From Pseudomonas sp. SL4(2022) (GTDB lineage Bacteria > Pseudomonadota > Gammaproteobacteria > Pseudomonadales > Pseudomonadaceae), in the NCBI RefSeq assembly GCF_026625725.1, contig NZ_CP113060.1, positions 2,796,001-2,860,000 of the forward strand: a stretch of DNA of 64,000 nucleotides. Reading direction: 5' to 3'. The position numbers and the translations under genes are program-made. The notes under the pieces are model-generated. The model saw only the letters and a program-made list of their open reading frames with translations. It had not been told where the DNA came from and did no database searches. Position 1 is the stretch's first letter; every line of letters starts with the position of its first letter. Of this stretch, positions 1 to 64,000 are shown in pieces.

Positions 1-2
1 GC

Positions 3-392
3 TACAGCGACGATGTGCAGTTCAGCGACCCGGTGTTTACTGACCTGCGCGGGACGGATGCCGGCGACATGTGGCGCATGTTGTGTGCCAAGGCGCAGGG
101 CTTTAGCCTGACGTTTGATGGCGTGGCCGCCGATGACTTTTCCGGCAAGGCGCGCTGGATCGCCACCTACACCTTCAGCCAGACCGGCAACCAGGTGGTC
201 AATCACATCGAGGCCAACTTCCGCTTTCGCGACGGCAAAATCTGCGAGCACCGCGATCACTTCGACCTGTGGCGCTGGGCCGCTCAGGCGCTGGGTTTCA
301 AAGGCCGCTTGCTGGGTTGGACGCCCTTTGTGCAGAACGCCATCCGCCAGCAGGCGGGTAAAGGGTTGGCTGCCTTCCAGAAGAGTCGTTAA
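3..392 (+). CDS. NTF2-like (SnoaL/ketosteroid-isomerase fold) family protein, 5' partial
   Basis: The reading frame is open from the left edge of the window (codons Y-S-D-D-V-Q-F) to a stop at 390-392, so the N-terminus is missing and 129 residues are visible. A GTG at 15 could start a shorter protein, but the upstream codons continue the typical HYxxDVxFxDPVF entry of NTF2-like proteins, so I read it as truncated by the window edge. The segment HIEANFRFRDGKICEHRDHFDLWRW matches this fold, with the acidic and His residues that line the pocket in this superfamily. Substrate unknown; such proteins range from enzymes to binding proteins. It is followed after 37 bp by the GIY-YIG gene on the same strand. 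Confidence 0.75.
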   Translation, partial: YSDDVQFSDPVFTDLRGTDAGDMWRMLCAKAQGFSLTFDGVAADDFSGKARWIATYTFSQTGNQVVNHIEANFRFRDGKICEHRDHFDLWRWAAQALGFKGRLLGWTPFVQNAIRQQAGKGLAAFQKSR

Positions 393-429
393 GCTCGGCG
401 ACCGTGCTCATTGCCTGCCGATTTAACTG

Positions 430-750
430 ATGCCTGACGCCTCTTCTGTGCCTGAAACACCTGCCGCCAAGCCCTGGTTTGTGTACCTGGTGCGCGCGGT
501 TAACGGGGCGTTGTACTGCGGCATCAGCGACGACCCACACAAGCGGTTTGCCAAGCACCAGAGTGGTAAGGGCGCGCGCTTCTTTTACTCCAGTCCGGCG
601 CAGGCGCTGGTGTACACCGAGGCCTGCGCGGGCAAGGGGGATGCGCTGCGGCGTGAGCGGGCGATCAAGGCGTTGAGCAAAGCCGCCAAGGAGCATTTGG
701 TGGCGACCGCCGCTGTTATCGCTGCGGTTGATAGCGTGCCATCAGGCTAA
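430..750 (+). CDS. GIY-YIG nuclease-fold protein (UPF0213/YhbQ type)
   Basis: A 106-residue protein consisting almost wholly of a single GIY-YIG domain. The hallmark Y-L-V ... Y-C-G strands lie at about residues 18-31 ([15 protein letters not shown]), followed by the conserved Arg of HKRFAKH and the C-terminal E-RR-ERAIK segment characteristic of YhbQ-like stand-alone members. The family is predicted to cut or bind DNA; E. coli YhbQ has been linked to DNA damage responses, but no role can be shown here. The 12 residues before the domain are Pro/Ala-rich and probably disordered. It sits between an NTF2-like gene and a GST gene with no obvious functional link. Confidence 0.85.
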
Positions 751-816
751 GCGGGTAGGCCGTCGCCGGCTGTGCGGTTAAGCTGCGGGCTTACCTGAAC
801 CCTTGCGGAGCCTGCC

Positions 817-1752
817 ATGCACGAGTTGATCCTGCACCACTACCCAACCTCGCCCTTTGCTGAAAAAGCGCGGTTGATGCTCGGTTTCAAGCAGTTGTCC
901 TGGCGTTCGGTGATGATTCCGGCGGTGATGCCCAAACCCGATCTCACCGCCCTGACCGGCGGCTACCGCAAGACCCCGGTGCTGCAAGTCGGTGCTGATA
1001 TCTACTGCGACACCGCCCTGATTGCCCGCCGTCTTGAAGCGGAGAAAGCGACCCCGGCGCTGTTCCCCGAAGGTCAAGCATTCAACGTCGCCTGCTTTGC
1101 CCAGTGGGCCGATGCTCAGGTGTTTTTGCATGCGGTCAGCCTGGTGTTCCAGCCGGAATCCATCGCCGCGCGCTTTGGCAAGTTGCCGCCGGAGTTTCTC
1201 AAAGCCTTTATTGCCGATCGCAGCAACCTGTTCACCGGTGGCCTGGCCACGCGCATTCCGCTGGAAGTGGCCAAGCACCAATGGCCCACGCTGATGGCGC
1301 GTTTGCAGCAGCAACTGGAGCGTGAATCTGGCGATTTCCTGTTTGGCGAGGCCTCACTGGCTGACATCGCCATGGCTCACCCGTTGTGGTTCCTGCGTGG
1401 CACACCGGTCACGGCTCCGCTGGTCGATGAGTACCCGGCGGTGGCCACCTGGCTGGCGCGCGTGCTGGATTTCGGCCACGGCTCATTCAGCGAAATGAGC
1501 GGCGAAGACGCTGTTGCCATTGCCCGTGACGCCACCCCGGCGGCTTTGCCAGACGCGGCGTTGGCCGACCCGAATGGCTTTACCCTTGGCCAGCAGGTGG
1601 CCATCTCCGCCATCGACTACGGCGTGGATGCGGTGGAAGGTGAGTTGGTCTTCAGCGGCAGCGAAGAACTGATCCTGCGCCGCGAAGACCCACGCGCCGG
1701 CACCGTGCATGTGCACTTCCCGCGCATGGGCTTTGCCATCAAGGCGCTGTAA
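817..1752 (+). CDS. Glutathione S-transferase family protein
   Basis: A 311-residue cytosolic protein. Residues 1-80 form a thioredoxin-fold GST N-terminal domain: HHYPTSPFAEKARLML carries the Ser/Thr-Pro-Phe start of helix 1, and KTPVLQVG contains the cis-Pro that contacts glutathione. Residues about 95-210 form the all-helical C-terminal domain. The last 100 residues (after ATPAALPDAAL) add a beta-rich tail beyond a normal 200-220-residue GST, which marks a subfamily seen in proteobacteria. Substrate cannot be predicted. The ATG at 817 follows a GGAG at about 805-808. The downstream neighbour is on the opposite strand. Confidence 0.85.
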   Translation: MHELILHHYPTSPFAEKARLMLGFKQLSWRSVMIPAVMPKPDLTALTGGYRKTPVLQVGADIYCDTALIARRLEAEKATPALFPEGQAFNVACFAQWADAQVFLHAVSLVFQPESIAARFGKLPPEFLKAFIADRSNLFTGGLATRIPLEVAKHQWPTLMARLQQQLERESGDFLFGEASLADIAMAHPLWFLRGTPVTAPLVDEYPAVATWLARVLDFGHGSFSEMSGEDAVAIARDATPAALPDAALADPNGFTLGQQVAISAIDYGVDAVEGELVFSGSEELILRREDPRAGTVHVHFPRMGFAIKAL

Positions 1753-1779
1753 GGCCTTAGTACCTGACGTACTGAGCGG

Positions 1780-2097
1780 TCAGTAAGCGGCCCGCATGGC
1801 TTGCGGGTCGAAGCCGTGCACCAGCGTGCCCTTGATATCCAGCAGGGGCACGCCGCGTCCGCCGAGGGCTTTGAACGTGGCATTACCGGCGGCGTCTTTT
1901 TCGATATCCACTTCCCGATACCGCACGCCATCGCTGGCTAACTGCTCGCGGGCTTTGGCGCAATAGCCGCACCATTGGGTGGCATACAGCACCACCTCGC
2001 CCGGTTGATTGGCCTGAGGCGGCTGCAACCAGCGCTGCACGGTGTCCCAGTGTTGGTAAAGCGCCAGGGCGCAGAGCAACAGAATAACTTTCTTCAT
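1780..2097 (-). CDS. Membrane-anchored glutaredoxin-family protein
   Basis: A 105-residue protein: residues 1-15 (MKKVILLLCALALYQ) are a hydrophobic signal anchor, and residues 33-105 are a glutaredoxin domain with the redox motif C43-G-Y-C46 and the cis-Pro strand GRGVPLLDI. The anchor suggests the domain faces the periplasm or sits on the membrane, so it probably takes part in thiol exchange there rather than in the cytosolic GSH cycle; this is inference. A good SD (AGGAAGG) lies just upstream of the ATG in the minus-strand reading. It is 36 bp downstream of the DUF4344 metallopeptidase gene on the same strand and could be co-transcribed with it. Confidence 0.8.
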   Translation of the reverse strand: MKKVILLLCALALYQHWDTVQRWLQPPQANQPGEVVLYATQWCGYCAKAREQLASDGVRYREVDIEKDAAGNATFKALGGRGVPLLDIKGTLVHGFDPQAMRAAY

Positions 2098-2133
2098 GTG
2101 GCCTTCCTTTGCCTCACTCGAGCAGGGGGCTGT

Positions 2134-2976
2134 TTACAGCGTGGGTGGGGTTTCCTGCAATGCGGTCTGCCTCAGGCGCGGCAACTCGCGCGCCAGTTCG
2201 CGAAAATACAGGATGCGCTCATAGCACAGTGTCAGTTCGCCACTGATGCGGTTGTACCAGGCGTTGGCTTCACCGCATGCGGCGACGATCAGTTTCAGGT
2301 CGCGGGGCAGGGCGAAGGTGCTGCTGGTGCGCGCGGCGATGCCTTCCAACTCGCCGGAGGCGCGGACTTTTTCCAGCAACTCGCGGGCTTCGGGTAAATG
2401 CAGGGGCGGGGTTTGGTACTCCACCCGCAGGTGGTGGCGGATCGGCTGGTCGGCACGGCGGGCGAAGTGTTGGCGAATCCAGTTCACCGCGTATTCAACC
2501 TGTTGGTATTCCTCGGGGCAGTAAAACGCCCGTTCATCCGGCAGCCCGGTCATCTGGATCACCCATTCCAGTTGGCGCGGGTCGCTGCCGTAGGCCAGGC
2601 AGGCCAGGTTAAAAAAGCGCTGCGCGTCCAGAGCATGGCTGTCCCATTCACGCACCTCGGGTGCTTCCGGGCGCTGGCGTTGCCACTCCAGCCGCCAGTA
2701 GTCGGCCACATCCAGCAACTTGGCGTAAAAATCGGCGTCGCGTTGCCGTTCGTGCAGCAGAAACAGGCCCATAAAACCGAGTTGGTCGGCGGCATCTTCT
2801 TCACGGCCGAGCACCGGCAATTGCAGTTCGCTGATCAGCAGGTGACCCATCTCATGCAGCAGGGTGAACTCGGCGTTGGCGGTGACAAAGCGCACTTCAT
2901 CCGGGTACAGCGCCTGTACCGGCACGGCCTGAGCAACGCTGCTGAGACCCAGTAACAGCAGTAAAAGACGCTTCAT
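2134..2976 (-). CDS. Exported DUF4344-type metallopeptidase
   Basis: A 280-residue protein starting MKRLLLLLLGLSSVAQA, a clear Sec signal peptide. A zincin motif H41-E42-M-G-H45 follows (TLLHEMGHLLISE), with an acidic stretch REEDAADQ about ten residues later that could give the third ligand; this arrangement matches DUF4344 family putative metallopeptidases. The start at 2976 is chosen because of the signal peptide and because its ATG overlaps the stop of the upstream PPK2 gene (ATGA, 2973-2976); the frame is also open further upstream but that part reads through the PPK2 gene. The substrate is unknown. Confidence 0.8.
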   Translation of the reverse strand: MKRLLLLLLGLSSVAQAVPVQALYPDEVRFVTANAEFTLLHEMGHLLISELQLPVLGREEDAADQLGFMGLFLLHERQRDADFYAKLLDVADYWRLEWQRQRPEAPEVREWDSHALDAQRFFNLACLAYGSDPRQLEWVIQMTGLPDERAFYCPEEYQQVEYAVNWIRQHFARRADQPIRHHLRVEYQTPPLHLPEARELLEKVRASGELEGIAARTSSTFALPRDLKLIVAACGEANAWYNRISGELTLCYERILYFRELARELPRLRQTALQETPPTL

Positions 2977-3791
2977 GCCTGCTCCAGATCGTCTGCGCTG
3001 AACGGGGCGGGTGCGGTTGGCCAGTCCAGTTGCAAGCGTTCCAGCTCGCGCGCCAACAGGCTGGCCACCAGCCAGTCGCGCAACCAGCGATGATCCGCCG
3101 GGATGATGTACCAGGGCGCCGCCGCGTGGTCGGTGAGCGCCAGTTGTTCGGCCCAGCGTTGCTCGCGCAGGTCGAATTCGCGGTGGGCCTGCAAGTCGCT
3201 GGCGTGCAACTTCCAACGCTTGTGTGGGTGCTCCAGGCGCTCATGCAGGCGACGTTTTTGCTCGGCCTTGCTCAGGTGCAAAAAACACTTCAACGGCTGC
3301 GTCGCTTGGCTGCACAACTGCTGCTCGAAGGCGAGGATGGCGTGTTGCCGGGCGAGCAGGTCGGCCGCGCTGCACAGCCCGTCCAGCGGATCGCTGATCA
3401 GCCCTTCGTAATAGCTGCGGTTGAACACGCCCAGCAGGCCCTCCGTCGGCAACCGCCGCTGGTAGCGCCAGAGAAAATCGTGGCGCTGCTCGCACGCATC
3501 GGGCTTTTGAAAACTGTGGATGCGTAGCCCCTGCGGATCAAAACTGCTGATCACCCGGCGAATCACGCCGTCTTTACCGGAACAGTCGGTGCCTTGCAGG
3601 ATCAGCAGCAGGGCGTTGCGCCGGTTGGCCCAGAGCATGCGCTGCTGACGATTGAGCCAGGGCCGCAGTTCAGCCAAGGCCTGCTGCGCCCGCTGTTTGT
3701 CCAAGCCGAAGTCGCGTGCCGGGTCTTCGGCGAAGGGCGCTGCAGGGTCGCAGCGGCACCTGTCCAGCAGGTTATCCGGCAGGCGGCTCAT
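2973..3791 (-). CDS. PPK2-family polyphosphate kinase / phosphotransferase
   Basis: A 272-residue cytosolic enzyme of the PPK2 family, which moves phosphate between polyphosphate and nucleotides. The Walker A motif GTDCSGKDG spans residues 67-75; the FNRSYYEGLI segment is the second conserved block, and the lid region RWKLHASDLQAHREFD follows. Whether it makes NTP/NDP or polyP cannot be told from the sequence. The start MSRLPDN at 3791 is preferred over an in-frame start at 3842 that would lie within the adjacent repeat element. The last four bases overlap the DUF4344 metallopeptidase start, so the two are probably translationally coupled. Confidence 0.85.
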   Translation of the reverse strand: MSRLPDNLLDRCRCDPAAPFAEDPARDFGLDKQRAQQALAELRPWLNRQQRMLWANRRNALLLILQGTDCSGKDGVIRRVISSFDPQGLRIHSFQKPDACEQRHDFLWRYQRRLPTEGLLGVFNRSYYEGLISDPLDGLCSAADLLARQHAILAFEQQLCSQATQPLKCFLHLSKAEQKRRLHERLEHPHKRWKLHASDLQAHREFDLREQRWAEQLALTDHAAAPWYIIPADHRWLRDWLVASLLARELERLQLDWPTAPAPFSADDLEQA

Positions 3792-3796
3792 GGATG

Positions 3797-3941
3797 TGAC
3801 AGGCCGTTTAAAAACGTAGGCGAGGCAGCCGAGGCAAGGCAAAAAGAGGCGAAAAAGCGGAGTTTACGGGTGTAAATGAGCATTTTGAGCCTGTTTTTAA
3901 CGCCGCATCGGCAACGTAGGTAGTTTTAAAGTGGCCTGTCA
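3797..3941. repeat. MITE-like element with terminal inverted repeats, between ndpA and the PPK2 gene
   Basis: A 145-bp segment bounded by perfect 9-bp inverted ends, TGACAGGCC at 3797-3805 and GGCCTGTCA at 3933-3941. The inner homology continues imperfectly (GTTTAAAAAC on the left, AGTTTTAAAG on the right). Inside are two AACGTAGG direct copies and a small TTTAC/GTAAA dyad. It has no coding capacity. It resembles a short non-autonomous element repeated in Pseudomonas genomes; that comparison is from memory. Its right end contributes the ndpA stop codon (TCA at 3939-3941 on the plus strand). Confidence 0.7.
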
Positions 3942-4946
3942 GTTTTTGCGGCGCTTGAGCTGATCGGTTAACTGCGTCGGCAAGTTGCGAATCACCAGCG
4001 TGTCGGTGCCTTCGTCGTACTCGATCTTCGAACCCAGCAGGTGCGCTTCGAAGCTGATCGACAGGCCTTCGGCGCGGCCGGTAAAGCGCTGGAACTGGCT
4101 AAGGGTGCGTTTGTCCGCCGGAAACTCCGGGGCCATGCCGTAATCCTTGTTGCGGATATGGTTAAAGAAGGCCTTGGGCCGTTCTTCGTCGATCAGTCCG
4201 GAGAGCTCGTCGAGGGTGATGGGCTCGCCTTGTTTGGCCTGGTTTGCGGCGTAGCTGACCAGGGTCTTGGTCTTCTCGCGGGCTTGCTCTTCAGGCAGGT
4301 CTTCGCTTTCGACGAAGTCGCTGAAGGCTTTCAGTAGGGTGCGGGTTTCGCCAGGGCCGTCGACGCCTTCCTGGCAGCCGATAAAGTCGCGGAAGTACTC
4401 CGAGACCTTTTTGCCGTTCTTGCCCTTGATAAAGGAAATGTACTGCTTGGAGTGGGCGTTGTTGCGCCACTCGGAAATGTTGATCCGCGCGGCCAGGTGC
4501 AACTGGCTGAGGTCCAGGTGCTTGGCGGCGGTCACGTCCAGCGCATCATTGACCGCCACGCCTTCGCTGTGGTGCAGCAGGGCGATGGCCAGGTAATCGG
4601 TCATGCCTTGCTGGTAGTGGGCGAACAGCACATGGCCGCCGGTGGACAGGTTGGATTCCTCCATCAGCTTTTGCAGGTGCTCGACGGCCTGGCGGCTAAA
4701 GGCGGTGAAATCCTGCTCCTCGTCTAGGTAGCGCTTGAGCCAGCCGCTGAACGGGTAGGCCCCGGATTCCTCATGAAAGAAGCCCCAGGCCTTGCCCTGC
4801 TTGGCGTTGTAGCTCTCGTTGAGGTCAGCGAGCATGTTCTCGATGGCCTGCGAGGCAGCCAGTTCACTGTCGCGGGCGTGCAGCACGGCGGGTGTGCCAT
4901 CAGGCTTTTTGTCGATCAAATGAACGATGCAGTGGCGGATCGGCAT
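3939..4946 (-). CDS. ndpA: Nucleoid-associated protein NdpA/YejK
   Basis: A 335-residue full-length member of the YejK/NdpA family, which binds the nucleoid. Diagnostic stretches are the N-terminal [14 protein letters not shown], the central [39 protein letters not shown], and the C-terminal [16 protein letters not shown]. Homologues end in a QLKRRK-type tail, as here, so the gene looks intact even though its TGA lies in the end of the MITE-like element. It is transcribed divergently from the giant TPR gene; 155 bp between the two starts must hold both promoters. Confidence 0.93.
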
Positions 4947-5101
4947 GGTGTACCTGGAAAGCAGAGAAAGGAAAAGACCTCAGAGTTTACCTGAGCTGAC
5001 CGGCGAAAGTGGAACGCGGCTTGGGCTTTACCACGGCTTGAAACGCAGCAGATTGCTACTTAGAGTGGCGTGCATGTTGTTTCAGGCCAAGGATGGGTCC
5101 G

Positions 5102-8100
5102 ATGTCCTCCACGCTTACCAGTACCACCTTTCTTGCTCCCGAGCCGCTGGCGCAGCTTGAGGCGCTGATGGATCAGGGGCATTTTCAGCAGGCTCACAGG
5201 CTTGCAACTCGCCATGGGGACTACCGGCAATGGCGCGGAGCTGCTGCCATGGTCATGGCCTCACGCCTATCGGCTCATCTTGGCGCACCGCGTTTGGCGG
5301 ATGCGCTGGCTTATCTGGGGTATAGGCGCTACCCAGAGGCGGCTGAAACGCGTCTGCGCTATGCCCGCTTTCTTCTTGCTCGTCGGGGGCAGTTTCGCGC
5401 ATGGAGTTTTCTTCAGCAGTTTGGGAGTTGGGTACCGGAGAGTCCGGCGCTGCATGCAGAGTGGCTTTCCTTTTCGGCCTACCTGTTTGCGTTACTACGT
5501 GACTTTACCCGCAGTGCGGCATACAGCGAGCGAGCCCTCGTTCTGAGGCCGCAAGACCCCTGGCTGTTAGTTGAGCGTGCCTATTGCCTGGAGCAGGAGG
5601 ACCGTTTTACTGAGGCGCTTGAATGCTGCGAACAGGCCCTGCGCCTGACGCCAAGCTCGCGGCCTGCGCTCATTCAGGCGGCAATGCTGGAAGTGCAACT
5701 CAACCGTGAGAACCAGGCGCTGGACCGTCTGCGCAGCGCTGCTGATGCATCGGAAAGCAGTGGCCTATGCGCTCAATTGGTAGATTTACTGATCGAAGTT
5801 GGTGAACTGGACGAGGCCGAGCACTGGCTGGCGCGTGCCGAGGCATTCTCGCCCTTGCTGGAAAAAGGACTGGCGCGCTGGTATGCCGGCAGGCGCTGCG
5901 ATATTGCGAGCCTGCGTGGCGCGTATGCTGAGGCCAGGGAACTGGCTGTGCAGGCCGGAGGGCCTTTTTACAGCAAGGTTGCTGAGCAGCTGCAAGCACC
6001 GCAAGGTCAGCGCTGCCTGTTACCGGTGAGTTTTGTGCGGCAGCACCACATGACCTGCGCTCCGGCGACGCTGACAGCCCTTTCCGCATTCTGGGGGCGC
6101 CCGGTGGCGCATTTGGAGGTTGCCGAAGAGATCTGTTACGACGGTACGTCATACCAGGCCGAGCGTGCATGGGCTGAGCGCAATGGCTGGCTGGTGCGTG
6201 AGTTTACCGCTGACTGGGCGACCAGTTGTGCGCTGATAGATCGCGGATTGCCTTTTACCCTTTCCGTGCAATACACCGGCAGCGGCCACTTGCAGGCGGT
6301 GGTTGGTTACGACCAGCCGCGTGGTACGTTGCTGATTCGTGATCCTGGCCAGGCGCAGTTTGGCGAGTGCCTGGCGGAGAGTCTGTTTGCGACGCAGCGT
6401 GCCTCGGGTCCACGTGGCATGGTGTTATTGCCCGCCGATCAGGCCTATCGATTGGAGGGGCTGGAGTTCCCGGAACGCCACCTGTGGGATAACTACTACC
6501 GACTGCTCTGTGCGCTGGAGGTACACCGTCGAGAGGACGCGCTGAGTGCATTGGCAGAGCTGCAAGCCACTGCGTCAGAGCATCGTCTGTATTTTCAGGC
6601 GCAGCGTGCATTGGCTTGGTATGACGGCCGAGAGACGCAAGTACTCGATGCCACTGAAGTGCTACTGCAGCACTTCCCGGATGATTCCAACCTGATTCTT
6701 TCCAAGGCCAGCTCGTTGAGTGTGCTGCAGTCGCGTGGTGTGCAACTGGCATGGCTGGAACAGCACTGTCAGGCGCGCTGGAGTGACCCGCTGATCGTGG
6801 TGCGCTATGCCAACTTATTAGCGGATGGAGGTGGCCAAGGCGCTACCGTGCAGTACTTGCTCAACCAGGCCTTGCGTCAGGCTCCGGGGCAGGCCCCCGC
6901 ATGGAATGCGCTGGCCAGCTTGCGTTGGGGCGAGGGCATGCGCGAGCAATCCTGCGAGCTGTATCGGTTTGCCGCCTGCCTGCATGCCGCCAACGAGGGA
7001 TACAGCAACCAGTACTTTCGTGCCCTGCGTTGCTTAGGGCGGACTGAAGAGGGGATGCACTTTTTACGTCAACGTCATCAGCAGTTAGGTGCTTTGGCAG
7101 CTGGGCCCAGCATCACGCTCAGCGAATGCCTTGAAGAGGTGGGCGATGCGCATGGCGCTCGTGATGTGTTGGAACAGGCGCTTCAGGTCCGTCCGAATGA
7201 TCCTGATCTGTTGCTTGGATTGGCCGATTTCTATGGGCGTAGTGGTGAGCTTGAGCTGAATTACCAACTGCTACTGCGCGCAGAGACCTTATGCCGGCGT
7301 GGAGCCTGGCTGCGTGCTTCCGTCATCTACAGCCAGCGTAGTGGCGGTGATATTCAACAGGCTCTGCTCTGGTGTCAGGAGGCTGCTGAGCTTGATCCAC
7401 TGAATCTGTCACTGCATCGCCTGTATGCACAGTTACTGCGGCAGTCAGCGGGCGAGGAGGCCGTTGATGCTTATGTGGAAGCCCTTGCTCATCGCTTTGA
7501 GCACCATGCAGGCATTGCTGAGTTCGCTGTAGAACGGGCACAGCGGCGCTCGCTTGAAGCCGCCGAAGCGACGTTGCGCCGCCTTCTGCACAGCCATCCA
7601 CAAAATGCCTGGGCATTGCGTGAGTTGGCTGTGGTGCTCGCTCGACTGGGGCGCAGTCAAGAGGCGCTAAGCCTGTGCATGCACGTCTTGGCGATTGATC
7701 CACAAGACACCTATTGCCATTCCACGCATGGCTTTGTGCTGCTGCAATCCGGGCAGCGAGAGGGCGCTCAGGACGCATTCCGCAAGGCGTTGCAGCGTAG
7801 TGCGGACAATGAATACGCCAGCAACATGTTGCTCGAAACCTGCGCTGGCCAGGATGACGTTCTGCAGTCTTTGGATTACGTACATGCTGAGCTGGTTCGC
7901 CAAGTGACTTTTGGTGAAGGCTGGATGGCCTATCAGCAACAGGCACAGAAACTCCTCGACCCGCAGGTACTGCTTGAGCAGCTTGGTGAGGCCCTGCGGC
8001 AGCGTCCTGATCTTTGGCAATTGTGGGTGATAGTTGCCCGGCAACAGGCTTTAGAAGGGCATGTCGAGCAGGCCGAGGCGCTTTTGCAATCAGCGGTTGA

Positions 8101-10072
8101 GCGCTTTCCGCTGATGCCTCGTTTGGCGCTGGAGCGCGCCCAGTTGCAGAAGAATCATGGGCAATACAGTGAGTGTCGCGCGACGCTGCAAGAAAGCTTC
8201 CGCATCAACCCCTTGTGGACGCCGACTGTTCGTCTCTATGTGGAAAGCCTGCTGGATGAGGGCGATAACCTGGCTGATGCGGAAGCCTTGTTAAACCGTG
8301 TGCTCAGCCGAACGCCAGACAACCATGAGTTGCGTGCTTATCTGAGCTATGTACAAGGCGAGCGTGAAGCATATGGTGAGGCTGTTCTGGAGGCCGAACG
8401 GATTCTGCGCGATGAACCAGGTAACGCCTGGGTATGGAACCAGTTAGGGCGTTACAGCGTTGCTTTGGATGATGCCGGGCGACCGCTGCGTCTGGCTCAT
8501 GAATTGGTCAAGTTGCGTGCCGGTGATGCGGATGCCTGGCTGGCGCTGGCTGAGCACGAACAGGACGCTGCTGGGCGTGAGGGCGCCTTGCGTGAGGCCT
8601 TGAGATTCAACCCACGCCACCGTGGTGCGCACGAAAAACTCTTGGACCTGCTGTTGAAGTCCGAGCGTTTTGACGAGTTGCATGAGCTGTTGGCCGCACC
8701 ATGCTGGGGAGGTGCAACGCCGGTTGAATTGGCGGTCTTCGGGCCTAGAGCGACCTATAACAGTGGTAAGCACGACGCTGCGCTGGACGAGTTGCGCCAG
8801 TTGCTGGTGCGCCACAGGAACAGTTTTGAAGCATGGCGTGAGCTTGCGGACTGGCAAGATAGCGCGGGGCACTACTCGGCATACGTGGAATCAGCCAGAG
8901 AAATGGTGCGCCTGGAGCCCAAACTGGCGATCTCCCATGGGTTTCTCGGGCATGCGTTATTGCTCAATGAGCAGAGCGAACAGGCGCTACTGTCGTTTTC
9001 ACAAGCCTTCCGTCTCGATCCCGGTTACACCTTTGCCGGTCTCAACGAGTTCGATCTGCAGCTGAAGTATGGCCGCAAGGATGATTGCCGGGCTGTGTTG
9101 GCGCGTCTATTGGAGACGCCTACCGCCTCTCAGCCTTCGATTCTTCTCAGGGCATTGGACTTCGCTCAGGCGCACAGTGATGTGCAACTTAAACAGCGGG
9201 TGCTTGAGCCTTTATGCCGAGATGACGATAACGCAGGCGCCTGGGCTGATGTGCTCAAACGGTTTGTCGCGCCAGCACGTGATCCAGAGTTGTGGCCCAT
9301 TGTAGAAAAGGCTGCTTCTGAGGGCGCATTACACCATGCAGCTGCGCTTTTCTGGTTAAAGCACGAGGATGCCCGTTGGCTACCCGGCTCGCTTTGGAAA
9401 GGTTTTAGCAGGCTATTGCTCAATGACACCCGGCATGCGGCCAAGCATGCCATGTTGGATTTGTTGGCTGAGCGCGAGAATGCCAACAACCTGCTGGATC
9501 GCACGTTGCAAGCCAGCTGTGAGGCGATGCGCAGCGATGGCATGATCTGGGGGATGGCCAGTTATGCATTGGCGAATCAGGGACTGTACTGGTCAATGCC
9601 CCACTGGCTATCAGATTGGGCACAGCGCACTGACATCCCGGCCTGGGGGCTGAATAATCTGGCCTTGGGGTTACGCGCAACGGGTCGTGATGAGCTGGCT
9701 GCGGCCGTATCCCGCAAGTCGCTTGAACAGATGCCTGAGAATCATGAAGCCATGATCTGGCTTGCGGCTGATGCTGCAAAACAAACAGACATGCAAGCGC
9801 TTGGCATGTGGCAATCGCGTTATCAGGGGGCGCAGCTACGCCCTTATTTCGCCTGCATGCAGCACATGCTGGATGGTTATGCCGAGGCCGTTGAGCACGC
9901 CGATAGCGCGAGAGCTGTGCGCTACTTTTCGACGGCCAAAGCGGTTGCCCGTGGCGGTAGCCATAGCGCTTATCGCCGCTTGCGGCGCGAGCTGGCTTAC
10001 CGCTTGGCCTTTGGGCCGTGCACCCATGTATTGCTGGCGCCATGGCGCTACTTACAACTTCGTTTTGAATAA
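5102..10072 (+). CDS. Giant TPR-repeat protein with an embedded C39-like cysteine peptidase domain
   Basis: A 1656-residue protein without signal peptide or clear membrane segment. Residues 1-300 and about 440-1640 are tandem helical TPR-like repeats (frequent A-x-x-x-L-x-L-x-P-x-N/D periodicity, for example ALQVRPNDPDLLLGLADFYGRSG). Between them, residues 305-440 look like a C39/papain-type domain: Cys319 in HHMTCAPATL, His396 in SGHLQAVVGYD and Asp414 in LIRDPGQ, with Gln314 just before the Cys, giving a plausible intact catalytic set. Start chosen at 5102 because AAGGA (5088-5092) is 9 nt upstream; the ATG at 5093 abuts that SD. GC content looks somewhat lower than the neighbours by eye. 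Function unknown; a scaffold or processing protease are possibilities. Confidence 0.85.
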   Translation: MSSTLTSTTFLAPEPLAQLEALMDQGHFQQAHRLATRHGDYRQWRGAAAMVMASRLSAHLGAPRLADALAYLGYRRYPEAAETRLRYARFLLARRGQFRAWSFLQQFGSWVPESPALHAEWLSFSAYLFALLRDFTRSAAYSERALVLRPQDPWLLVERAYCLEQEDRFTEALECCEQALRLTPSSRPALIQAAMLEVQLNRENQALDRLRSAADASESSGLCAQLVDLLIEVGELDEAEHWLARAEAFSPLLEKGLARWYAGRRCDIASLRGAYAEARELAVQAGGPFYSKVAEQLQAPQGQRCLLPVSFVRQHHMTCAPATLTALSAFWGRPVAHLEVAEEICYDGTSYQAERAWAERNGWLVREFTADWATSCALIDRGLPFTLSVQYTGSGHLQAVVGYDQPRGTLLIRDPGQAQFGECLAESLFATQRASGPRGMVLLPADQAYRLEGLEFPERHLWDNYYRLLCALEVHRREDALSALAELQATASEHRLYFQAQRALAWYDGRETQVLDATEVLLQHFPDDSNLILSKASSLSVLQSRGVQLAWLEQHCQARWSDPLIVVRYANLLADGGGQGATVQYLLNQALRQAPGQAPAWNALASLRWGEGMREQSCELYRFAACLHAANEGYSNQYFRALRCLGRTEEGMHFLRQRHQQLGALAAGPSITLSECLEEVGDAHGARDVLEQALQVRPNDPDLLLGLADFYGRSGELELNYQLLLRAETLCRRGAWLRASVIYSQRSGGDIQQALLWCQEAAELDPLNLSLHRLYAQLLRQSAGEEAVDAYVEALAHRFEHHAGIAEFAVERAQRRSLEAAEATLRRLLHSHPQNAWALRELAVVLARLGRSQEALSLCMHVLAIDPQDTYCHSTHGFVLLQSGQREGAQDAFRKALQRSADNEYASNMLLETCAGQDDVLQSLDYVHAELVRQVTFGEGWMAYQQQAQKLLDPQVLLEQLGEALRQRPDLWQLWVIVARQQALEGHVEQAEALLQSAVERFPLMPRLALERAQLQKNHGQYSECRATLQESFRINPLWTPTVRLYVESLLDEGDNLADAEALLNRVLSRTPDNHELRAYLSYVQGEREAYGEAVLEAERILRDEPGNAWVWNQLGRYSVALDDAGRPLRLAHELVKLRAGDADAWLALAEHEQDAAGREGALREALRFNPRHRGAHEKLLDLLLKSERFDELHELLAAPCWGGATPVELAVFGPRATYNSGKHDAALDELRQLLVRHRNSFEAWRELADWQDSAGHYSAYVESAREMVRLEPKLAISHGFLGHALLLNEQSEQALLSFSQAFRLDPGYTFAGLNEFDLQLKYGRKDDCRAVLARLLETPTASQPSILLRALDFAQAHSDVQLKQRVLEPLCRDDDNAGAWADVLKRFVAPARDPELWPIVEKAASEGALHHAAALFWLKHEDARWLPGSLWKGFSRLLLNDTRHAAKHAMLDLLAERENANNLLDRTLQASCEAMRSDGMIWGMASYALANQGLYWSMPHWLSDWAQRTDIPAWGLNNLALGLRATGRDELAAAVSRKSLEQMPENHEAMIWLAADAAKQTDMQALGMWQSRYQGAQLRPYFACMQHMLDGYAEAVEHADSARAVRYFSTAKAVARGGSHSAYRRLRRELAYRLAFGPCTHVLLAPWRYLQLRFE

Positions 10073-10080
10073 CGTGTTGT

Positions 10081-11409
10081 TTACTCGGGCGCGGCTTGGT
10101 TCTTCGCCTTGAGGCTGTGAAGCCGCTCAACCACATAGCGCAGGTGGATATGCAGCTCATACAGCTCGCTGGAGTAGGACAGCGGCACCTCGACCCGCGC
10201 CAGTTCGTCCTCAAGGCGTTCCAGGCGAGCGATTTCGGCGTCCAGGTCGCTGGGTAGGCTGCCCTTGTACAGCTGCTGATCGATTTCGCGCAGGTGTTTG
10301 TACCAGCGGTAGATGCGCGCGCGGATGCGCCATTGGTAGATCGGGCCGATGGCCTTGAACAGCGGGAAGAGCAGCACCAGCAACGGAATGGCGAGGATGA
10401 TGTAGCGGTCGGCCAGCGAGGCGATGCGAAACGGCAAGTAGCGCTGCAGGATCGGCAAACCTTTGTCGTAGTAGTACTCGGCTTCGCTCAGGGTGTTGAG
10501 TGACAGCGGCGGTTTGGCTGGGTAGCTGCCGGCTGGGTCGAGCAGGCTGCCGTGTTTGAGCACGGTTTTCGCCGCTTCAAGAATCAGTGGCGTGAGCGAG
10601 GGGTGAAACGCTTCGCCGGCCACCAGGGTGGCGACCGGACCGAGGGTGACGATGTCACGGTCCGGGCTGTTGTGTTGCATGTCGAGCATGCCTTCACCGA
10701 CTTCCAGGCGGCTCAGGTAGGGCAGGCGGGCCAGGTAGGCTTCGGTGCGGCGCAGGCTGGCCAGGCGTACTTTGGGCTCCGCCGCCAGGCGCTGGATCAA
10801 GGCATTTTCGGCGGGGCCGACGAAAAAGGCCGCGTCCAGTTCGCCCGCGATCAGCGCCTCAGCGGCCTTGCTGCCGCCCATTTGTTGCCAGTGCTGTGGG
10901 TACTGTGGCGGCTCGATGCGGTTGGCGGCAAATAGCGCGGCGGTTACTGCCTGGGTGCCACTGTTGGCGGAGCCGATGGCCAGGCGCAGCTTGATCAGAT
11001 CGCTCAGGCGTTCGAATTTGGCCGTGTCACCGAGAAACAGCCACAGCGGTTCGCGGTACATCACGCCCAGGCCATTGAGGGTGCTGCGCGCCTCGTCGCT
11101 CAGCGTCAGTTCCTGGCCGCTCTGGACCAGGGCCAGTTCCACGTCGCCGCGACCCAGTTTGTCCAGGTTGTCCGCAGAGCCCGCGCTCTCCACCAGGTCA
11201 AGACTGAAACCCTGCAGCGCCAGTTCGTCTCGCAGCCGCTCGGCAAAGGTGTGGTAGCCACCGCCCACTGCGCCGGTCGCCATGCGGGCATGCATGGGCG
11301 GTGGTGGGGCGACAAAGTAGAAGAGGGCACCGACCAAGGCGGCCACTACGGGCACGATCCACAGGTTGGTCAACAACATAATCTTTAGGTCGCGCAGGAT
11401 TCTTCGCAT
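10081..11409 (-). CDS. TAXI-family TRAP transporter solute-binding protein, membrane anchored
   Basis: A 442-residue protein. Residues about 8-32 form an N-terminal membrane anchor, residues 40-310 the periplasmic TAXI binding domain (ATGAVGGGYHTFAERL and GSANSGTQAVTAALF are typical ligand-site segments), and residues 335-360 a second hydrophobic segment (YIILAIPLLVLLFPLF), followed by a charged coiled-coil-like tail. This anchored form with a C-terminal cytosolic extension is common in Pseudomonas. No DctQ/DctM-type membrane partner is adjacent, so the transported ligand and partner are unknown. It converges on the giant TPR gene with only 8 bp between the stops. Confidence 0.85.
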   Translation of the reverse strand: MRRILRDLKIMLLTNLWIVPVVAALVGALFYFVAPPPPMHARMATGAVGGGYHTFAERLRDELALQGFSLDLVESAGSADNLDKLGRGDVELALVQSGQELTLSDEARSTLNGLGVMYREPLWLFLGDTAKFERLSDLIKLRLAIGSANSGTQAVTAALFAANRIEPPQYPQHWQQMGGSKAAEALIAGELDAAFFVGPAENALIQRLAAEPKVRLASLRRTEAYLARLPYLSRLEVGEGMLDMQHNSPDRDIVTLGPVATLVAGEAFHPSLTPLILEAAKTVLKHGSLLDPAGSYPAKPPLSLNTLSEAEYYYDKGLPILQRYLPFRIASLADRYIILAIPLLVLLFPLFKAIGPIYQWRIRARIYRWYKHLREIDQQLYKGSLPSDLDAEIARLERLEDELARVEVPLSYSSELYELHIHLRYVVERLHSLKAKNQAAPE

Positions 11410-11754
11410 TGCAGTTCCTTGGCCGTGCTCTGAGTGCGTAAAGGTTAACCGTCCGGCGTATTTTCCGCCTGTTGCCCCTGTGCACGTGCGTCGTGCGGGG
11501 CTGTGCCTGGCACTCGATTTAGAGTCAGACAGCTTTATAAGCTTCTGGAACGCGTTTTTCAGGGTTTCCCTATAGCGAATTCGTCTTTATGGGCAATGAT
11601 GGCGCTGTGATATCAATATTTTGGCGTCAATAAAACGAACAGCACCCGACCGTTGCCCCATGACGGTTTAACCTGTTCCGCGGTCTGTCAGGGATGCTCT
11701 TCCGTGGTTTCGCTCTAACCCGGCTGTTGCGGGTTGAACGTAGGAAGGTGGCCT
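11410..11754. other. Intergenic region upstream of the protease pair
   Basis: These 345 bp separate the TAXI gene (minus) from the prodomain-like gene (plus) and must carry both promoters. The part around 11575-11640 is AT-rich for this genome and contains a TGATATCA palindrome. I cannot assign a -35/-10 pair with confidence and see no convincing small ORF. The only firm site is the SD AGGAAGG at 11742-11748. Confidence 0.4.
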
Positions 11755-12447
11755 ATGCCTCGAACCCTGCTCTATATGGCGGTAGCCCTGCTTGCCTCAG
11801 GTGCCACGCTTGCATTCTTACTGCACGAGCCTTCAGCGGGCAACGTCGCTGTTAGGCCTTCTGCCCCGTTGCCTTCTGCTCTGGCTGCTGCGGCGCCGTC
11901 CACCGGTTTGCTGCCGCACAAGCCATTCAGTGCGCCGTCGGTTGCCGCCGTGGGTGTGGTCGCGAGCACGCCAGTTAAAGACGTAACGGTACAAGCGGCT
12001 GCACCGGATGACGATGTGGTTGAGCTTTGGGACAGCCGTTCGCTGGTGCCTGAGCAGCAAGACGAAATGACCCTCTACCGCACCAACATGCCGGTTTCCG
12101 TCCTTGGCACGCTGGCCGTCGGCCAGACCCTGCAGCTGGCCGTGCCGGGGCGCAAAGAACCGCTACGCGCCACGCTGGACGAGACCCACAACACCGGTGT
12201 CGCCGTTTGGAGCGGGTCGGTGCAAGGGGGGCAACCGGAAGACTCGCTGACTGTCGTGCGCGGGCAAGTGGAGACCCATATCACCCTGGCGACCCGCGAT
12301 AAGACCCTGTCGTTTGTGGTGGACAACGCCACCGGCAGCATGCTGATGACCGACCAGAACGAGCTGCTGCTGCGTGCCACCCCGGACGCCCTCGTGACCC
12401 CTGAATCCACGCCGTTGCAGCCGCTCCCACCGCCAACCCGCGGCTGA
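11755..12447 (+). CDS. Exported prodomain-like protein paired with the downstream metzincin protease
   Basis: A 230-residue protein. Residues 1-24 form a signal peptide or anchor (TLLYMAVALLASGATLAFLL), then an Ala/Pro/Ser-rich stretch to about residue 80, then a compact domain (LWDSRSLVPEQQDE to the end) with repeated beta-strand character, including TLAVGQTLQLAVPG and SLTVVRGQVETHITLA. That layout resembles the propeptides of M12B-type proteases, here encoded as a separate gene. The start at 11755 is set by AGGAAGG seven bases upstream. It ends 20 bp before the protease gene. I infer a chaperone or inhibitor role for that protease; the protein alone would be called hypothetical. Confidence 0.65.
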   Translation: MPRTLLYMAVALLASGATLAFLLHEPSAGNVAVRPSAPLPSALAAAAPSTGLLPHKPFSAPSVAAVGVVASTPVKDVTVQAAAPDDDVVELWDSRSLVPEQQDEMTLYRTNMPVSVLGTLAVGQTLQLAVPGRKEPLRATLDETHNTGVAVWSGSVQGGQPEDSLTVVRGQVETHITLATRDKTLSFVVDNATGSMLMTDQNELLLRATPDALVTPESTPLQPLPPPTRG

Positions 12448-12467
12448 GCGCTACAGGATTAGAAACC

Positions 12468-14324
12468 ATGAAAAAACTATTCGTCTGCCTGGCCATGCTC
12501 TTGCTGGCCCCGTTCACTCAAGCTGCCACCGAACCGCGCACCGTCGATCTGCTGGTGCTCTACACCAAAGAGGCGCAAGCCCTGCCCAATGGGCGTGACA
12601 TTGACGCACGCATCGCCAGCTACATCGAATTTGCCAACAACGCGTTCAAGAAGAGCAACGTCAACCTGCGCCTGCGGTTGGTCAACCGGCAACTGCTGAC
12701 CTGGGCCAGCTACCCGACCATATCCGAGAAAGATCTGTCTGCGTTCGCTGCCGATCCACGGGTACAACAACTGCGTGAAACCTACGGCGCCGATGTGGTG
12801 CAACTGATCAGCCGTACCCCAGTGGGCCAGGGCTATGGCGTGTGCGGCATTGGCTACGTACTCTCCGGGCCGAAGAACAGCGGCACGTTCCAGAATGGTG
12901 CCTGGGCCAGTGCCTACGGCATCACCGGCGTGGATTGCAGCCTGAGCACCATGGCTCACGAGATTGGCCACAACCTGGGGTTGCGTCACTCCTATGAGCA
13001 AGACCAGACCGAGGGTTACTACACCTACCTGGCCCGTGGCATTCACCAAGGTACCTATGAATGGGGCCGCGGCTACGGCGTGCAGGGTCGTTTCGCGACC
13101 ATCATGGCCTATCCGCAAGTGTTTAACGCGTCGGTGCAGGCGCCGTTGTTTTCCACCCCAACCCTGGTCGACAGTACCTGTGCCAACCAGGCGTGTGGCC
13201 GTGCCAGCTATGCAGACGCCGCTCGCGCGCTAAATGACATGGCTGCACACATCGCCGCACTGCGTCCGACAAAAGTGCCCGAAACGGTCAACCCCACCAG
13301 CACGCCGACCAAACCCACTACGCCGACCACGCCCACTCCACCCACCACACCGGCCCCGCCCGTAGCACCGCCGGTAACGGCCTGGTGCGCCAAACCCGCG
13401 CTCACAGGCTTGGTAACCAACGGCGAGTTCCGCACCCTGGATGGTTGGAAAACCTTACTTAACGTGGCCAAGCTGAGCCAACTTAACGTCGGTAAAACCT
13501 GCCGTGACGACGCGTTGCAATTCGACCTGCCGGCCGGCCGCGACGATATGCTTGCCACCTCTGTCGGCGCGCTCAAGGTGGGCGCCACCTACCGGTTGAA
13601 AGCCAAGGTCATGCTCAAGGGCACCAACATGCGCGGTAACGTGTACCTGGGCATGGTCCATGAGGAAAACGCCGGTATCAGCTACAGCAGCGCCAACGGT
13701 GCGATCAAGTCGGTGACCAGCAGCGAGTTCACGCCCATCGACATGACCTTTATCTACCAGCCGCCACCCACCGTCGTCCGTAACACCTACCTGGGCCTAT
13801 TAAGCATCAACCGTTTGGGTGTGCTGCTGGATGAAGTTCAGCTCAGCGAAGTGACGCCCACCACCGCAATCAAGCCGCTTACGCCAGCGGCATTCAGTTG
13901 GACGTTCGACAGTGCGATCGGCGAATGGACTGGCTTCTACGGCAGCAATCGGCTCACTGCGCTGGCGGCGACCGGCAAGTCGCTGGAGGTTTACGCGCGT
14001 AAGGCCGATGGCACTGGCGCGAGCCTGTTGCTAGCCGGCAAGGTACAGCCAGGCTTGTCCTATCGCTTTAGCGCTGACGTGATGGTGAGCCGCACCGCCA
14101 GCGTCGCTGCGCTGTCCTATGCCTACCTCTACCTTGAAGACACGTCCGGCAATGCTCGTCTGCTGTCACTCGGTGTGGTGAATACCAAGGGCGGTGTTTG
14201 GAGCAAGTTGCAGCAGAGCTTCCAGGTGCCGACCGGTACTTATCGACGCATGGAACTGCTGGTGCTGGGCACTCGGTCAGATCAATCGTTGTACCTGGAC
14301 AACATCAGCCTTAACCGGCTCTAG
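12468..14324 (+). CDS. Secreted reprolysin-like (M12-type) metallopeptidase with C-terminal beta-domains
   Basis: A 618-residue protein. Residues 1-19 are a Sec signal peptide (MKKLFVCLAMLLLAPFTQA). Residues 24-268 form a metzincin domain with the full zinc motif H164-E-I-G-H168-N-L-G-L-R-H174 and a Met-turn at Met213 (ATIMAYP). Residues about 270-305 are a Thr/Pro linker. Two similar modules follow, about 308-465 and 470-618, each with strand patterns of carbohydrate-binding or galactose-binding folds (TNGEFRTLDGWKTL; FDSAIGEWTGFYG). It is likely a secreted protease that binds a polymer or cell surface. No type I secretion genes are nearby. A strong terminator follows. Confidence 0.87.
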   Translation: MKKLFVCLAMLLLAPFTQAATEPRTVDLLVLYTKEAQALPNGRDIDARIASYIEFANNAFKKSNVNLRLRLVNRQLLTWASYPTISEKDLSAFAADPRVQQLRETYGADVVQLISRTPVGQGYGVCGIGYVLSGPKNSGTFQNGAWASAYGITGVDCSLSTMAHEIGHNLGLRHSYEQDQTEGYYTYLARGIHQGTYEWGRGYGVQGRFATIMAYPQVFNASVQAPLFSTPTLVDSTCANQACGRASYADAARALNDMAAHIAALRPTKVPETVNPTSTPTKPTTPTTPTPPTTPAPPVAPPVTAWCAKPALTGLVTNGEFRTLDGWKTLLNVAKLSQLNVGKTCRDDALQFDLPAGRDDMLATSVGALKVGATYRLKAKVMLKGTNMRGNVYLGMVHEENAGISYSSANGAIKSVTSSEFTPIDMTFIYQPPPTVVRNTYLGLLSINRLGVLLDEVQLSEVTPTTAIKPLTPAAFSWTFDSAIGEWTGFYGSNRLTALAATGKSLEVYARKADGTGASLLLAGKVQPGLSYRFSADVMVSRTASVAALSYAYLYLEDTSGNARLLSLGVVNTKGGVWSKLQQSFQVPTGTYRRMELLVLGTRSDQSLYLDNISLNRL

Positions 14325-14328
14325 CCGG

Positions 14329-14366
14329 AAAAAGCTGGCGCCCGTGGTTGGGGCGCCAGCTTTTTT
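14329..14366. terminator. Bidirectional rho-independent terminator
   Basis: A perfect 10-bp stem GCTGGCGCCC / GGGCGCCAGC (14334-14343 and 14351-14360) with a 7-nt loop is flanked by A5 on the left and T6 on the right. It can therefore end both the protease gene (plus) and the converging yjeH-type gene (minus). Confidence 0.9.
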
Positions 14367-14374
14367 GCCTGCGG

Positions 14375-15643
14375 TTAATGCGCCGAAGAGGGTGAAGTCG
14401 GCGTACGACGGCTGCGAATAGAGTCCAGCGTCGCCAAGATCAGCAGCAGGCCCACGGCGTACCAGGCGTCGTTGCCCAGGGCGATCATCACCAGGGCACA
14501 GAGCAGCGCGCTAAACGCCGCCACCCACCGCCACAGTCCTTTTAACAGCACCCAGCCAGCGGCCATGCTGAACAGATAAATCAGCACAAAGTTGCCATTG
14601 GCGTAGCGGATGAGTTGGTCCACCGACAGTTGCATCACCGCTGCCAAGCTGGCGCACAGGGCGCAGATAATCACCACCAGCAACAAGGCGCGAGCCGGCA
14701 CACCGTGATGGTTACGCTGGGCCAGCGGGCGCGGCAATTTGCCTTCATCAGCCAGGCTCCAGATCAACCGCGCAAAGCCCTGCACATAGACATTCATCGA
14801 AGCAAAGCAGGCCAGGTAGCCGATCAGCGCGCTAAGCCAGCGGGCCTTGGCGCCGAACAGTTGGTCGAGCATACGCGGCAGTGACGCAGCATCGGTCTGC
14901 ACATCGCCGTAGGCATGAAAACTCAACACCGCCACCGAAAAGGCCCAGTACACCAGGCCTGCCAGCAGCACACCCAACAGCAGCGCCAGTGGGAAGTCGC
15001 GTTCAGGGTTCTTGAATTCCTCGCCCATATGGGTAAAGGCTTCGATGCCGACAAAACACCAGAACATCACCCCCAGCGCGACGGGCAGCAGATGCCAGGA
15101 ACCACTCAGTTCCGGCAGCAAAGGTTGATTGGCGTGGGGCAAATCACCGGCCCACCAGATCAACCCCACCGTGGCAATAATCGCCAAGGCAATCGCCCCC
15201 TGCACCATGCCCGAGGCCTTTGCCGGGCGTTGGCCGAGGAGCAACATCGCCCCCAGCGTAGCGAGTTGAATCAGCAGCGCTTCTCTGCGGCCGATGGCAA
15301 ACAAGGCCTGGAAAAAGCCGGTGGAAATATTCAGCGCTGCCGGCAAACCCACCGGCAACACCGCAATAAACAGTAGGGCGCTGATACGCTCCATCCGCGG
15401 CCCAAAGGCGCGGCCAATCAAATGCGGCGCGCCGCCGGCATGGGGGAAGTGCCGACCCAGCTGAGCGAAGGTAAACGCCACTGGCAGCACCAGAGCGATC
15501 AGCAGCATCCAGGCCCATAACGACGCCTCGCCGGCAGCAGTGGCGGCCAGCGCCGGGATCACAAAAATGCCCGTGCCCAGCAGCGAGGTACTTAGCAGGC
15601 CAATCCCTTGCAGCAGGCTCAATTCCGGGTTCAGACGACTCAT
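14375..15643 (-). CDS. yjeH: APC-family amino-acid exporter, YjeH type (methionine/branched-chain)
   Basis: A 422-residue integral membrane protein with about 12 hydrophobic helices. The N-terminal GIGLLSTSLLGTGIFVIPALAA is the APC helix-1 ligand-binding break, and the sequence through HFPHAGGAPHLIGRAFG matches YjeH, which in E. coli exports L-methionine and branched-chain amino acids. It is divergent from an Lrp/AsnC-type regulator with 128 bp between the starts, suggesting that the regulator controls it in response to an amino acid. Substrate assignment is by family only. Confidence 0.88.
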   Translation of the reverse strand: MSRLNPELSLLQGIGLLSTSLLGTGIFVIPALAATAAGEASLWAWMLLIALVLPVAFTFAQLGRHFPHAGGAPHLIGRAFGPRMERISALLFIAVLPVGLPAALNISTGFFQALFAIGRREALLIQLATLGAMLLLGQRPAKASGMVQGAIALAIIATVGLIWWAGDLPHANQPLLPELSGSWHLLPVALGVMFWCFVGIEAFTHMGEEFKNPERDFPLALLLGVLLAGLVYWAFSVAVLSFHAYGDVQTDAASLPRMLDQLFGAKARWLSALIGYLACFASMNVYVQGFARLIWSLADEGKLPRPLAQRNHHGVPARALLLVVIICALCASLAAVMQLSVDQLIRYANGNFVLIYLFSMAAGWVLLKGLWRWVAAFSALLCALVMIALGNDAWYAVGLLLILATLDSIRSRRTPTSPSSAH

Positions 15644-15708
15644 GTTGTATGCTCTGCGGTTTCGTTCGCCATGTTAAATCGCCCGCCTGTTACAGGCTGC
15701 TGGCGAAG

Positions 15709-15726
15709 CGTCGGCTTTGACCGACG
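15709..15726. promoter_or_regulatory. Dyad in the yjeH / Lrp-regulator intergenic region
   Basis: A perfect 6-bp inverted repeat CGTCGG-CTTTGA-CCGACG lies in the shared 128-bp promoter region. It could be an operator, but no Lrp-type consensus was tested and a 6-bp dyad is expected often by chance. Confidence 0.25.
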
Positions 15727-15771
15727 ATCTGGCGCATTTGGCCGTCAAATTGCCTTTTTCGAGAGCCCCGC

Positions 15772-16191
15772 GTGGACAAGTTCGATCAGCAGATACTCGC
15801 CCTGTTGCGCGCCGATGCGCGCTTACCCGTCAGCCAGATCGCCCGTGAGGTCAACCTGTCGCGCTCGGCCGTCAGTGAGCGCATTCGCCAACTGGAGCAG
15901 ACGGGCGTGATCCGTGGTTATCAGGCGCAGGTGGCACTGCCCGGTGCAGGCGCGATCACGGCTTATCTGGAGTTGTTCTACCAAGGCGGACGCTGCGAGC
16001 ACTATGTCGAGCGCATGCGCGTGTACCCGGAGGTGCGCCGCTGCAGCGGTATCAGTGGCGAAACGGACATGCTGGTGGTCATCGAAGCGCCCTCCATGCA
16101 GCGTCTGAGCGAGGTGCGCGGCGAGATCGAAAACTTCCCCGGCATACAGAAAGTGAAGACCCACATGGTGGTCAAGGATTGGCTGTTTTGA
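15772..16191 (+). CDS. Lrp/AsnC family transcriptional regulator
   Basis: A 139-residue protein. Residues 1-60 form a winged HTH (DKFDQQILALLRADARLPVSQIAREVNLSRSAVSERIRQLEQTGVI). Residues 65-135 form the RAM/AsnC ligand-sensing domain, including CSGISGETDMLVVIEAP. The start codon is GTG at 15772. Its position next to and divergent from the YjeH-type exporter suggests it senses the exported amino acid, as Lrp relatives often do for adjacent exporters; this is inference. The stop lies two bases before the sbcD start, so readthrough into sbcD is likely. Confidence 0.9.
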   Translation: MDKFDQQILALLRADARLPVSQIAREVNLSRSAVSERIRQLEQTGVIRGYQAQVALPGAGAITAYLELFYQGGRCEHYVERMRVYPEVRRCSGISGETDMLVVIEAPSMQRLSEVRGEIENFPGIQKVKTHMVVKDWLF

Positions 16192-16193
16192 GC

Positions 16194-17414
16194 ATGCGCA
16201 TCCTGCACACCTCCGACTGGCACCTCGGCCAGCACTTTATGGGCAAGACGCGTCAGGCTGAGCATCAGGCGTTCTGTGCCTGGCTGATCGAGCAGGTGCG
16301 CGCGCAGGCTGTGGATGCGCTGCTGATTGCCGGCGATATCTTCGACACCGGCGCACCGCCCAGCTATGCCCGTGAGCAGTACAACCGCTTTATCGTCGAG
16401 CTACGCGCCACCGGCTGTGCGTTGGTGGTGCTGGGCGGCAACCATGATTCGGTGGCCATGCTCGCTGAGAGCAAAACCCTGTTGGCGCAGCTCGGTACGC
16501 GGGTGATTCCGGGTGTTTGTGAGCAGCTGGATGAGCAGCTGCTGGTGCTGCAACAGCGTGACGGCTCGCCGGGTGCGATTCTTTGCGGCATCCCGTTTAT
16601 CCGCCCGCGCGATGTGCTGCTCAGCCAGGCTGGGCAAAGCGCGCAGGACAAGCAACTGTCGCTGCAGCAGGCGATCCAGCAGCACTATCAGGACCTCTAT
16701 GTCCTGGCCGAAGCCAAGCGCGTTGAGCTGGGCGGCGAGCTGCCGATTATCGCCACTGGGCATCTGACCACGGTCGGTGCCAGCGCCAGTGATTCGGTGC
16801 GTGAGATTTATGTCGGCAGCCTGGAGGCCTTCCCCACCAGCGCCTTTCCGCCAGCGGCTTACATCGCCCTGGGGCATATCCATCGGCCGCAAAAGGTCGG
16901 CGGGCTGGAGCATATCCGCTACTGCGGCTCGCCGATTGCGCTGAGCTTCGATGAAGCCAAGCAGCAGAAGGAAGTGCTGTTGGTCGAGCTGGACAGCAGC
17001 GGTTTGCGCCAGGTCAGCGCGCTGCCGGTGCCGCGTTTTCAGCCGTTGCTGTCACTGCGCGGCTCGCTAAAAGAGCTGGACGTGCAGATCAAACAGGCGG
17101 CGGAGCAAGGCAGTGCCGAACAGCCAGTGTGGCTGGAAGTGCTGGTCGGCACCGACGATTACCTGAGTGACTTGCAACTGCGCATCGCCGCGCTGTGCGA
17201 GGGTCTGCCGGTGGAGGTGCTGCGCATTCGTCGCGAGCGTGGCAATGCCAGCAGCAGCCTGCAGGGCCAGGCCAAGGAAACCCTGGATGAGCTGAGTGTC
17301 GAAGAGGTGTTCGCCCAACGTTTAAGCAGCGAAGCGCTGGACGAGGCCGAGCAGGCGCGCTTGCTGGGGCTCTATCAGCAGGTGGTCAGCGAACTGCGCG
17401 AGGGTGACGCATGA
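16194..17414 (+). CDS. sbcD: Exonuclease subunit SbcD
   Basis: A 406-residue Mre11-type nuclease subunit. All the metal-binding motifs of the calcineurin-like phosphoesterase fold are present in order: DWHLGQ at residues 8-13, [14 protein letters not shown], and GHIH near residue 227. The C-terminal capping domain follows. With SbcC it opens hairpins and processes palindromes and DNA ends. The start MRIL at 16194 sits two bases after the upstream stop; a longer in-frame start would overlap the Lrp gene. The stop overlaps the sbcC start (ATGA at 17411-17414), so the subunits are translationally coupled. Confidence 0.95.
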
Positions 17415-20400
17415 AGATTCTCAGCCTGCGCCTGAAAAACCTCAATTCGCTCAAAGGCGAATGGAAGATCGACTTCACCGCCGAGCCGTTCAAAGACAAC
17501 GGCCTGTTCGCCATCACCGGGCCGACCGGCGCGGGTAAAACCACGCTGCTGGATGCCATCTGCCTGGCGCTTTACCACCGCACGCCGCGCATGAGCACGG
17601 TGTCGGCTAGCGCCAACGAACTGATGAGCCGGCATACCGCCGATTGCTTGGCTGAGGTCGAGTTTGAGGTTAAGGGCGTCGCTTACCGTGCCTTCTGGAG
17701 CCAGCGCCGCGCCCGCGACAAGGCCGATGGCGCGCTGCAAGCGCCCAAGGTGGAACTGGCGGCTGCCGATGGGCCAATCATCACCGATAAAATCAACGAG
17801 AAACTGCGCGAAACCGAGCGCCTGACGGGGCTGGATTTCGAGCGCTTTACCAAATCCATGCTGTTGGCCCAGGGTGGTTTCGCCGCCTTTCTCGAAGCCA
17901 ATGCCAACCAGCGCGCCGAGCTGCTGGAGGAACTGACCGGCACCGATATCTATGGGCAGATCTCCCAGCGGGTGTTCGAGCAGTGTCGCGAGGTGAAAGT
18001 CGCCCTCGACCAGCTGCGTGCAGGCGCCGAGGGTGTCGAACTGCTAAGTGAAGAGCAGCGCGCCGAGTTGCAAGCGCAGTCCAAGCAACTGACTATTGAT
18101 GAAGCCGCACTCGGCGCCCAGCACGCCGAGTTGCAGCGCCAACGCCGTTGGTGTGAGGAGTTGAACAAAACTCAGGCTCAGTTGCACGCCAGCCAGCAGG
18201 CCGAGCAGGCGGCGCAGCAGGCATTACAACAGGCCCAGCCGCAGCTGGCGAAACTGGCCGCCAGCGAGCCTGCGCTGCGCTTGCAACCGCTGCACCATGA
18301 TTGGCAGCAGGCCCGCCAGAGCCTGGCGCAGACCGAGCAGGGCTTGCAGCAGAATGCCGCCGAACAGCGCCAGATTGAGCAGACTGTTGCCGAGCACAGC
18401 TGGCAGGCGCGCGAACTGAGCGCCTTGCTGCTTGCCGATTGCCAGGCACAACGCCAGCAGCTGGCCGAGCGCCTGCAACTGTTGGAGCAACAACTGGCCG
18501 CGCAGCCGCAGCATGGTCGTCTGGGTGAGCAGCTGGGTAGCTGGGGCGAGCAGCTTAAGGCGCGCCAGCAACTGACCGGGGAAATCGCCCAGCTGCAACT
18601 CAGTCAACAGCAGCTGCAAGAAACGATCACCGCGTCGCAGACGCAACTGAACCAGCAAACTGAACAACTTGGCGCCGAACAGCATCGCCTGCAGCAGGCC
18701 CGCGAGCAGGAACGCGCCGCGCAGCAACAACAGCAGACGCTGCTGGCCGGACGCAGTGAGGCAGCCTGGCGCGAGCGTTGGCAGCAGCTGCATATCCAGG
18801 GCGGTGTGCTGAGTCAGCTGGGCGAATTAGCCGACGCGCAACAGCGTCTGGCAATCGAACAAACGCAGTTGACCAACGCCCTGACGCTATTGCGCGAGCA
18901 GCATCAGGCCAAGAACGCCGAAGTGGCGCAGTTGCGCCTGCGCTACAAGGACCTGCAACAACAGGTACAGGCCCAGGAAAAACTGCTGGAGCAGGAACAA
19001 CGCATCCAGGCCCTGGAAACCCATCGCGCCCAACTGCAACCCGGCGAAGCCTGCCCGCTGTGCGGCTCCGAGGCGCATCCGGCGATTAGCGCCTACCAAG
19101 CTCTGGATGTGTCGGCGACCAAGGCGCTGTTGAACAGTAAGCGCAACGAACTGGAAGCCCTGACCGAACAGGGCCGGCAACTGGCTGGCGAACTGGAAAA
19201 ACTCGCTGCCCGCCTGGAGCAGCAACAGCAGCAATTTGCGCGGGGTGAGCAGACCCAGGCCGAGCAGGGTGAGCGCTGGCAAAGCCTGACTGCGCAGCTG
19301 GAACATCCGCTGGCCGATGTCGAGGCCCTGGCTAAGCAGCAGGTGCAACAAAGCGATGAGCTGCTCATGCTGCAGCAGCAACTTGAGCAGCTCCAACAGC
19401 TCAATACCGCCCTTGAGCAGTGCCAGCAAGCGCGGCTAAATCAGCAACAGCGGTGCAGCGAGCTGGAACAGCAGCAGGCACTTAATCGACTGCACCTGCA
19501 GCAGCGTCAGGAGCAGCGCGAGCAAGGTCAACAGCGCCTGCAACAACTGCTGCAGGTTGCTGCTGAACGTACTGCCGATCTGAGTCAGGCCCTTGCCGAG
19601 TTTGGCTATCAGCTGCCGGACAACGCCAGCGCCTGGCTCATCGAGCGCCAAACAGAATGGCAGTGTTGGCAGCGCAATCAGCAGCAAAGCCTGGATTTAC
19701 ACCGCCAGCTCAGTGAGCTGGATCATGGCCTGCAGGCTGCAGTGCAGCAGTCTCAGCTTTGGCAACAACGCTGGACTGCGCTGGGCCTGGCCGATCAGCC
19801 GACCTTGGCCAAGCCTGCCGATGCGCAGGCGGCCTTGCAGCAGGCGCAGGCTCAACTGGACGAGGCGCAGCGCCGTCAGCAGCAACTGGCCGGTAGCTGT
19901 CAGGCCCTGGCCAGCCGTCTGCAGGATGAACAAGCGCGCCTGCAACAGGCCGAACAGCAGTGGACGGCCGCTCTGACCGTCAGCCCCTTTAATGTTGAAG
20001 CCGATTATCTGGCCGCCCTGCTGGATGAGACACAGCGCGCCGCGTTACAGCAATTGCGTCAGCGCCTGGATAAAGCTCTAAGCGATGCCCAGGCCCTGGC
20101 CCGTGCAGCCGCACAGCAGCTGGCCGCCCTGCAGGCCAACCCGGCAACCTCACTCGATCTTGTGCAACTGGACGAACAGCTGCTTGCCCTGAGCGCCCAG
20201 CGCAAATCCCTAAGTGAACGCCAGGGCGAAATCCGCGCGCAGTTGCAGGGCGATGATGATCGCCGGCAGGGTCAGCAAAGCCTGTTTGCTGCGATCAGCA
20301 CCCAGCAGGGTGAATACGACCTGTGGCAGCAGCTCAACAGCCTGATTGGCTCGTCCGACGGTGCCAAATACCGCAAGTTCGCTCAGGGTCTGACCCTGGA

Positions 20401-20845
20401 TCATCTGGTCTACCTGGCCAACCAGCAGCTCGAACGCCTGCACGGTCGTTACCAATTGGCGCGGCGTAGCCGTGGTGAGCTGGAACTGGAAGTGCTCGAC
20501 ACCTGGCAGGCCGATGCGGCGCGCGACACCAAAACCTTGTCCGGCGGCGAGAGTTTTCTGGTCAGCCTGGCGCTGGCCTTGGCGCTGTCCGATCTGGTCA
20601 GCCACAAAACCAGCATCGACTCGTTGTTCCTCGACGAAGGCTTCGGCACCCTCGACAGCGAAACCCTGGAGATTGCCCTCGATGCGCTGGATAACCTCAA
20701 CGCCAGCGGCAAGATGATTGGCGTGATCAGCCATGTGGCCGCACTCAAAGAGCGCATCCCGGTGCAGCTGAAAGTGCACAAGTCAGTGGGCATGGGTTAC
20801 AGCACGCTGGACCGGCGTTTTGCCGTCAACCGCGAGGGTGATTGA
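17411..20845 (+). CDS. sbcC: Exonuclease subunit SbcC (SMC-like ATPase)
   Basis: A 1144-residue Rad50-like ATPase. The Walker A motif [14 protein letters not shown] is near residue 36. Two long coiled-coil arms are unusually rich in Gln, Leu and Ala (CAG runs). A zinc hook C548-P-L-C551 lies at the midpoint, the signature LSGGESF at about residue 1043, and Walker [11 protein letters not shown] at about 1074. Length and layout are normal for SbcC. It works with SbcD on DNA ends and cruciforms. The CAG-rich coiled-coil region is repetitive at DNA level but keeps the frame. Confidence 0.96.
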
Positions 20846-20935
20846 TCTGCGCCAGGGCCAGCGGCGCAATGCTTACCTATACTGGATGGCAGTGTGCGCT
20901 GTTGGCGCCGTTGCCAGTTATGGAGCTGTCGCTGG

Positions 20936-21748
20936 GTGAGTCGTGGAACATTACATTTGATCAAGGCGTTGTGCGGCCTGCTGTGCTGCTGTTGTCTGGC
21001 GCTCAATGCCTTGGCGGCCCCCCGCGAAGGTCCGGTGTTGACCCTGTGTTACGAAGATCAGGATTCCTACCCCTGGGTCATGGAGGACGGCAGCGGGCTC
21101 AATCTGCAGTTGCTGCGCCTGGTTGAGCAGGCTCTGCACGGACAGTTCACCTTCGTCGCCGTCCCCTGGAAGCGCTGCCTGGCCGGCCTGGCCCAAGGCA
21201 GCTATGACGGCGCCTTCGCGGCCAGTTTCAAGGCCGAACGCCTGGGCTTGGGGCGTTACCCGCTTGATACTGACGGCCGCCTGGATGAACGCAAGCGCCT
21301 GCACACCTCGATCTATTCCCTTTACCGGCGCAAGGGCAGTACGGTCAGCTGGAATGGTCAGGAATTCCGTCAACTGCATGGGCGCATCGGTTCGCTGAGC
21401 GGGTTTTCAATTGTCGATTTCATCCGCGCCCAGGGTGTCGAGGTGGATGAGACCAACCGCGATCCGTTGGCACTGCTGCGCATGCTCAGCCACAAACGCA
21501 TCGAAGCCGCGGCGCTGCAGAGCCAGCGCGGTGATTTCGTGCTGCAGACCAATCCGGATCTGGCCGCACAGCTGGAGAAAATCGAGTTACCGCTGCAGGA
21601 CAAGGCCTACTACCTGATGCTGTCCAACGCCTATGTGGCAGCCAACCCGGAGCAGGCTGCGCGCATCTGGGATGAAATCGAGCGTCAGCGCGAGTCGGTG
21701 ATCTATCAGCAGCAGGTGTGGGACTCTCTGGCTCGTTCGCAACCCTGA
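20936..21748 (+). CDS. Periplasmic solute-binding protein, family 3 type (orphan)
   Basis: Reads as 270 residues from a GTG at 20936. A hydrophobic Cys-rich signal segment (LIKALCGLLCCCCLALNALA) is followed by a family-3-like binding domain: TLCYEDQDSYPWVMEDGSGLNLQLLRLVEQ, PWKRCLAGLAQGSYDGAFAASF and the C-terminal lobe from about residue 150. The start is uncertain: a GTG at 20894 is also in frame, while GGAG at 20922-20925 favours 20936. No permease or ATPase genes are adjacent, so it may be an orphan receptor or a binding protein for a distant transporter. It lies 90 bp after sbcC. Confidence 0.75.
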   Translation: MSRGTLHLIKALCGLLCCCCLALNALAAPREGPVLTLCYEDQDSYPWVMEDGSGLNLQLLRLVEQALHGQFTFVAVPWKRCLAGLAQGSYDGAFAASFKAERLGLGRYPLDTDGRLDERKRLHTSIYSLYRRKGSTVSWNGQEFRQLHGRIGSLSGFSIVDFIRAQGVEVDETNRDPLALLRMLSHKRIEAAALQSQRGDFVLQTNPDLAAQLEKIELPLQDKAYYLMLSNAYVAANPEQAARIWDEIERQRESVIYQQQVWDSLARSQP

Positions 21749-21823
21749 GCCGGTTAATGCTCGGTGTCGACCCCGCGTCGGCGCAGGCGCATGATCGTGC
21801 TTCGCCTCGATGAGTATTGCCGC

Positions 21824-23110
21824 ATGGTCAAGCCTCCCGCCGCTCCACCGTCTGCCTCTGCGCTTGGGCGCTTTCTCACGTTGGCGGGTACAGCCACGCG
21901 CATCGGCGGCAGCGTGCTGGGGCAGCGTTTGCGGCCTGGCCGCAGCGCGATTGATTGGCAGCCGGTGGGCGATCTGCTCACCGATGTGCTGGGCGAGATG
22001 AAAGGTCCGGTGCTCAAACTGGGGCAAATGGCTTCGCAGTGGCAGGGCGTGTTGCCTGAACCGGTGGCACTGGCATTGGCCTCGCTGCAGAGCCGCGTAC
22101 CAGCCTTGCCCTTCAGCGCGTTGCGTGGGCATCTGCAGCAGGTGTATGGCGCGGACCTCGGGCAGTTCTTTCAGCAGATCGATGAACAACCCTTTGCCGC
22201 TGCGTCACTTGGTCAGGTGCATCGCGCTATAGCGGCGGATGGCCGGGCGCTGGTGCTCAAGGTGCAATACCCGGGCATCGCCGACATCTGTCAGGCTGAT
22301 CTGCGTCAGCTACGCCGTTTACTGCCGCTGGGGCGCTTGTTCCGCGCGCCGGCTGAGCAGCTGGAGGGCCTGTATCGGGAGCTGGCGGCGGTGATCGAGG
22401 CCGAGCTGGATTACCCGGCCGAGATGCGCCGCCTGCAGGACTTTCGTGCGCATTTCGCCGATTGGCCGGGCTTGCGCCTGCCGCAGCCGCAGGAAGACCT
22501 TTGCCGCCCCGGCGTGCTGGCACTCAGCGAGGAAGCCGGCTTGCCGTTTGCCGAGGTCAGCCAGGCCAGTGTCGACGTGCGTGAGCGCCTGGCCCTTACC
22601 CTGGTGCGCTGGCTGAGTGCCCAGGCCTTCGAGCTGGGGTTGCTGCATGCCGATCCGCATCCGGGCAATTTCGCCTACACCGCAGCCGGTGAGCTGGTGG
22701 TGTATGACTTCGGTTGCGTGCAGGTGCTGTCCGCGCCGTTGCTGGCGGCCTATGTACAAACCTACAAGGCGCTGCAGGCCCGCGACGGCGAGCACCTGGA
22801 AAAGGCCTTCCAGGCGCTCGGCACACGCCAGCCGAAGTCCACCACGCCCTATGGTTTGTACCGTCAGCTGCATGGTTTGCTCGGGCCACTGCTGCAGCCT
22901 GGGGTGAATTGGGATTTTGCCGCCACGCCGCTGCATGAGCAGGTGCAACGGCTGTTGCCCGATGTGATGGGGGCCTTGGGTAGCCTGCAACCGGCACCGG
23001 CCACCTTGCTGGTCAACCGCACGCTGGAAGGGCATTACTGGAACCTCAGCCGCCTCGGTGTGGCGCTGCCGGTGGCCGATCTGTTGCAGGTGCAGCTGGC
23101 CGGGCGTTAG
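21824..23110 (+). CDS. ABC1/UbiB-family atypical kinase (AarF-domain protein)
   Basis: The protein is about 428 residues from the ATG at 21824; in-frame starts at 21764 and 21791 would add up to 20 Arg-rich residues, and none has a strong SD. Hallmark motifs: KxGQ loop (MKGPVLKLGQMAS), Ala-rich nucleotide loop (AAASLGQVHRA), catalytic Lys (VLKVQYPG), HADPHPGNF and metal-binding DFG in VYDFGCVQ. UbiB-like proteins support ubiquinone synthesis or lipid handling, but the main ubiB lies in the ubi operon, so this is a second paralogue of unknown role. It ends tail to tail with, and overlaps by 4 bp, the next gene. Confidence 0.87.
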   Translation: MVKPPAAPPSASALGRFLTLAGTATRIGGSVLGQRLRPGRSAIDWQPVGDLLTDVLGEMKGPVLKLGQMASQWQGVLPEPVALALASLQSRVPALPFSALRGHLQQVYGADLGQFFQQIDEQPFAAASLGQVHRAIAADGRALVLKVQYPGIADICQADLRQLRRLLPLGRLFRAPAEQLEGLYRELAAVIEAELDYPAEMRRLQDFRAHFADWPGLRLPQPQEDLCRPGVLALSEEAGLPFAEVSQASVDVRERLALTLVRWLSAQAFELGLLHADPHPGNFAYTAAGELVVYDFGCVQVLSAPLLAAYVQTYKALQARDGEHLEKAFQALGTRQPKSTTPYGLYRQLHGLLGPLLQPGVNWDFAATPLHEQVQRLLPDVMGALGSLQPAPATLLVNRTLEGHYWNLSRLGVALPVADLLQVQLAGR

Positions 23111-24249
23111 CGCATGGTCTTAACGGGTACGGCTTGGCCATTTTCGATACGGGTCAGGAATACCGCGCTGGAGCCCTGATGCTGGCTGCGTGAGAACGCC
23201 ACCTTGAAACCGCCCAGGTCCGTTTCGAGGTGCTCCAGCGCGTCAATAAACGCCTCCCGTGTCGGTTCAGCGCCGGCCTTGCGCAGCGCCTGAGTAAACA
23301 CCGCCGCGCCGATATAGCCCTCCAGCGAGGTATGGTCAAAGTCGCCGTGTTGCATATCGGCCTGATAAGCCCGCACCAGTGCCAATGAGCTGTCGTCTGG
23401 AGAAGGCACCACCTGGGAGATATACACCCCGTCACCGTCGCCGCCGGCCTCACGGATAAAACCTTCGGTGCCGAGAAATGACACGCTGATAAAGCGCGTA
23501 TTGAAGCCCAGCGCTTTCGCCTGCTTGATCGCTGCCGCCAGTTGCCTGTAGGTGCCGACAAAGAACACCGCTTCCGGTTGGATGCTCTGCAGTGCCTTGA
23601 TGGCCGCTTTTACGTCCAGCGAATTGCGCTGAATGCGCGCCTGCGCATAAATCGTCAGCTTGCGCTTGAGCAGAGCGCCATTGAGGCCGCCCTTGACCGA
23701 TTCGCCAAAGGAGTCGTCCTGCATCAGGAGGGCGATCTTGCTCAGCTTGAGGTCCTTGGTCATGCGCTCGACCAGTTGCTCGGTTTCCTCGATATAGGAC
23801 GCGCGAATATTGAATACCTCAGGTCTTACCGGTGTGCGCAGAAACTCGGCGCCGGTAAAGGGGAACAGGTAAGGCACCTGCGCGCGCACCGCCAATGGCA
23901 CAGCGGCACGCGAGGTGGGCGTGCCGACGTAACCGAGCAGGGCGAACACCTGTTGGGTTTGCAGCAGGTTGCGGGTGTGTGCGGCGGTCTGGCTGGGCTC
24001 GTAGCCATCGTCCCGGCTGAGCAGGTTGATACGCCGGCCATGCACCCCACCTTCGGCGTTGACGCGCTTGAAGTAGGCCTGGGCACCGTTAAGCATGCCC
24101 AAACCCAGGGCCGCCGCCGGGCCGCTTTGGGCGTTGACCATGCCGATACGCACTTCATCCGTGCCCAGGCCAGGCTCCGCTGCGCTGGCAAAACCCGGCA
24201 GCAGCAGGCAACTGGTGATCAGGCCGTACAGCCGCTGTCGAAAGGTCAT
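23107..24249 (-). CDS. ABC transporter substrate-binding protein, branched-chain (Peripla_BP_6) type
   Basis: A 380-residue exported protein with signal peptide MTFRQRLYGLITSCLLLPGFASA and a two-lobe LivJ-like domain (EVRIGMVNAQSGPAAALGLGMLNGAQAYFKRVNAEGGVHG, typical of type I binding proteins for amino acids or similar). The start at 24249 is preferred because AAGGAG lies 7 nt upstream; a further ATG at 24267 lacks an SD. No LivHMGF genes are near. The role may be sensing or supplying a ligand to a distant permease. Confidence 0.87.
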   Translation of the reverse strand: MTFRQRLYGLITSCLLLPGFASAAEPGLGTDEVRIGMVNAQSGPAAALGLGMLNGAQAYFKRVNAEGGVHGRRINLLSRDDGYEPSQTAAHTRNLLQTQQVFALLGYVGTPTSRAAVPLAVRAQVPYLFPFTGAEFLRTPVRPEVFNIRASYIEETEQLVERMTKDLKLSKIALLMQDDSFGESVKGGLNGALLKRKLTIYAQARIQRNSLDVKAAIKALQSIQPEAVFFVGTYRQLAAAIKQAKALGFNTRFISVSFLGTEGFIREAGGDGDGVYISQVVPSPDDSSLALVRAYQADMQHGDFDHTSLEGYIGAAVFTQALRKAGAEPTREAFIDALEHLETDLGGFKVAFSRSQHQGSSAVFLTRIENGQAVPVKTMR

Positions 24250-24370
24250 TGATCGGCTCCTTGGCATGATCGCAGGCTACTGCAGGGCCTACTCGTCCAT
24301 TTCTTCTTATTCGGGGTATGCATGTGATCCTCTAAAACACTCTAGCCAGTTGTGCATAAAAGACCGGGCT

Positions 24371-25165
24371 TTACTCGCTTGCCGGTGATGCTGACGGCAC
24401 CAGTTGGTACTTGCCTTGCTGTAGATCATCGAAATAACGCTGATAACGACCGCTGTCACGGTAGAGCTGCAGGCGTTTATTGAAGCGTTCGAGCAGCGCG
24501 GGGCTGCCTTCCAGGCTTTTCGGCAGCATCAGGTGGCTGAGATTGACCAGCAGTGGTTTGGGGTGATGGGTGATCTTGGCCTGGTCTTCCGCGCTGAAGT
24601 GGCTGCGCAGGGCGGCGTAGCCGACGTTCATTTCCTGTGGGTAGAGCACGACTCGCTCTTTGAGCAGCTTCTCGAAGTTTTGCTGGTCGCTGGAAACGCG
24701 CTCGATCTTCACCTTGTTCTCGGCGAGAAAGGCATCGAATTGCGGGCCATAGCTGTATTCCAGACCACCACCGAGGGTCATGCCGGTGAGGTCGTCAAAG
24801 GTCTGCCAGTCGAAGGGCAGGCTTTTCAGGTGAAAGAACACGAATTGTTCATCAAGCAGTGGCGCGCTGAACAGAAAGTCTGCCTCGCGCTCGGCTTTAT
24901 GCATCCATACGGCGGTTCCATCGAAACGTCCTGCGGCCGCCGCCGCATAGGCCCGCGGCCAAGGCAGGAACTCAAAGGTGACGCGATAACCCTCGTCCGC
25001 CATGAGGTCGCTGATCAGGTGCGCCACGACGCCATTGTGTTTGAGAGTACTGGACAGGTAGGGCGGCCAGTCGCCGACGCTGATCTTCAGTTCTGGCTGT
25101 TGATTGGCCTGCACGGACAGGCTCAGTAACAGACACACTGCAACGAACAGGGCCTTGCACTTCAT
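24371..25165 (-). CDS. Transporter substrate-binding domain protein, family 3 type (orphan)
   Basis: A 264-residue protein with signal peptide (ALFVAVCLLLSLSVQA) and a family-3 periplasmic binding fold: LKISVGDWPPYLS, VAHLISDLMADEGYRVTFEFLPWPRAYAAAAAGRFDGTAVW, and FDDLTGMTLGGGLEYSYG. Ligand unknown. It is the third binding protein in 5 kb without membrane partners; similar orphan proteins are abundant in Pseudomonas. The gene starts a 311-bp intergenic region shared with the divergent permease. Confidence 0.85.
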   Translation of the reverse strand: MKCKALFVAVCLLLSLSVQANQQPELKISVGDWPPYLSSTLKHNGVVAHLISDLMADEGYRVTFEFLPWPRAYAAAAAGRFDGTAVWMHKAEREADFLFSAPLLDEQFVFFHLKSLPFDWQTFDDLTGMTLGGGLEYSYGPQFDAFLAENKVKIERVSSDQQNFEKLLKERVVLYPQEMNVGYAALRSHFSAEDQAKITHHPKPLLVNLSHLMLPKSLEGSPALLERFNKRLQLYRDSGRYQRYFDDLQQGKYQLVPSASPASE

Positions 25166-25476
25166 TCAAACCTCTCTGCTGCCTGCGCGTGTAGAGGACA
25201 GTAATACCACTGTGCTGGACTGACTGGCAGCCGTTGCCGTGACCGATTTTCACCGTGCGCCGTAAGAAAATGGCTGCATATTTAACTAAAACGTCACATT
25301 GTGTGCGAATACTGCTGAGGATTTTTCCAATCGCCATGTTTCTGCATAAGGATAGTTGCTGTGCTGCGTATCCCTGCGCTTGGCGTGCTTTTTTCTTGGC
25401 AGACAGTTCCCCGCCAGCGTCCACCCCTTTAGAGTGCCGCAGCGCAATCGCAGGGGTATGAGGGGATAGCTGACGC
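25166..25476. other. Intergenic region between divergent binding-protein and permease genes
   Basis: These 311 bp hold the promoters of both genes. There is an AT-richer patch at about 25262-25335. A weak inverted match TATCCCTGCG / CGCAGGGGTA lies near 25368 and 25451. GAGGGGAT before 25477 acts as SD. I see no RNA gene or convincing small ORF. Confidence 0.35.
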
Positions 25477-26700
25477 ATGACCGTTTGGGTCGTTTCAATT
25501 CTGTTTGTACTGACCTACCTGGGCATGGCCGCAGGGGGTATCCGTGGCTTGCGCGTTGATCGCAGCTGGATTGCTGGCTGTGCGGCGGTGTTGCTGCTGG
25601 TCAGCGGTGCGCAATCTCCAGCCGAGGCGGCCAGCCATCTGGATGCCGGTGCGCTGTTGCTGCTGCTGGCGCTGATGCTGATCAGTGCGCAGTTCGATTT
25701 CTCCGGCGTTTACGCCTGGCTTAACCAGCAACTCAGCCACTATGCCGAGCAGCCGGCGCTGCTGCTGCTGGGCGGCGTGCTGTCGGCGCTGCTGGTCAAT
25801 GACATCGTTGCCTTTGCCCTGACCCCACTGCTGTGCCATAGCCTGCTGGCCCGTGGCCTCGATCCTCGGCCGTTTCTTCTGGCGTTGGCGCTGTCGTGCA
25901 ATGCCGGGTCCAGCGCCAGCCTGATCGGTAATCCGCAGAACATCCTGATCGGCCAGGCCGGCGGCTTGGATTTCTGGTCCTACACCTGGATTGCCGGCCC
26001 GCCGGCACTGGCGGCCTTGGCCATTACCTACGCGGTGATCTGGCTGCAGTGGTGCAAGCACTGGGGGACTGCCAAGCCAGCGGCGCAGATTGAAACGCCG
26101 GTGCAGCACATCTATGGCGCGCGCAGTTACCTGAAACCGCTGCTGGCCAGCCTGGTGCTGCTCGGGCTGTTTTCCACCAGCATGCCGCGGGAGATTTCCG
26201 CCCTGTTGATCGCGGTGCTGGTGATGATCTCGCGGCGGGTGGACAGCCGCGACTATGTGCAGAAGGTCGACTGGAACCTGTTGTTGCTGTTTGCCGGGTT
26301 GTTCGTGGTAACGGGCGCGGCGATGAGCCTGCCGCAGGTCGCGGGTCTGGCGGGCACTCTGGCCGAGTTGGGCCTGTTACCGCACGGGGTGATCACCCTG
26401 GCGAGCCTGTCGCTGTTGGGCAGTAACCTGATTGGCAATGTGCCCTATGTGATGTTGCTGCTGGGCGTGTTGCCGGAGGCCAGCGAGGCCTTGCTGGTGG
26501 GCCTGGGGATCTTGTCGACGCTGGCCGGCAACTTGCTGCTGATCGGCAGCGTGGTGAATCTGATTGTCGCCGAAAGTGCGCGGCGTCAGGGCGTACCGCT
26601 GAGTTTTGTCGACTTTGCCCGCAGCGGCGTGCCGGTGACCCTGCTCAGCATGGGCCTGGCTGGCGTGTGGCTGGTCCTGGGCGGCTGGCTGCCCTGGTAA
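25477..26700 (+). CDS. SLC13/ArsB-NhaD-type anion or ion permease
   Basis: A 407-residue membrane protein with about 11 hydrophobic segments. Family features are LVNDIVAFALTPLLCHSLLARG and SCNAGSSASLIGNPQNILIGQAGG, the latter being the re-entrant N-P-x-N substrate loop of the IT superfamily. The second half repeats the pattern (GSNLIGNVPYVMLLLG). It could move a dicarboxylate, sulfate, arsenite or Na+/H+; the sequence does not decide this. It is divergent from an orphan binding protein and converges on rlmF. Confidence 0.82.
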   Translation: MTVWVVSILFVLTYLGMAAGGIRGLRVDRSWIAGCAAVLLLVSGAQSPAEAASHLDAGALLLLLALMLISAQFDFSGVYAWLNQQLSHYAEQPALLLLGGVLSALLVNDIVAFALTPLLCHSLLARGLDPRPFLLALALSCNAGSSASLIGNPQNILIGQAGGLDFWSYTWIAGPPALAALAITYAVIWLQWCKHWGTAKPAAQIETPVQHIYGARSYLKPLLASLVLLGLFSTSMPREISALLIAVLVMISRRVDSRDYVQKVDWNLLLLFAGLFVVTGAAMSLPQVAGLAGTLAELGLLPHGVITLASLSLLGSNLIGNVPYVMLLLGVLPEASEALLVGLGILSTLAGNLLLIGSVVNLIVAESARRQGVPLSFVDFARSGVPVTLLSMGLAGVWLVLGGWLPW

Positions 26701-26709
26701 GCTCCGCCG

Positions 26710-27737
26710 TTATTGCCAGCGGTTCTGCCGCCAGCGCTGTTGCTGTTCCGCCGTGTGGAAGGTCCAGGCGACAAAGCGGCTCTGCTTCTGCCCTTGAGCC
26801 ATCTCCACAGTCTGCACTTGAAGCGCGCCGGCCTTCTTCAGCGCGCTGTACACGCCCGGCAGGTTGCCAGCCTTGGAAATCAGGCTGCTGAACCACAGCA
26901 CCTGTTGGCCGATCTCGGCGCTTTCCTTGATCAACTGGCTGACAAACGCTGCTTCCCCCCCTTGCACCACAACTCCGCCGCCTGGCCGCCAAAGTTCAGC
27001 ACCGGCAGTTTGCGTTTGGGGTCGAGCTTGCCGAGGTTGCGCCATTTGCGCTTGCTGCCGCTGCTGGCTTCTTCCGCGCTGGCGTGGAAGGGCGGGTTAC
27101 ACAGGGTCAGGTCGAAGCACTCATCGCTCTGTAGCAACCCCTGGAAAATATGCGTGCTGTCGGGCTGCTGGCGCAGCTCAATCGCCTCACTCAAGCCCGG
27201 ATTGGCCTGTACGATGGTCTTGGCCGAGGCAATGGCGCTGGCGGCGATGTCCGAGCCGAGAAACTGCCAGGCATATTCACGGTGGCCCAGCAGTGGGTAG
27301 ATGCAGTTGGCCCCTACGCCAATATCCAGCGCACGCACTTTGGTTCCGCGTGGGATCTCGCCGCCATTGCTGGCGGCCAGCAGGTCGGCCAGGTAATGCA
27401 GATAATCGGCGCGGCCGGGGATCGGCGGGCACAGGTAATCCGCCGGAATATCCCAATGCGAGATGCCATAGAACTGCTTGAGCAGCGCCCGGTTGAACAC
27501 CTTGACCGCCGCCGGGTTGGCGAAGTCGATGCTCTCCTTGCCATAGGGGTTGATGATTACAAAGGCCGCCAGTTCGGGGCTGGCCTTGATCAGCGCGGGA
27601 AAGTCATAACGGCCCTGATGGCGATTGCGTGGGTGCAACTGGCCTTTGCTCGCATCGGTCTGGTTGGCCGCAGGTTTGCTGGGCGGGGTGCGCGGTACGG
27701 CAGGTTTTCGGCTGGGGCGTTTCGGCGGTAAGGACAT
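26710..27737 (-). pseudogene. rlmF: rlmF, 23S rRNA (adenine-1618-N6)-methyltransferase, frameshifted
   Basis: The gene should encode about 342 residues. From [11 protein letters not shown] at 27737 the first part contains the RlmF core: [15 protein letters not shown] (SAM site), [14 protein letters not shown], and the catalytic LCNPPFHAS (N-P-P-F). In the minus reading, after AELWCKGG a run of 7 G (plus-strand C 26955-26961) puts the frame wrong and it stops at 26931; with 8 G the sequence would continue [18 protein letters not shown]..., found intact in the other frame down to 26710. The enzyme methylates A1618 of 23S rRNA. It may be a true loss, a reversible slippage site or a sequencing error. 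Confidence 0.85.
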
Positions 27738-27825
27738 GGCAGGCGGATCTAAGGCATGGGCGCGGGATTTTCCCACAGCTGGGCGCAGGTTGCTTGCCGA
27801 CTGTAGGTAACGCTGGATGCCGGCG

Positions 27826-28389
27826 CTAGTGGGCAATATCGAGCAGCATGGCCAGGTAGTCGAAGAACACGCAGTACAGGGCAATGGGCAGCGGCAGGCC
27901 GAGCAGGGTGCCGAGCAGGTAGATGCGAAAGCGCACGCCAGACAAGGCGAGCGCGTAGTTCAACGCCGGCACGGTCTGAAACAGCAGGCGTAGACTGATG
28001 ATGCTGGCCAGCGGGCGACGATCAAGGCCGCTTAGCAGGCGTTGCGCCAGCGGGTTGCTCAGCTCACGCAGGGCGTTTCCACCCAGATAGCGAATGGTGA
28101 TGTAGGTCACGGTGCAGGACACGCAGGCCGCGATATAGGTGACGACACCGCCATACACCCGTCCCAGGGTGAGCACCGCAGCGGCGAGAAATACCCAACC
28201 GGGAAGCTGGATCAGATTGCCCAGGGCAAATAGCAGGGTAAACAGCAGCAGGCCGACGACCGGATGCATCAGGAGCAGCGCCTGCAAGGCGTTGAGGTTG
28301 AGCTGCGCGCGGATGCCCAGGGTTTCGAACAGCGCGAACAGGCCCAGCAGAAACAGGATGACCAGCAGCAGGCGGGAGGAACTGCGCAT
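27826..28389 (-). CDS. VTT/TMEM64 (TVP38, DedA-like) family membrane protein
   Basis: A 187-residue integral membrane protein. The SNARE-associated/VTT domain spans most of it: [51 protein letters not shown] and the conserved [40 protein letters not shown]. Relatives are lipid scramblases or flippase-like proteins. The initial helix is residues 6-25. It is 15 bp downstream of the small HTH gene on the same strand. Confidence 0.85.
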
Positions 28390-28404
28390 GGTGGCCTCGT
28401 GGTT

Positions 28405-28701
28405 TCAGGGGTAGCCGAGTACGGCTTTGATCTGCGCCAGGTGGGTGGCAATCCACTGTGGATTGATCGCCCCCCAGTCACGAATCTCATAGTGCCCGGC
28501 GTTATTGCGTTCGCCGCTTTCCTGCTGGAAGGCACAGTCGATATCCAGCTCGGCCAGGGCGGCCAGGGTGTCCTGGGCAGTGCGTCGTGGCATGCCGGTG
28601 GCGGCCATCAGTGCCGGGACGCTGGTGGCAGCGCCGCTGTCGATCAGCCAGGCCACATACAGGCGGCGGTAGAAGCTGGTGCGGGTTTTACTGATGTCCA
28701 T
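28405..28701 (-). CDS. Small winged-helix DNA-binding protein
   Basis: A 98-residue protein with a winged HTH in residues about 5-60: TRTSFYRRLYVAWLIDSG, SVPALMAATGMPRRTAQDTLAALAEL. The rest is GHYEIRDWGAINPQWIATHLAQIKAVLG. The start at 28701 follows an AGGA 9 bases upstream in the minus reading; an in-frame start at 28734 is less likely. A conserved small regulator with no known regulon; the neighbouring VTT gene 15 bp downstream could be its partner. Confidence 0.75.
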   Translation of the reverse strand: MDISKTRTSFYRRLYVAWLIDSGAATSVPALMAATGMPRRTAQDTLAALAELDIDCAFQQESGERNNAGHYEIRDWGAINPQWIATHLAQIKAVLGYP

Positions 28702-28756
28702 TGGCTCTGTTCCTGGCTTGATGCCGTGCGCCACTGGCGCACGGCCTGATTGAGGG

Positions 28757-29586
28757 TCAGTTCAGTGTGGCAATCGCGATATAGGTTGCCGCACCGGAGA
28801 TAAACCAAGGAAGGCCAGCAGGCTGATCTTCTTCAGGTACCAGATACCGTTGATCTTCTCCATGCCCATGGCCGCCACACCGGCCACCGAACCGATGATC
28901 AGGCCGCTGCCGCCGGTGTCGGCGCAGTAGGCGAGCATTTCCCAGAAGGTACCGTTGATCTGGAAATTGCTCAGCCAGGCAGTGTCGGCACCGGCCAGGG
29001 CCAGCACGTTCGGGGTGACCAGGGGATACATCTTCATCGCACCGGCCACCAGCGGTACGTTGTCGACCACGGCGGAGAGCGCAATGTTGATCGCATAGAC
29101 ATTGCTCAGGCTTTCGCGCAGCAGGGTCGCCACCAGGGTCAGGTGACCAGCGGTGGCCAGGCTGGAGACCGCCAGCAGGATGCCAAGGACGAACCGCACG
29201 CTGGTGGTGTCGATGCGCCGCAGAACGCCAACCACCCAGAGCAGCGTGATGCGTTTGTTGGTGTGTATGCGGTCAGTGATGACCTTGAAACCTTCATGGG
29301 CATCGATCAGCTCGATGATGGTCATGGCGCCCATCAGGAAGAACAGGATCTCGGAAATTTCGCCCAGGTGATGGCGCAGCTCTTCGGTGACGTGATGGTC
29401 ATTGCCACTGGCCCCGGCGGTGGCGGCACCGATCAGCGGCAGAATGCTGTCTGCACTCAATACCAACAGGGTCCAGCAGATGACGGCTGTCAGAATCGCT
29501 GAGGCGGCTTTATCGATTTTCAGCGGGTATTCGGGGGCGATGTACAGGTAACCGAGGACGAAGATCAAAGCCATCAACGCATACAT
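28757..29586 (-). pseudogene. nhaD: nhaD Na+/H+ antiporter, decayed
   Basis: NhaD proteins are normally about 410-480 residues; this frame gives 274. The N-terminal part (residues 1-117, to KRITLLWVVG) and the C-terminal part (VLRRIDTTSVRFVLGILLAVSSL onward, through DNVPLVAGAMKMYPL and GGSGLIIGSVAGVAAMGMEKING) are joined directly near 29227-29235, so the middle helices and their Asp/Asn ion-site motifs are missing. Near 28799-28809 a one-base loss also changes the last residues: in the alternative frame the normal end ISGAATYIAIATLN reads to a stop at 28757. Clearly non-functional as an antiporter in this state. Confidence 0.85.
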
Positions 29587-29756
29587 GCTCAGAATTCCAT
29601 TTGCAGGGCTTTTTTATTGGATTAGAGGTGCCGCGCGCTTTTGATGCGTGGACGAAGATGCCTGAAATGCTCAGAAATTGGGAGGGTAAATATCGTGCTG
29701 CGAGCCCCACTGAGGCCTAAGCGGGTGTTTTCTGACTGATGGGTTGGCCCTGCGCT

Positions 29757-29788
29757 GCCCGAACCGCGCGGCGATGCGCGGTTCGGGC
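29757..29788. terminator. Strong GC-rich hairpin downstream of nhaC
   Basis: A perfect 13-bp stem GCCCGAACCGCGC / GCGCGGTTCGGGC with a 6-nt loop (29770-29775). It lacks a T-tract on both sides, so it may be an imperfect terminator or an mRNA 3'-end stabiliser after nhaC (minus). Confidence 0.6.
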
Positions 29789-29798
29789 TAGCCTTGCT

Positions 29799-31262
29799 TC
29801 AGGCTTGCGACAGGTCGTCGCGTTCGGCTTGAACGGGCATGATGGTCTGCGGCGGGAAGACAAAGGCCAGTGTGATTGCCAGCAGTGGCATCAGCAGGTT
29901 GAAGAAGCAGTACGGCAGGTAACTCAGGGTCGCCACGCCGAGGGTCGCGGCCATATAGGCGCCGCAGGTGTTCCACGGCACCAGCACCGAGGTCAGGGTG
30001 CCGCCGTCTTCCAGGGCGCGCGACAGATTGACCGGCGCCAGCCCGCGTTTTTCGTACTCGGCGCGGTACATACGGCCCGGCAGTACCAGGGCGATGTACT
30101 GGTCGGCGGTGATGATATTGGTGCCAATGGTGGTGGCAATGGTGCTGGCGATCAGGCTGCTGGTGCTTTTCGCCAGGTGCAGGGTGCTTTGCAGCAGGCG
30201 CTGGAGTAGGCCGAGTTTTTCCAGTACGCCGCCAAAACACATGGCGCAGATGATCAGCCACACCGTGGTGAGCATGCTGGCCATACCGCCCTTGGACAAC
30301 AGGCCGTCCAGCGCCGGGTTACCGCTGCTGGATTCATAACCGGCGAACAGCGCCGTCCACACGGTTTTCAGCGGCGCCAGGCTGCCGGCGGCTGGATCGG
30401 CCAGGCGCGTCATCACTTCCGGCTGGAACACCACCGCAAACACCCCGCCCAGCAGCGCGGCGACAAACACCGCCGGAAAGGCCGCCCACTGGCGCACCGC
30501 GAGAAACAGCAGCAGGGCTACCGGCAGCAGCAGATGCCAGCCCAGGCTGAACTGGCTTTCCAGCGCCCGCAGCACTTCGGCGATGCGCGCGGTGTCATGG
30601 CTACCGTCAGCCTGCTGACCGAGGATAAAGAACAGCACCAGGGCGATCAGCAGGGCCGGCACCGTGGTGCGCAGCATCAGGCGGATATGCGCAAACAGCT
30701 CGGCTCCGGCCGCCGCCGGGGCCAGGTTGGTGGTGTCGGAGAGCGGCGAGAGTTTGTCGCCAAAGTAGGCGCCAGAAATGATCGCCCCGGCGGTAATCGC
30801 CGGGTCCAGGCCCAAACCGGCGGCTACGCCCATCAGGCCGATGCCCAGGGTGCCGGCGACGGTCCAGGAACTGCCGATGGACAGCGCGGTGAGGGCGCAG
30901 ATCAGGCAGCTGGTGACGTAAAAGTATTCCGCCGAGATCAGCTTGAGGCCTAGCCAGATCATGGTCGGCACGGTGCCGGCGAGAATCCAGGTGCCGATCA
31001 GCGCACCGACTGCCAGCAGAATCAGGTTGGCCTTCATCGCCATATGGATGCCGGCGAGGATGCCTTCCTCAATCTGTGCCCATTGCAGGCCGTTCTTCAG
31101 GCCTACCAATCCGGCGACAAAGGCGGCGCTCATCAGCGCGATCTGGTTCGGCCCGCTGGAGGAACTGTCGCCGTACAGGTAAACGGAAAGGCCCAACAGC
31201 AGCACCAGCACGCCAATCGGCAGCAGGGCGTCGAGCAGGGAAGGGGAGCGTGTATCAGTCAT
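29799..31262 (-). CDS. nhaC: Na+/H+ antiporter NhaC
   Basis: A 487-residue membrane protein with about 11-12 hydrophobic helices. NhaC-family blocks: LPIGVLVLLLGLSVYLYGDSSSSGPNQIALM near the start, SAEYFYVTSCLICALTALSIGSSWTVAGTLGIGLMGVAAGLG, AGAIISGAYFGDKLSPLSDTTNLAPA and STIATTIGTNIITADQYIALVLPGRMY. It exchanges Na+ for H+ across the inner membrane. It lies upstream of the decayed nhaD gene on the same strand (214 bp after nhaC), so it may cover that lost activity. A REPIN-like repeat lies upstream. Confidence 0.9.
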   Translation of the reverse strand: MTDTRSPSLLDALLPIGVLVLLLGLSVYLYGDSSSSGPNQIALMSAAFVAGLVGLKNGLQWAQIEEGILAGIHMAMKANLILLAVGALIGTWILAGTVPTMIWLGLKLISAEYFYVTSCLICALTALSIGSSWTVAGTLGIGLMGVAAGLGLDPAITAGAIISGAYFGDKLSPLSDTTNLAPAAAGAELFAHIRLMLRTTVPALLIALVLFFILGQQADGSHDTARIAEVLRALESQFSLGWHLLLPVALLLFLAVRQWAAFPAVFVAALLGGVFAVVFQPEVMTRLADPAAGSLAPLKTVWTALFAGYESSSGNPALDGLLSKGGMASMLTTVWLIICAMCFGGVLEKLGLLQRLLQSTLHLAKSTSSLIASTIATTIGTNIITADQYIALVLPGRMYRAEYEKRGLAPVNLSRALEDGGTLTSVLVPWNTCGAYMAATLGVATLSYLPYCFFNLLMPLLAITLAFVFPPQTIMPVQAERDDLSQA

Positions 31263-31288
31263 GGGTGTACCGGTCGATCAGGTGAACC

Positions 31289-31396
31289 GTGGGAGGGGCT
31301 TTCGGCTCTGGCATCCTGCTTCGCTCTACCTCCTGCATCCATGCAGTCGTAGCCGAGACTTTGCTGTTAAAACTCGCGGCAAAAGCCCCTCCTACA
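31289..31396. repeat. REPIN-like pair of inverted REP sequences
   Basis: A REP-like core GGAGGGGCTTT at 31292-31302 faces its exact complement AAAGCCCCTCC at 31382-31392; the outer copy reads TAGGAGGGGCTTTTGCCGCGA on the minus strand, close to the Pseudomonas REP consensus. About 80 bp of unique sequence lie between. It sits between nhaC and the valS terminator. Confidence 0.75.
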
Positions 31397-31430
31397 AAAA
31401 AAGAAACCCGCGCCTGTGAGGGCGCGGGCT
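31396..31430 (-). terminator. Rho-independent terminator of valS
   Basis: In the minus reading an 8-bp stem CCCGCGCC / GGCGCGGG (31407-31414 with 31421-31428) is followed by TTTC and T7. It lies about 20 bp after the valS stop. Confidence 0.9.
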
Positions 31431-31448
31431 GTGGGTGTTGCGGGCTGA

Positions 31449-34280
<2,832 letters not shown>

Positions 34281-34392
34281 GCGCGGCGGGACCCTTATGA
34301 CGGCTAGACGGAAAAGCCGGCAAGTATAGCGGGGATGGCCTATATGACGTAAGGGCGCGCGTGGTGTGGCTGACTGGTGGGCGTGCGTGTGG

Positions 34393-34797
34393 TTACGGAC
34401 GACGCGGCGGAAGCAGTCGGGTCAGGCGGGCATCTAGGCGGCGTTTCAGCTCGGCTTCGATCTGCGGCACGAAATCGTCGATCACATCCTGCAGGATCAA
34501 CTGAGCTGCAGCTCGAAGTTCGCTATCCAGGCGGTTCATCTCGCTATCGCGGCTGACACTCTGGCTTACGGTTTCACGCAGGGTTTGCGCAACCGGTGGC
34601 TTGGGCGCAGGTGCTGGCGTTACCGCTGCCACCTTGGGTGGTGGGGTCACGATATCCGAGAGGACGGGGATGCTGTCCGGGTCGAGGGTGTCGATCAGCA
34701 GCGGTGGTTCGAGGTTTTCATCGCCCAGCAGTTGGCGGATCGACTCCAGGTCGTTCAGCAGTTGAGCGGGTTTTTGCGGAGGCTTTGGGGTGTCCAT
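34393..34797 (-). CDS. Conserved hypothetical protein following holC
   Basis: A 134-residue soluble protein with no recognised domain. The N-terminal half is acidic and Pro-rich ([41 protein letters not shown]; a linker [17 protein letters not shown]). The C-terminal half is helical and basic ([47 protein letters not shown]). ATG at 34797 is chosen over a TTG at 34806. It is 9 bp downstream of holC on the same strand, so co-transcribed, and sits between holC and valS as in other Pseudomonas. A Pol III clamp-loader link is only guilt by position. Confidence 0.8.
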
Positions 34798-34806
34798 ACT
34801 GTGCAA

Positions 34807-35226
34807 CTAGAGTTCGACTCGTTTGGGATCATACCCGCGCTGCCGGTAGCTGCGGAAATTCTCCCGGCAGGCGGTCAGTAGGTCGGGTTCCTGGTTGACG
34901 ATTTCAATCACCCGGCTAAAGCGCTCGACCTGGGGTGAAAGGGTGCTGCCGAGGTTGATCAGCACGCCCTGAGTGCTGCTGGGCTCTTCGTCCTGGCCAA
35001 TCACCACCGGTGCGTGCGCGTCATCCTGGTAGAGACTGTGCGGCACAAAACTGTCCGCCTTGAAGTGCCACAACAGTTCATCCACCTCGCTGCATTGCTG
35101 GGTATCGCTGCCGCGCAGAAACACCGGCAGGCCGGCGCGCCAGGCTTTCATCGCCAGTTGGCAGGCTGCGCGCAGGCGCTCGGCCGGCACGGCAGTGGAC
35201 AGTACGTAGAATTCGATTCGGGGCAT
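34807..35226 (-). CDS. holC: DNA polymerase III subunit chi
   Basis: A 139-residue HolC, which links the clamp loader to SSB. Conserved segments: FYVLSTAVPAERLRAACQLAMKAWRAGLPVFLRG, EVDELLWHFKADSFVPHSLYQDDAHAPVVIG, and GVLINLG. Usual length is about 140-150, so it is complete. It is downstream of pepA on the minus strand and directly upstream of the conserved 134-residue gene. Confidence 0.93.
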   Translation of the reverse strand: MPRIEFYVLSTAVPAERLRAACQLAMKAWRAGLPVFLRGSDTQQCSEVDELLWHFKADSFVPHSLYQDDAHAPVVIGQDEEPSSTQGVLINLGSTLSPQVERFSRVIEIVNQEPDLLTACRENFRSYRQRGYDPKRVEL

Positions 35227-35247
35227 GGCGGCACGCTTAGGCGTTGG

Positions 35248-35313
35248 TTGCAGGAGCGGCTTGCTGACAGGCGCGCAGCTTACCAGTCAATCGCAGTTAA
35301 CACCGCTCCTACT
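35248..35313. repeat. REPIN-like inverted REP pair between pepA and holC
   Basis: AGGAGCGG at 35252-35259 is complemented by CCGCTCCT at 35303-35310; the right copy reads AGTAGGAGCGGTGTTAACTG on the minus strand, a Pseudomonas REP-like core. The two arms face each other over about 43 bp. Confidence 0.7.
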
Positions 35314-35327
35314 AAGGTGCCCGTAAC

Positions 35328-36866
<1,539 letters not shown>

Positions 36867-36961
36867 CTATTTTTCGATGGTTCGCCAGTTGGGCGAGCCG
36901 GCAAGCAGTGCGGCTAGTTTGATCTTAGCCGCCTGAGCCTGACAACCCTGGAGTGTCTGGT

Positions 36962-38083
36962 TTGATCGTCTTCCGTTATCTGTTCCGTGAAGTGTTGCTG
37001 ACCCTGAGTGCCGTGAGCGCGGTGCTACTGGTCATCATTATGAGTGGCCGCTTTATCCGTTACCTGGCCCAGGCGGCGCAGGGTCTGCTCGACCCCGGGG
37101 TGCTGCTGATGATCATGGCGTACCGCATCCCTGGTTTTTTGCAGCTGATTCTGCCATTGGGGCTTTTTCTCGGCATTTTGCTGGCTTATGGCCGCATGTA
37201 CCTCGACAGTGAAATGACCGTGTTGTCAGCCACCGGCATGAGCCAGCAGCGCTTGTTTGCCTACAGCCTGGCTCCGGCGGCTCTGGTGGCGTTGCTGGCG
37301 GGCTGGTTGAGCCTGGGCCTTGCTCCGCAAGGTGTTGAGCATGTGGCGCGGATTCTCAATCAGCAAAGTGCCATGACTGAACTCGATACCTTGGTGCCGG
37401 GGCGTTTTCAGTCGATGAAAAATGGCTCGCGTGTGACCTACACCGAAGAGCTCTCGGAGGATCGCGGTTCGCTGACCGGGGTTTTCATCTCCGAGAAACA
37501 GCTGTCCAGCCAGGGCGACAAGGAACGTGGTATCTCCGTGCTGGTCGCCGAGTCCGGTCGCCAGGAAATTCAGGCGGATGGCAGCCGCTACCTGATTCTG
37601 GAAAACGGCTACCGCTACGACGGTAACCCCGGCCAGGCCGATTACCGCGCCATCAAATATGAAACCTATGGCGTATTGTTGCCTAAGCCCCAGGTTGAGG
37701 CGGATGTGACAGATCGCGAAGCGATGCCAACCCGTGAACTGATTGGCAGTGACAAACCGCGTATGCAATCCGAGCTGCAGTGGCGCTTGTCGATTCCGGT
37801 GCTGGTTTTTGTGGTCACCCTGCTGGCCGTGCCGCTGTCGCGGGTCAATCCACGTCAGGGGCGTTTCCTTAAGTTGTTGCCGGCCATCCTCTTGTACATG
37901 GCCTATCTGGCGCTGCTGATTGGCGCGCGTGGTGCGCTGGATAAAGAGAAAATCCCCGCAGCCCTGGGCTTGTGGTGGGTGCATGGGCTGTTCGCATTGA
38001 TCGGGCTGCTGTTGCTGTATTGGGAGCCGCTGCGCTTGCGCTGGGCGGCCCGTCGTGTGGCGCTGGAGGTGGCCCGTGGTTAA
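36962..38083 (+). CDS. lptF: LPS export permease LptF
   Basis: A 373-residue inner-membrane protein of the LptB2FG complex that extracts LPS from the inner membrane. N-terminal helix (IVFRYLFREVLLTLSAVSAVLLVIIMSG), helices near 55-120, a periplasmic beta-jellyroll (about 135-265), and C-terminal helices. A TTG start at 36962 is preferred: homologues begin MIVFRYL, and GGAG (36950-36953) is 8 nt upstream; the GTG at 36953 begins inside that SD. It overlaps lptG by 8 bases. Confidence 0.94.
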   Translation: MIVFRYLFREVLLTLSAVSAVLLVIIMSGRFIRYLAQAAQGLLDPGVLLMIMAYRIPGFLQLILPLGLFLGILLAYGRMYLDSEMTVLSATGMSQQRLFAYSLAPAALVALLAGWLSLGLAPQGVEHVARILNQQSAMTELDTLVPGRFQSMKNGSRVTYTEELSEDRGSLTGVFISEKQLSSQGDKERGISVLVAESGRQEIQADGSRYLILENGYRYDGNPGQADYRAIKYETYGVLLPKPQVEADVTDREAMPTRELIGSDKPRMQSELQWRLSIPVLVFVVTLLAVPLSRVNPRQGRFLKLLPAILLYMAYLALLIGARGALDKEKIPAALGLWWVHGLFALIGLLLLYWEPLRLRWAARRVALEVARG

Positions 38084-39137
38084 GTTGGATCGCTACATCG
38101 GTGCACAGGTATTTGTCGCCATTCTTGCTGTGCTGGGCATCATTGTTGGCTTGGCACTTCTGTTTGCCTTTATTGACGAGTTGGGTGATGTCGAGGAGAA
38201 CTATGGCCTGCTCGATGCGCTCTGGTACGTGCTGCTGACAGCGCCGCGGCGTCTCTATGAAATGCTGCCGATGGCGGCGCTGATCGGTTGCCTGATTGGG
38301 CTGGGTTCGTTGGCCAGCAACAGCGAGCTGACCATCATGCGGGCTGCCGGTGTGTCGATTGGTCGGATCGTCTGGGCGGTTATGAAGCCGATGCTGGTGC
38401 TGATGCTCGTCGGTTTGCTGATCGGTGAGTACCTCGCGCCTTATAGCGAAAATCAGGCTCAGGCCAGTCGTGCCATGGCGCAGGGCGGTGGTGAAGCGCA
38501 GAGCGCCAAGCGCGGTCTGTGGCATCGCCAGGGGCAGGAGTATGTTCACATTAACGCCGTGCAGCCTAATGGTGTATTGCTCGGGGTGACCCGCTATCGT
38601 TTCGATGAACACAAGCGCATGCAGTCATCGAGCTTCGCGCGGCGTGCGCAGTACCAGGGCGATCACTGGCAGCTGGACGATGTTGCAACCACGCACTTTC
38701 GTGAGCGCAGCAGTGAGGTCATCAAGCAGGACAGCGAGCGCTGGGATGTTGAGTTGACACCGCAGTTGCTTGGCACCGTAGTGCTGGCCCCTGATGCGCT
38801 GTCGATTACCGGGTTGTGGGGTTATATCCACTACCTGGCTGAGCAGGGTCTGAGCAACAGTCAGTACTGGCTATCGTTTTGGACTAAGGTTTTGCAGCCG
38901 TTGGTGACAGCTGCATTGGTGCTGATGGCCATTTCCTTTATTTTCGGGCCATTGCGTTCGGTGACGCTGGGGCAGCGTGTATTCACTGGTGTGCTGGTCG
39001 GTTTCGTATTCAAGATCAGTCAGGATCTGATGGGGCCGTCGAGCCTGGTATTCGGCTTTTCGCCGCTACTGGCGGTGTTGGTTCCTGCGGGCGTCTGTGC
39101 GTTGGCGGGTATCTGGTTGTTGCGGCGAGCGGGCTGA
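38076..39137 (+). CDS. lptG: LPS export permease LptG
   Basis: A 353-residue partner of LptF, with the same layout: VVKLDRYIGAQVFVAILAVLGIIVGLALLFAF as helix 1, helices to residue 115, a periplasmic jellyroll, then three C-terminal helices (LVTAALVLMAISFIFGPLRSVTLGQRVFTG). The GTG at 38076 overlaps the lptF stop, giving tight coupling. Full length. A strong terminator follows. Confidence 0.95.
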   Translation: MVKLDRYIGAQVFVAILAVLGIIVGLALLFAFIDELGDVEENYGLLDALWYVLLTAPRRLYEMLPMAALIGCLIGLGSLASNSELTIMRAAGVSIGRIVWAVMKPMLVLMLVGLLIGEYLAPYSENQAQASRAMAQGGGEAQSAKRGLWHRQGQEYVHINAVQPNGVLLGVTRYRFDEHKRMQSSSFARRAQYQGDHWQLDDVATTHFRERSSEVIKQDSERWDVELTPQLLGTVVLAPDALSITGLWGYIHYLAEQGLSNSQYWLSFWTKVLQPLVTAALVLMAISFIFGPLRSVTLGQRVFTGVLVGFVFKISQDLMGPSSLVFGFSPLLAVLVPAGVCALAGIWLLRRAG

Positions 39138-39146
39138 CGTTATGAG

Positions 39147-39188
39147 AAAAAGCCGGCACATGCAGTGATGCGTGTGCCGGCTTTTTTT
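39147..39188. terminator. Terminator after lptFG
   Basis: A 10-bp stem AGCCGGCACA / TGTGCCGGCT (39151-39160, 39173-39182) with a 12-nt loop is preceded by A4 and followed by T6 (39183-39188), so it can act in both directions, for lptG and for the converging RDD-family gene. Confidence 0.92.
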
Positions 39189-39246
39189 GTGCGCAGTTGA
39201 ATTAGCTTGAGTTGTTCTGCTGGTCAATGGCGAGTGGTAGCAGTCG

Positions 39247-39741
39247 CTATTTTTTATGGATGTTCTTTGGCAGTTGAACGACTTGGCTTTCTGAATAAAT
39301 GTCATGCCAGCTGCGGCTTTCCTTGTCCCAGAGCATCCAGAAGAACCCCAGGCCGAACAGCAGCCAGGAGCCTATGGCCACCAGAAATCGCAACAGCGCT
39401 TGCCACAGGCTGATGGCGCTGCCATCGCGGTTTTGGATCCGCAGGCCCCAGACCTGCATGCCTAGGGTCTGGCCGTTGTGCGTCCAGAACTTGGCAAAGA
39501 AGCCGAACAGACTGAGAAACAGCAGAGTCGATAGCAGGGGGTCGCCGTCCAGTGCTCCTGAATCTGACATCTGCTTGAGTTGCGCCTCGCCGTAGAAACC
39601 CATCAGGATCAACTTGTAGATGAACGTCACCACAATCAGCAGTGCTACGCACAGCAGGAAGTCATAGAACATGGCGGCAAGGCGGCGGATCAGTCCGGCG
39701 CTGGGGAAATCACCCTGCGGGCGCAGCAGGTGGTTCGGCAT
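39247..39741 (-). CDS. RDD-family membrane protein
   Basis: A 164-residue protein with three to four hydrophobic helices and the RDD core: AGLIRRLAAMFYDFLLCVALLIVVTFIYKLILM, TLLFLSLFGFFAKFWTHNGQTLGMQVWGLRIQN (the G-Q-T-x-G-M-x-x-x-x-L/V motif) and SLWQALLRFLVAIGSWLLFGLGFFWMLWD. The start MPNHLLRPQ at 39741 is set by AAAGAG 6 nt upstream. Function unknown for the family; some members affect ion handling. Converges on lptG. Confidence 0.86.
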   Translation of the reverse strand: MPNHLLRPQGDFPSAGLIRRLAAMFYDFLLCVALLIVVTFIYKLILMGFYGEAQLKQMSDSGALDGDPLLSTLLFLSLFGFFAKFWTHNGQTLGMQVWGLRIQNRDGSAISLWQALLRFLVAIGSWLLFGLGFFWMLWDKESRSWHDIYSESQVVQLPKNIHKK

Positions 39742-39857
39742 AGTCGGCTCTTTACTCAATCGGCTAGCGGGATGGCGGCAACAATACTGTATTCGGGGTA
39801 GGTAAGGTGATCATGTGCATTGTGCCGGCTGGAATTGGCGTGACATTCAGCAGCCAT

Positions 39858-39890
39858 AAAAAAACCCCTGATGCTGCCATCAGGGGTTCT
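39858..39890 (-). terminator. Terminator of the cold-shock gene
   Basis: An 11-bp stem AACCCCTGATG / CATCAGGGGTT (39863-39873 and 39878-39888) with a 4-nt loop; in the minus reading it is followed by a T-run (A7 at 39858-39864 on the plus strand). Confidence 0.9.
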
Positions 39891-39904
39891 TCGAAGCGGC
39901 AGGA

Positions 39905-40117
39905 TTACTCCTGGATTTGCACTTCGTCAGCCTGCATGCCTTTTTGGCCCTGCACGGCGATAAAGCTGACCTTCTGGCCTTCTTTCAGGCTCTTGAAGCC
40001 GTTGCCTTGGATCGCGCGGAAGTGCACGAACAGATCCGGACCGCTTTCAGGAGTGATAAAACCAAAACCTTTCTCGTCGTTAAACCACTTGACGGTACCG
40101 TTCTGACGATTCGACAT
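39905..40117 (-). CDS. Cold-shock-domain protein (CspA/CapB type)
   Basis: A 70-residue single OB-fold protein: [16 protein letters not shown] with RNP1 (KGFGFI), RNP2-like LFVHFRAI, and the standard ending KKVSF-type [22 protein letters not shown]. It binds single-stranded RNA/DNA and acts as an RNA chaperone in Pseudomonas. Several csp paralogues exist in these genomes, so the exact name is left open. An AAGGAA SD lies in front of the ATG. Its 5' region is long, as is usual for cold-shock genes. Confidence 0.9.
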
Positions 40118-40425
40118 GTTGTATTCCTTGAAACTTGAGTTGATGACAGCCGCTACTCGATATGAGGGGCTGATACTGGTTGCAAGGAGTAATGCGGCGT
40201 CGAGCGGGATGTAGCGGATCGCGATGATCTACTGCACCAGGTCACGATTTTCGGCGACCCATGCAAACACAGTGCAGAAACTCTACGCTAACTTTCACGC
40301 AAATGCCAATCCCTGCCAAGGCATGCAAATGCTGGGTCTTAGCCGGTTTTCGTCGATTTGTCTGATGGGGTCAGAGCTGCTGATGCGGCGCGCTAAATCA
40401 CATGGGTTTCGTTTTTTGCGCAGGC
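40118..40425. other. Non-coding region upstream of the cold-shock gene
   Basis: About 310 bp separate the csp start from the tRNA terminator. It probably contains the csp promoter and 5' leader (minus strand). A weak TTGCAA-17-TATCGA pair can be read on the minus strand about 80-50 bp before the ATG, but the match is poor. I found no RNA family or small ORF I can support. Confidence 0.35.
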
Positions 40426-40428
40426 AAT

Positions 40429-40456
40429 AAAAAAGGCCTTGAGTCTCAAGGCCTTT
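40429..40456 (-). terminator. Terminator of tRNA-Leu
   Basis: A 10-bp stem AAAGGCCTTG / CAAGGCCTTT (40432-40441, 40447-40456), followed in the minus reading by T-rich sequence ending TTATTG. It lies 11 bp after the tRNA 3' end. Confidence 0.88.
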
Positions 40457-40467
40457 CTTCGAGTTTA

Positions 40468-40552
40468 TGGTGCCCCGGGGGAGACTCGAACTCCCACTTC
40501 TTTCGAAAACGGATTTTGAATCCGCCGCGTCTACCGGTTCCGCCACCGGGGC
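40468..40552 (-). tRNA. tRNA-Leu (anticodon CAA)
   Basis: In the minus reading an 85-nt class II tRNA with a long variable arm: acceptor GCCCCGG pairs with CCGGGGC, then discriminator A and an encoded CCA. The anticodon stem-loop GCGGA-TTCAAAA-TCCGT gives CAA, which reads UUG. The T-loop is GGGAGTTCGAGTCTCCC. Its own terminator follows. No integrase or duplicated 3' end is visible, so it has not been used as an attachment site here. Confidence 0.95.
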
Positions 40553-40665
40553 ACAATGGCGGCGCAGTATAGGGATGGTGTTGGGGTTGGTCAATCCACT
40601 TGCGTGGTCAGCATGCACGATTTCCGGTAAGCTTTGCCGCCCTGCTAGACGATCCCCTTCCGACC

Positions 40666-42845
<2,180 letters not shown>

Positions 42846-42883
42846 TTCCCAACCTTTAAAGACCCTTGCAACAGGAGTGTTAC

Positions 42884-43219
42884 ATGAGCTTTTTTATCCC
42901 CGCTGCTTTCGCTGAAGGCGCCGCACCGGCTGCCGGTCCTGCTGGTAGTGGTTTTGAATGGGTGTTTCTGGTCGGCTTTCTGGTCATCTTCTATCTGATG
43001 ATCTGGCGCCCGCAGGCCAAACGGGCCAAAGAGCACAAGAACCTGATCGGTGGTCTGCAGAAAGGCGACGAAGTGGTCACCAGCGGCGGTATTGCTGGCA
43101 AGGTGTCGAAAGTCTCCGATGACTTCGTTGTCATCGAAGTGTCCGATACTGTCGAACTGAAAATTCAGAAAGTGGCCATCGCCGCTTCGCTGCCCAAGGG
43201 CACGCTGAAAGCGATCTAA
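42884..43219 (+). CDS. yajC: Preprotein translocase accessory subunit YajC
   Basis: A 111-residue protein with one transmembrane helix (EWVFLVGFLVIFYLMIWRPQAKRAKEH) and a small cytosolic domain (LQKGDEVVTSGGIAGKVSKVSDDFVVIEVSD). It associates with SecDF. The ATG at 42884 has AGGAGTGTTAC in front; an upstream in-frame start at 42866 is not needed. Normal member of the queA-tgt-yajC-secDF cluster. Confidence 0.95.
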   Translation: MSFFIPAAFAEGAAPAAGPAGSGFEWVFLVGFLVIFYLMIWRPQAKRAKEHKNLIGGLQKGDEVVTSGGIAGKVSKVSDDFVVIEVSDTVELKIQKVAIAASLPKGTLKAI

Positions 43220-43281
43220 GCAACACACCTTTACCATTCGACGGGGCGCTTCATGCGCCCCGCGTCATAACGGGCGGCGTC

Positions 43282-45150
43282 ATGCTCAACAAATTCCCTG
43301 TCTGGAAATACCTGCTGATTCTGGCTGTGCTGGCAATCGGCACTCTCTATTCCCTGCCCAATCTGTACCCGGATGATCCGGCGATCCAGATCAGTGGCAA
43401 CAGTACGGCCATGCGCGTCGAGCAGGCCGATCTTGAGCGCGTCAAGCGCACTCTGGAAGACGCTGGTATCCAGGTAAAAGCGATCACCCTGGCTAGCGAA
43501 GGCCGTGCCGGTCTGCTGCGCCTGAACAAGGCCGAAGACCAGCTGCCAGCCAAAGAGCTGGTACGCAAGGCGCTGAGTGATGAGTTCGTGGTTGCCCTGA
43601 ACCTGGCGCAAACTACGCCGCAGTGGCTGCGTAACCTGGGCGGTAGCCCGATGAAGCTGGGTCTGGACTTGTCCGGTGGTGTGCACTTCCTGATGGAAGT
43701 GGACATGGACAAGGCGCTGGATGCCCGCCGCAAGGTTTATGAAGGCGAGGTCAAAAGCCTGCTGCGCAAGGAGCGCGTGCGCTATCGCAGCCTGCCTGAG
43801 CTTGATGGCGCCATTCAGTTGGGTTTTGCCGATGAAGCGGCGCTGGAGAAAGCTCAGCAGCTGATCCGTAAGGACTTCAACGATTTCGATATGATCACCG
43901 TGCGGCGTAATGAGCTGCAGGTGCTGCGCCTGACGCTGACGCAGGCTAAGCTGGCGGAAATCCGTGAGTATTCGATCAAGCAGAACCTGACCACCGTGCG
44001 TAACCGGGTCAACGAGCTGGGTGTTGCCGAGCCGCTGGTCCAGCGCCAGGGTGCCAATCGCATCGTGGTCGAGCTGCCGGGCGTGCAGGACACCGCTGAA
44101 GCCAAGCGGATTCTCGGTAAGACCGCCAACTTGGAGTTCCGTCTGGCTGCCGAGCCGGATGCTGCCAAGGCCGCGACCGAAAGTTTTGAATTCCGTCAGG
44201 AAGGCCGTCCGCCGGCGCAGCTGGAGCGTGAGCTGATCATCACCGGTGACCAGGTGACTGACGCTCAGGCCAGCTTTGACGAGAATGGCAGCCCGCAGGT
44301 GAATATCCGTCTGGATGGCCGCGGTGGTGACCTGATGAACCGTGCGACCCGCAGTAATGTCGGGCGCAGCATGGCGGTAATCTTTATCGAGCAGAAGCCG
44401 GTTTCCCGTTATGTGCGCCAGGTAGTCGATGGTGTCGAGAAGGAAGTCGAGCTGCAGACCTTCGTTGAAGAGAAGAAGATCATCAGCCTGGCGACTATCC
44501 AGTCGCCGCTGGGCAGCCAGTTCCGTATCACTGGGCTGGACGGTCAGGGCGAATCGTCCGAGCTGGCCTTGCTGCTGCGTGCAGGTGGTCTGGCGGCGCC
44601 GATGTACTTTGCCGAAGAGCGCACCATTGGCCCGAGCCTGGGGGCCGACAACATCACCAAGGGTGTTGATGCGTCGCTGTGGGGCATGCTGTTCGTCTCG
44701 CTGTTTATCATCGCCATTTACCGCTTCTTCGGGGTGCTGGCGACCATCGCACTGGCGTTCAACATGGTCTTGCTGCTGGCCTTGATGTCGCTGCTCAGCG
44801 CCACCCTGACCCTGCCGGGTATTGCCGGTATCGTGTTGACCATGGGGATGGCGGTGGACGCCAACGTGCTGATCTTCTCGCGGATTCGCGAAGAGATTGC
44901 CAATGGCATGTCGATCCAGCGGGCGATTCATGAAGGCTTCGATCGTGCCTATAGCGCGATTCTCGACTCCAACCTGACCACCTTGCTGGTCGGCGGGATT
45001 CTGTTTGCCATGGGCACCGGGCCGGTCAAGGGCTTCGCTGTGACCATGTCGCTGGGTATCGTGACGTCGATGTTTACCGCGATTCTGGTGACTCGCGCCA
45101 TGGTCAACCTGACCTGCGGCGGGCGTGACTTCAAGAAGCTGTGGGTCTAA
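43282..45150 (+). CDS. secD: Protein translocase subunit SecD
   Basis: A 622-residue inner-membrane protein with an N-terminal helix (YLLILAVLAIGTLYSLPNLYP), a large periplasmic head (about 35-450) with the P1 domain, and six C-terminal helices including LTMGMAVDANVLIFSRIREE, the RND-like proton-relay motif. With SecF it uses proton flow to pull secreted proteins across. Full length. It follows yajC after 62 bp. Confidence 0.96.
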   Translation: MLNKFPVWKYLLILAVLAIGTLYSLPNLYPDDPAIQISGNSTAMRVEQADLERVKRTLEDAGIQVKAITLASEGRAGLLRLNKAEDQLPAKELVRKALSDEFVVALNLAQTTPQWLRNLGGSPMKLGLDLSGGVHFLMEVDMDKALDARRKVYEGEVKSLLRKERVRYRSLPELDGAIQLGFADEAALEKAQQLIRKDFNDFDMITVRRNELQVLRLTLTQAKLAEIREYSIKQNLTTVRNRVNELGVAEPLVQRQGANRIVVELPGVQDTAEAKRILGKTANLEFRLAAEPDAAKAATESFEFRQEGRPPAQLERELIITGDQVTDAQASFDENGSPQVNIRLDGRGGDLMNRATRSNVGRSMAVIFIEQKPVSRYVRQVVDGVEKEVELQTFVEEKKIISLATIQSPLGSQFRITGLDGQGESSELALLLRAGGLAAPMYFAEERTIGPSLGADNITKGVDASLWGMLFVSLFIIAIYRFFGVLATIALAFNMVLLLALMSLLSATLTLPGIAGIVLTMGMAVDANVLIFSRIREEIANGMSIQRAIHEGFDRAYSAILDSNLTTLLVGGILFAMGTGPVKGFAVTMSLGIVTSMFTAILVTRAMVNLTCGGRDFKKLWV

Positions 45151-45159
45151 GGGGCTTAG

Positions 45160-46065
45160 ATGATGCGTACGATTAATTTTATGGGTGTGCGCAATATTGC
45201 GTTCGCCATCACCGTGCTGCTGACTTTGCTTGCGTTGGGTAGCTGGTTTTACAAAGGTTTGAACTTCGGTCTGGATTTCACCGGCGGCACGCAGATCGAG
45301 TTGAGTTACGCGCAGCCGGCTGATCTGGGCAAGGTGCGTGATCAGTTGGCAGCGGCAGGTTTTGCTGATGCCGTGGTGCAGAGCTTTGGTGCGACCACTG
45401 ATGTGGTGGTGCGTATGCAAGGTGATGATCCGGATTTGGGGCGCAAGGTGGCGGATGCGCTGCAGCAGTCGGGTGATGCGCTGCAGGTGAAGAAGGTCGA
45501 GTTCGTTGGCCCGCAGGTGGGTGAAGAGCTGCGCGATCAGGGTGGCATCGGCATGTTGCTGGCTCTGGGGGGCGTGATGCTCTACCTGGCTTTCCGCTTC
45601 CAGTGGAAGTTTGCCCTGGGTGCGGTGCTCTCTCTGGTGCATGACGTGGTTGTGACCATGGGTATTCTGTCGTTCTTCCAAGTGACCTTCGACCTGACGG
45701 TGCTCGCGGCGGTGCTGGCGATCATCGGCTACTCGTTGAACGACACCATCGTGGTGTTCGACCGGGTGCGCGAGAACTTCCGCGTGCTGCGTAAGACCAG
45801 TCTGATCGACAACATCAACATCTCCACCACGCAGACCCTGTTGCGCACTGTCGCGACCTCGGTGTCCACGCTGTTGGCGATTGTCGCGCTGTTGTTGTTC
45901 GCTGGTGACAACCTGTTCGGTTTCTCGGTGGCGCTGCTGATCGGGGTCTTGGCTGGTACGTACTCATCGATCTATATCGCCAACGTGGTGCTGATCTGGC
46001 TCAACCTGAGTGTGGATGACCTGATTCCGCCTGTGGTGGCTGAAGAGGTGGATGAGCGCCCCTGA
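45160..46065 (+). CDS. secF: Protein translocase subunit SecF
   Basis: A 301-residue SecD partner. The N-terminal helix is followed by LNFGLDFTGGTQIELSY, the P4-type periplasmic domain (to about 125), then five helices with GYSLNDTIVVFDRVRENFR, the family signature. It begins 9 bp after the secD stop. A terminator follows. Confidence 0.96.
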   Translation: MMRTINFMGVRNIAFAITVLLTLLALGSWFYKGLNFGLDFTGGTQIELSYAQPADLGKVRDQLAAAGFADAVVQSFGATTDVVVRMQGDDPDLGRKVADALQQSGDALQVKKVEFVGPQVGEELRDQGGIGMLLALGGVMLYLAFRFQWKFALGAVLSLVHDVVVTMGILSFFQVTFDLTVLAAVLAIIGYSLNDTIVVFDRVRENFRVLRKTSLIDNINISTTQTLLRTVATSVSTLLAIVALLLFAGDNLFGFSVALLIGVLAGTYSSIYIANVVLIWLNLSVDDLIPPVVAEEVDERP

Positions 46066-46096
46066 TTCTGTGCGTCTTATCGCAAATAGCTGTATG

Positions 46097-46130
46097 AGCC
46101 GGGCCGGTGTTGAACTTGCCCGGTTTTTTT
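46097..46130 (+). terminator. Terminator after secF
   Basis: Stem GCCGGGC / GCCCGGT (46098-46104 with 46118-46124, extendable by A-T) with a 13-nt loop and a T-tract to 46130. Likely the end of the queA-tgt-yajC-secDF transcript. Confidence 0.8.
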
Positions 46131-46190
46131 ATGCTCCAAGGCCGGGAGTAAGGTGCGTTAAGCGCCAAGCAGCGGTTCTTGGAGGTCTGT

Positions 46191-46727
46191 GTGAATAAGT
46201 CGATGTTGGTCGGGGTGGTGCTGGGTGCGGTGGGGGTGACGGCAGGCGGGGCGGTCGCTACTTACAGTATTGTCAGTGCCTCAGAGTATGCTGAAGTGCT
46301 TGCGGTTAAGCCGGTCAAGGAAACCATCAAGACGCCGCGTGAGGTGTGCAAAGAGATTGCCGTGACGCGTCAGGCGCCGGTCAAGGATCAGTACCAGATA
46401 GCCGGAACGGCGATTGGTGCAGTGGTGGGCGGCTTGCTGGGTAATCAGGTTGGTGGTGGCAATGGCAAGAAGCTGGCGACAGTCGCGGGTGCGGTGGGCG
46501 GCGGTTATGCCGGTAACAAGGCCCAGGAGCATCTGCAGAGTCGTGATACCTACACCACGACTGAAACCCGTTGCAGTACGGTGACCGACAGCAGTGAGAA
46601 ATTGGTGGGTTACGACGTTAAATATGAGCTGGATGGCAAGGTGAGTCAGGTGCGCATGGTCAGTGATCCGGGGCGGCAGATTCCGGTCAAGGATGGTCAG
46701 CTGGTGTTGGTCGATCAGTCCAACTGA
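46191..46727 (+). CDS. Glycine-zipper (2TM) domain protein
   Basis: A 178-residue exported or membrane protein: hydrophobic N-terminus (SMLVGVVLGAVGVTAGGAVATYSIV), then a typical glycine-zipper repeat, GTAIGAVVGGLLGNQVGGGNGKKLATVAGAVGGGYAGNKAQE, and a C-terminal domain (YDVKYELDGKVSQVRMVSDPGRQIPVKDGQLVLV). GTG at 46191 is chosen because GGAGG lies 5 nt upstream. Function uncertain; such proteins sit in the envelope and resemble outer-membrane lipoproteins of the Rcs/Pal type only loosely. Confidence 0.83.
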   Translation: MNKSMLVGVVLGAVGVTAGGAVATYSIVSASEYAEVLAVKPVKETIKTPREVCKEIAVTRQAPVKDQYQIAGTAIGAVVGGLLGNQVGGGNGKKLATVAGAVGGGYAGNKAQEHLQSRDTYTTTETRCSTVTDSSEKLVGYDVKYELDGKVSQVRMVSDPGRQIPVKDGQLVLVDQSN

Positions 46728-46748
46728 TCGAAAGCTTTCAGTGGATAT

Positions 46749-46776
46749 AAAAAAGCGCCCCGTGAGGCGCTTTTTT
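46749..46776. terminator. Bidirectional terminator between the glycine-zipper gene and suhB
   Basis: Stem AAAAAAGCGCC / GGCGCTTTTTT (46749-46759, 46766-46776) with a 6-nt loop; the flanking A and T runs let it work for both converging genes. Confidence 0.92.
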
Positions 46777-46788
46777 GTTGGGGTTTGA

Positions 46789-47604
46789 TCAGCGTTTCAA
46801 GGAGGCTGACAAGTGCGGCTGAATGGCTGTCAGTACGGCTTTGAAGCACTTGGTGTTACCGGCAACGATCTGGCCCTTTTCCAGGAAGTCGTGGCCGCCG
46901 CTGAAGTCACTGACCAGGCCGCCTGCTTCCTGAATCAGCAGTGCACCAGCGGCCATGTCCCACTCGGACAGGCCAAATTCCCAGAAGGCATCGAAGCGGC
47001 CGGCGGCCACGTAGGCCAGGTCCAGGCTCGCTGCGCCTGCGCGGCGTACACCGGCGGTCTGGCCGACAAGGCTGCGGAACATGCTGATGTAGTTCTCCAG
47101 ATTTTCCATCTGGCTGTCGCGGAACGGGAAGCCGGTGCCGAGGAGGGCGCCTTCCAGGCTCTTGCGGTTGCCGACGCGCAGGCGGCGGCCGTTGAGGGCA
47201 GCGCCACGGCCACGGCTGGCGGTGAATTCTTCCTGGCGTACCGGGTCGATGATCACGGCGTGCTCAAGGCGGCCACGGTATTTGCAGGCGACGCTGACAG
47301 CGTAGTGGGGGATGCCGCGGATAAAGTTGGTGGTGCCGTCCAGTGGGTCGATGATCCACAGGTAGTCTGCGCCGTCGCCGCTGCCTTCGCTGAGGCCGCT
47401 TTCCTCGCCGAGGATGCCGTGGTTCGGGAACGCTTTGCGCAATGCCTGAATGATCAGCTGCTCGGCGGAGCGGTCAATTTCAGTTACGTAGTCCTTGGCT
47501 TCTTTCTCGTCGACCGAGATGACGTCCAAGCGTTCGGTCGAGCGGAAGATCATTTCGCCGGCGCTACGGGCTGCGCGCAGCGCGATATTCAGCATGGGCT
47601 GCAT
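46789..47604 (-). CDS. suhB: Inositol-1-monophosphatase SuhB
   Basis: A 271-residue Mg-dependent phosphatase; in E. coli SuhB also joins the rRNA antitermination complex and in Pseudomonas it affects virulence regulation. Metal ligands Glu67 (GEESG), Asp86 and Asp89 in WIIDPLDGTTNF, and the C-terminal WDMAAGALLIQEAGG motif are intact. Divergent from trmJ. Confidence 0.95.
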   Translation of the reverse strand: MQPMLNIALRAARSAGEMIFRSTERLDVISVDEKEAKDYVTEIDRSAEQLIIQALRKAFPNHGILGEESGLSEGSGDGADYLWIIDPLDGTTNFIRGIPHYAVSVACKYRGRLEHAVIIDPVRQEEFTASRGRGAALNGRRLRVGNRKSLEGALLGTGFPFRDSQMENLENYISMFRSLVGQTAGVRRAGAASLDLAYVAAGRFDAFWEFGLSEWDMAAGALLIQEAGGLVSDFSGGHDFLEKGQIVAGNTKCFKAVLTAIQPHLSASLKR

Positions 47605-47748
47605 GGATGTTCACCTGGGTCGTTAAAGAAAGCCGGCCATTCTAGCAGAAAAGTGTGGCGGTTGAAGCGCAACCTGCGTCTTGCGTGGCGCAAGGCGGAT
47701 GGCTTATGTAAGATTTGCGCCTCTAGCCCTTATCTGTGAGCGTTTGCG

Positions 47749-48519
47749 TTGCTGGAAAATATTCGCGTTGTGTTGGTCGGTACCAGTCATCCGGGCAATA
47801 TCGGTGGCGCGGCGCGGGCCATGAAAAACATGGGGTTGTCGCAGTTGGTGCTGGTTGAGCCACGGGATTTCCCGAGTGAAGAAGCGGTGGCCAGGGCTTC
47901 TGGGGCTGCTGATATTCTCGAATCGGCGCAGGTAGTCGGCACGCTTGAAGAGGCGCTGGTCGGTTGTCGTCTGGTGCTGGGCACCAGTGCGCGGGATCGG
48001 CATATTCCCTGGCCGATGCTGGAGCCGCGTGAATGTGGTGTTGCTGCGTGCGAGCAGGCGCAGCAAGGTGTTCAGGTTGCCTTGGTGTTTGGGCGCGAGT
48101 ATGCCGGTCTGACCAATGAGGAGCTGCAGCGCTGTCACTATCATGTGCACATTCCCTCCGACCCGGCATTCAGCTCGTTGAATCTGGCTGCGGCTGTGCA
48201 AGTGCTGGCTTACGAGGTGCGTATTGCCTGGCTGGCCACAGAGGGGCAGCCGGTCAAGCAAGTTGCGGTTGTTGATCCTGATGAAGAGCTGGTAGCGGCG
48301 GATGAGCTGGAGTCGTTTTATCGTCATCTGGAGCAAGCGCTGATTGAAATCAGGTTTCTTGATCCCTCTAGGCCGCGACATCTCATGAGTCGCCTGCGTC
48401 GCTTGTACGGGCGTTGCGCAGTGAACAAACTGGAAATGAATATCTTGCGCGGTATCTTGACGGAAACCATCAAGGCGGCGCGTGGCGAGCACCTTAGGCG
48501 GGAGGGTTCAGATGTTTGA
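47749..48519 (+). CDS. trmJ: tRNA (cytidine/uridine-2'-O)-methyltransferase TrmJ
   Basis: A 256-residue SPOUT methyltransferase for position 32 of the anticodon loop. [37 protein letters not shown] is the N-terminal catalytic region, [47 protein letters not shown] the knotted SAM site. TTG start at 47749. It overlaps cysE by 8 bases, an arrangement conserved in Pseudomonas. Confidence 0.95.
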
Positions 48520-49288
48520 GCGCATGCAAGAGGATATCCGGAGCGTATTTCATCGCGACCCGGCGGCGCGTAATGCCTTTGAGGTGGTCACGTGCTATCC
48601 GGGGTTGCATGCCGTCTGGCTGCATCGAGTGGCGCATGCTTTGTGGGTGTCGGGCTGGAAGTGGCTGGCGCGCGTGGTGTCCAACTTTAGTCGTTGGATG
48701 ACGGGTATCGAAATTCATCCCGGTGCGAAGATTGGTCGGCGTTTCTTTATCGATCATGGTATGGGTATCGTCATTGGTGAAACGGCAGAGATTGGAAACG
48801 ATGTAACGCTCTATCAGGGGGTTACCTTGGGCGGCACCAGCTGGAATAAAGGCAAGCGCCATCCGACGCTGGAAGATGGTGTGGTAGTGGGCGCAGGGGC
48901 CAAGGTGTTGGGGCCGTTTACGGTGGGCGCAGGTGCAAAAATCGGCTCCAATGCGGTGGTGACCAAGGAGGTGCCGGCAGGTGCTACGGCTGTCGGCATC
49001 CCTGGGCGGATCATCGTCAAAACCGATGATGAGCAGGAGGCCAAGCGCCAGGCGATTGCCGAGAAATTGGGTTTCGATGCTTATGGCGTGAGTCAGGACA
49101 TGCCGGACCCCGTTGCTCGTGCCATTGGTCAGTTGCTCGATCACCTGCATGCGGTGGATGGGCGTCTTGAGGGTATGTGCGGCGCGCTCAAGTCCTTAGG
49201 TAGTGACTACTGCGCCAAGGATTTGCCGCAACTGCGTGACGAGGACTTCGCCGGCGTGGTCAAGGACGCAGACAAGCCTGCAGCTTGA
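48512..49288 (+). CDS. cysE: Serine O-acetyltransferase CysE
   Basis: A 258-residue enzyme catalysing the first step of cysteine synthesis. The left-handed beta-helix hexapeptide repeats begin at [72 protein letters not shown]. The His-Gly active-site region FIDHGMGIV is intact. The start at 48512 is inside the trmJ stop region. Cysteine made here feeds the IscS reaction next door. Confidence 0.95.
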
Positions 49289-49361
49289 TGGTGCGGTCTT
49301 GCGCATTTTGCTATGGTATGCGCCCTCGACTCCGCCAATCCCGACTAAAGCACTAGGTCTT

Positions 49362-49394
49362 ATAGTTGACTTAAATGCTCGGGAATTGCATAAT
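49362..49394 (+). promoter_or_regulatory. iscR promoter with a type 1 IscR-binding site
   Basis: A -35 TTGACT (49366-49371), 17-bp spacer, and -10 CATAAT (49389-49394). Overlapping it, 49362-49386 reads ATAGTTGACT...GCTCGGGAAT, close to the type 1 IscR consensus as I recall it, so [2Fe-2S]-IscR should repress its own operon. Confidence 0.75.
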
Positions 49395-49427
49395 CGCCGC
49401 ACATTGCGACCATGCGGTAAGCCCCTC

Positions 49428-49919
49428 ATGCGATTAACCACCAAAGGCCGATACGCCGTCACCGCCATGCTTGATCTGGCGCTGCATGCACAGCGTGGTC
49501 CGGTGTCTCTGGCCGATATTTCCGAGCGGCAGGGCATCTCCCTGTCCTATCTGGAGCAACTGTTTGCCAAGCTGCGGCGCGGCAATCTGGTGTCCAGTGT
49601 GCGTGGGCCGGGTGGCGGCTATCAGTTGTCCCGCGACATGCGCGGGATTCAGGTGGCCGAAGTGATTGATGCGGTCAATGAATCGGTCGATGCCACTCGC
49701 TGTCAGGGGCAGGGCGATTGCCATGCCGGTGATACCTGTCTGACCCACCATTTATGGTGTGACCTCAGCCAGCAGATACACGAATTTCTTAGCGGCATCA
49801 GTCTCGCTGATTTGGTGACCCGTCGTGAAGTGCAGGAGGTTGCTCAGCGCCAGGATCAGCGCCGCTGCAATGGCAGGACGCCGTACCTGGATAAGATCGA
49901 AACGTCCGCCGTCGATTGA
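49428..49919 (+). CDS. iscR: Fe-S cluster assembly regulator IscR
   Basis: A 163-residue Rrf2-family repressor. Winged HTH ([37 protein letters not shown]) and the [2Fe-2S] ligands Cys92, Cys98, Cys104 with His107. Starts the isc operon and senses Fe-S status. The ATG at 49428 lies 34 bases after the predicted -10. A longer upstream open frame overlaps cysE and is not used. Confidence 0.97.
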
Positions 49920-49966
49920 GCGCAAAGCGCTGGCTAGCTGGCCTGATACCTGATTAGGAGAAAGTA

Positions 49967-51181
49967 ATGAAGTTGCCGATTTACCTCGATTATTCCGCCA
50001 CCACGCCGGTTGATCCGCGTGTTGCGCAAAAAATGAGCGAATGCCTGCTGGTTGATGGCAACTTCGGTAACCCGGCGTCGCGCTCCCACGTGTTTGGCTG
50101 GAAGGCTGAAGAGGCCGTGGAAAATGCTCGTCGCCAAGTGGCTGAGCTGGTCAATGCCGATCCGCGTGAGATTGTCTGGACCTCTGGTGCCACCGAGTCC
50201 AACAACCTGGCGATCAAGGGCATTGCTGACTTCTACAAGAGCAAAGGTAAGCACCTGATCACTTCGAAGATCGAGCACAAAGCCGTGCTGGATACCATGC
50301 GCCAACTTGAGCGCGAAGGCTTTGAAGTGACCTATATCGAGCCCGGTGAAGATGGCCTGATTACACCGGCCATGATCGAGGCGGTTTTGCGTGATGACAC
50401 CATTCTAGTGTCGGTCATGCATGTGAATAACGAAATTGGCACCATCAACGACATCGCGGCGATTGGCGAGCTGACCCGTTCGCGTGGCGTGTTCTTGCAT
50501 GTTGATGCGGCACAGTCGACTGGCAAGGTGGCGATAGATCTGGAGTCGCTTAAGGTCGATCTGATGTCTTTCTCCGCGCACAAAACGTATGGCCCAAAAG
50601 GCGTCGGTGCGCTGTTCGTGCGTCGCAAGCCGCGTGTGCGTCTGGAGGCCCAGACCCATGGCGGCGGTCATGAGCGTGGTATGCGCTCCGGCACCCTGGC
50701 GACTCATCAGTGCGTCGGTATGGGTGAAGCGTTCCGTATTGCCAAAGAGGAAATGACCCAGGAAAACCAGCGCATTCTGGCCCTGCGTGATCGCTTCTTC
50801 AAGCAGGTCGATGGTCTGGAAGAGCTGTATATCAATGGCAGCATGACCGCCCGTGTACCGCACAACCTCAACCTCAGCTTCAACTACGTTGAAGGCGAAT
50901 CGTTGATCATGGCGCTTAAAGATCTGGCGGTTTCGTCCGGTTCGGCTTGCACATCAGCTTCTCTGGAGCCGTCCTACGTGTTGCGCGCCCTGGGCCGCAA
51001 TGACGAGCTGGCACACAGCTCCATCCGTTTTACCTTCGGCCGCTTCACCACTGATGAGGAGGTCGATTATGCCGCGCAGAAGGTTTGCGAGGCGGTCACC
51101 AAGCTGCGCGAATTGTCGCCGCTGTGGGATATGTACAAAGACGGTGTCGACATCTCCAAGATCGAGTGGGCGGCGCACTAA
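49967..51181 (+). CDS. iscS: Cysteine desulfurase IscS
   Basis: A 404-residue PLP enzyme giving sulfur for Fe-S clusters and tRNA thiolation. N-terminal [22 protein letters not shown]-lysine in [18 protein letters not shown], and the mobile Cys loop [22 protein letters not shown] are intact. SD TTAGGAG before the ATG at 49967. 47 bp after iscR. Confidence 0.98.
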
Positions 51182-51228
51182 GTAGTCGCCGAGCAAGAGC
51201 GACTCTCTGATGAGGAAGGAATACCAGC

Positions 51229-51615
51229 ATGGCTTACAGTGAAAAGGTCATTGATCACTACGAGAACCCGCGTAACGTCGGCAAGATGGACGCGGAAGAC
51301 CCGGATGTCGGTACTGGCATGGTCGGCGCGCCGGCTTGCGGTGACGTAATGCGCCTGCAGATCAAGGTTAACGAGCAGGGCGTGATCGAAGACGCCAAGT
51401 TCAAGACCTATGGCTGCGGTTCGGCAATCGCCTCCAGCTCCCTCGCCACCGAGTGGATGAAGGGCAAAACCCTGGACGAAGCTGAGACTATCAAGAACAC
51501 CCAGTTGGCCGAGGAATTGGCTCTGCCACCGGTGAAAATCCACTGCTCGGTACTCGCCGAAGACGCCATCAAGGCTGCTGTGCGCGATTACAAGCAGAAG
51601 AAAGGCTTGCTCTAA
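51229..51615 (+). CDS. iscU: Fe-S cluster scaffold IscU
   Basis: A 128-residue scaffold. Ligands Cys37 (GAPACGDVM), Cys63 (YGCGSAIASSS) and His105-Cys106 (KIHCSVLAEDA) sit at the usual positions; LPPVKI is the HscA-binding motif. Confidence 0.98.
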   Translation: MAYSEKVIDHYENPRNVGKMDAEDPDVGTGMVGAPACGDVMRLQIKVNEQGVIEDAKFKTYGCGSAIASSSLATEWMKGKTLDEAETIKNTQLAEELALPPVKIHCSVLAEDAIKAAVRDYKQKKGLL

Positions 51616-51627
51616 GGAGGTTTGTCG

Positions 51628-51951
51628 ATGGCTATCAGCATGACCGAAGCAGCCGCTCAGCACGTGCGTCGCTCGCTTGAGGGGCGCGGCAAGGGCGAAG
51701 GTATTCGCCTGGGTGTGCGCACCACGGGCTGCTCCGGCTTGGCCTATGTGCTGGAGTTTGTCGATGAGGCCGCCAGCGAAGATCAGGTGTTCGAGAACCA
51801 TGGCGTCAAGGTGATCATCGATCCCAAGAGCCTGGTTTACCTCGACGGTACTGAGCTTGATTTCGTCAAAGAGGGGTTGAACGAAGGTTTCAAGTTCAAC
51901 AACCCTAACGTGCGCGGCGAATGTGGCTGCGGCGAAAGCTTCAATATCTGA
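51628..51951 (+). CDS. iscA: Fe-S assembly protein IscA
   Basis: A 107-residue A-type carrier with Cys35 (TTGCSGLAY), Cys99 and Cys101 (GECGCGESF). Start at 51628: AAGGAGG (51614-51620) is 7 nt upstream; the TTG at 51622 is too close. 12 bp after iscU. Confidence 0.97.
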
Positions 51952-51958
51952 GGCGTAC

Positions 51959-52480
51959 GTGGGCAGTCCTTGTCACTTTGCTTTGTTTGACTTGCAGCCG
52001 AGCTTTCGTTTGGATGCTAACGTGTTGGCCAGTCGCTACCGCGAGCTGGCCCGACAAGTCCATCCGGATCGCTATGCTGATGCATCCGAGCGTGAGCAGC
52101 GCCTTGCGCTTGAGCAGTCGGCGAGTTTGAACGAGGCCTACAGCACCCTGAAGAGTCCTTCGCAGCGTGCGCGTTACCTGCTGGCGCTTCGCGGGCCGGA
52201 GTTGCCGTTGGAAGTCACGGTGCAGGATCCGGGTTTTTTGATGCAGCAAATGCAGCTGCGCGAAGAGCTTGAAGACTTGCATGAAAGTGCTGATTTGGCC
52301 GGCGTTGCATCCTTTAAGCAGCGCTTGAAAGTGGCTCAGGATGAGCTCAACGAAAGTTTTGCGGTTTGTTGGGATGATCCGCAGCAGCGTGAACAGGCTG
52401 AGCGCCTGATGCGCCGCATGCAGTTTCTCGACAAGCTTTCTCACGAGGTTCGCCAGCTGGAAGAGCGCCTCGACGATTAA
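51959..52480 (+). CDS. hscB: Fe-S co-chaperone HscB
   Basis: A 173-residue J-domain protein: [21 protein letters not shown] at residues 35-37, then a three-helix C-terminal domain for IscU binding. A GTG at 51959 is chosen because homologues start [12 protein letters not shown]; it lies 7 bp after the iscA stop. Confidence 0.95.
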
Positions 52481-52527
52481 CGCTGGTGCGTCGTATGGCG
52501 CGCCTGACACCTAAGCATTGATTACCC

Positions 52528-54393
52528 ATGGCCTTACTGCAGATCGCTGAGCCCGGACAAAGCCCCCAGCCACACCAGCGTAGGCTGGCCGTTGGGATCG
52601 ACTTGGGCACCACCAATTCGCTTGTTGCGGCCGTGCGCAGCGGTCTTTCTGAGCCGCTACCTGATGCGGCTGGGCAGGTCATTCTGCCGTCAGCGGTGCG
52701 CTACCACGCGGGTTCGGTTGAGGTTGGTGAATCGGCCAAAGCAGCCGGCTCGGCAGACCCACTCAACACCATTTTGTCCGTTAAGCGCCTGATGGGGCGT
52801 GGTCTGGCCGATGTCAAACAGCTCGGTGAGCAGCTGCCTTATCGCTTTAGCGAAGGCGAATCGCACATGCCGTTTATTGAAACGGTGCAAGGTGCCAAAA
52901 GCCCTGTCGAGGTTTCGGCTGAAATTCTCAAAGTCCTGCGCCTGCGCGCTGAGGCGACCTTGGGCGGCGAACTGGTTGGCGCTGTCATCACCGTGCCGGC
53001 CTACTTTGATGATTCGCAGCGCCAAGCCACCAAGGATGCAGCCCGTCTGGCGGGCTTGAATGTTCTGCGCCTGCTGAATGAACCAACGGCTGCTGCTGTG
53101 GCGTATGGCCTGGATCAGCATGCTGAAGGTGTGGTGGCCATTTACGATTTGGGTGGTGGCACCTTTGATATTTCTGTATTGCGCCTGACCGGCGGTGTGT
53201 TTGAGGTATTGGCCACCGGTGGCGACAGCGCCTTGGGCGGCGATGACTTCGATCATGCGATTGCCGGTTGGATTGTTCAGCAGGCGGAGTTGTCGGCTGA
53301 TCTTGATCCCGGCGAGCAACGTTTATTGCTGGAAGTGGCTTGTGCCGCCAAAGAGGCGCTGACCAGTCATGAGTCGGTGCCGGTGGCGTATGCCGGTTGG
53401 CAGGGGCAGTTGAGCCGTGAGCAGTTTGATCAACTCATCGAGCCGATGCTCGCCCGAAGTCTGAAGGCATGCCGTCGTGCGGTGCGTGACGCGGGTATTG
53501 AAGTTGAGGCTGTTGAAGCGGTGGTGATGGTCGGTGGCTCTACGCGTGTTCCGCGTGTGCGTCAGGCGGTTGCCGAACTCTTTGCCCGCGAACCGCTGAC
53601 GGACATCGATCCGGATCAGGTGGTCGCAATTGGTGCTGCCATTCAGGCTGATGCGCTGGCGGGTAACAAGCGCGATGACGGTGAAGAGCTGTTGTTGCTC
53701 GATGTGATTCCGCTGTCGCTGGGTTTGGAAACCATGGGCGGTTTGATGGAGAAAGTCATTCCGCGCAACACCACTATCCCGGTTGCTCGCGCGCAAGACT
53801 TCACCACCTATAAAGACGGCCAGACGGCCATGATGATTCATGTGCTGCAAGGTGAGCGTGAGCTGATCAGTGATTGCCGTTCACTGGCGCGTTTTGAGCT
53901 GCGTGGCATTCCGCCGATGGTGGCCGGTGCGGCAAAGATTCGCGTGACCTTCCAGGTGGATGCCGACGGTTTGCTCAGCGTTGCTGCCCGCGAACTGGCC
54001 TCGGGCGTCGAGACGGGTATCCAGGTCAAGCCGTCCTATGGGCTTACCGATGGCGAAATCGCCCGCATGCTGCAGGATTCCTTCAAAAATGCCGGCGACG
54101 ACAAGGTTGCCCGCGTGCTGCGCGAGCAGCAGGTCGACGCCCAGCGTTTGCTGGAAGCAGTCGAGGCGGCGTTGCTGGCCGATGGCGAGCGCCTGCTGGA
54201 TGCCGATGAGCGTATGGCCATCGATGCGCAGATCGCGCAATTGCGCGATTTGATGGCCGGCACGGATGGCTTGGCGATTGAGCAGCAAACCAAACGTTTG
54301 ACCCAGGTGACGGATGCTTTCGCGGCCCGTCGTCTGGATGCCACGGTCAAGGCCGCATTGGCTGGCCGTAGTCTTGACGAGATTGAGGAATAA
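52528..54393 (+). CDS. hscA: Fe-S chaperone HscA (Hsp70 family)
   Basis: A 621-residue Hsp70: [15 protein letters not shown] (phosphate-1), [70 protein letters not shown], then the substrate domain and helical lid. Works with HscB to release clusters from IscU. 47 bp after hscB. Confidence 0.97.
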
Positions 54394-54395
54394 AC

Positions 54396-54737
54396 ATGCC
54401 GCAGATCATTTTTCTGCCTCACGCGGTGTTGTGCCCGGAAGGGCTGGTGGTCGAGGTTGCCCCGGGTACTTCGGTGCTTGAAGTGGCGCATGAGCACCAC
54501 ATTGACATCGAAAGCGCTTGCGGCGGTGTCTGTGCCTGCACCACCTGTCACTGCATTATTCGTGAGGGTTTTGATTCGTTGGCCGAGGCTGATGAGTTGG
54601 AAGAGGACATGCTGGACAAGGCCTGGGGGCTTGAAGCGCAATCACGGTTGTCTTGTCAGGCCATTGTCGGTACTGAGGATTTGACGGTCGAGATTCCCAA
54701 ATACTCGCTCAACCACGCCGCCGAAGCGCCGCACTGA
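54396..54737 (+). CDS. fdx: ISC-type [2Fe-2S] ferredoxin
   Basis: A 113-residue adrenodoxin-like ferredoxin with ligands Cys42, Cys48, Cys51 (ACGGVCACTTCH) and Cys87 (LSCQAI). Gives electrons to cluster assembly. 2 bp between it and hscA. Confidence 0.97.
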   Translation: MPQIIFLPHAVLCPEGLVVEVAPGTSVLEVAHEHHIDIESACGGVCACTTCHCIIREGFDSLAEADELEEDMLDKAWGLEAQSRLSCQAIVGTEDLTVEIPKYSLNHAAEAPH

Positions 54738-54751
54738 GTTCAGGAGTTGTT

Positions 54752-54952
54752 ATGAGTCTGAAGTGGGTTGATGTCCTGGAAATCGCCATTCAACTGGCGG
54801 AGGCTAAGCCTGAGGTGGATCCTCGTTACGTCAACTTTGTTGATCTGCATAAGTGGATTCTGGCGTTGCCGGAGTTCAGTGACGATCCGCAGCGCGGTGG
54901 TGAGAAGGTCTTGGAAGCCGTCCAGGCGGCCTGGATCGAAGAAGCCGACTGA
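54752..54952 (+). CDS. iscX: Fe-S assembly protein IscX
   Basis: A 66-residue acidic protein (LKWVDVLEIAIQLAEAKPEVDPRYVNFVDLHKWILALPEFSDDPQRGGEKVLEAVQAAWIEEAD), the typical last gene of the isc operon; binds IscS and modulates its activity. Confidence 0.95.
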   Translation: MSLKWVDVLEIAIQLAEAKPEVDPRYVNFVDLHKWILALPEFSDDPQRGGEKVLEAVQAAWIEEAD

Positions 54953-54986
54953 TACGGCTTGTGTCGCGCCCTACGCATTTAACCGG

Positions 54987-55017
54987 AACCCGCGTATAAT
55001 TCGCGGGTTTAATTTTT
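54987..55017 (+). terminator. Hairpin with TATAAT in its loop, between iscX and ndk
   Basis: Perfect 8-bp stem AACCCGCG / CGCGGGTT (54987-54994, 55002-55009), 7-nt loop TATAATT, then TAATTTTT. It looks like the isc operon terminator, yet the loop holds a -10-like TATAAT 46-52 bp before the ndk ATG at 55047. No good -35 is seen 16-18 bp upstream. Confidence 0.65.
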
Positions 55018-55046
55018 CGCTTTAATCATTGTTTCTGGAGTTTCAC

Positions 55047-55478
55047 ATGGCTGTTCAACGCACTTTCTCCATCATCAAGCCTGATGCCGTTGCTAAAAAC
55101 GTTGTTGGCGAGATCACCACTCGTTTCGAAAAAGCCGGCCTGCGCGTCGTGGCTTCGAAAATGGTTCAGCTGTCCGAGCGCGAAGCCGCTGGCTTCTACG
55201 CTGAGCACAGCGAGCGTGGCTTCTTCAAGGATCTGGTTGCATTCATGACTTCCGGTCCAGTTATCGTTCAGGTTCTGGAAGGCGAAAACGCTGTTCTGGC
55301 TAACCGTGAACTGATGGGCGCTACCAACCCGAAAGAAGCAGCTGCCGGCACCATTCGCGCTGATTTCGCTGTTTCCATCGACGAAAATGCTGTTCACGGT
55401 TCCGACTCGGAAGCTTCCGCTGCCCGCGAAATCGCTTACTTCTTCGCTGCCACCGAAGTTTGCGCGCGCATTCGCTAA
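55047..55478 (+). CDS. ndk: Nucleoside diphosphate kinase
   Basis: A 143-residue enzyme transferring gamma-phosphate between NTPs and NDPs; active-site His117 in NAVHGSD and [12 protein letters not shown] are intact. The codons are the usual highly expressed set. Its ATG at 55047 is preferred over an in-frame start at 55029. Confidence 0.97.
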
Positions 55479-55501
55479 GCGAATCGGGTGAGGGTGAGGC
55501 C

Positions 55502-56650
55502 ATGACTGTATCGACCGGTAAAATCAACCTGCTGGGGCTAACCCTGGCGGAGATGGAGCAATTCTTCGAAAGTATCGGGGAAAAGCGTTTCCGTGCCGGT
55601 CAGGTGATGAAGTGGATTCACCACTTTGGCGTCGATGATTTCGCCGCTATGAGTAATGTCGGCAAGGTCTTGCGCGAGAAGCTCGAGGCCTCTGCTGAAA
55701 TTCGCGGGCCGGAAGTGGTTAGCGAAGATATTTCTACTGATGGCACGCGCAAGTGGGTTGTGCGGGTGGCGTCAGGCAGTTGTGTCGAAACCGTGTATAT
55801 CCCCCAGGGCTCGCGTGGCACCTTGTGTGTGTCGTCGCAGGCTGGCTGTGCGTTGGATTGCAGTTTCTGTTCGACTGGCAAGCAAGGCTTCAACAGCGAT
55901 CTGAGTGCCGCCGAAGTGATCGGCCAGGTGTGGATCGCCAACAAGTCGTTCGGCAGTGTGCCGGCGAAGATCGACCGCGCCATCACTAACGTGGTGATGA
56001 TGGGCATGGGCGAACCGCTGCTGAACTTTGACAACGTCGTCGCTGCCATGAAAATCATGATGGACGACCTCGGTTATGGCATCTCCAAACGCAAGGTGAC
56101 GCTGTCCACCTCGGGCGTGGTGCCGATGATCGACAAGCTCGGCGAAGTGATTGATGTGTCCCTGGCGCTCTCACTGCATGCACCGAACGATGCACTGCGC
56201 AATCAGCTGGTGCCGATCAACAAGAAGTACCCGCTGGAAATGCTGCTGGCGGCGTGCAAGCGTTATGTCTCGCGTCTCGGCGAGAAGCGCGTGCTTACAA
56301 TCGAATACACCCTGCTCAAGGATGTAAACGACAAGATCGAGCACGCTGAGGAAATGATCGCACTTCTCAAAGATGTGCCTTGCAAGATCAACCTGATTCC
56401 GTTTAATCCCTTCCCCCACTCCGGGTACGAGCGGCCGAGCAACAATGCTATTCGCCGCTTCCAGGACCTGCTGCACAAAGCCGGCCACAATGTCACTGTG
56501 CGCACCACCCGAGGCGAAGACATTGATGCCGCGTGTGGTCAATTGGTTGGCCAGGTTATGGATCGTACCCGGCGTAGTGAGCGCTATATTGCTGTGCGTG
56601 AGTTGAGTAGCGAGGCCGAAACGCCGAGTTCCGCCGCCAATCGAACCTGA
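55502..56650 (+). CDS. rlmN: Dual-specificity rRNA/tRNA adenine-C2 methyltransferase RlmN
   Basis: A 382-residue radical-SAM enzyme methylating A2503 of 23S rRNA and A37 of some tRNAs. The cluster cysteines Cys116, Cys120, Cys123 ([10 protein letters not shown]) and the catalytic Cys near the end (DAACGQL) are present. It depends on the isc genes just upstream for its cluster. ATG at 55502 follows a GAGG SD. Confidence 0.96.
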
Positions 56651-56663
56651 GGGGAGGATACCC

Positions 56664-57422
56664 ATGACCTTGCGTCCCGCGTTATTGCTGTTGGCCGCCA
56701 GTCTGTTAGCCGGTTGCGTCACGACTGGTAACGTTGATCCGATGAAAACCGATAAAGGCCGTGATGAGGCCCGTGATGCATACGTACAGTTAGGTATCGG
56801 TTATCTCCAGCAAGGTGAAACCGAGCGGGCCAAGGTGCCGTTGAAAAAAGCCTTGGACCTCGATGCTTCAAATGCGGACGCGCATGCGGCGTTAGCCTTG
56901 GTGTTTCAAATCGAAATGGAGCCGAAGCTGGCTGATGAGCATTTTCGTAAGGCAATCGCTGAGCGCCGAGGTGATGCGCGCCTGTTGAATAACTATGGCA
57001 GCTTTCTCTACGAGCAAAAGCGTTACACCGAAGCCATGGAACTCTACAGCGAGGCTGCTCAGGATAATCTTTACCCAGAGCGCTCGCGGGTATTTGAAAA
57101 CCTCGGCCTGACAGCGCTGCAGTTGAACCAGCGTGAGCAGGCCAAGGAGTATTTCCAGAGGTCATTGCGTCTTAATAGCCGTCAGCCGCGTGCCTTGATG
57201 GAAATGGCGCAGCTGTCTTATGACGATAAGCAGTACGTCCCGGCGCGTGGTTACTACGAAAGCTACCTGGCGCTGTCGCAGCATGATGCGCGTAGTCTGT
57301 TGCTTGGCGTTCGGCTAGCCAAGATTTTCGAGGAGCGTGACGACGCGGCAAGCCTCGGTCTGCAGTTGAAACGACTTTATCCGGGTACTCCGGAATATCA
57401 GCAATACCTGTCGGAGCAATGA
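56664..57422 (+). CDS. pilW: Type IV pilus biogenesis lipoprotein PilW (PilF)
   Basis: A 252-residue TPR lipoprotein that assembles the PilQ secretin. Lipobox LLAGC with Cys18, then six TPR-like repeats (AYVQLGIGYLQQGETERAKVPLKKALDLDASNADAHAALALVFQ...). Its TGA overlaps the rodZ start (57419-57424). Confidence 0.93.
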   Translation: MTLRPALLLLAASLLAGCVTTGNVDPMKTDKGRDEARDAYVQLGIGYLQQGETERAKVPLKKALDLDASNADAHAALALVFQIEMEPKLADEHFRKAIAERRGDARLLNNYGSFLYEQKRYTEAMELYSEAAQDNLYPERSRVFENLGLTALQLNQREQAKEYFQRSLRLNSRQPRALMEMAQLSYDDKQYVPARGYYESYLALSQHDARSLLLGVRLAKIFEERDDAASLGLQLKRLYPGTPEYQQYLSEQ

Positions 57423-58447
57423 TGAAAGCTGCGCATCCAGAAGTGCTAGCAGTTCCCCGTACCAATCCGGGTGAGACTTTGCGCAAGGCTCGTGAGAGTC
57501 GTGGTTGGACCATTGCCGAGGTTGCCAGCCAGCTCAATCTGACAGCCCAGCGCTTGAGTCAGATCGAGCAGGGCGCGTTTGACAAGTTGCCAGGGCATAC
57601 CTTTGCCCGTGGCTATGTGCGCGCGTATGCCAAACTATTGGATGTCGATCAGAATCGACTGGTGCTGGAGTTTGATCAGTTTACCGGCAGCGATGCGGCA
57701 GGAAGTAACGTACATAGTCTGGGGCGTATCGAAGAGCCGGTGAGCTATTCGCAGCGCGTGTTGCGAATGGTCAGTTTTGTGTTGCTGTTGGCTTTGGCTG
57801 GATTGAGCTTCTTCTGGTGGCAGGAGCAAGCGCAGCGGCGGGCGGAAGACCTGGCAGCTACCAGTTTGGAACATGTGGAAGTTGACGGTGCTGATGGCAC
57901 AACCCAGATCCATGTGCTTGATGAGCCTGAGGATCAGGCTGTGGATGCGGCTCAAGCCGAGGCGGAAATTATGCCGCCCGCCGTGGACGGTAGTGCGGCG
58001 ATAGTAGCTCCTGCTTCTGTTGCTATTAGTGCTGATGTTGCGCCGGCAACGGTTGATCCACTTGACGTCGCTAGTTCTCCGGTACTCACGCAGGGGGCAA
58101 CACCCGCGCAAGCGGTTGCTGCGCCTGATGTTTCCGCAGCCGCAGCCGCAGCCGCCTCCGCTCCTGCAGTGGTTACTTCACCATCGGTTGTGCTGGCAGC
58201 CGGTGAGGCACGTGTCAGTGTGACCTTTATTGCCGACTGCTGGACACAATTAACTGATGCCAACGGCAAGGTGCTGTTCAGCGCACTTAAACGCAAAGGC
58301 GATAGCCTTGAACTGGTTGGTAAGGCGCCGTTGGAGCTGCGTCTTGGGTTTGCCCGTGGTGCCCAAGTCAGCCTGAATGGCAATCCGGTGGATGTGGCTC
58401 CGTTTATCTCGGGTGAAACCGCGCGTCTGAAGTTGGGTGGGCAGTAA
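57419..58447 (+). CDS. rodZ: Cell-shape protein RodZ
   Basis: A 342-residue bitopic protein: N-terminal Xre-like HTH ([36 protein letters not shown]) that binds MreB, a transmembrane helix ([18 protein letters not shown], about 117-134), an Ala/Val/Pro-rich periplasmic linker including AAAAAA, and a C-terminal DUF4115 beta domain ([27 protein letters not shown]). The start may be 57419 or 57422. Fits the pilW-rodZ-ispG-hisS order of Pseudomonas. Confidence 0.93.
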
Positions 58448-58448
58448 C

Positions 58449-59567
58449 ATGCATTGCGAATCACCAATCAAACGGCGTCTGTCGCGCAAGATCTGGGTTG
58501 GCGCGGTGCCGGTCGGTGGGGATGCACCCATCGCCGTGCAGAGCATGACCAATAGCGATACCAATGATGTGGCCGCCACCGTGGCGCAGATTCGTCGCCT
58601 GGAAGATGCCGGCGCCGATATCGTTCGGGTTTCCGTGCCGGACATGGACGCTGCTGAGGCGTTTGGCCGGATCAAGCAGCAGGTGCGTGTGCCGCTGGTG
58701 GCGGATATCCACTTCGACTATCAGATCGCCCTGCGTGTGGCTGAGCTGGGTGTCGACTGTCTGCGCATCAATCCGGGCAATATCGGTCGTGAAGACCGCG
58801 TCCGTGCTGTGGTTGAAGCCGCGCGCGACAAGGGCATTCCAATCCGTATCGGCGTTAACGCCGGCTCGCTGGAAAAGGATTTGCAGAAGAAGTATGGCGA
58901 GCCGACGCCAGCGGCGCTGGTTGAATCTGCCTTGCGCCATGTCGAGCACCTCGATCGGCTGAATTTTCCGGACTTCAAAGTCAGCGTGAAGGCATCTGAC
59001 GTCTTCATGGCTGTTGAGGCCTATCGCTTGCTGGCCAAGCAGATTGAGCAGCCGCTGCACTTGGGCATCACCGAGGCCGGAGGCCTGCGTTCGGGCACTG
59101 TGAAATCGGCGGTTGGGCTGGGCATGCTGCTGGCTGAGGGCATCGGCGACACCATTCGCATCTCCCTGGCCGCTGATCCGGTGGAAGAGATCAAGGTCGG
59201 CTACGACATCCTCAAGTCCTTGCGTCTGCGTTCCCGTGGCATCAACTTCATCGCCTGCCCAAGCTGCTCACGGCAGAACTTCGACGTGGTGAAAACCATG
59301 AACGAGCTGGAGCAGCGTGTCGAAGACCTGCTCGTTCCGCTGGATGTGGCGGTCATCGGCTGTGTCGTCAACGGCCCAGGCGAAGCCAAGGAAGCCCATA
59401 TCGGCCTGACTGGTGGTTCGCCTAACTTGATCTATATCGATGGCAAGCCGGCGCACAAGCTGGGTAATGACAACCTGGTCGATGAGCTGGAAAAGCTGAT
59501 CCGCCAGAAGGCAGCCGACAAGGTTGCTGCTGACGCCGCGGTTATCGTGCGCAGCCAAGACAGCTAA
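58449..59567 (+). CDS. ispG: 4-hydroxy-3-methylbut-2-enyl diphosphate synthase IspG
   Basis: A 372-residue [4Fe-4S] enzyme of the MEP isoprenoid pathway. Cluster ligands Cys270 and Cys273 ([11 protein letters not shown]) and Cys305 ([10 protein letters not shown]) are intact. Starts 1 bp after the rodZ stop. Another Fe-S client near isc. Confidence 0.97.
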
Positions 59568-59576
59568 GGAATTGAA

Positions 59577-60866
59577 GTGAGCAAGCCCCTGCAAGCCATT
59601 CGTGGCATGAACGATATCCTGCCCGAGCAGACCCCGCTTTGGCGTTATTTTGAAGGTACCGTCGCCAGTCTGTTGGACGGTTACGGCTATCGGCAAATTC
59701 GTATGCCGATCGTCGAGTTCACCGAGCTGTTCAAGCGCTCCATTGGTGAAGTCACCGACATCGTCGAAAAAGAGATGTACACCTTCGACGATCGCAATGG
59801 CGACTCCCTGACGCTGCGCCCGGAAGGCACTGCAGCCTGCGTGCGTGCCGTGCTCGAACACGGCTTGTCCGGTGGCGGCCAGTCGCAGAAGCTTTGGTAC
59901 ATCGGACCGATGTTCCGTCATGAGCGTCCGCAGAAAGGTCGTTACCGCCAGTTTCATCAGATCGGTGTGGAGGTCTTCAATATTGAAGGTCCGGATATCG
60001 ACGCCGAGCTGATCGCCCTGACCTGGCGCCTGTGGGGCCTGTTGGGGATCCGTGATGCGGTCAAGCTTGAACTCAACAGTCTGGGCACCAGTGCCGCGCG
60101 TGCCGTTTATCGCGATGCGCTGGTCGAGTTTCTGACGGCCCATGCCGATCAGCTGGATGAAGACAGTCGTCGCCGCATGAACACCAATCCGCTGCGCGTG
60201 CTCGACAGTAAGGTCCCAGAAACGCAAGCGCTGTTGGTCAATGCGCCGAAGCTGGCGGATTACCTGGACGAAGAGTCGCGCGGGCATTTCGAGGGGCTGA
60301 AAACCCGCCTGGATGCAGCGGGCGTGCCTTATGTGATTAACCCCAAGCTGGTGCGCGGCCTGGATTACTACAGCAAGACCGTATTCGAGTGGGTGACCGA
60401 TCAGTTGGGTTCCCAGGGCACGGTGTGTGCAGGTGGGCGCTACGATGGCCTGGTTGAGCAGATGGGTGGCAAGCCGACGCCTGGTGTTGGGTTTGCTATG
60501 GGCATCGAACGTTTGGTGCTGTTGCTGGAAACTCTAGGTAAAGTACCGGCTGAAATCGGCCGTACTGTCGATGTTTACCTGTGTGCCTTCGGCGAGCCGG
60601 CTGAATTGGCTGCGTTGGCTTTGAGTGAGCGTCTGCGTGATCAGCTACCTAGTCTGCGACTGCAGGTGAATGCCGGTGCGGGTAGCTTCAAGAGTCAGTT
60701 CAAAAAGGCCGACAAGAGTGGTGCACTGTATGCATTGATCTTGGGTGAAGACGAATTGGCCCAGCAAGTGGTAGGTTGCAAGCCGCTGCGCGGTCAGGGC
60801 GAGCAGCAAAGTATTGCCTGGTCGGCGTTGGCCGATCATCTGGCGACCTGCGCCAATCAGGCCTGA
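59577..60866 (+). CDS. hisS: Histidyl-tRNA synthetase
   Basis: A 429-residue class II synthetase with motif 2 ([23 protein letters not shown]), the His-specific [15 protein letters not shown], motif 3 [14 protein letters not shown], and a C-terminal anticodon domain. GTG start at 59577 with AAGGAATTGA before it. Confidence 0.97.
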
Positions 60867-60903
60867 GCGCCTGTTAAGTGATTTAGCGAATAGGAGTGTT
60901 GGG

Positions 60904-61548
60904 GTGGTTTCGCGTACTGATGATGAAGAACTGGCAGTAATCAAGGACTGGTGGCAGCGCAATGGCATGCCATTGCTGACCGGTGTCGTGCTGGCCCTGG
61001 TGGTGGTATTCGGCTGGCAGGGCTGGCAGAAGTACCAGAGCAACCAGTCCTACGGTGCCTCGCTGGTGTATCAGCAACTGCTGGAAGCGGCTCTGGACCC
61101 GAGCGGCAAGCCGGATGCCGGTAAAGTGGCTGAGCTGGCCAACACCCTGAAGAATGATTACTCCGGCAGCCATTACGCCCAATACGGCCGCTTGTTTGTG
61201 GCCAAGGTGGCGGTCGAGGCTGGCAAACTGGACGACGCTGCCAGCGAGTTGCAGGCGATTGTCGACAACCCGGCGGATGACAGTTTGGGCGAGTTGGCGC
61301 GTCAGCGCCTGGCGCGTGTACTGGCGGCCCAGGACAAGGCTGAAGACGCCCTGAAACTGCTGGATGCCAAAGTCGCTCCGGCTTTTGCGGCCAGCCGTGA
61401 AGAACTCAAAGGTGATCTGCTGGTGCAACTCGGCCGTGCCGACGATGCGTACGCCGCCTACGAAAAAGCCAAGGCTGCACTCTCTGAGGATGCGGCTGTC
61501 GGTGGTCTGCAAATGAAGCTGGATGATCTGGCAAAAGGGGATGCGTGA
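60904..61548 (+). CDS. YfgM-family ancillary SecYEG translocon protein
   Basis: A 214-residue membrane-anchored TPR protein: N-terminal VIKDWWQRNGMPLLTGVVLALVVVFGWQGWQKYQ with one helix, then periplasmic TPR repeats (AQYGRLFVAKVAVEAGKLDDAASELQAIVDNPADDSLGELARQRLARVLAAQDKAEDALKLLD). In E. coli YfgM works with PpiD and the Sec translocon. GTG start with AGGAG 8 nt before. Precedes bamB as usual. Confidence 0.9.
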   Translation: MVSRTDDEELAVIKDWWQRNGMPLLTGVVLALVVVFGWQGWQKYQSNQSYGASLVYQQLLEAALDPSGKPDAGKVAELANTLKNDYSGSHYAQYGRLFVAKVAVEAGKLDDAASELQAIVDNPADDSLGELARQRLARVLAAQDKAEDALKLLDAKVAPAFAASREELKGDLLVQLGRADDAYAAYEKAKAALSEDAAVGGLQMKLDDLAKGDA

Positions 61549-61549
61549 C

Positions 61550-62692
61550 GTGATGCGCTGGAAGAATGCCGCACTGCTGGCCCTGGCCGTTCTGGCCGTA
61601 GGTTGCAGCAGCAATAGCAAGAAGGAACTGCCGCCGGCCGATCTTCCCAAGTTCGAGGAAGAGGTGCGCCTGCAGAAGGAATGGAGCCGTTCCATTGGCG
61701 AAGGCCAGGGCGAGACCTTCAACATGCTGGTGCCAGCGATTGATGGTGAGAAGATCTACGCCGCCGACGTCGAAGGTCTGGTGGTCGCTATGGATCGCAT
61801 GACCGGCAAGGTCATCTGGAAAGCTGATCTGGAATTGCCGGTTTCCGGCGCTGTTGCTGCCGGCTATGGCTTGGTGGTGGTGGGAACGCTGAAAGGCGAA
61901 ATTATCGCCCTCGACAGCGGCTCCGGTGAAGAGAAGTGGCGTGCCCGTGTGACCAGCGAAGTGCTGGCGGCGCCTGCACTGAATGGCGACGTGGTACTGG
62001 TGCAGACCCAGGATGACCGCCTGATCGCCCTTGACATCAGCACGGGCGCTCAGCGCTGGATCTTTGAGAACACTCCAGCCGTGCTGACCTTGCGCGGCAC
62101 TGGCAGCCCGGTACTGACCAACCGTCTGGCGGTAGCCGGCCTGTCTACCGGCAAGGTGATTGCCCTTGATGCGCAGCGCGGTATCCCGGTTTGGGAGCAG
62201 CGCGTGGCAGTTCCACAAGGTCGCTCCGAACTGGATCGTGTGGTGGACATCGACGGTGGCTTGCTGCTCTCGGCTGGCACACTTTACGCCGTCAGCTACC
62301 AGGGCCGCGTTGCCGCGCTGGATCTGGAAAGTGGCCGTATCCTCTGGCAGCGTGAAGCGTCCAGCTCAGTCGGTGTGGCCCAGGGTTATGGCAGTGTTTA
62401 TGTAAGCCTGGCCAGCGGTACCGTTGAAGGTATTGACGAACGTTCGGCTTCGGCACTGTGGAGCAATGATGCGCTGGCGCGTCGCCAGCTGTCGGCGCCG
62501 GAAGTGTTCTCCAGCTATATCGCCTTCGGCGATCTGGAAGGCTATCTGCATCTGGTCAGCCAGGTTGATGGTCGATTCGTCGGTCGTATCCGCATCGACA
62601 GTGACGGCCTGCGTGCCCGTCCGCTGGTGGTGGGCGACTGGCTGTATGCCTTTGGTAACGGCGGTGACCTGGTGGCACTGACCATCAAGTAA
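61550..62692 (+). CDS. bamB: Outer-membrane assembly lipoprotein BamB
   Basis: A 380-residue lipoprotein of the BAM complex that inserts beta-barrels. Signal peptide with lipobox LAVGC (Cys19), then a PQQ-type beta-propeller (IYAADVEGLVVAMDRMTGKVIWKADL..., GEIIALDSGSGEEKWRARV..., LIALDISTGAQRWIFE...). GTG at 61550 is taken because AAAAGGGG is about 9 nt upstream; ATG at 61541 and 61553 are alternatives. Confidence 0.94.
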   Translation: MMRWKNAALLALAVLAVGCSSNSKKELPPADLPKFEEEVRLQKEWSRSIGEGQGETFNMLVPAIDGEKIYAADVEGLVVAMDRMTGKVIWKADLELPVSGAVAAGYGLVVVGTLKGEIIALDSGSGEEKWRARVTSEVLAAPALNGDVVLVQTQDDRLIALDISTGAQRWIFENTPAVLTLRGTGSPVLTNRLAVAGLSTGKVIALDAQRGIPVWEQRVAVPQGRSELDRVVDIDGGLLLSAGTLYAVSYQGRVAALDLESGRILWQREASSSVGVAQGYGSVYVSLASGTVEGIDERSASALWSNDALARRQLSAPEVFSSYIAFGDLEGYLHLVSQVDGRFVGRIRIDSDGLRARPLVVGDWLYAFGNGGDLVALTIK

Positions 62693-62708
62693 TGCTGCGC
62701 TGAGCGTT

Positions 62709-62746
62709 GGCGATGCTGCACAACACCTAAGGTGCGCAGCATCGCC
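62709..62746. other. Strong inverted repeat between bamB and der
   Basis: Perfect 11-bp inverted repeat GGCGATGCTGC / GCAGCATCGCC with a 16-nt spacer. It lacks a T-run and lies before a separate terminator-like hairpin at 62763-62786; it may be an mRNA processing or stabilising structure. Confidence 0.5.
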
Positions 62747-62762
62747 TGCGCAATGAATTCCG

Positions 62763-62786
62763 GCCGCTGCCCCTGCAGCGGCTTTT
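62763..62786 (+). terminator. Terminator-like hairpin before der
   Basis: Stem GCCGCTGC / GCAGCGGC (62763-62770, 62775-62782), 4-nt loop, followed by TTTTGTATTTT. It would end the bamB transcript, partly or fully. Confidence 0.65.
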
Positions 62787-62818
62787 GTATTTTCTGAAAT
62801 AACGAAGTGGAGAGCCTA

Positions 62819-64000
62819 ATGGTTCCCGTAATTGCCCTGGTGGGCCGCCCGAACGTCGGCAAGTCCACACTGTTTAACCGCTTGACCAAGTCCCGTGACG
62901 CGATTGTCGGCGACCTGTCTGGTCTGACCCGTGATCGCCAGTACGGCGAGGCCAAGTGGCAGGGGCGAACCTATATCGTCATCGACACCGGGGGTATTTC
63001 CGGTGACGAAGAAGGCATTGATGCGAAGATGGCCGAGCAGTCGCTGCAGGCGATTGAAGAAGCCGATGCTGTGCTGTTTCTGGTGGATGCTCGCGCCGGT
63101 CTTTCGGCCTCCGATCAGATGATCGGCGAGCACCTGCGCCGCCGTAACAAACGCAGCTTTCTGGTGATCAACAAGGTCGATAACCTCGATACTGATCTGG
63201 CGCGCGCCGAATTTGCCAGCATGGCCATGGGCGAGTCCCTGCCGATTGCCGGTGCGCATGGACGTGGCATCACCCAGATGCTCGAAGCCGTGCTGGGTTC
63301 CTTCCCCAAGGATGCCGCAGAGCCGGAAGAGGGCGAGGAAGAAGAAGTTGTGCTCGAAGGTCAGGAAGCCAAGCGCATTCCCGGTCCGAGTGAAAAGGAC
63401 GGCATCAAGCTGGCGATCATCGGCCGCCCCAATGTCGGTAAATCGACGCTGGTCAACCGGATGCTCGGCGAAGAGCGGGTCATCGTGTATGACCAAGCCG
63501 GCACCACCCGCGACAGCATCTACATCCCGTTCGAGCGCGATGACGAGAAGTACACCCTGATCGACACCGCGGGCGTGCGTCGCCGCGGCAAGATCTTCGA
63601 GGCGGTGGAAAAGTTCTCGGTGGTGAAAACCCTGCAGGCGATCCAGGACTCCAACGTCGTGGTATTCGTCATGGACGCCCGCGAAGGTGTGGTCGACCAT
63701 GACCTCAACCTGCTGGGCTTTGTGCTGGAAAGCGGCCGTGCCCTGGTGATTGCCCTGAACAAATGGGACGGTATGGAGCCCAGCGAGCGCGATTACGTGA
63801 AGACCGAGTTGCAACGGCGGCTGTTCTTCGTCGACTTTGCCGATATCCACTTTATCTCGGCGCTGCATGGCACCGGTGTGGGTAACCTGTACAAGTCGGT
63901 GCAAGCCTCGTTCAAGTCGGCGATCACCCGCTGGCCAACCAACCGCCTGACCCAGATTCTGGAAGACGCCGTCAGCGATCACGCGCCACCCATGGTCAAT
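62819..64000 (+). CDS. der: Ribosome-biogenesis GTPase Der (EngA), 3' partial
   Basis: 394 codons are visible; the protein runs off the right edge (Der is about 490 residues). Two GTPase domains: G1 GRPNVGKST at residues 9-17 and again at about 202-210, with D-T-G-G and D-T-A-G-V switch II motifs and NKVD / NKWD G4 motifs. The KH-like C-terminal domain is missing. Linker acidic run EEGEEEEVV lies between the domains. Needed for 50S subunit assembly. Confidence 0.97.

Follow-up and report, generated by a model that had tools for sequence, protein, structure and literature searches.

The window, by which we mean the whole 64,000-nt stretch of Pseudomonas DNA that was analysed, contains a gene whose product carries a C39-like peptidase domain between two arrays of TPRs. 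This TPR-C39-TPR gene is the largest of the window's ORFs, as the first-pass annotation had stated, and it lies between two genes of the opposite strand. The features of the locus are as follows.

3939..4946, minus strand: upstream neighbour and conserved flank of the locus, a nucleoid-associated protein gene that we take to be yejK-like
5089..5093, plus strand: likely ribosome-binding site AAGGA, read from the sequence, 8 nt before ATG 5102
5102..10072, plus strand: TPR-C39-TPR gene, 1,656 amino acids, stop codon included in the coordinates; full-length homologues are of matching size
5138..5989, plus strand: N-terminal TPR arm, residues 13-296 (model pLDDT mostly >90; Pfam TPR matches)
6005..6457, plus strand: C39-like papain-fold peptidase domain, residues 302-452 (PF13529, model and structure matches); the most conserved part of the alignment
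6041..6043, plus strand: Gln314, predicted oxyanion-hole residue; invariant, aligns with the Gln of the PCAT1 'VRQ' motif
6056..6058, plus strand: Cys319, predicted nucleophile; invariant, matched in the alignment by Cys in both PCAT1 (catalytic) and 3erv
6131..6148, plus strand: ICYDGT motif, residues 344-349, a family-specific conserved loop; most positions invariant or nearly so
6287..6289, plus strand: His396, predicted catalytic His; invariant, matched in the alignment by His in both 3erv and PCAT1
6341..6343, plus strand: Asp414, predicted to be the catalytic Asp, within the IRDP motif; invariant, falls on the DP motif of C39 peptidases in the alignment
6476..10069, plus strand: C-terminal TPR arm, residues 459-1656 (459-780 from the model, the remainder from sequence profiles)
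10081..11409, minus strand: downstream neighbour, a solute-receptor-like gene, presumably of the TAXI type

The reading frame ends with the stop codon at 10070-10072. A second in-frame ATG, at 5093, is overlapped by the AAGGA sequence, and the ATG at 5102 is preferred as the start because of the spacing of AAGGA upstream of it. No export signal was found, in agreement with the first-pass annotation: the highest 19-residue hydropathy (Kyte-Doolittle) within the first 60 residues is 0.66. The gene has a GC content of 0.589 and a GC3 of 0.618, and the neighbouring genes that were measured have a higher GC3, 0.73-0.82; the initial remark that the gene is less GC-rich than its neighbours therefore stands, but the difference is modest, as GC3 among the other genes of the window goes down to 0.539.

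Pfam places Peptidase_C39_2 (PF13529) at residues 308-415 (47.8 bits, E 3e-12; cut-off 24), and TPR profiles, among them eight stretches of TPR_19, match on either side; the homologous C39 domains are matched by PF13529 in all 20 members searched. The AlphaFold2 model of residues 1-780, built from an alignment of 20 homologues, has a mean pLDDT of 92.2 and a pTM of 0.89, values that suggest a rigid placement of the C39 domain between the TPR arms. It comprises 17 helices in residues 13-296, an alpha/beta domain at ~302-452, and then paired helices to its end, the arms being alpha-solenoids. The top matches in a fold search with this model were all TPR solenoids (TPR superhelices), and the C39 domain was for that reason also modelled alone (pLDDT 90.6; confidence at the ICYDGT loop is reduced in both models). 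Overall, matches of the lone domain to structures of C39 and papain type span Z 12-17. ComA, PCAT1, LahT, and 3erv reach 15-16, and the best match is PeiR, for which 137 residues give Z 16.6; staphopain, phytochelatin synthase, and cathepsins rank below these. In sequence-to-profile alignments, the Gln, Cys, His, and Asp of the window protein fall on the catalytic positions of PCAT1, and the Cys, His, and Asp on those of 3erv. Because models, structure matches, and residue alignment all point the same way, a papain-like C39-type fold between two TPR arms is confirmed at the level of prediction, and with it the architecture described in the first-pass annotation, which the check for a missing papain-like fold thus did not refute.

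That annotation had also named Cys319, His396, and Asp414, with Gln314 nearby, as a catalytic arrangement. The positions are exact, and all four residues are invariant in 30/30 full-length proteins, none of the 30 lacking the Cys, His, or Asp. Among 20 aligned proteins, the invariant residues are concentrated in the C39 domain: R313, Q314, H315, H316, M317, T318, C319, P321, and A322 on its N-terminal side; I344, Y346, G348, E354, R355, and W357 in its middle; and H396, Q398, G402, D404, R413, D414, and P415 on its C-terminal side. Note that QHHMTCAP was part of the peptide patterns by which most homologues were retrieved, so that the count is biased at Q314 and C319. Because QHHMTCAP was one of the scan seeds, loci from whole-protein and profile searches were added; this unbiased set is small, but all five of its members discovered other than by the exact motif (L002, L070, L071, L072, and L076) keep the four residues, even L071 and L072, which differ at 315, 404, 413, and other positions.

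Scanning 84,980 species genomes gave 29 loci, in Pseudomonas, relatives of Alcanivorax, other Gammaproteobacteria, and Gallionella, and also in Verrucomicrobiota, Planctomycetota, Acidobacteriota, Myxococcota, an Acaryochloris MAG, and a partial Nitrospira MAG. Pseudomonadota, Verrucomicrobiota, Planctomycetota, Acidobacteriota, Myxococcota, and Cyanobacteriota all have full-length homologues, of ~1,515-1,800 amino acids, several being represented by MAGs only. Matches above the family-level score were present in 3/369 genomes of the class sample, 5/299 of the genus sample, and 4/398 of the phylum sample; the gene is rare, solitary, and accessory, with a patchy distribution. One homologue (L053, 7968-12910) falls into two frames, of 739 and 909 amino acids, and has lost a stretch between them; at least one lineage therefore carries a broken copy. 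In 340 genomes, no C-terminal TPR half was found apart from a C39 domain: matches above 480 bits were confined to G000, G254, and G195, all of them C39-bearing, and the next match, of 120 bits in G358, was a generic TPR lipoprotein. The arms and the peptidase have consequently not been seen apart, since the search with the C-terminal half returns the same three class-sample genomes and then generic TPR proteins. A hydrophobic stretch at the C-terminus (mean hydropathy >1.5) is present in 7/30 proteins, all outside Pseudomonadota (L038, L044, L048, L051, L052, L055, and L056), where it suggests a tail anchor; in its place, members from Pseudomonas have a basic, aromatic tail.

Compared with its counterpart in a gammaproteobacterial MAG (L032, 94% identical), the gene has a dN/dS of 0.085 over its whole length, and the C39 domain has a dN of 0 at a dS of ~0.36, i.e., no amino acid change at all. 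The gene is under strong purifying selection, and this ratio, together with conservation across phyla, excludes a chance ORF. The low GC3 raised the question of recent transfer between phyla, which was set aside: most of the tree groups by phylum (six changes, where the minimum possible is five), albeit with several open forks and long branches, and homologues in other hosts mostly have a host-like GC3. Transfer and an old family or acquisition that was lost many times fit about equally well.

In the Pseudomonas loci, the gene adjoins yejK and either a TAXI-receptor or an amino-acid-permease gene. One relative (G014) has the empty site, with yejK and the TAXI gene 64 bp apart, nothing between them, and no C39 gene; the same gap is 275 bp in G008 and 352 bp in G012. 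In L032, a 536-amino-acid ORF (6136-7746) lies between yejK and the giant gene, and the site beside yejK may accept genes repeatedly. The annotation's observation that no ABC transporter accompanies the gene was borne out, as no C39 ABC transporter adjoins it and the two PF03412 matches of the genome are ~0.9 Mb away. Its proposed system for processing or sensing, with a small peptide as conserved partner, was not supported: among ORFs from 60-80 amino acids upward, clustering of neighbours in 30 loci gave clade-level synteny only, no neighbour recurring outside close relatives, and Pfam and PADLOC tallies of 73 neighbours revealed no recurrent transporter, biosynthetic, defence, or immunity gene. 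Carriage on mobile elements was considered and rejected; phage records and viral contigs contained no relative of the peptidase, and plasmids gave a single weak match, to TPRs only. Elsewhere in the window, 12468-14324 encodes an ordinary-looking secreted metallopeptidase-like protein with the HExxHxxGxxH motif HEIGHNLGLRH and a C-terminal carbohydrate-binding-like region, and 2134-3216 is an ORF with an HEMGH motif and a signal-like segment, the mechanically assigned start of which is probably too far upstream; we take it to resemble a DUF4344-type putative metallopeptidase.

Computation thus shows a papain-like fold flanked by TPR arms, an active site that is complete and does not vary, and strong purifying selection, and the window protein is probably a real, uncharacterised intracellular protease. 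The specific form of this reading that we favour, with moderate confidence, is a cytoplasmic, stand-alone, TPR-scaffolded cysteine peptidase that uses Cys319, His396, and Asp414, with Gln314 at the oxyanion hole, and hydrolyses its substrate via an acyl-enzyme. The TPR solenoids before and after the C39 domain would bind a protein or peptide, and by holding and positioning it would present a segment of the bound protein to the active site. Cys319 would there form the acyl-enzyme, which would then most likely be hydrolysed, or else transferred; that the window protein is catalytically active is itself inferred. In some lineages, the hydrophobic C-terminal helix probably tethers the protein to the inner membrane. 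One conserved kind of substrate is suggested because the RQHHMTC and ICYDGT motifs are family-specific and conserved across phyla, and because the gene is accessory and solitary, that substrate is probably encoded elsewhere.

An acyl-enzyme need not of course be resolved by water. Were it passed to another nucleophile, the protein would be a transferase (a peptide ligase, transglutaminase, or acyltransferase) with the TPRs presenting the acceptor protein. C39-fold enzymes that act as transferases are known, namely phytochelatin synthase and BtrH, which a review groups with C39 and C70 (PMC10318531), and the phytochelatin synthase Alr0975 matches the lone C39 model at Z 14.5. However, the similarity to C39_2 peptidases extends to every one of the 20 members, whereas the phytochelatin synthase profile PF05023 weakly matches one of them, at an E of 0.045, too weak to place the protein in that family, and PF14399 likewise one, also weakly. 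The neighbourhoods, too, hold no recurrent biosynthetic genes, and we judge transfer unlikely.

A second alternative is a conditional defence or stress effector, in which the TPR arms would sense a phage protein or stress product and release proteolysis of host proteins, as in the TPR-CHAT protein of Craspase. The patchy accessory distribution, the empty site in a relative, and the large, sensor-like repeat scaffold are all compatible with such a role, and a few of the 73 neighbours match PADLOC models. Those neighbours are not recurrent, however; the window protein itself matches PADLOC models only weakly and in its TPR regions, with no specific defence-system match; the lack of peptidase relatives among phages and viral contigs, and the lone weak TPR match on plasmids, speak against it; and the C39 domain evolves extremely slowly, unlike most conflict genes. 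A defence role is accordingly improbable.

It is more doubtful still that the protein is a papain-like toxin or an injected effector delivered to other cells: the Pfam profile of Peptidase C70 (AvrRpt2, PF12385) does weakly match 19/20 members (best E 3e-7) and papain-like toxins are among the structure matches of the C39 model, but the window domain scores 17.5 against the C70 cut-off of 19, no immunity gene recurs nearby, an export signal is lacking, and length and architecture are constant across unrelated environmental phyla. Equally slight is the probability of an inactive pseudo-protease whose C39 domain solely binds a peptide, despite the precedent of armadillo repeat-containing protein 3, a repeat protein with a dead papain-like domain (PMC10318531), because the full set of four residues in 30/30 proteins would be unexpected after loss of catalysis, and the domain has not changed relative to L032. 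The first-pass annotation had offered an intracellular TPR-scaffolded protease or a pseudo-protease; the former agrees with the C39 fold, the TPRs, and the absence of export, whereas the latter does not agree with an active site kept in all homologues.

By their own cut-offs, the window protein falls outside the exporter C39, PA2778, and C70 families. C39-fold domains are known mainly as exporter leader peptidases or small enzymes. With Peptidase_C39_2, the window domain shares an above-cut-off sequence match, a predicted papain-like fold, and the Gln/Cys/His/Asp active site, but it is inserted into a giant TPR solenoid and has its own RQHHMTCAP and ICYDGT motifs. A review describes the members of C39_2 as peptidases of a single domain (PMC10318531), and the protein is thus a new architecture of a known kind of peptidase; no description of it was found in the literature searched, which is not to say that none exists. 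The exporter C39 domains of ComA, PCAT1, and LahT have the same fold and the same register of catalytic residues, yet those domains are N-terminal, whereas this one is internal and lacks both an ABC transporter and a double-glycine leader partner; their profile, PF03412, is absent from the matches of the window protein at E up to 1 and weakly matches 6/20 members. The same genome encodes a separate stand-alone C39 protein (L079, 3749027-3749434; a 265-residue frame, VIRQAYDYSCGSAALTSLLDYF) that adjoins an outer-membrane-like gene and is, we presume, possibly FapD-like. The PA2778 family (NF033920) also combines a C39 domain with TPRs, but the window protein reaches 49.3 bits against its cut-off of 150, with the best stretch in the TPRs. 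The next best profile matches, L073 (6628-7608) and L074 (6348-7286), are PA2778-like: lipoprotein-like proteins of ~310-330 amino acids with a corresponding signal, the C39 domain first and TPRs also present, each beside a gene of ~130 amino acids; they look like the PA2778/PA2779 type of pair, itself little characterised. PeiR, the best structural match, is a pseudomurein endoisopeptidase and hence a cell-wall enzyme, whereas the window protein has no signal to leave the cell.

Functional parallels lie elsewhere. NlpI-MepS and BepA are envelope proteins, the former consisting of two proteins. Both are TPR-guided bacterial hydrolases (PMC11211486) in which, as proposed here, a TPR platform steers a hydrolase to its substrate; the window protein would do so within one chain and probably in the cytoplasm. 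TPR-CHAT likewise unites TPRs and a cysteine protease in one chain (PMC9729208), but with a caspase fold and a CRISPR partner, neither of which the window protein has. Set against these systems, a conserved, solitary, and probably cytoplasmic giant points to bacterial targeted proteolysis or protein modification without an ATPase or transporter. We consider it evenly balanced whether the family is, in full, an undescribed and ancient one, spanning at least six phyla, in which an embedded C39-fold site acts on a single conserved substrate chosen by a TPR scaffold of ~1,500 residues, be it a protease or a protein-modifying acyltransferase, and thus a substrate-guided protease made of a single chain.
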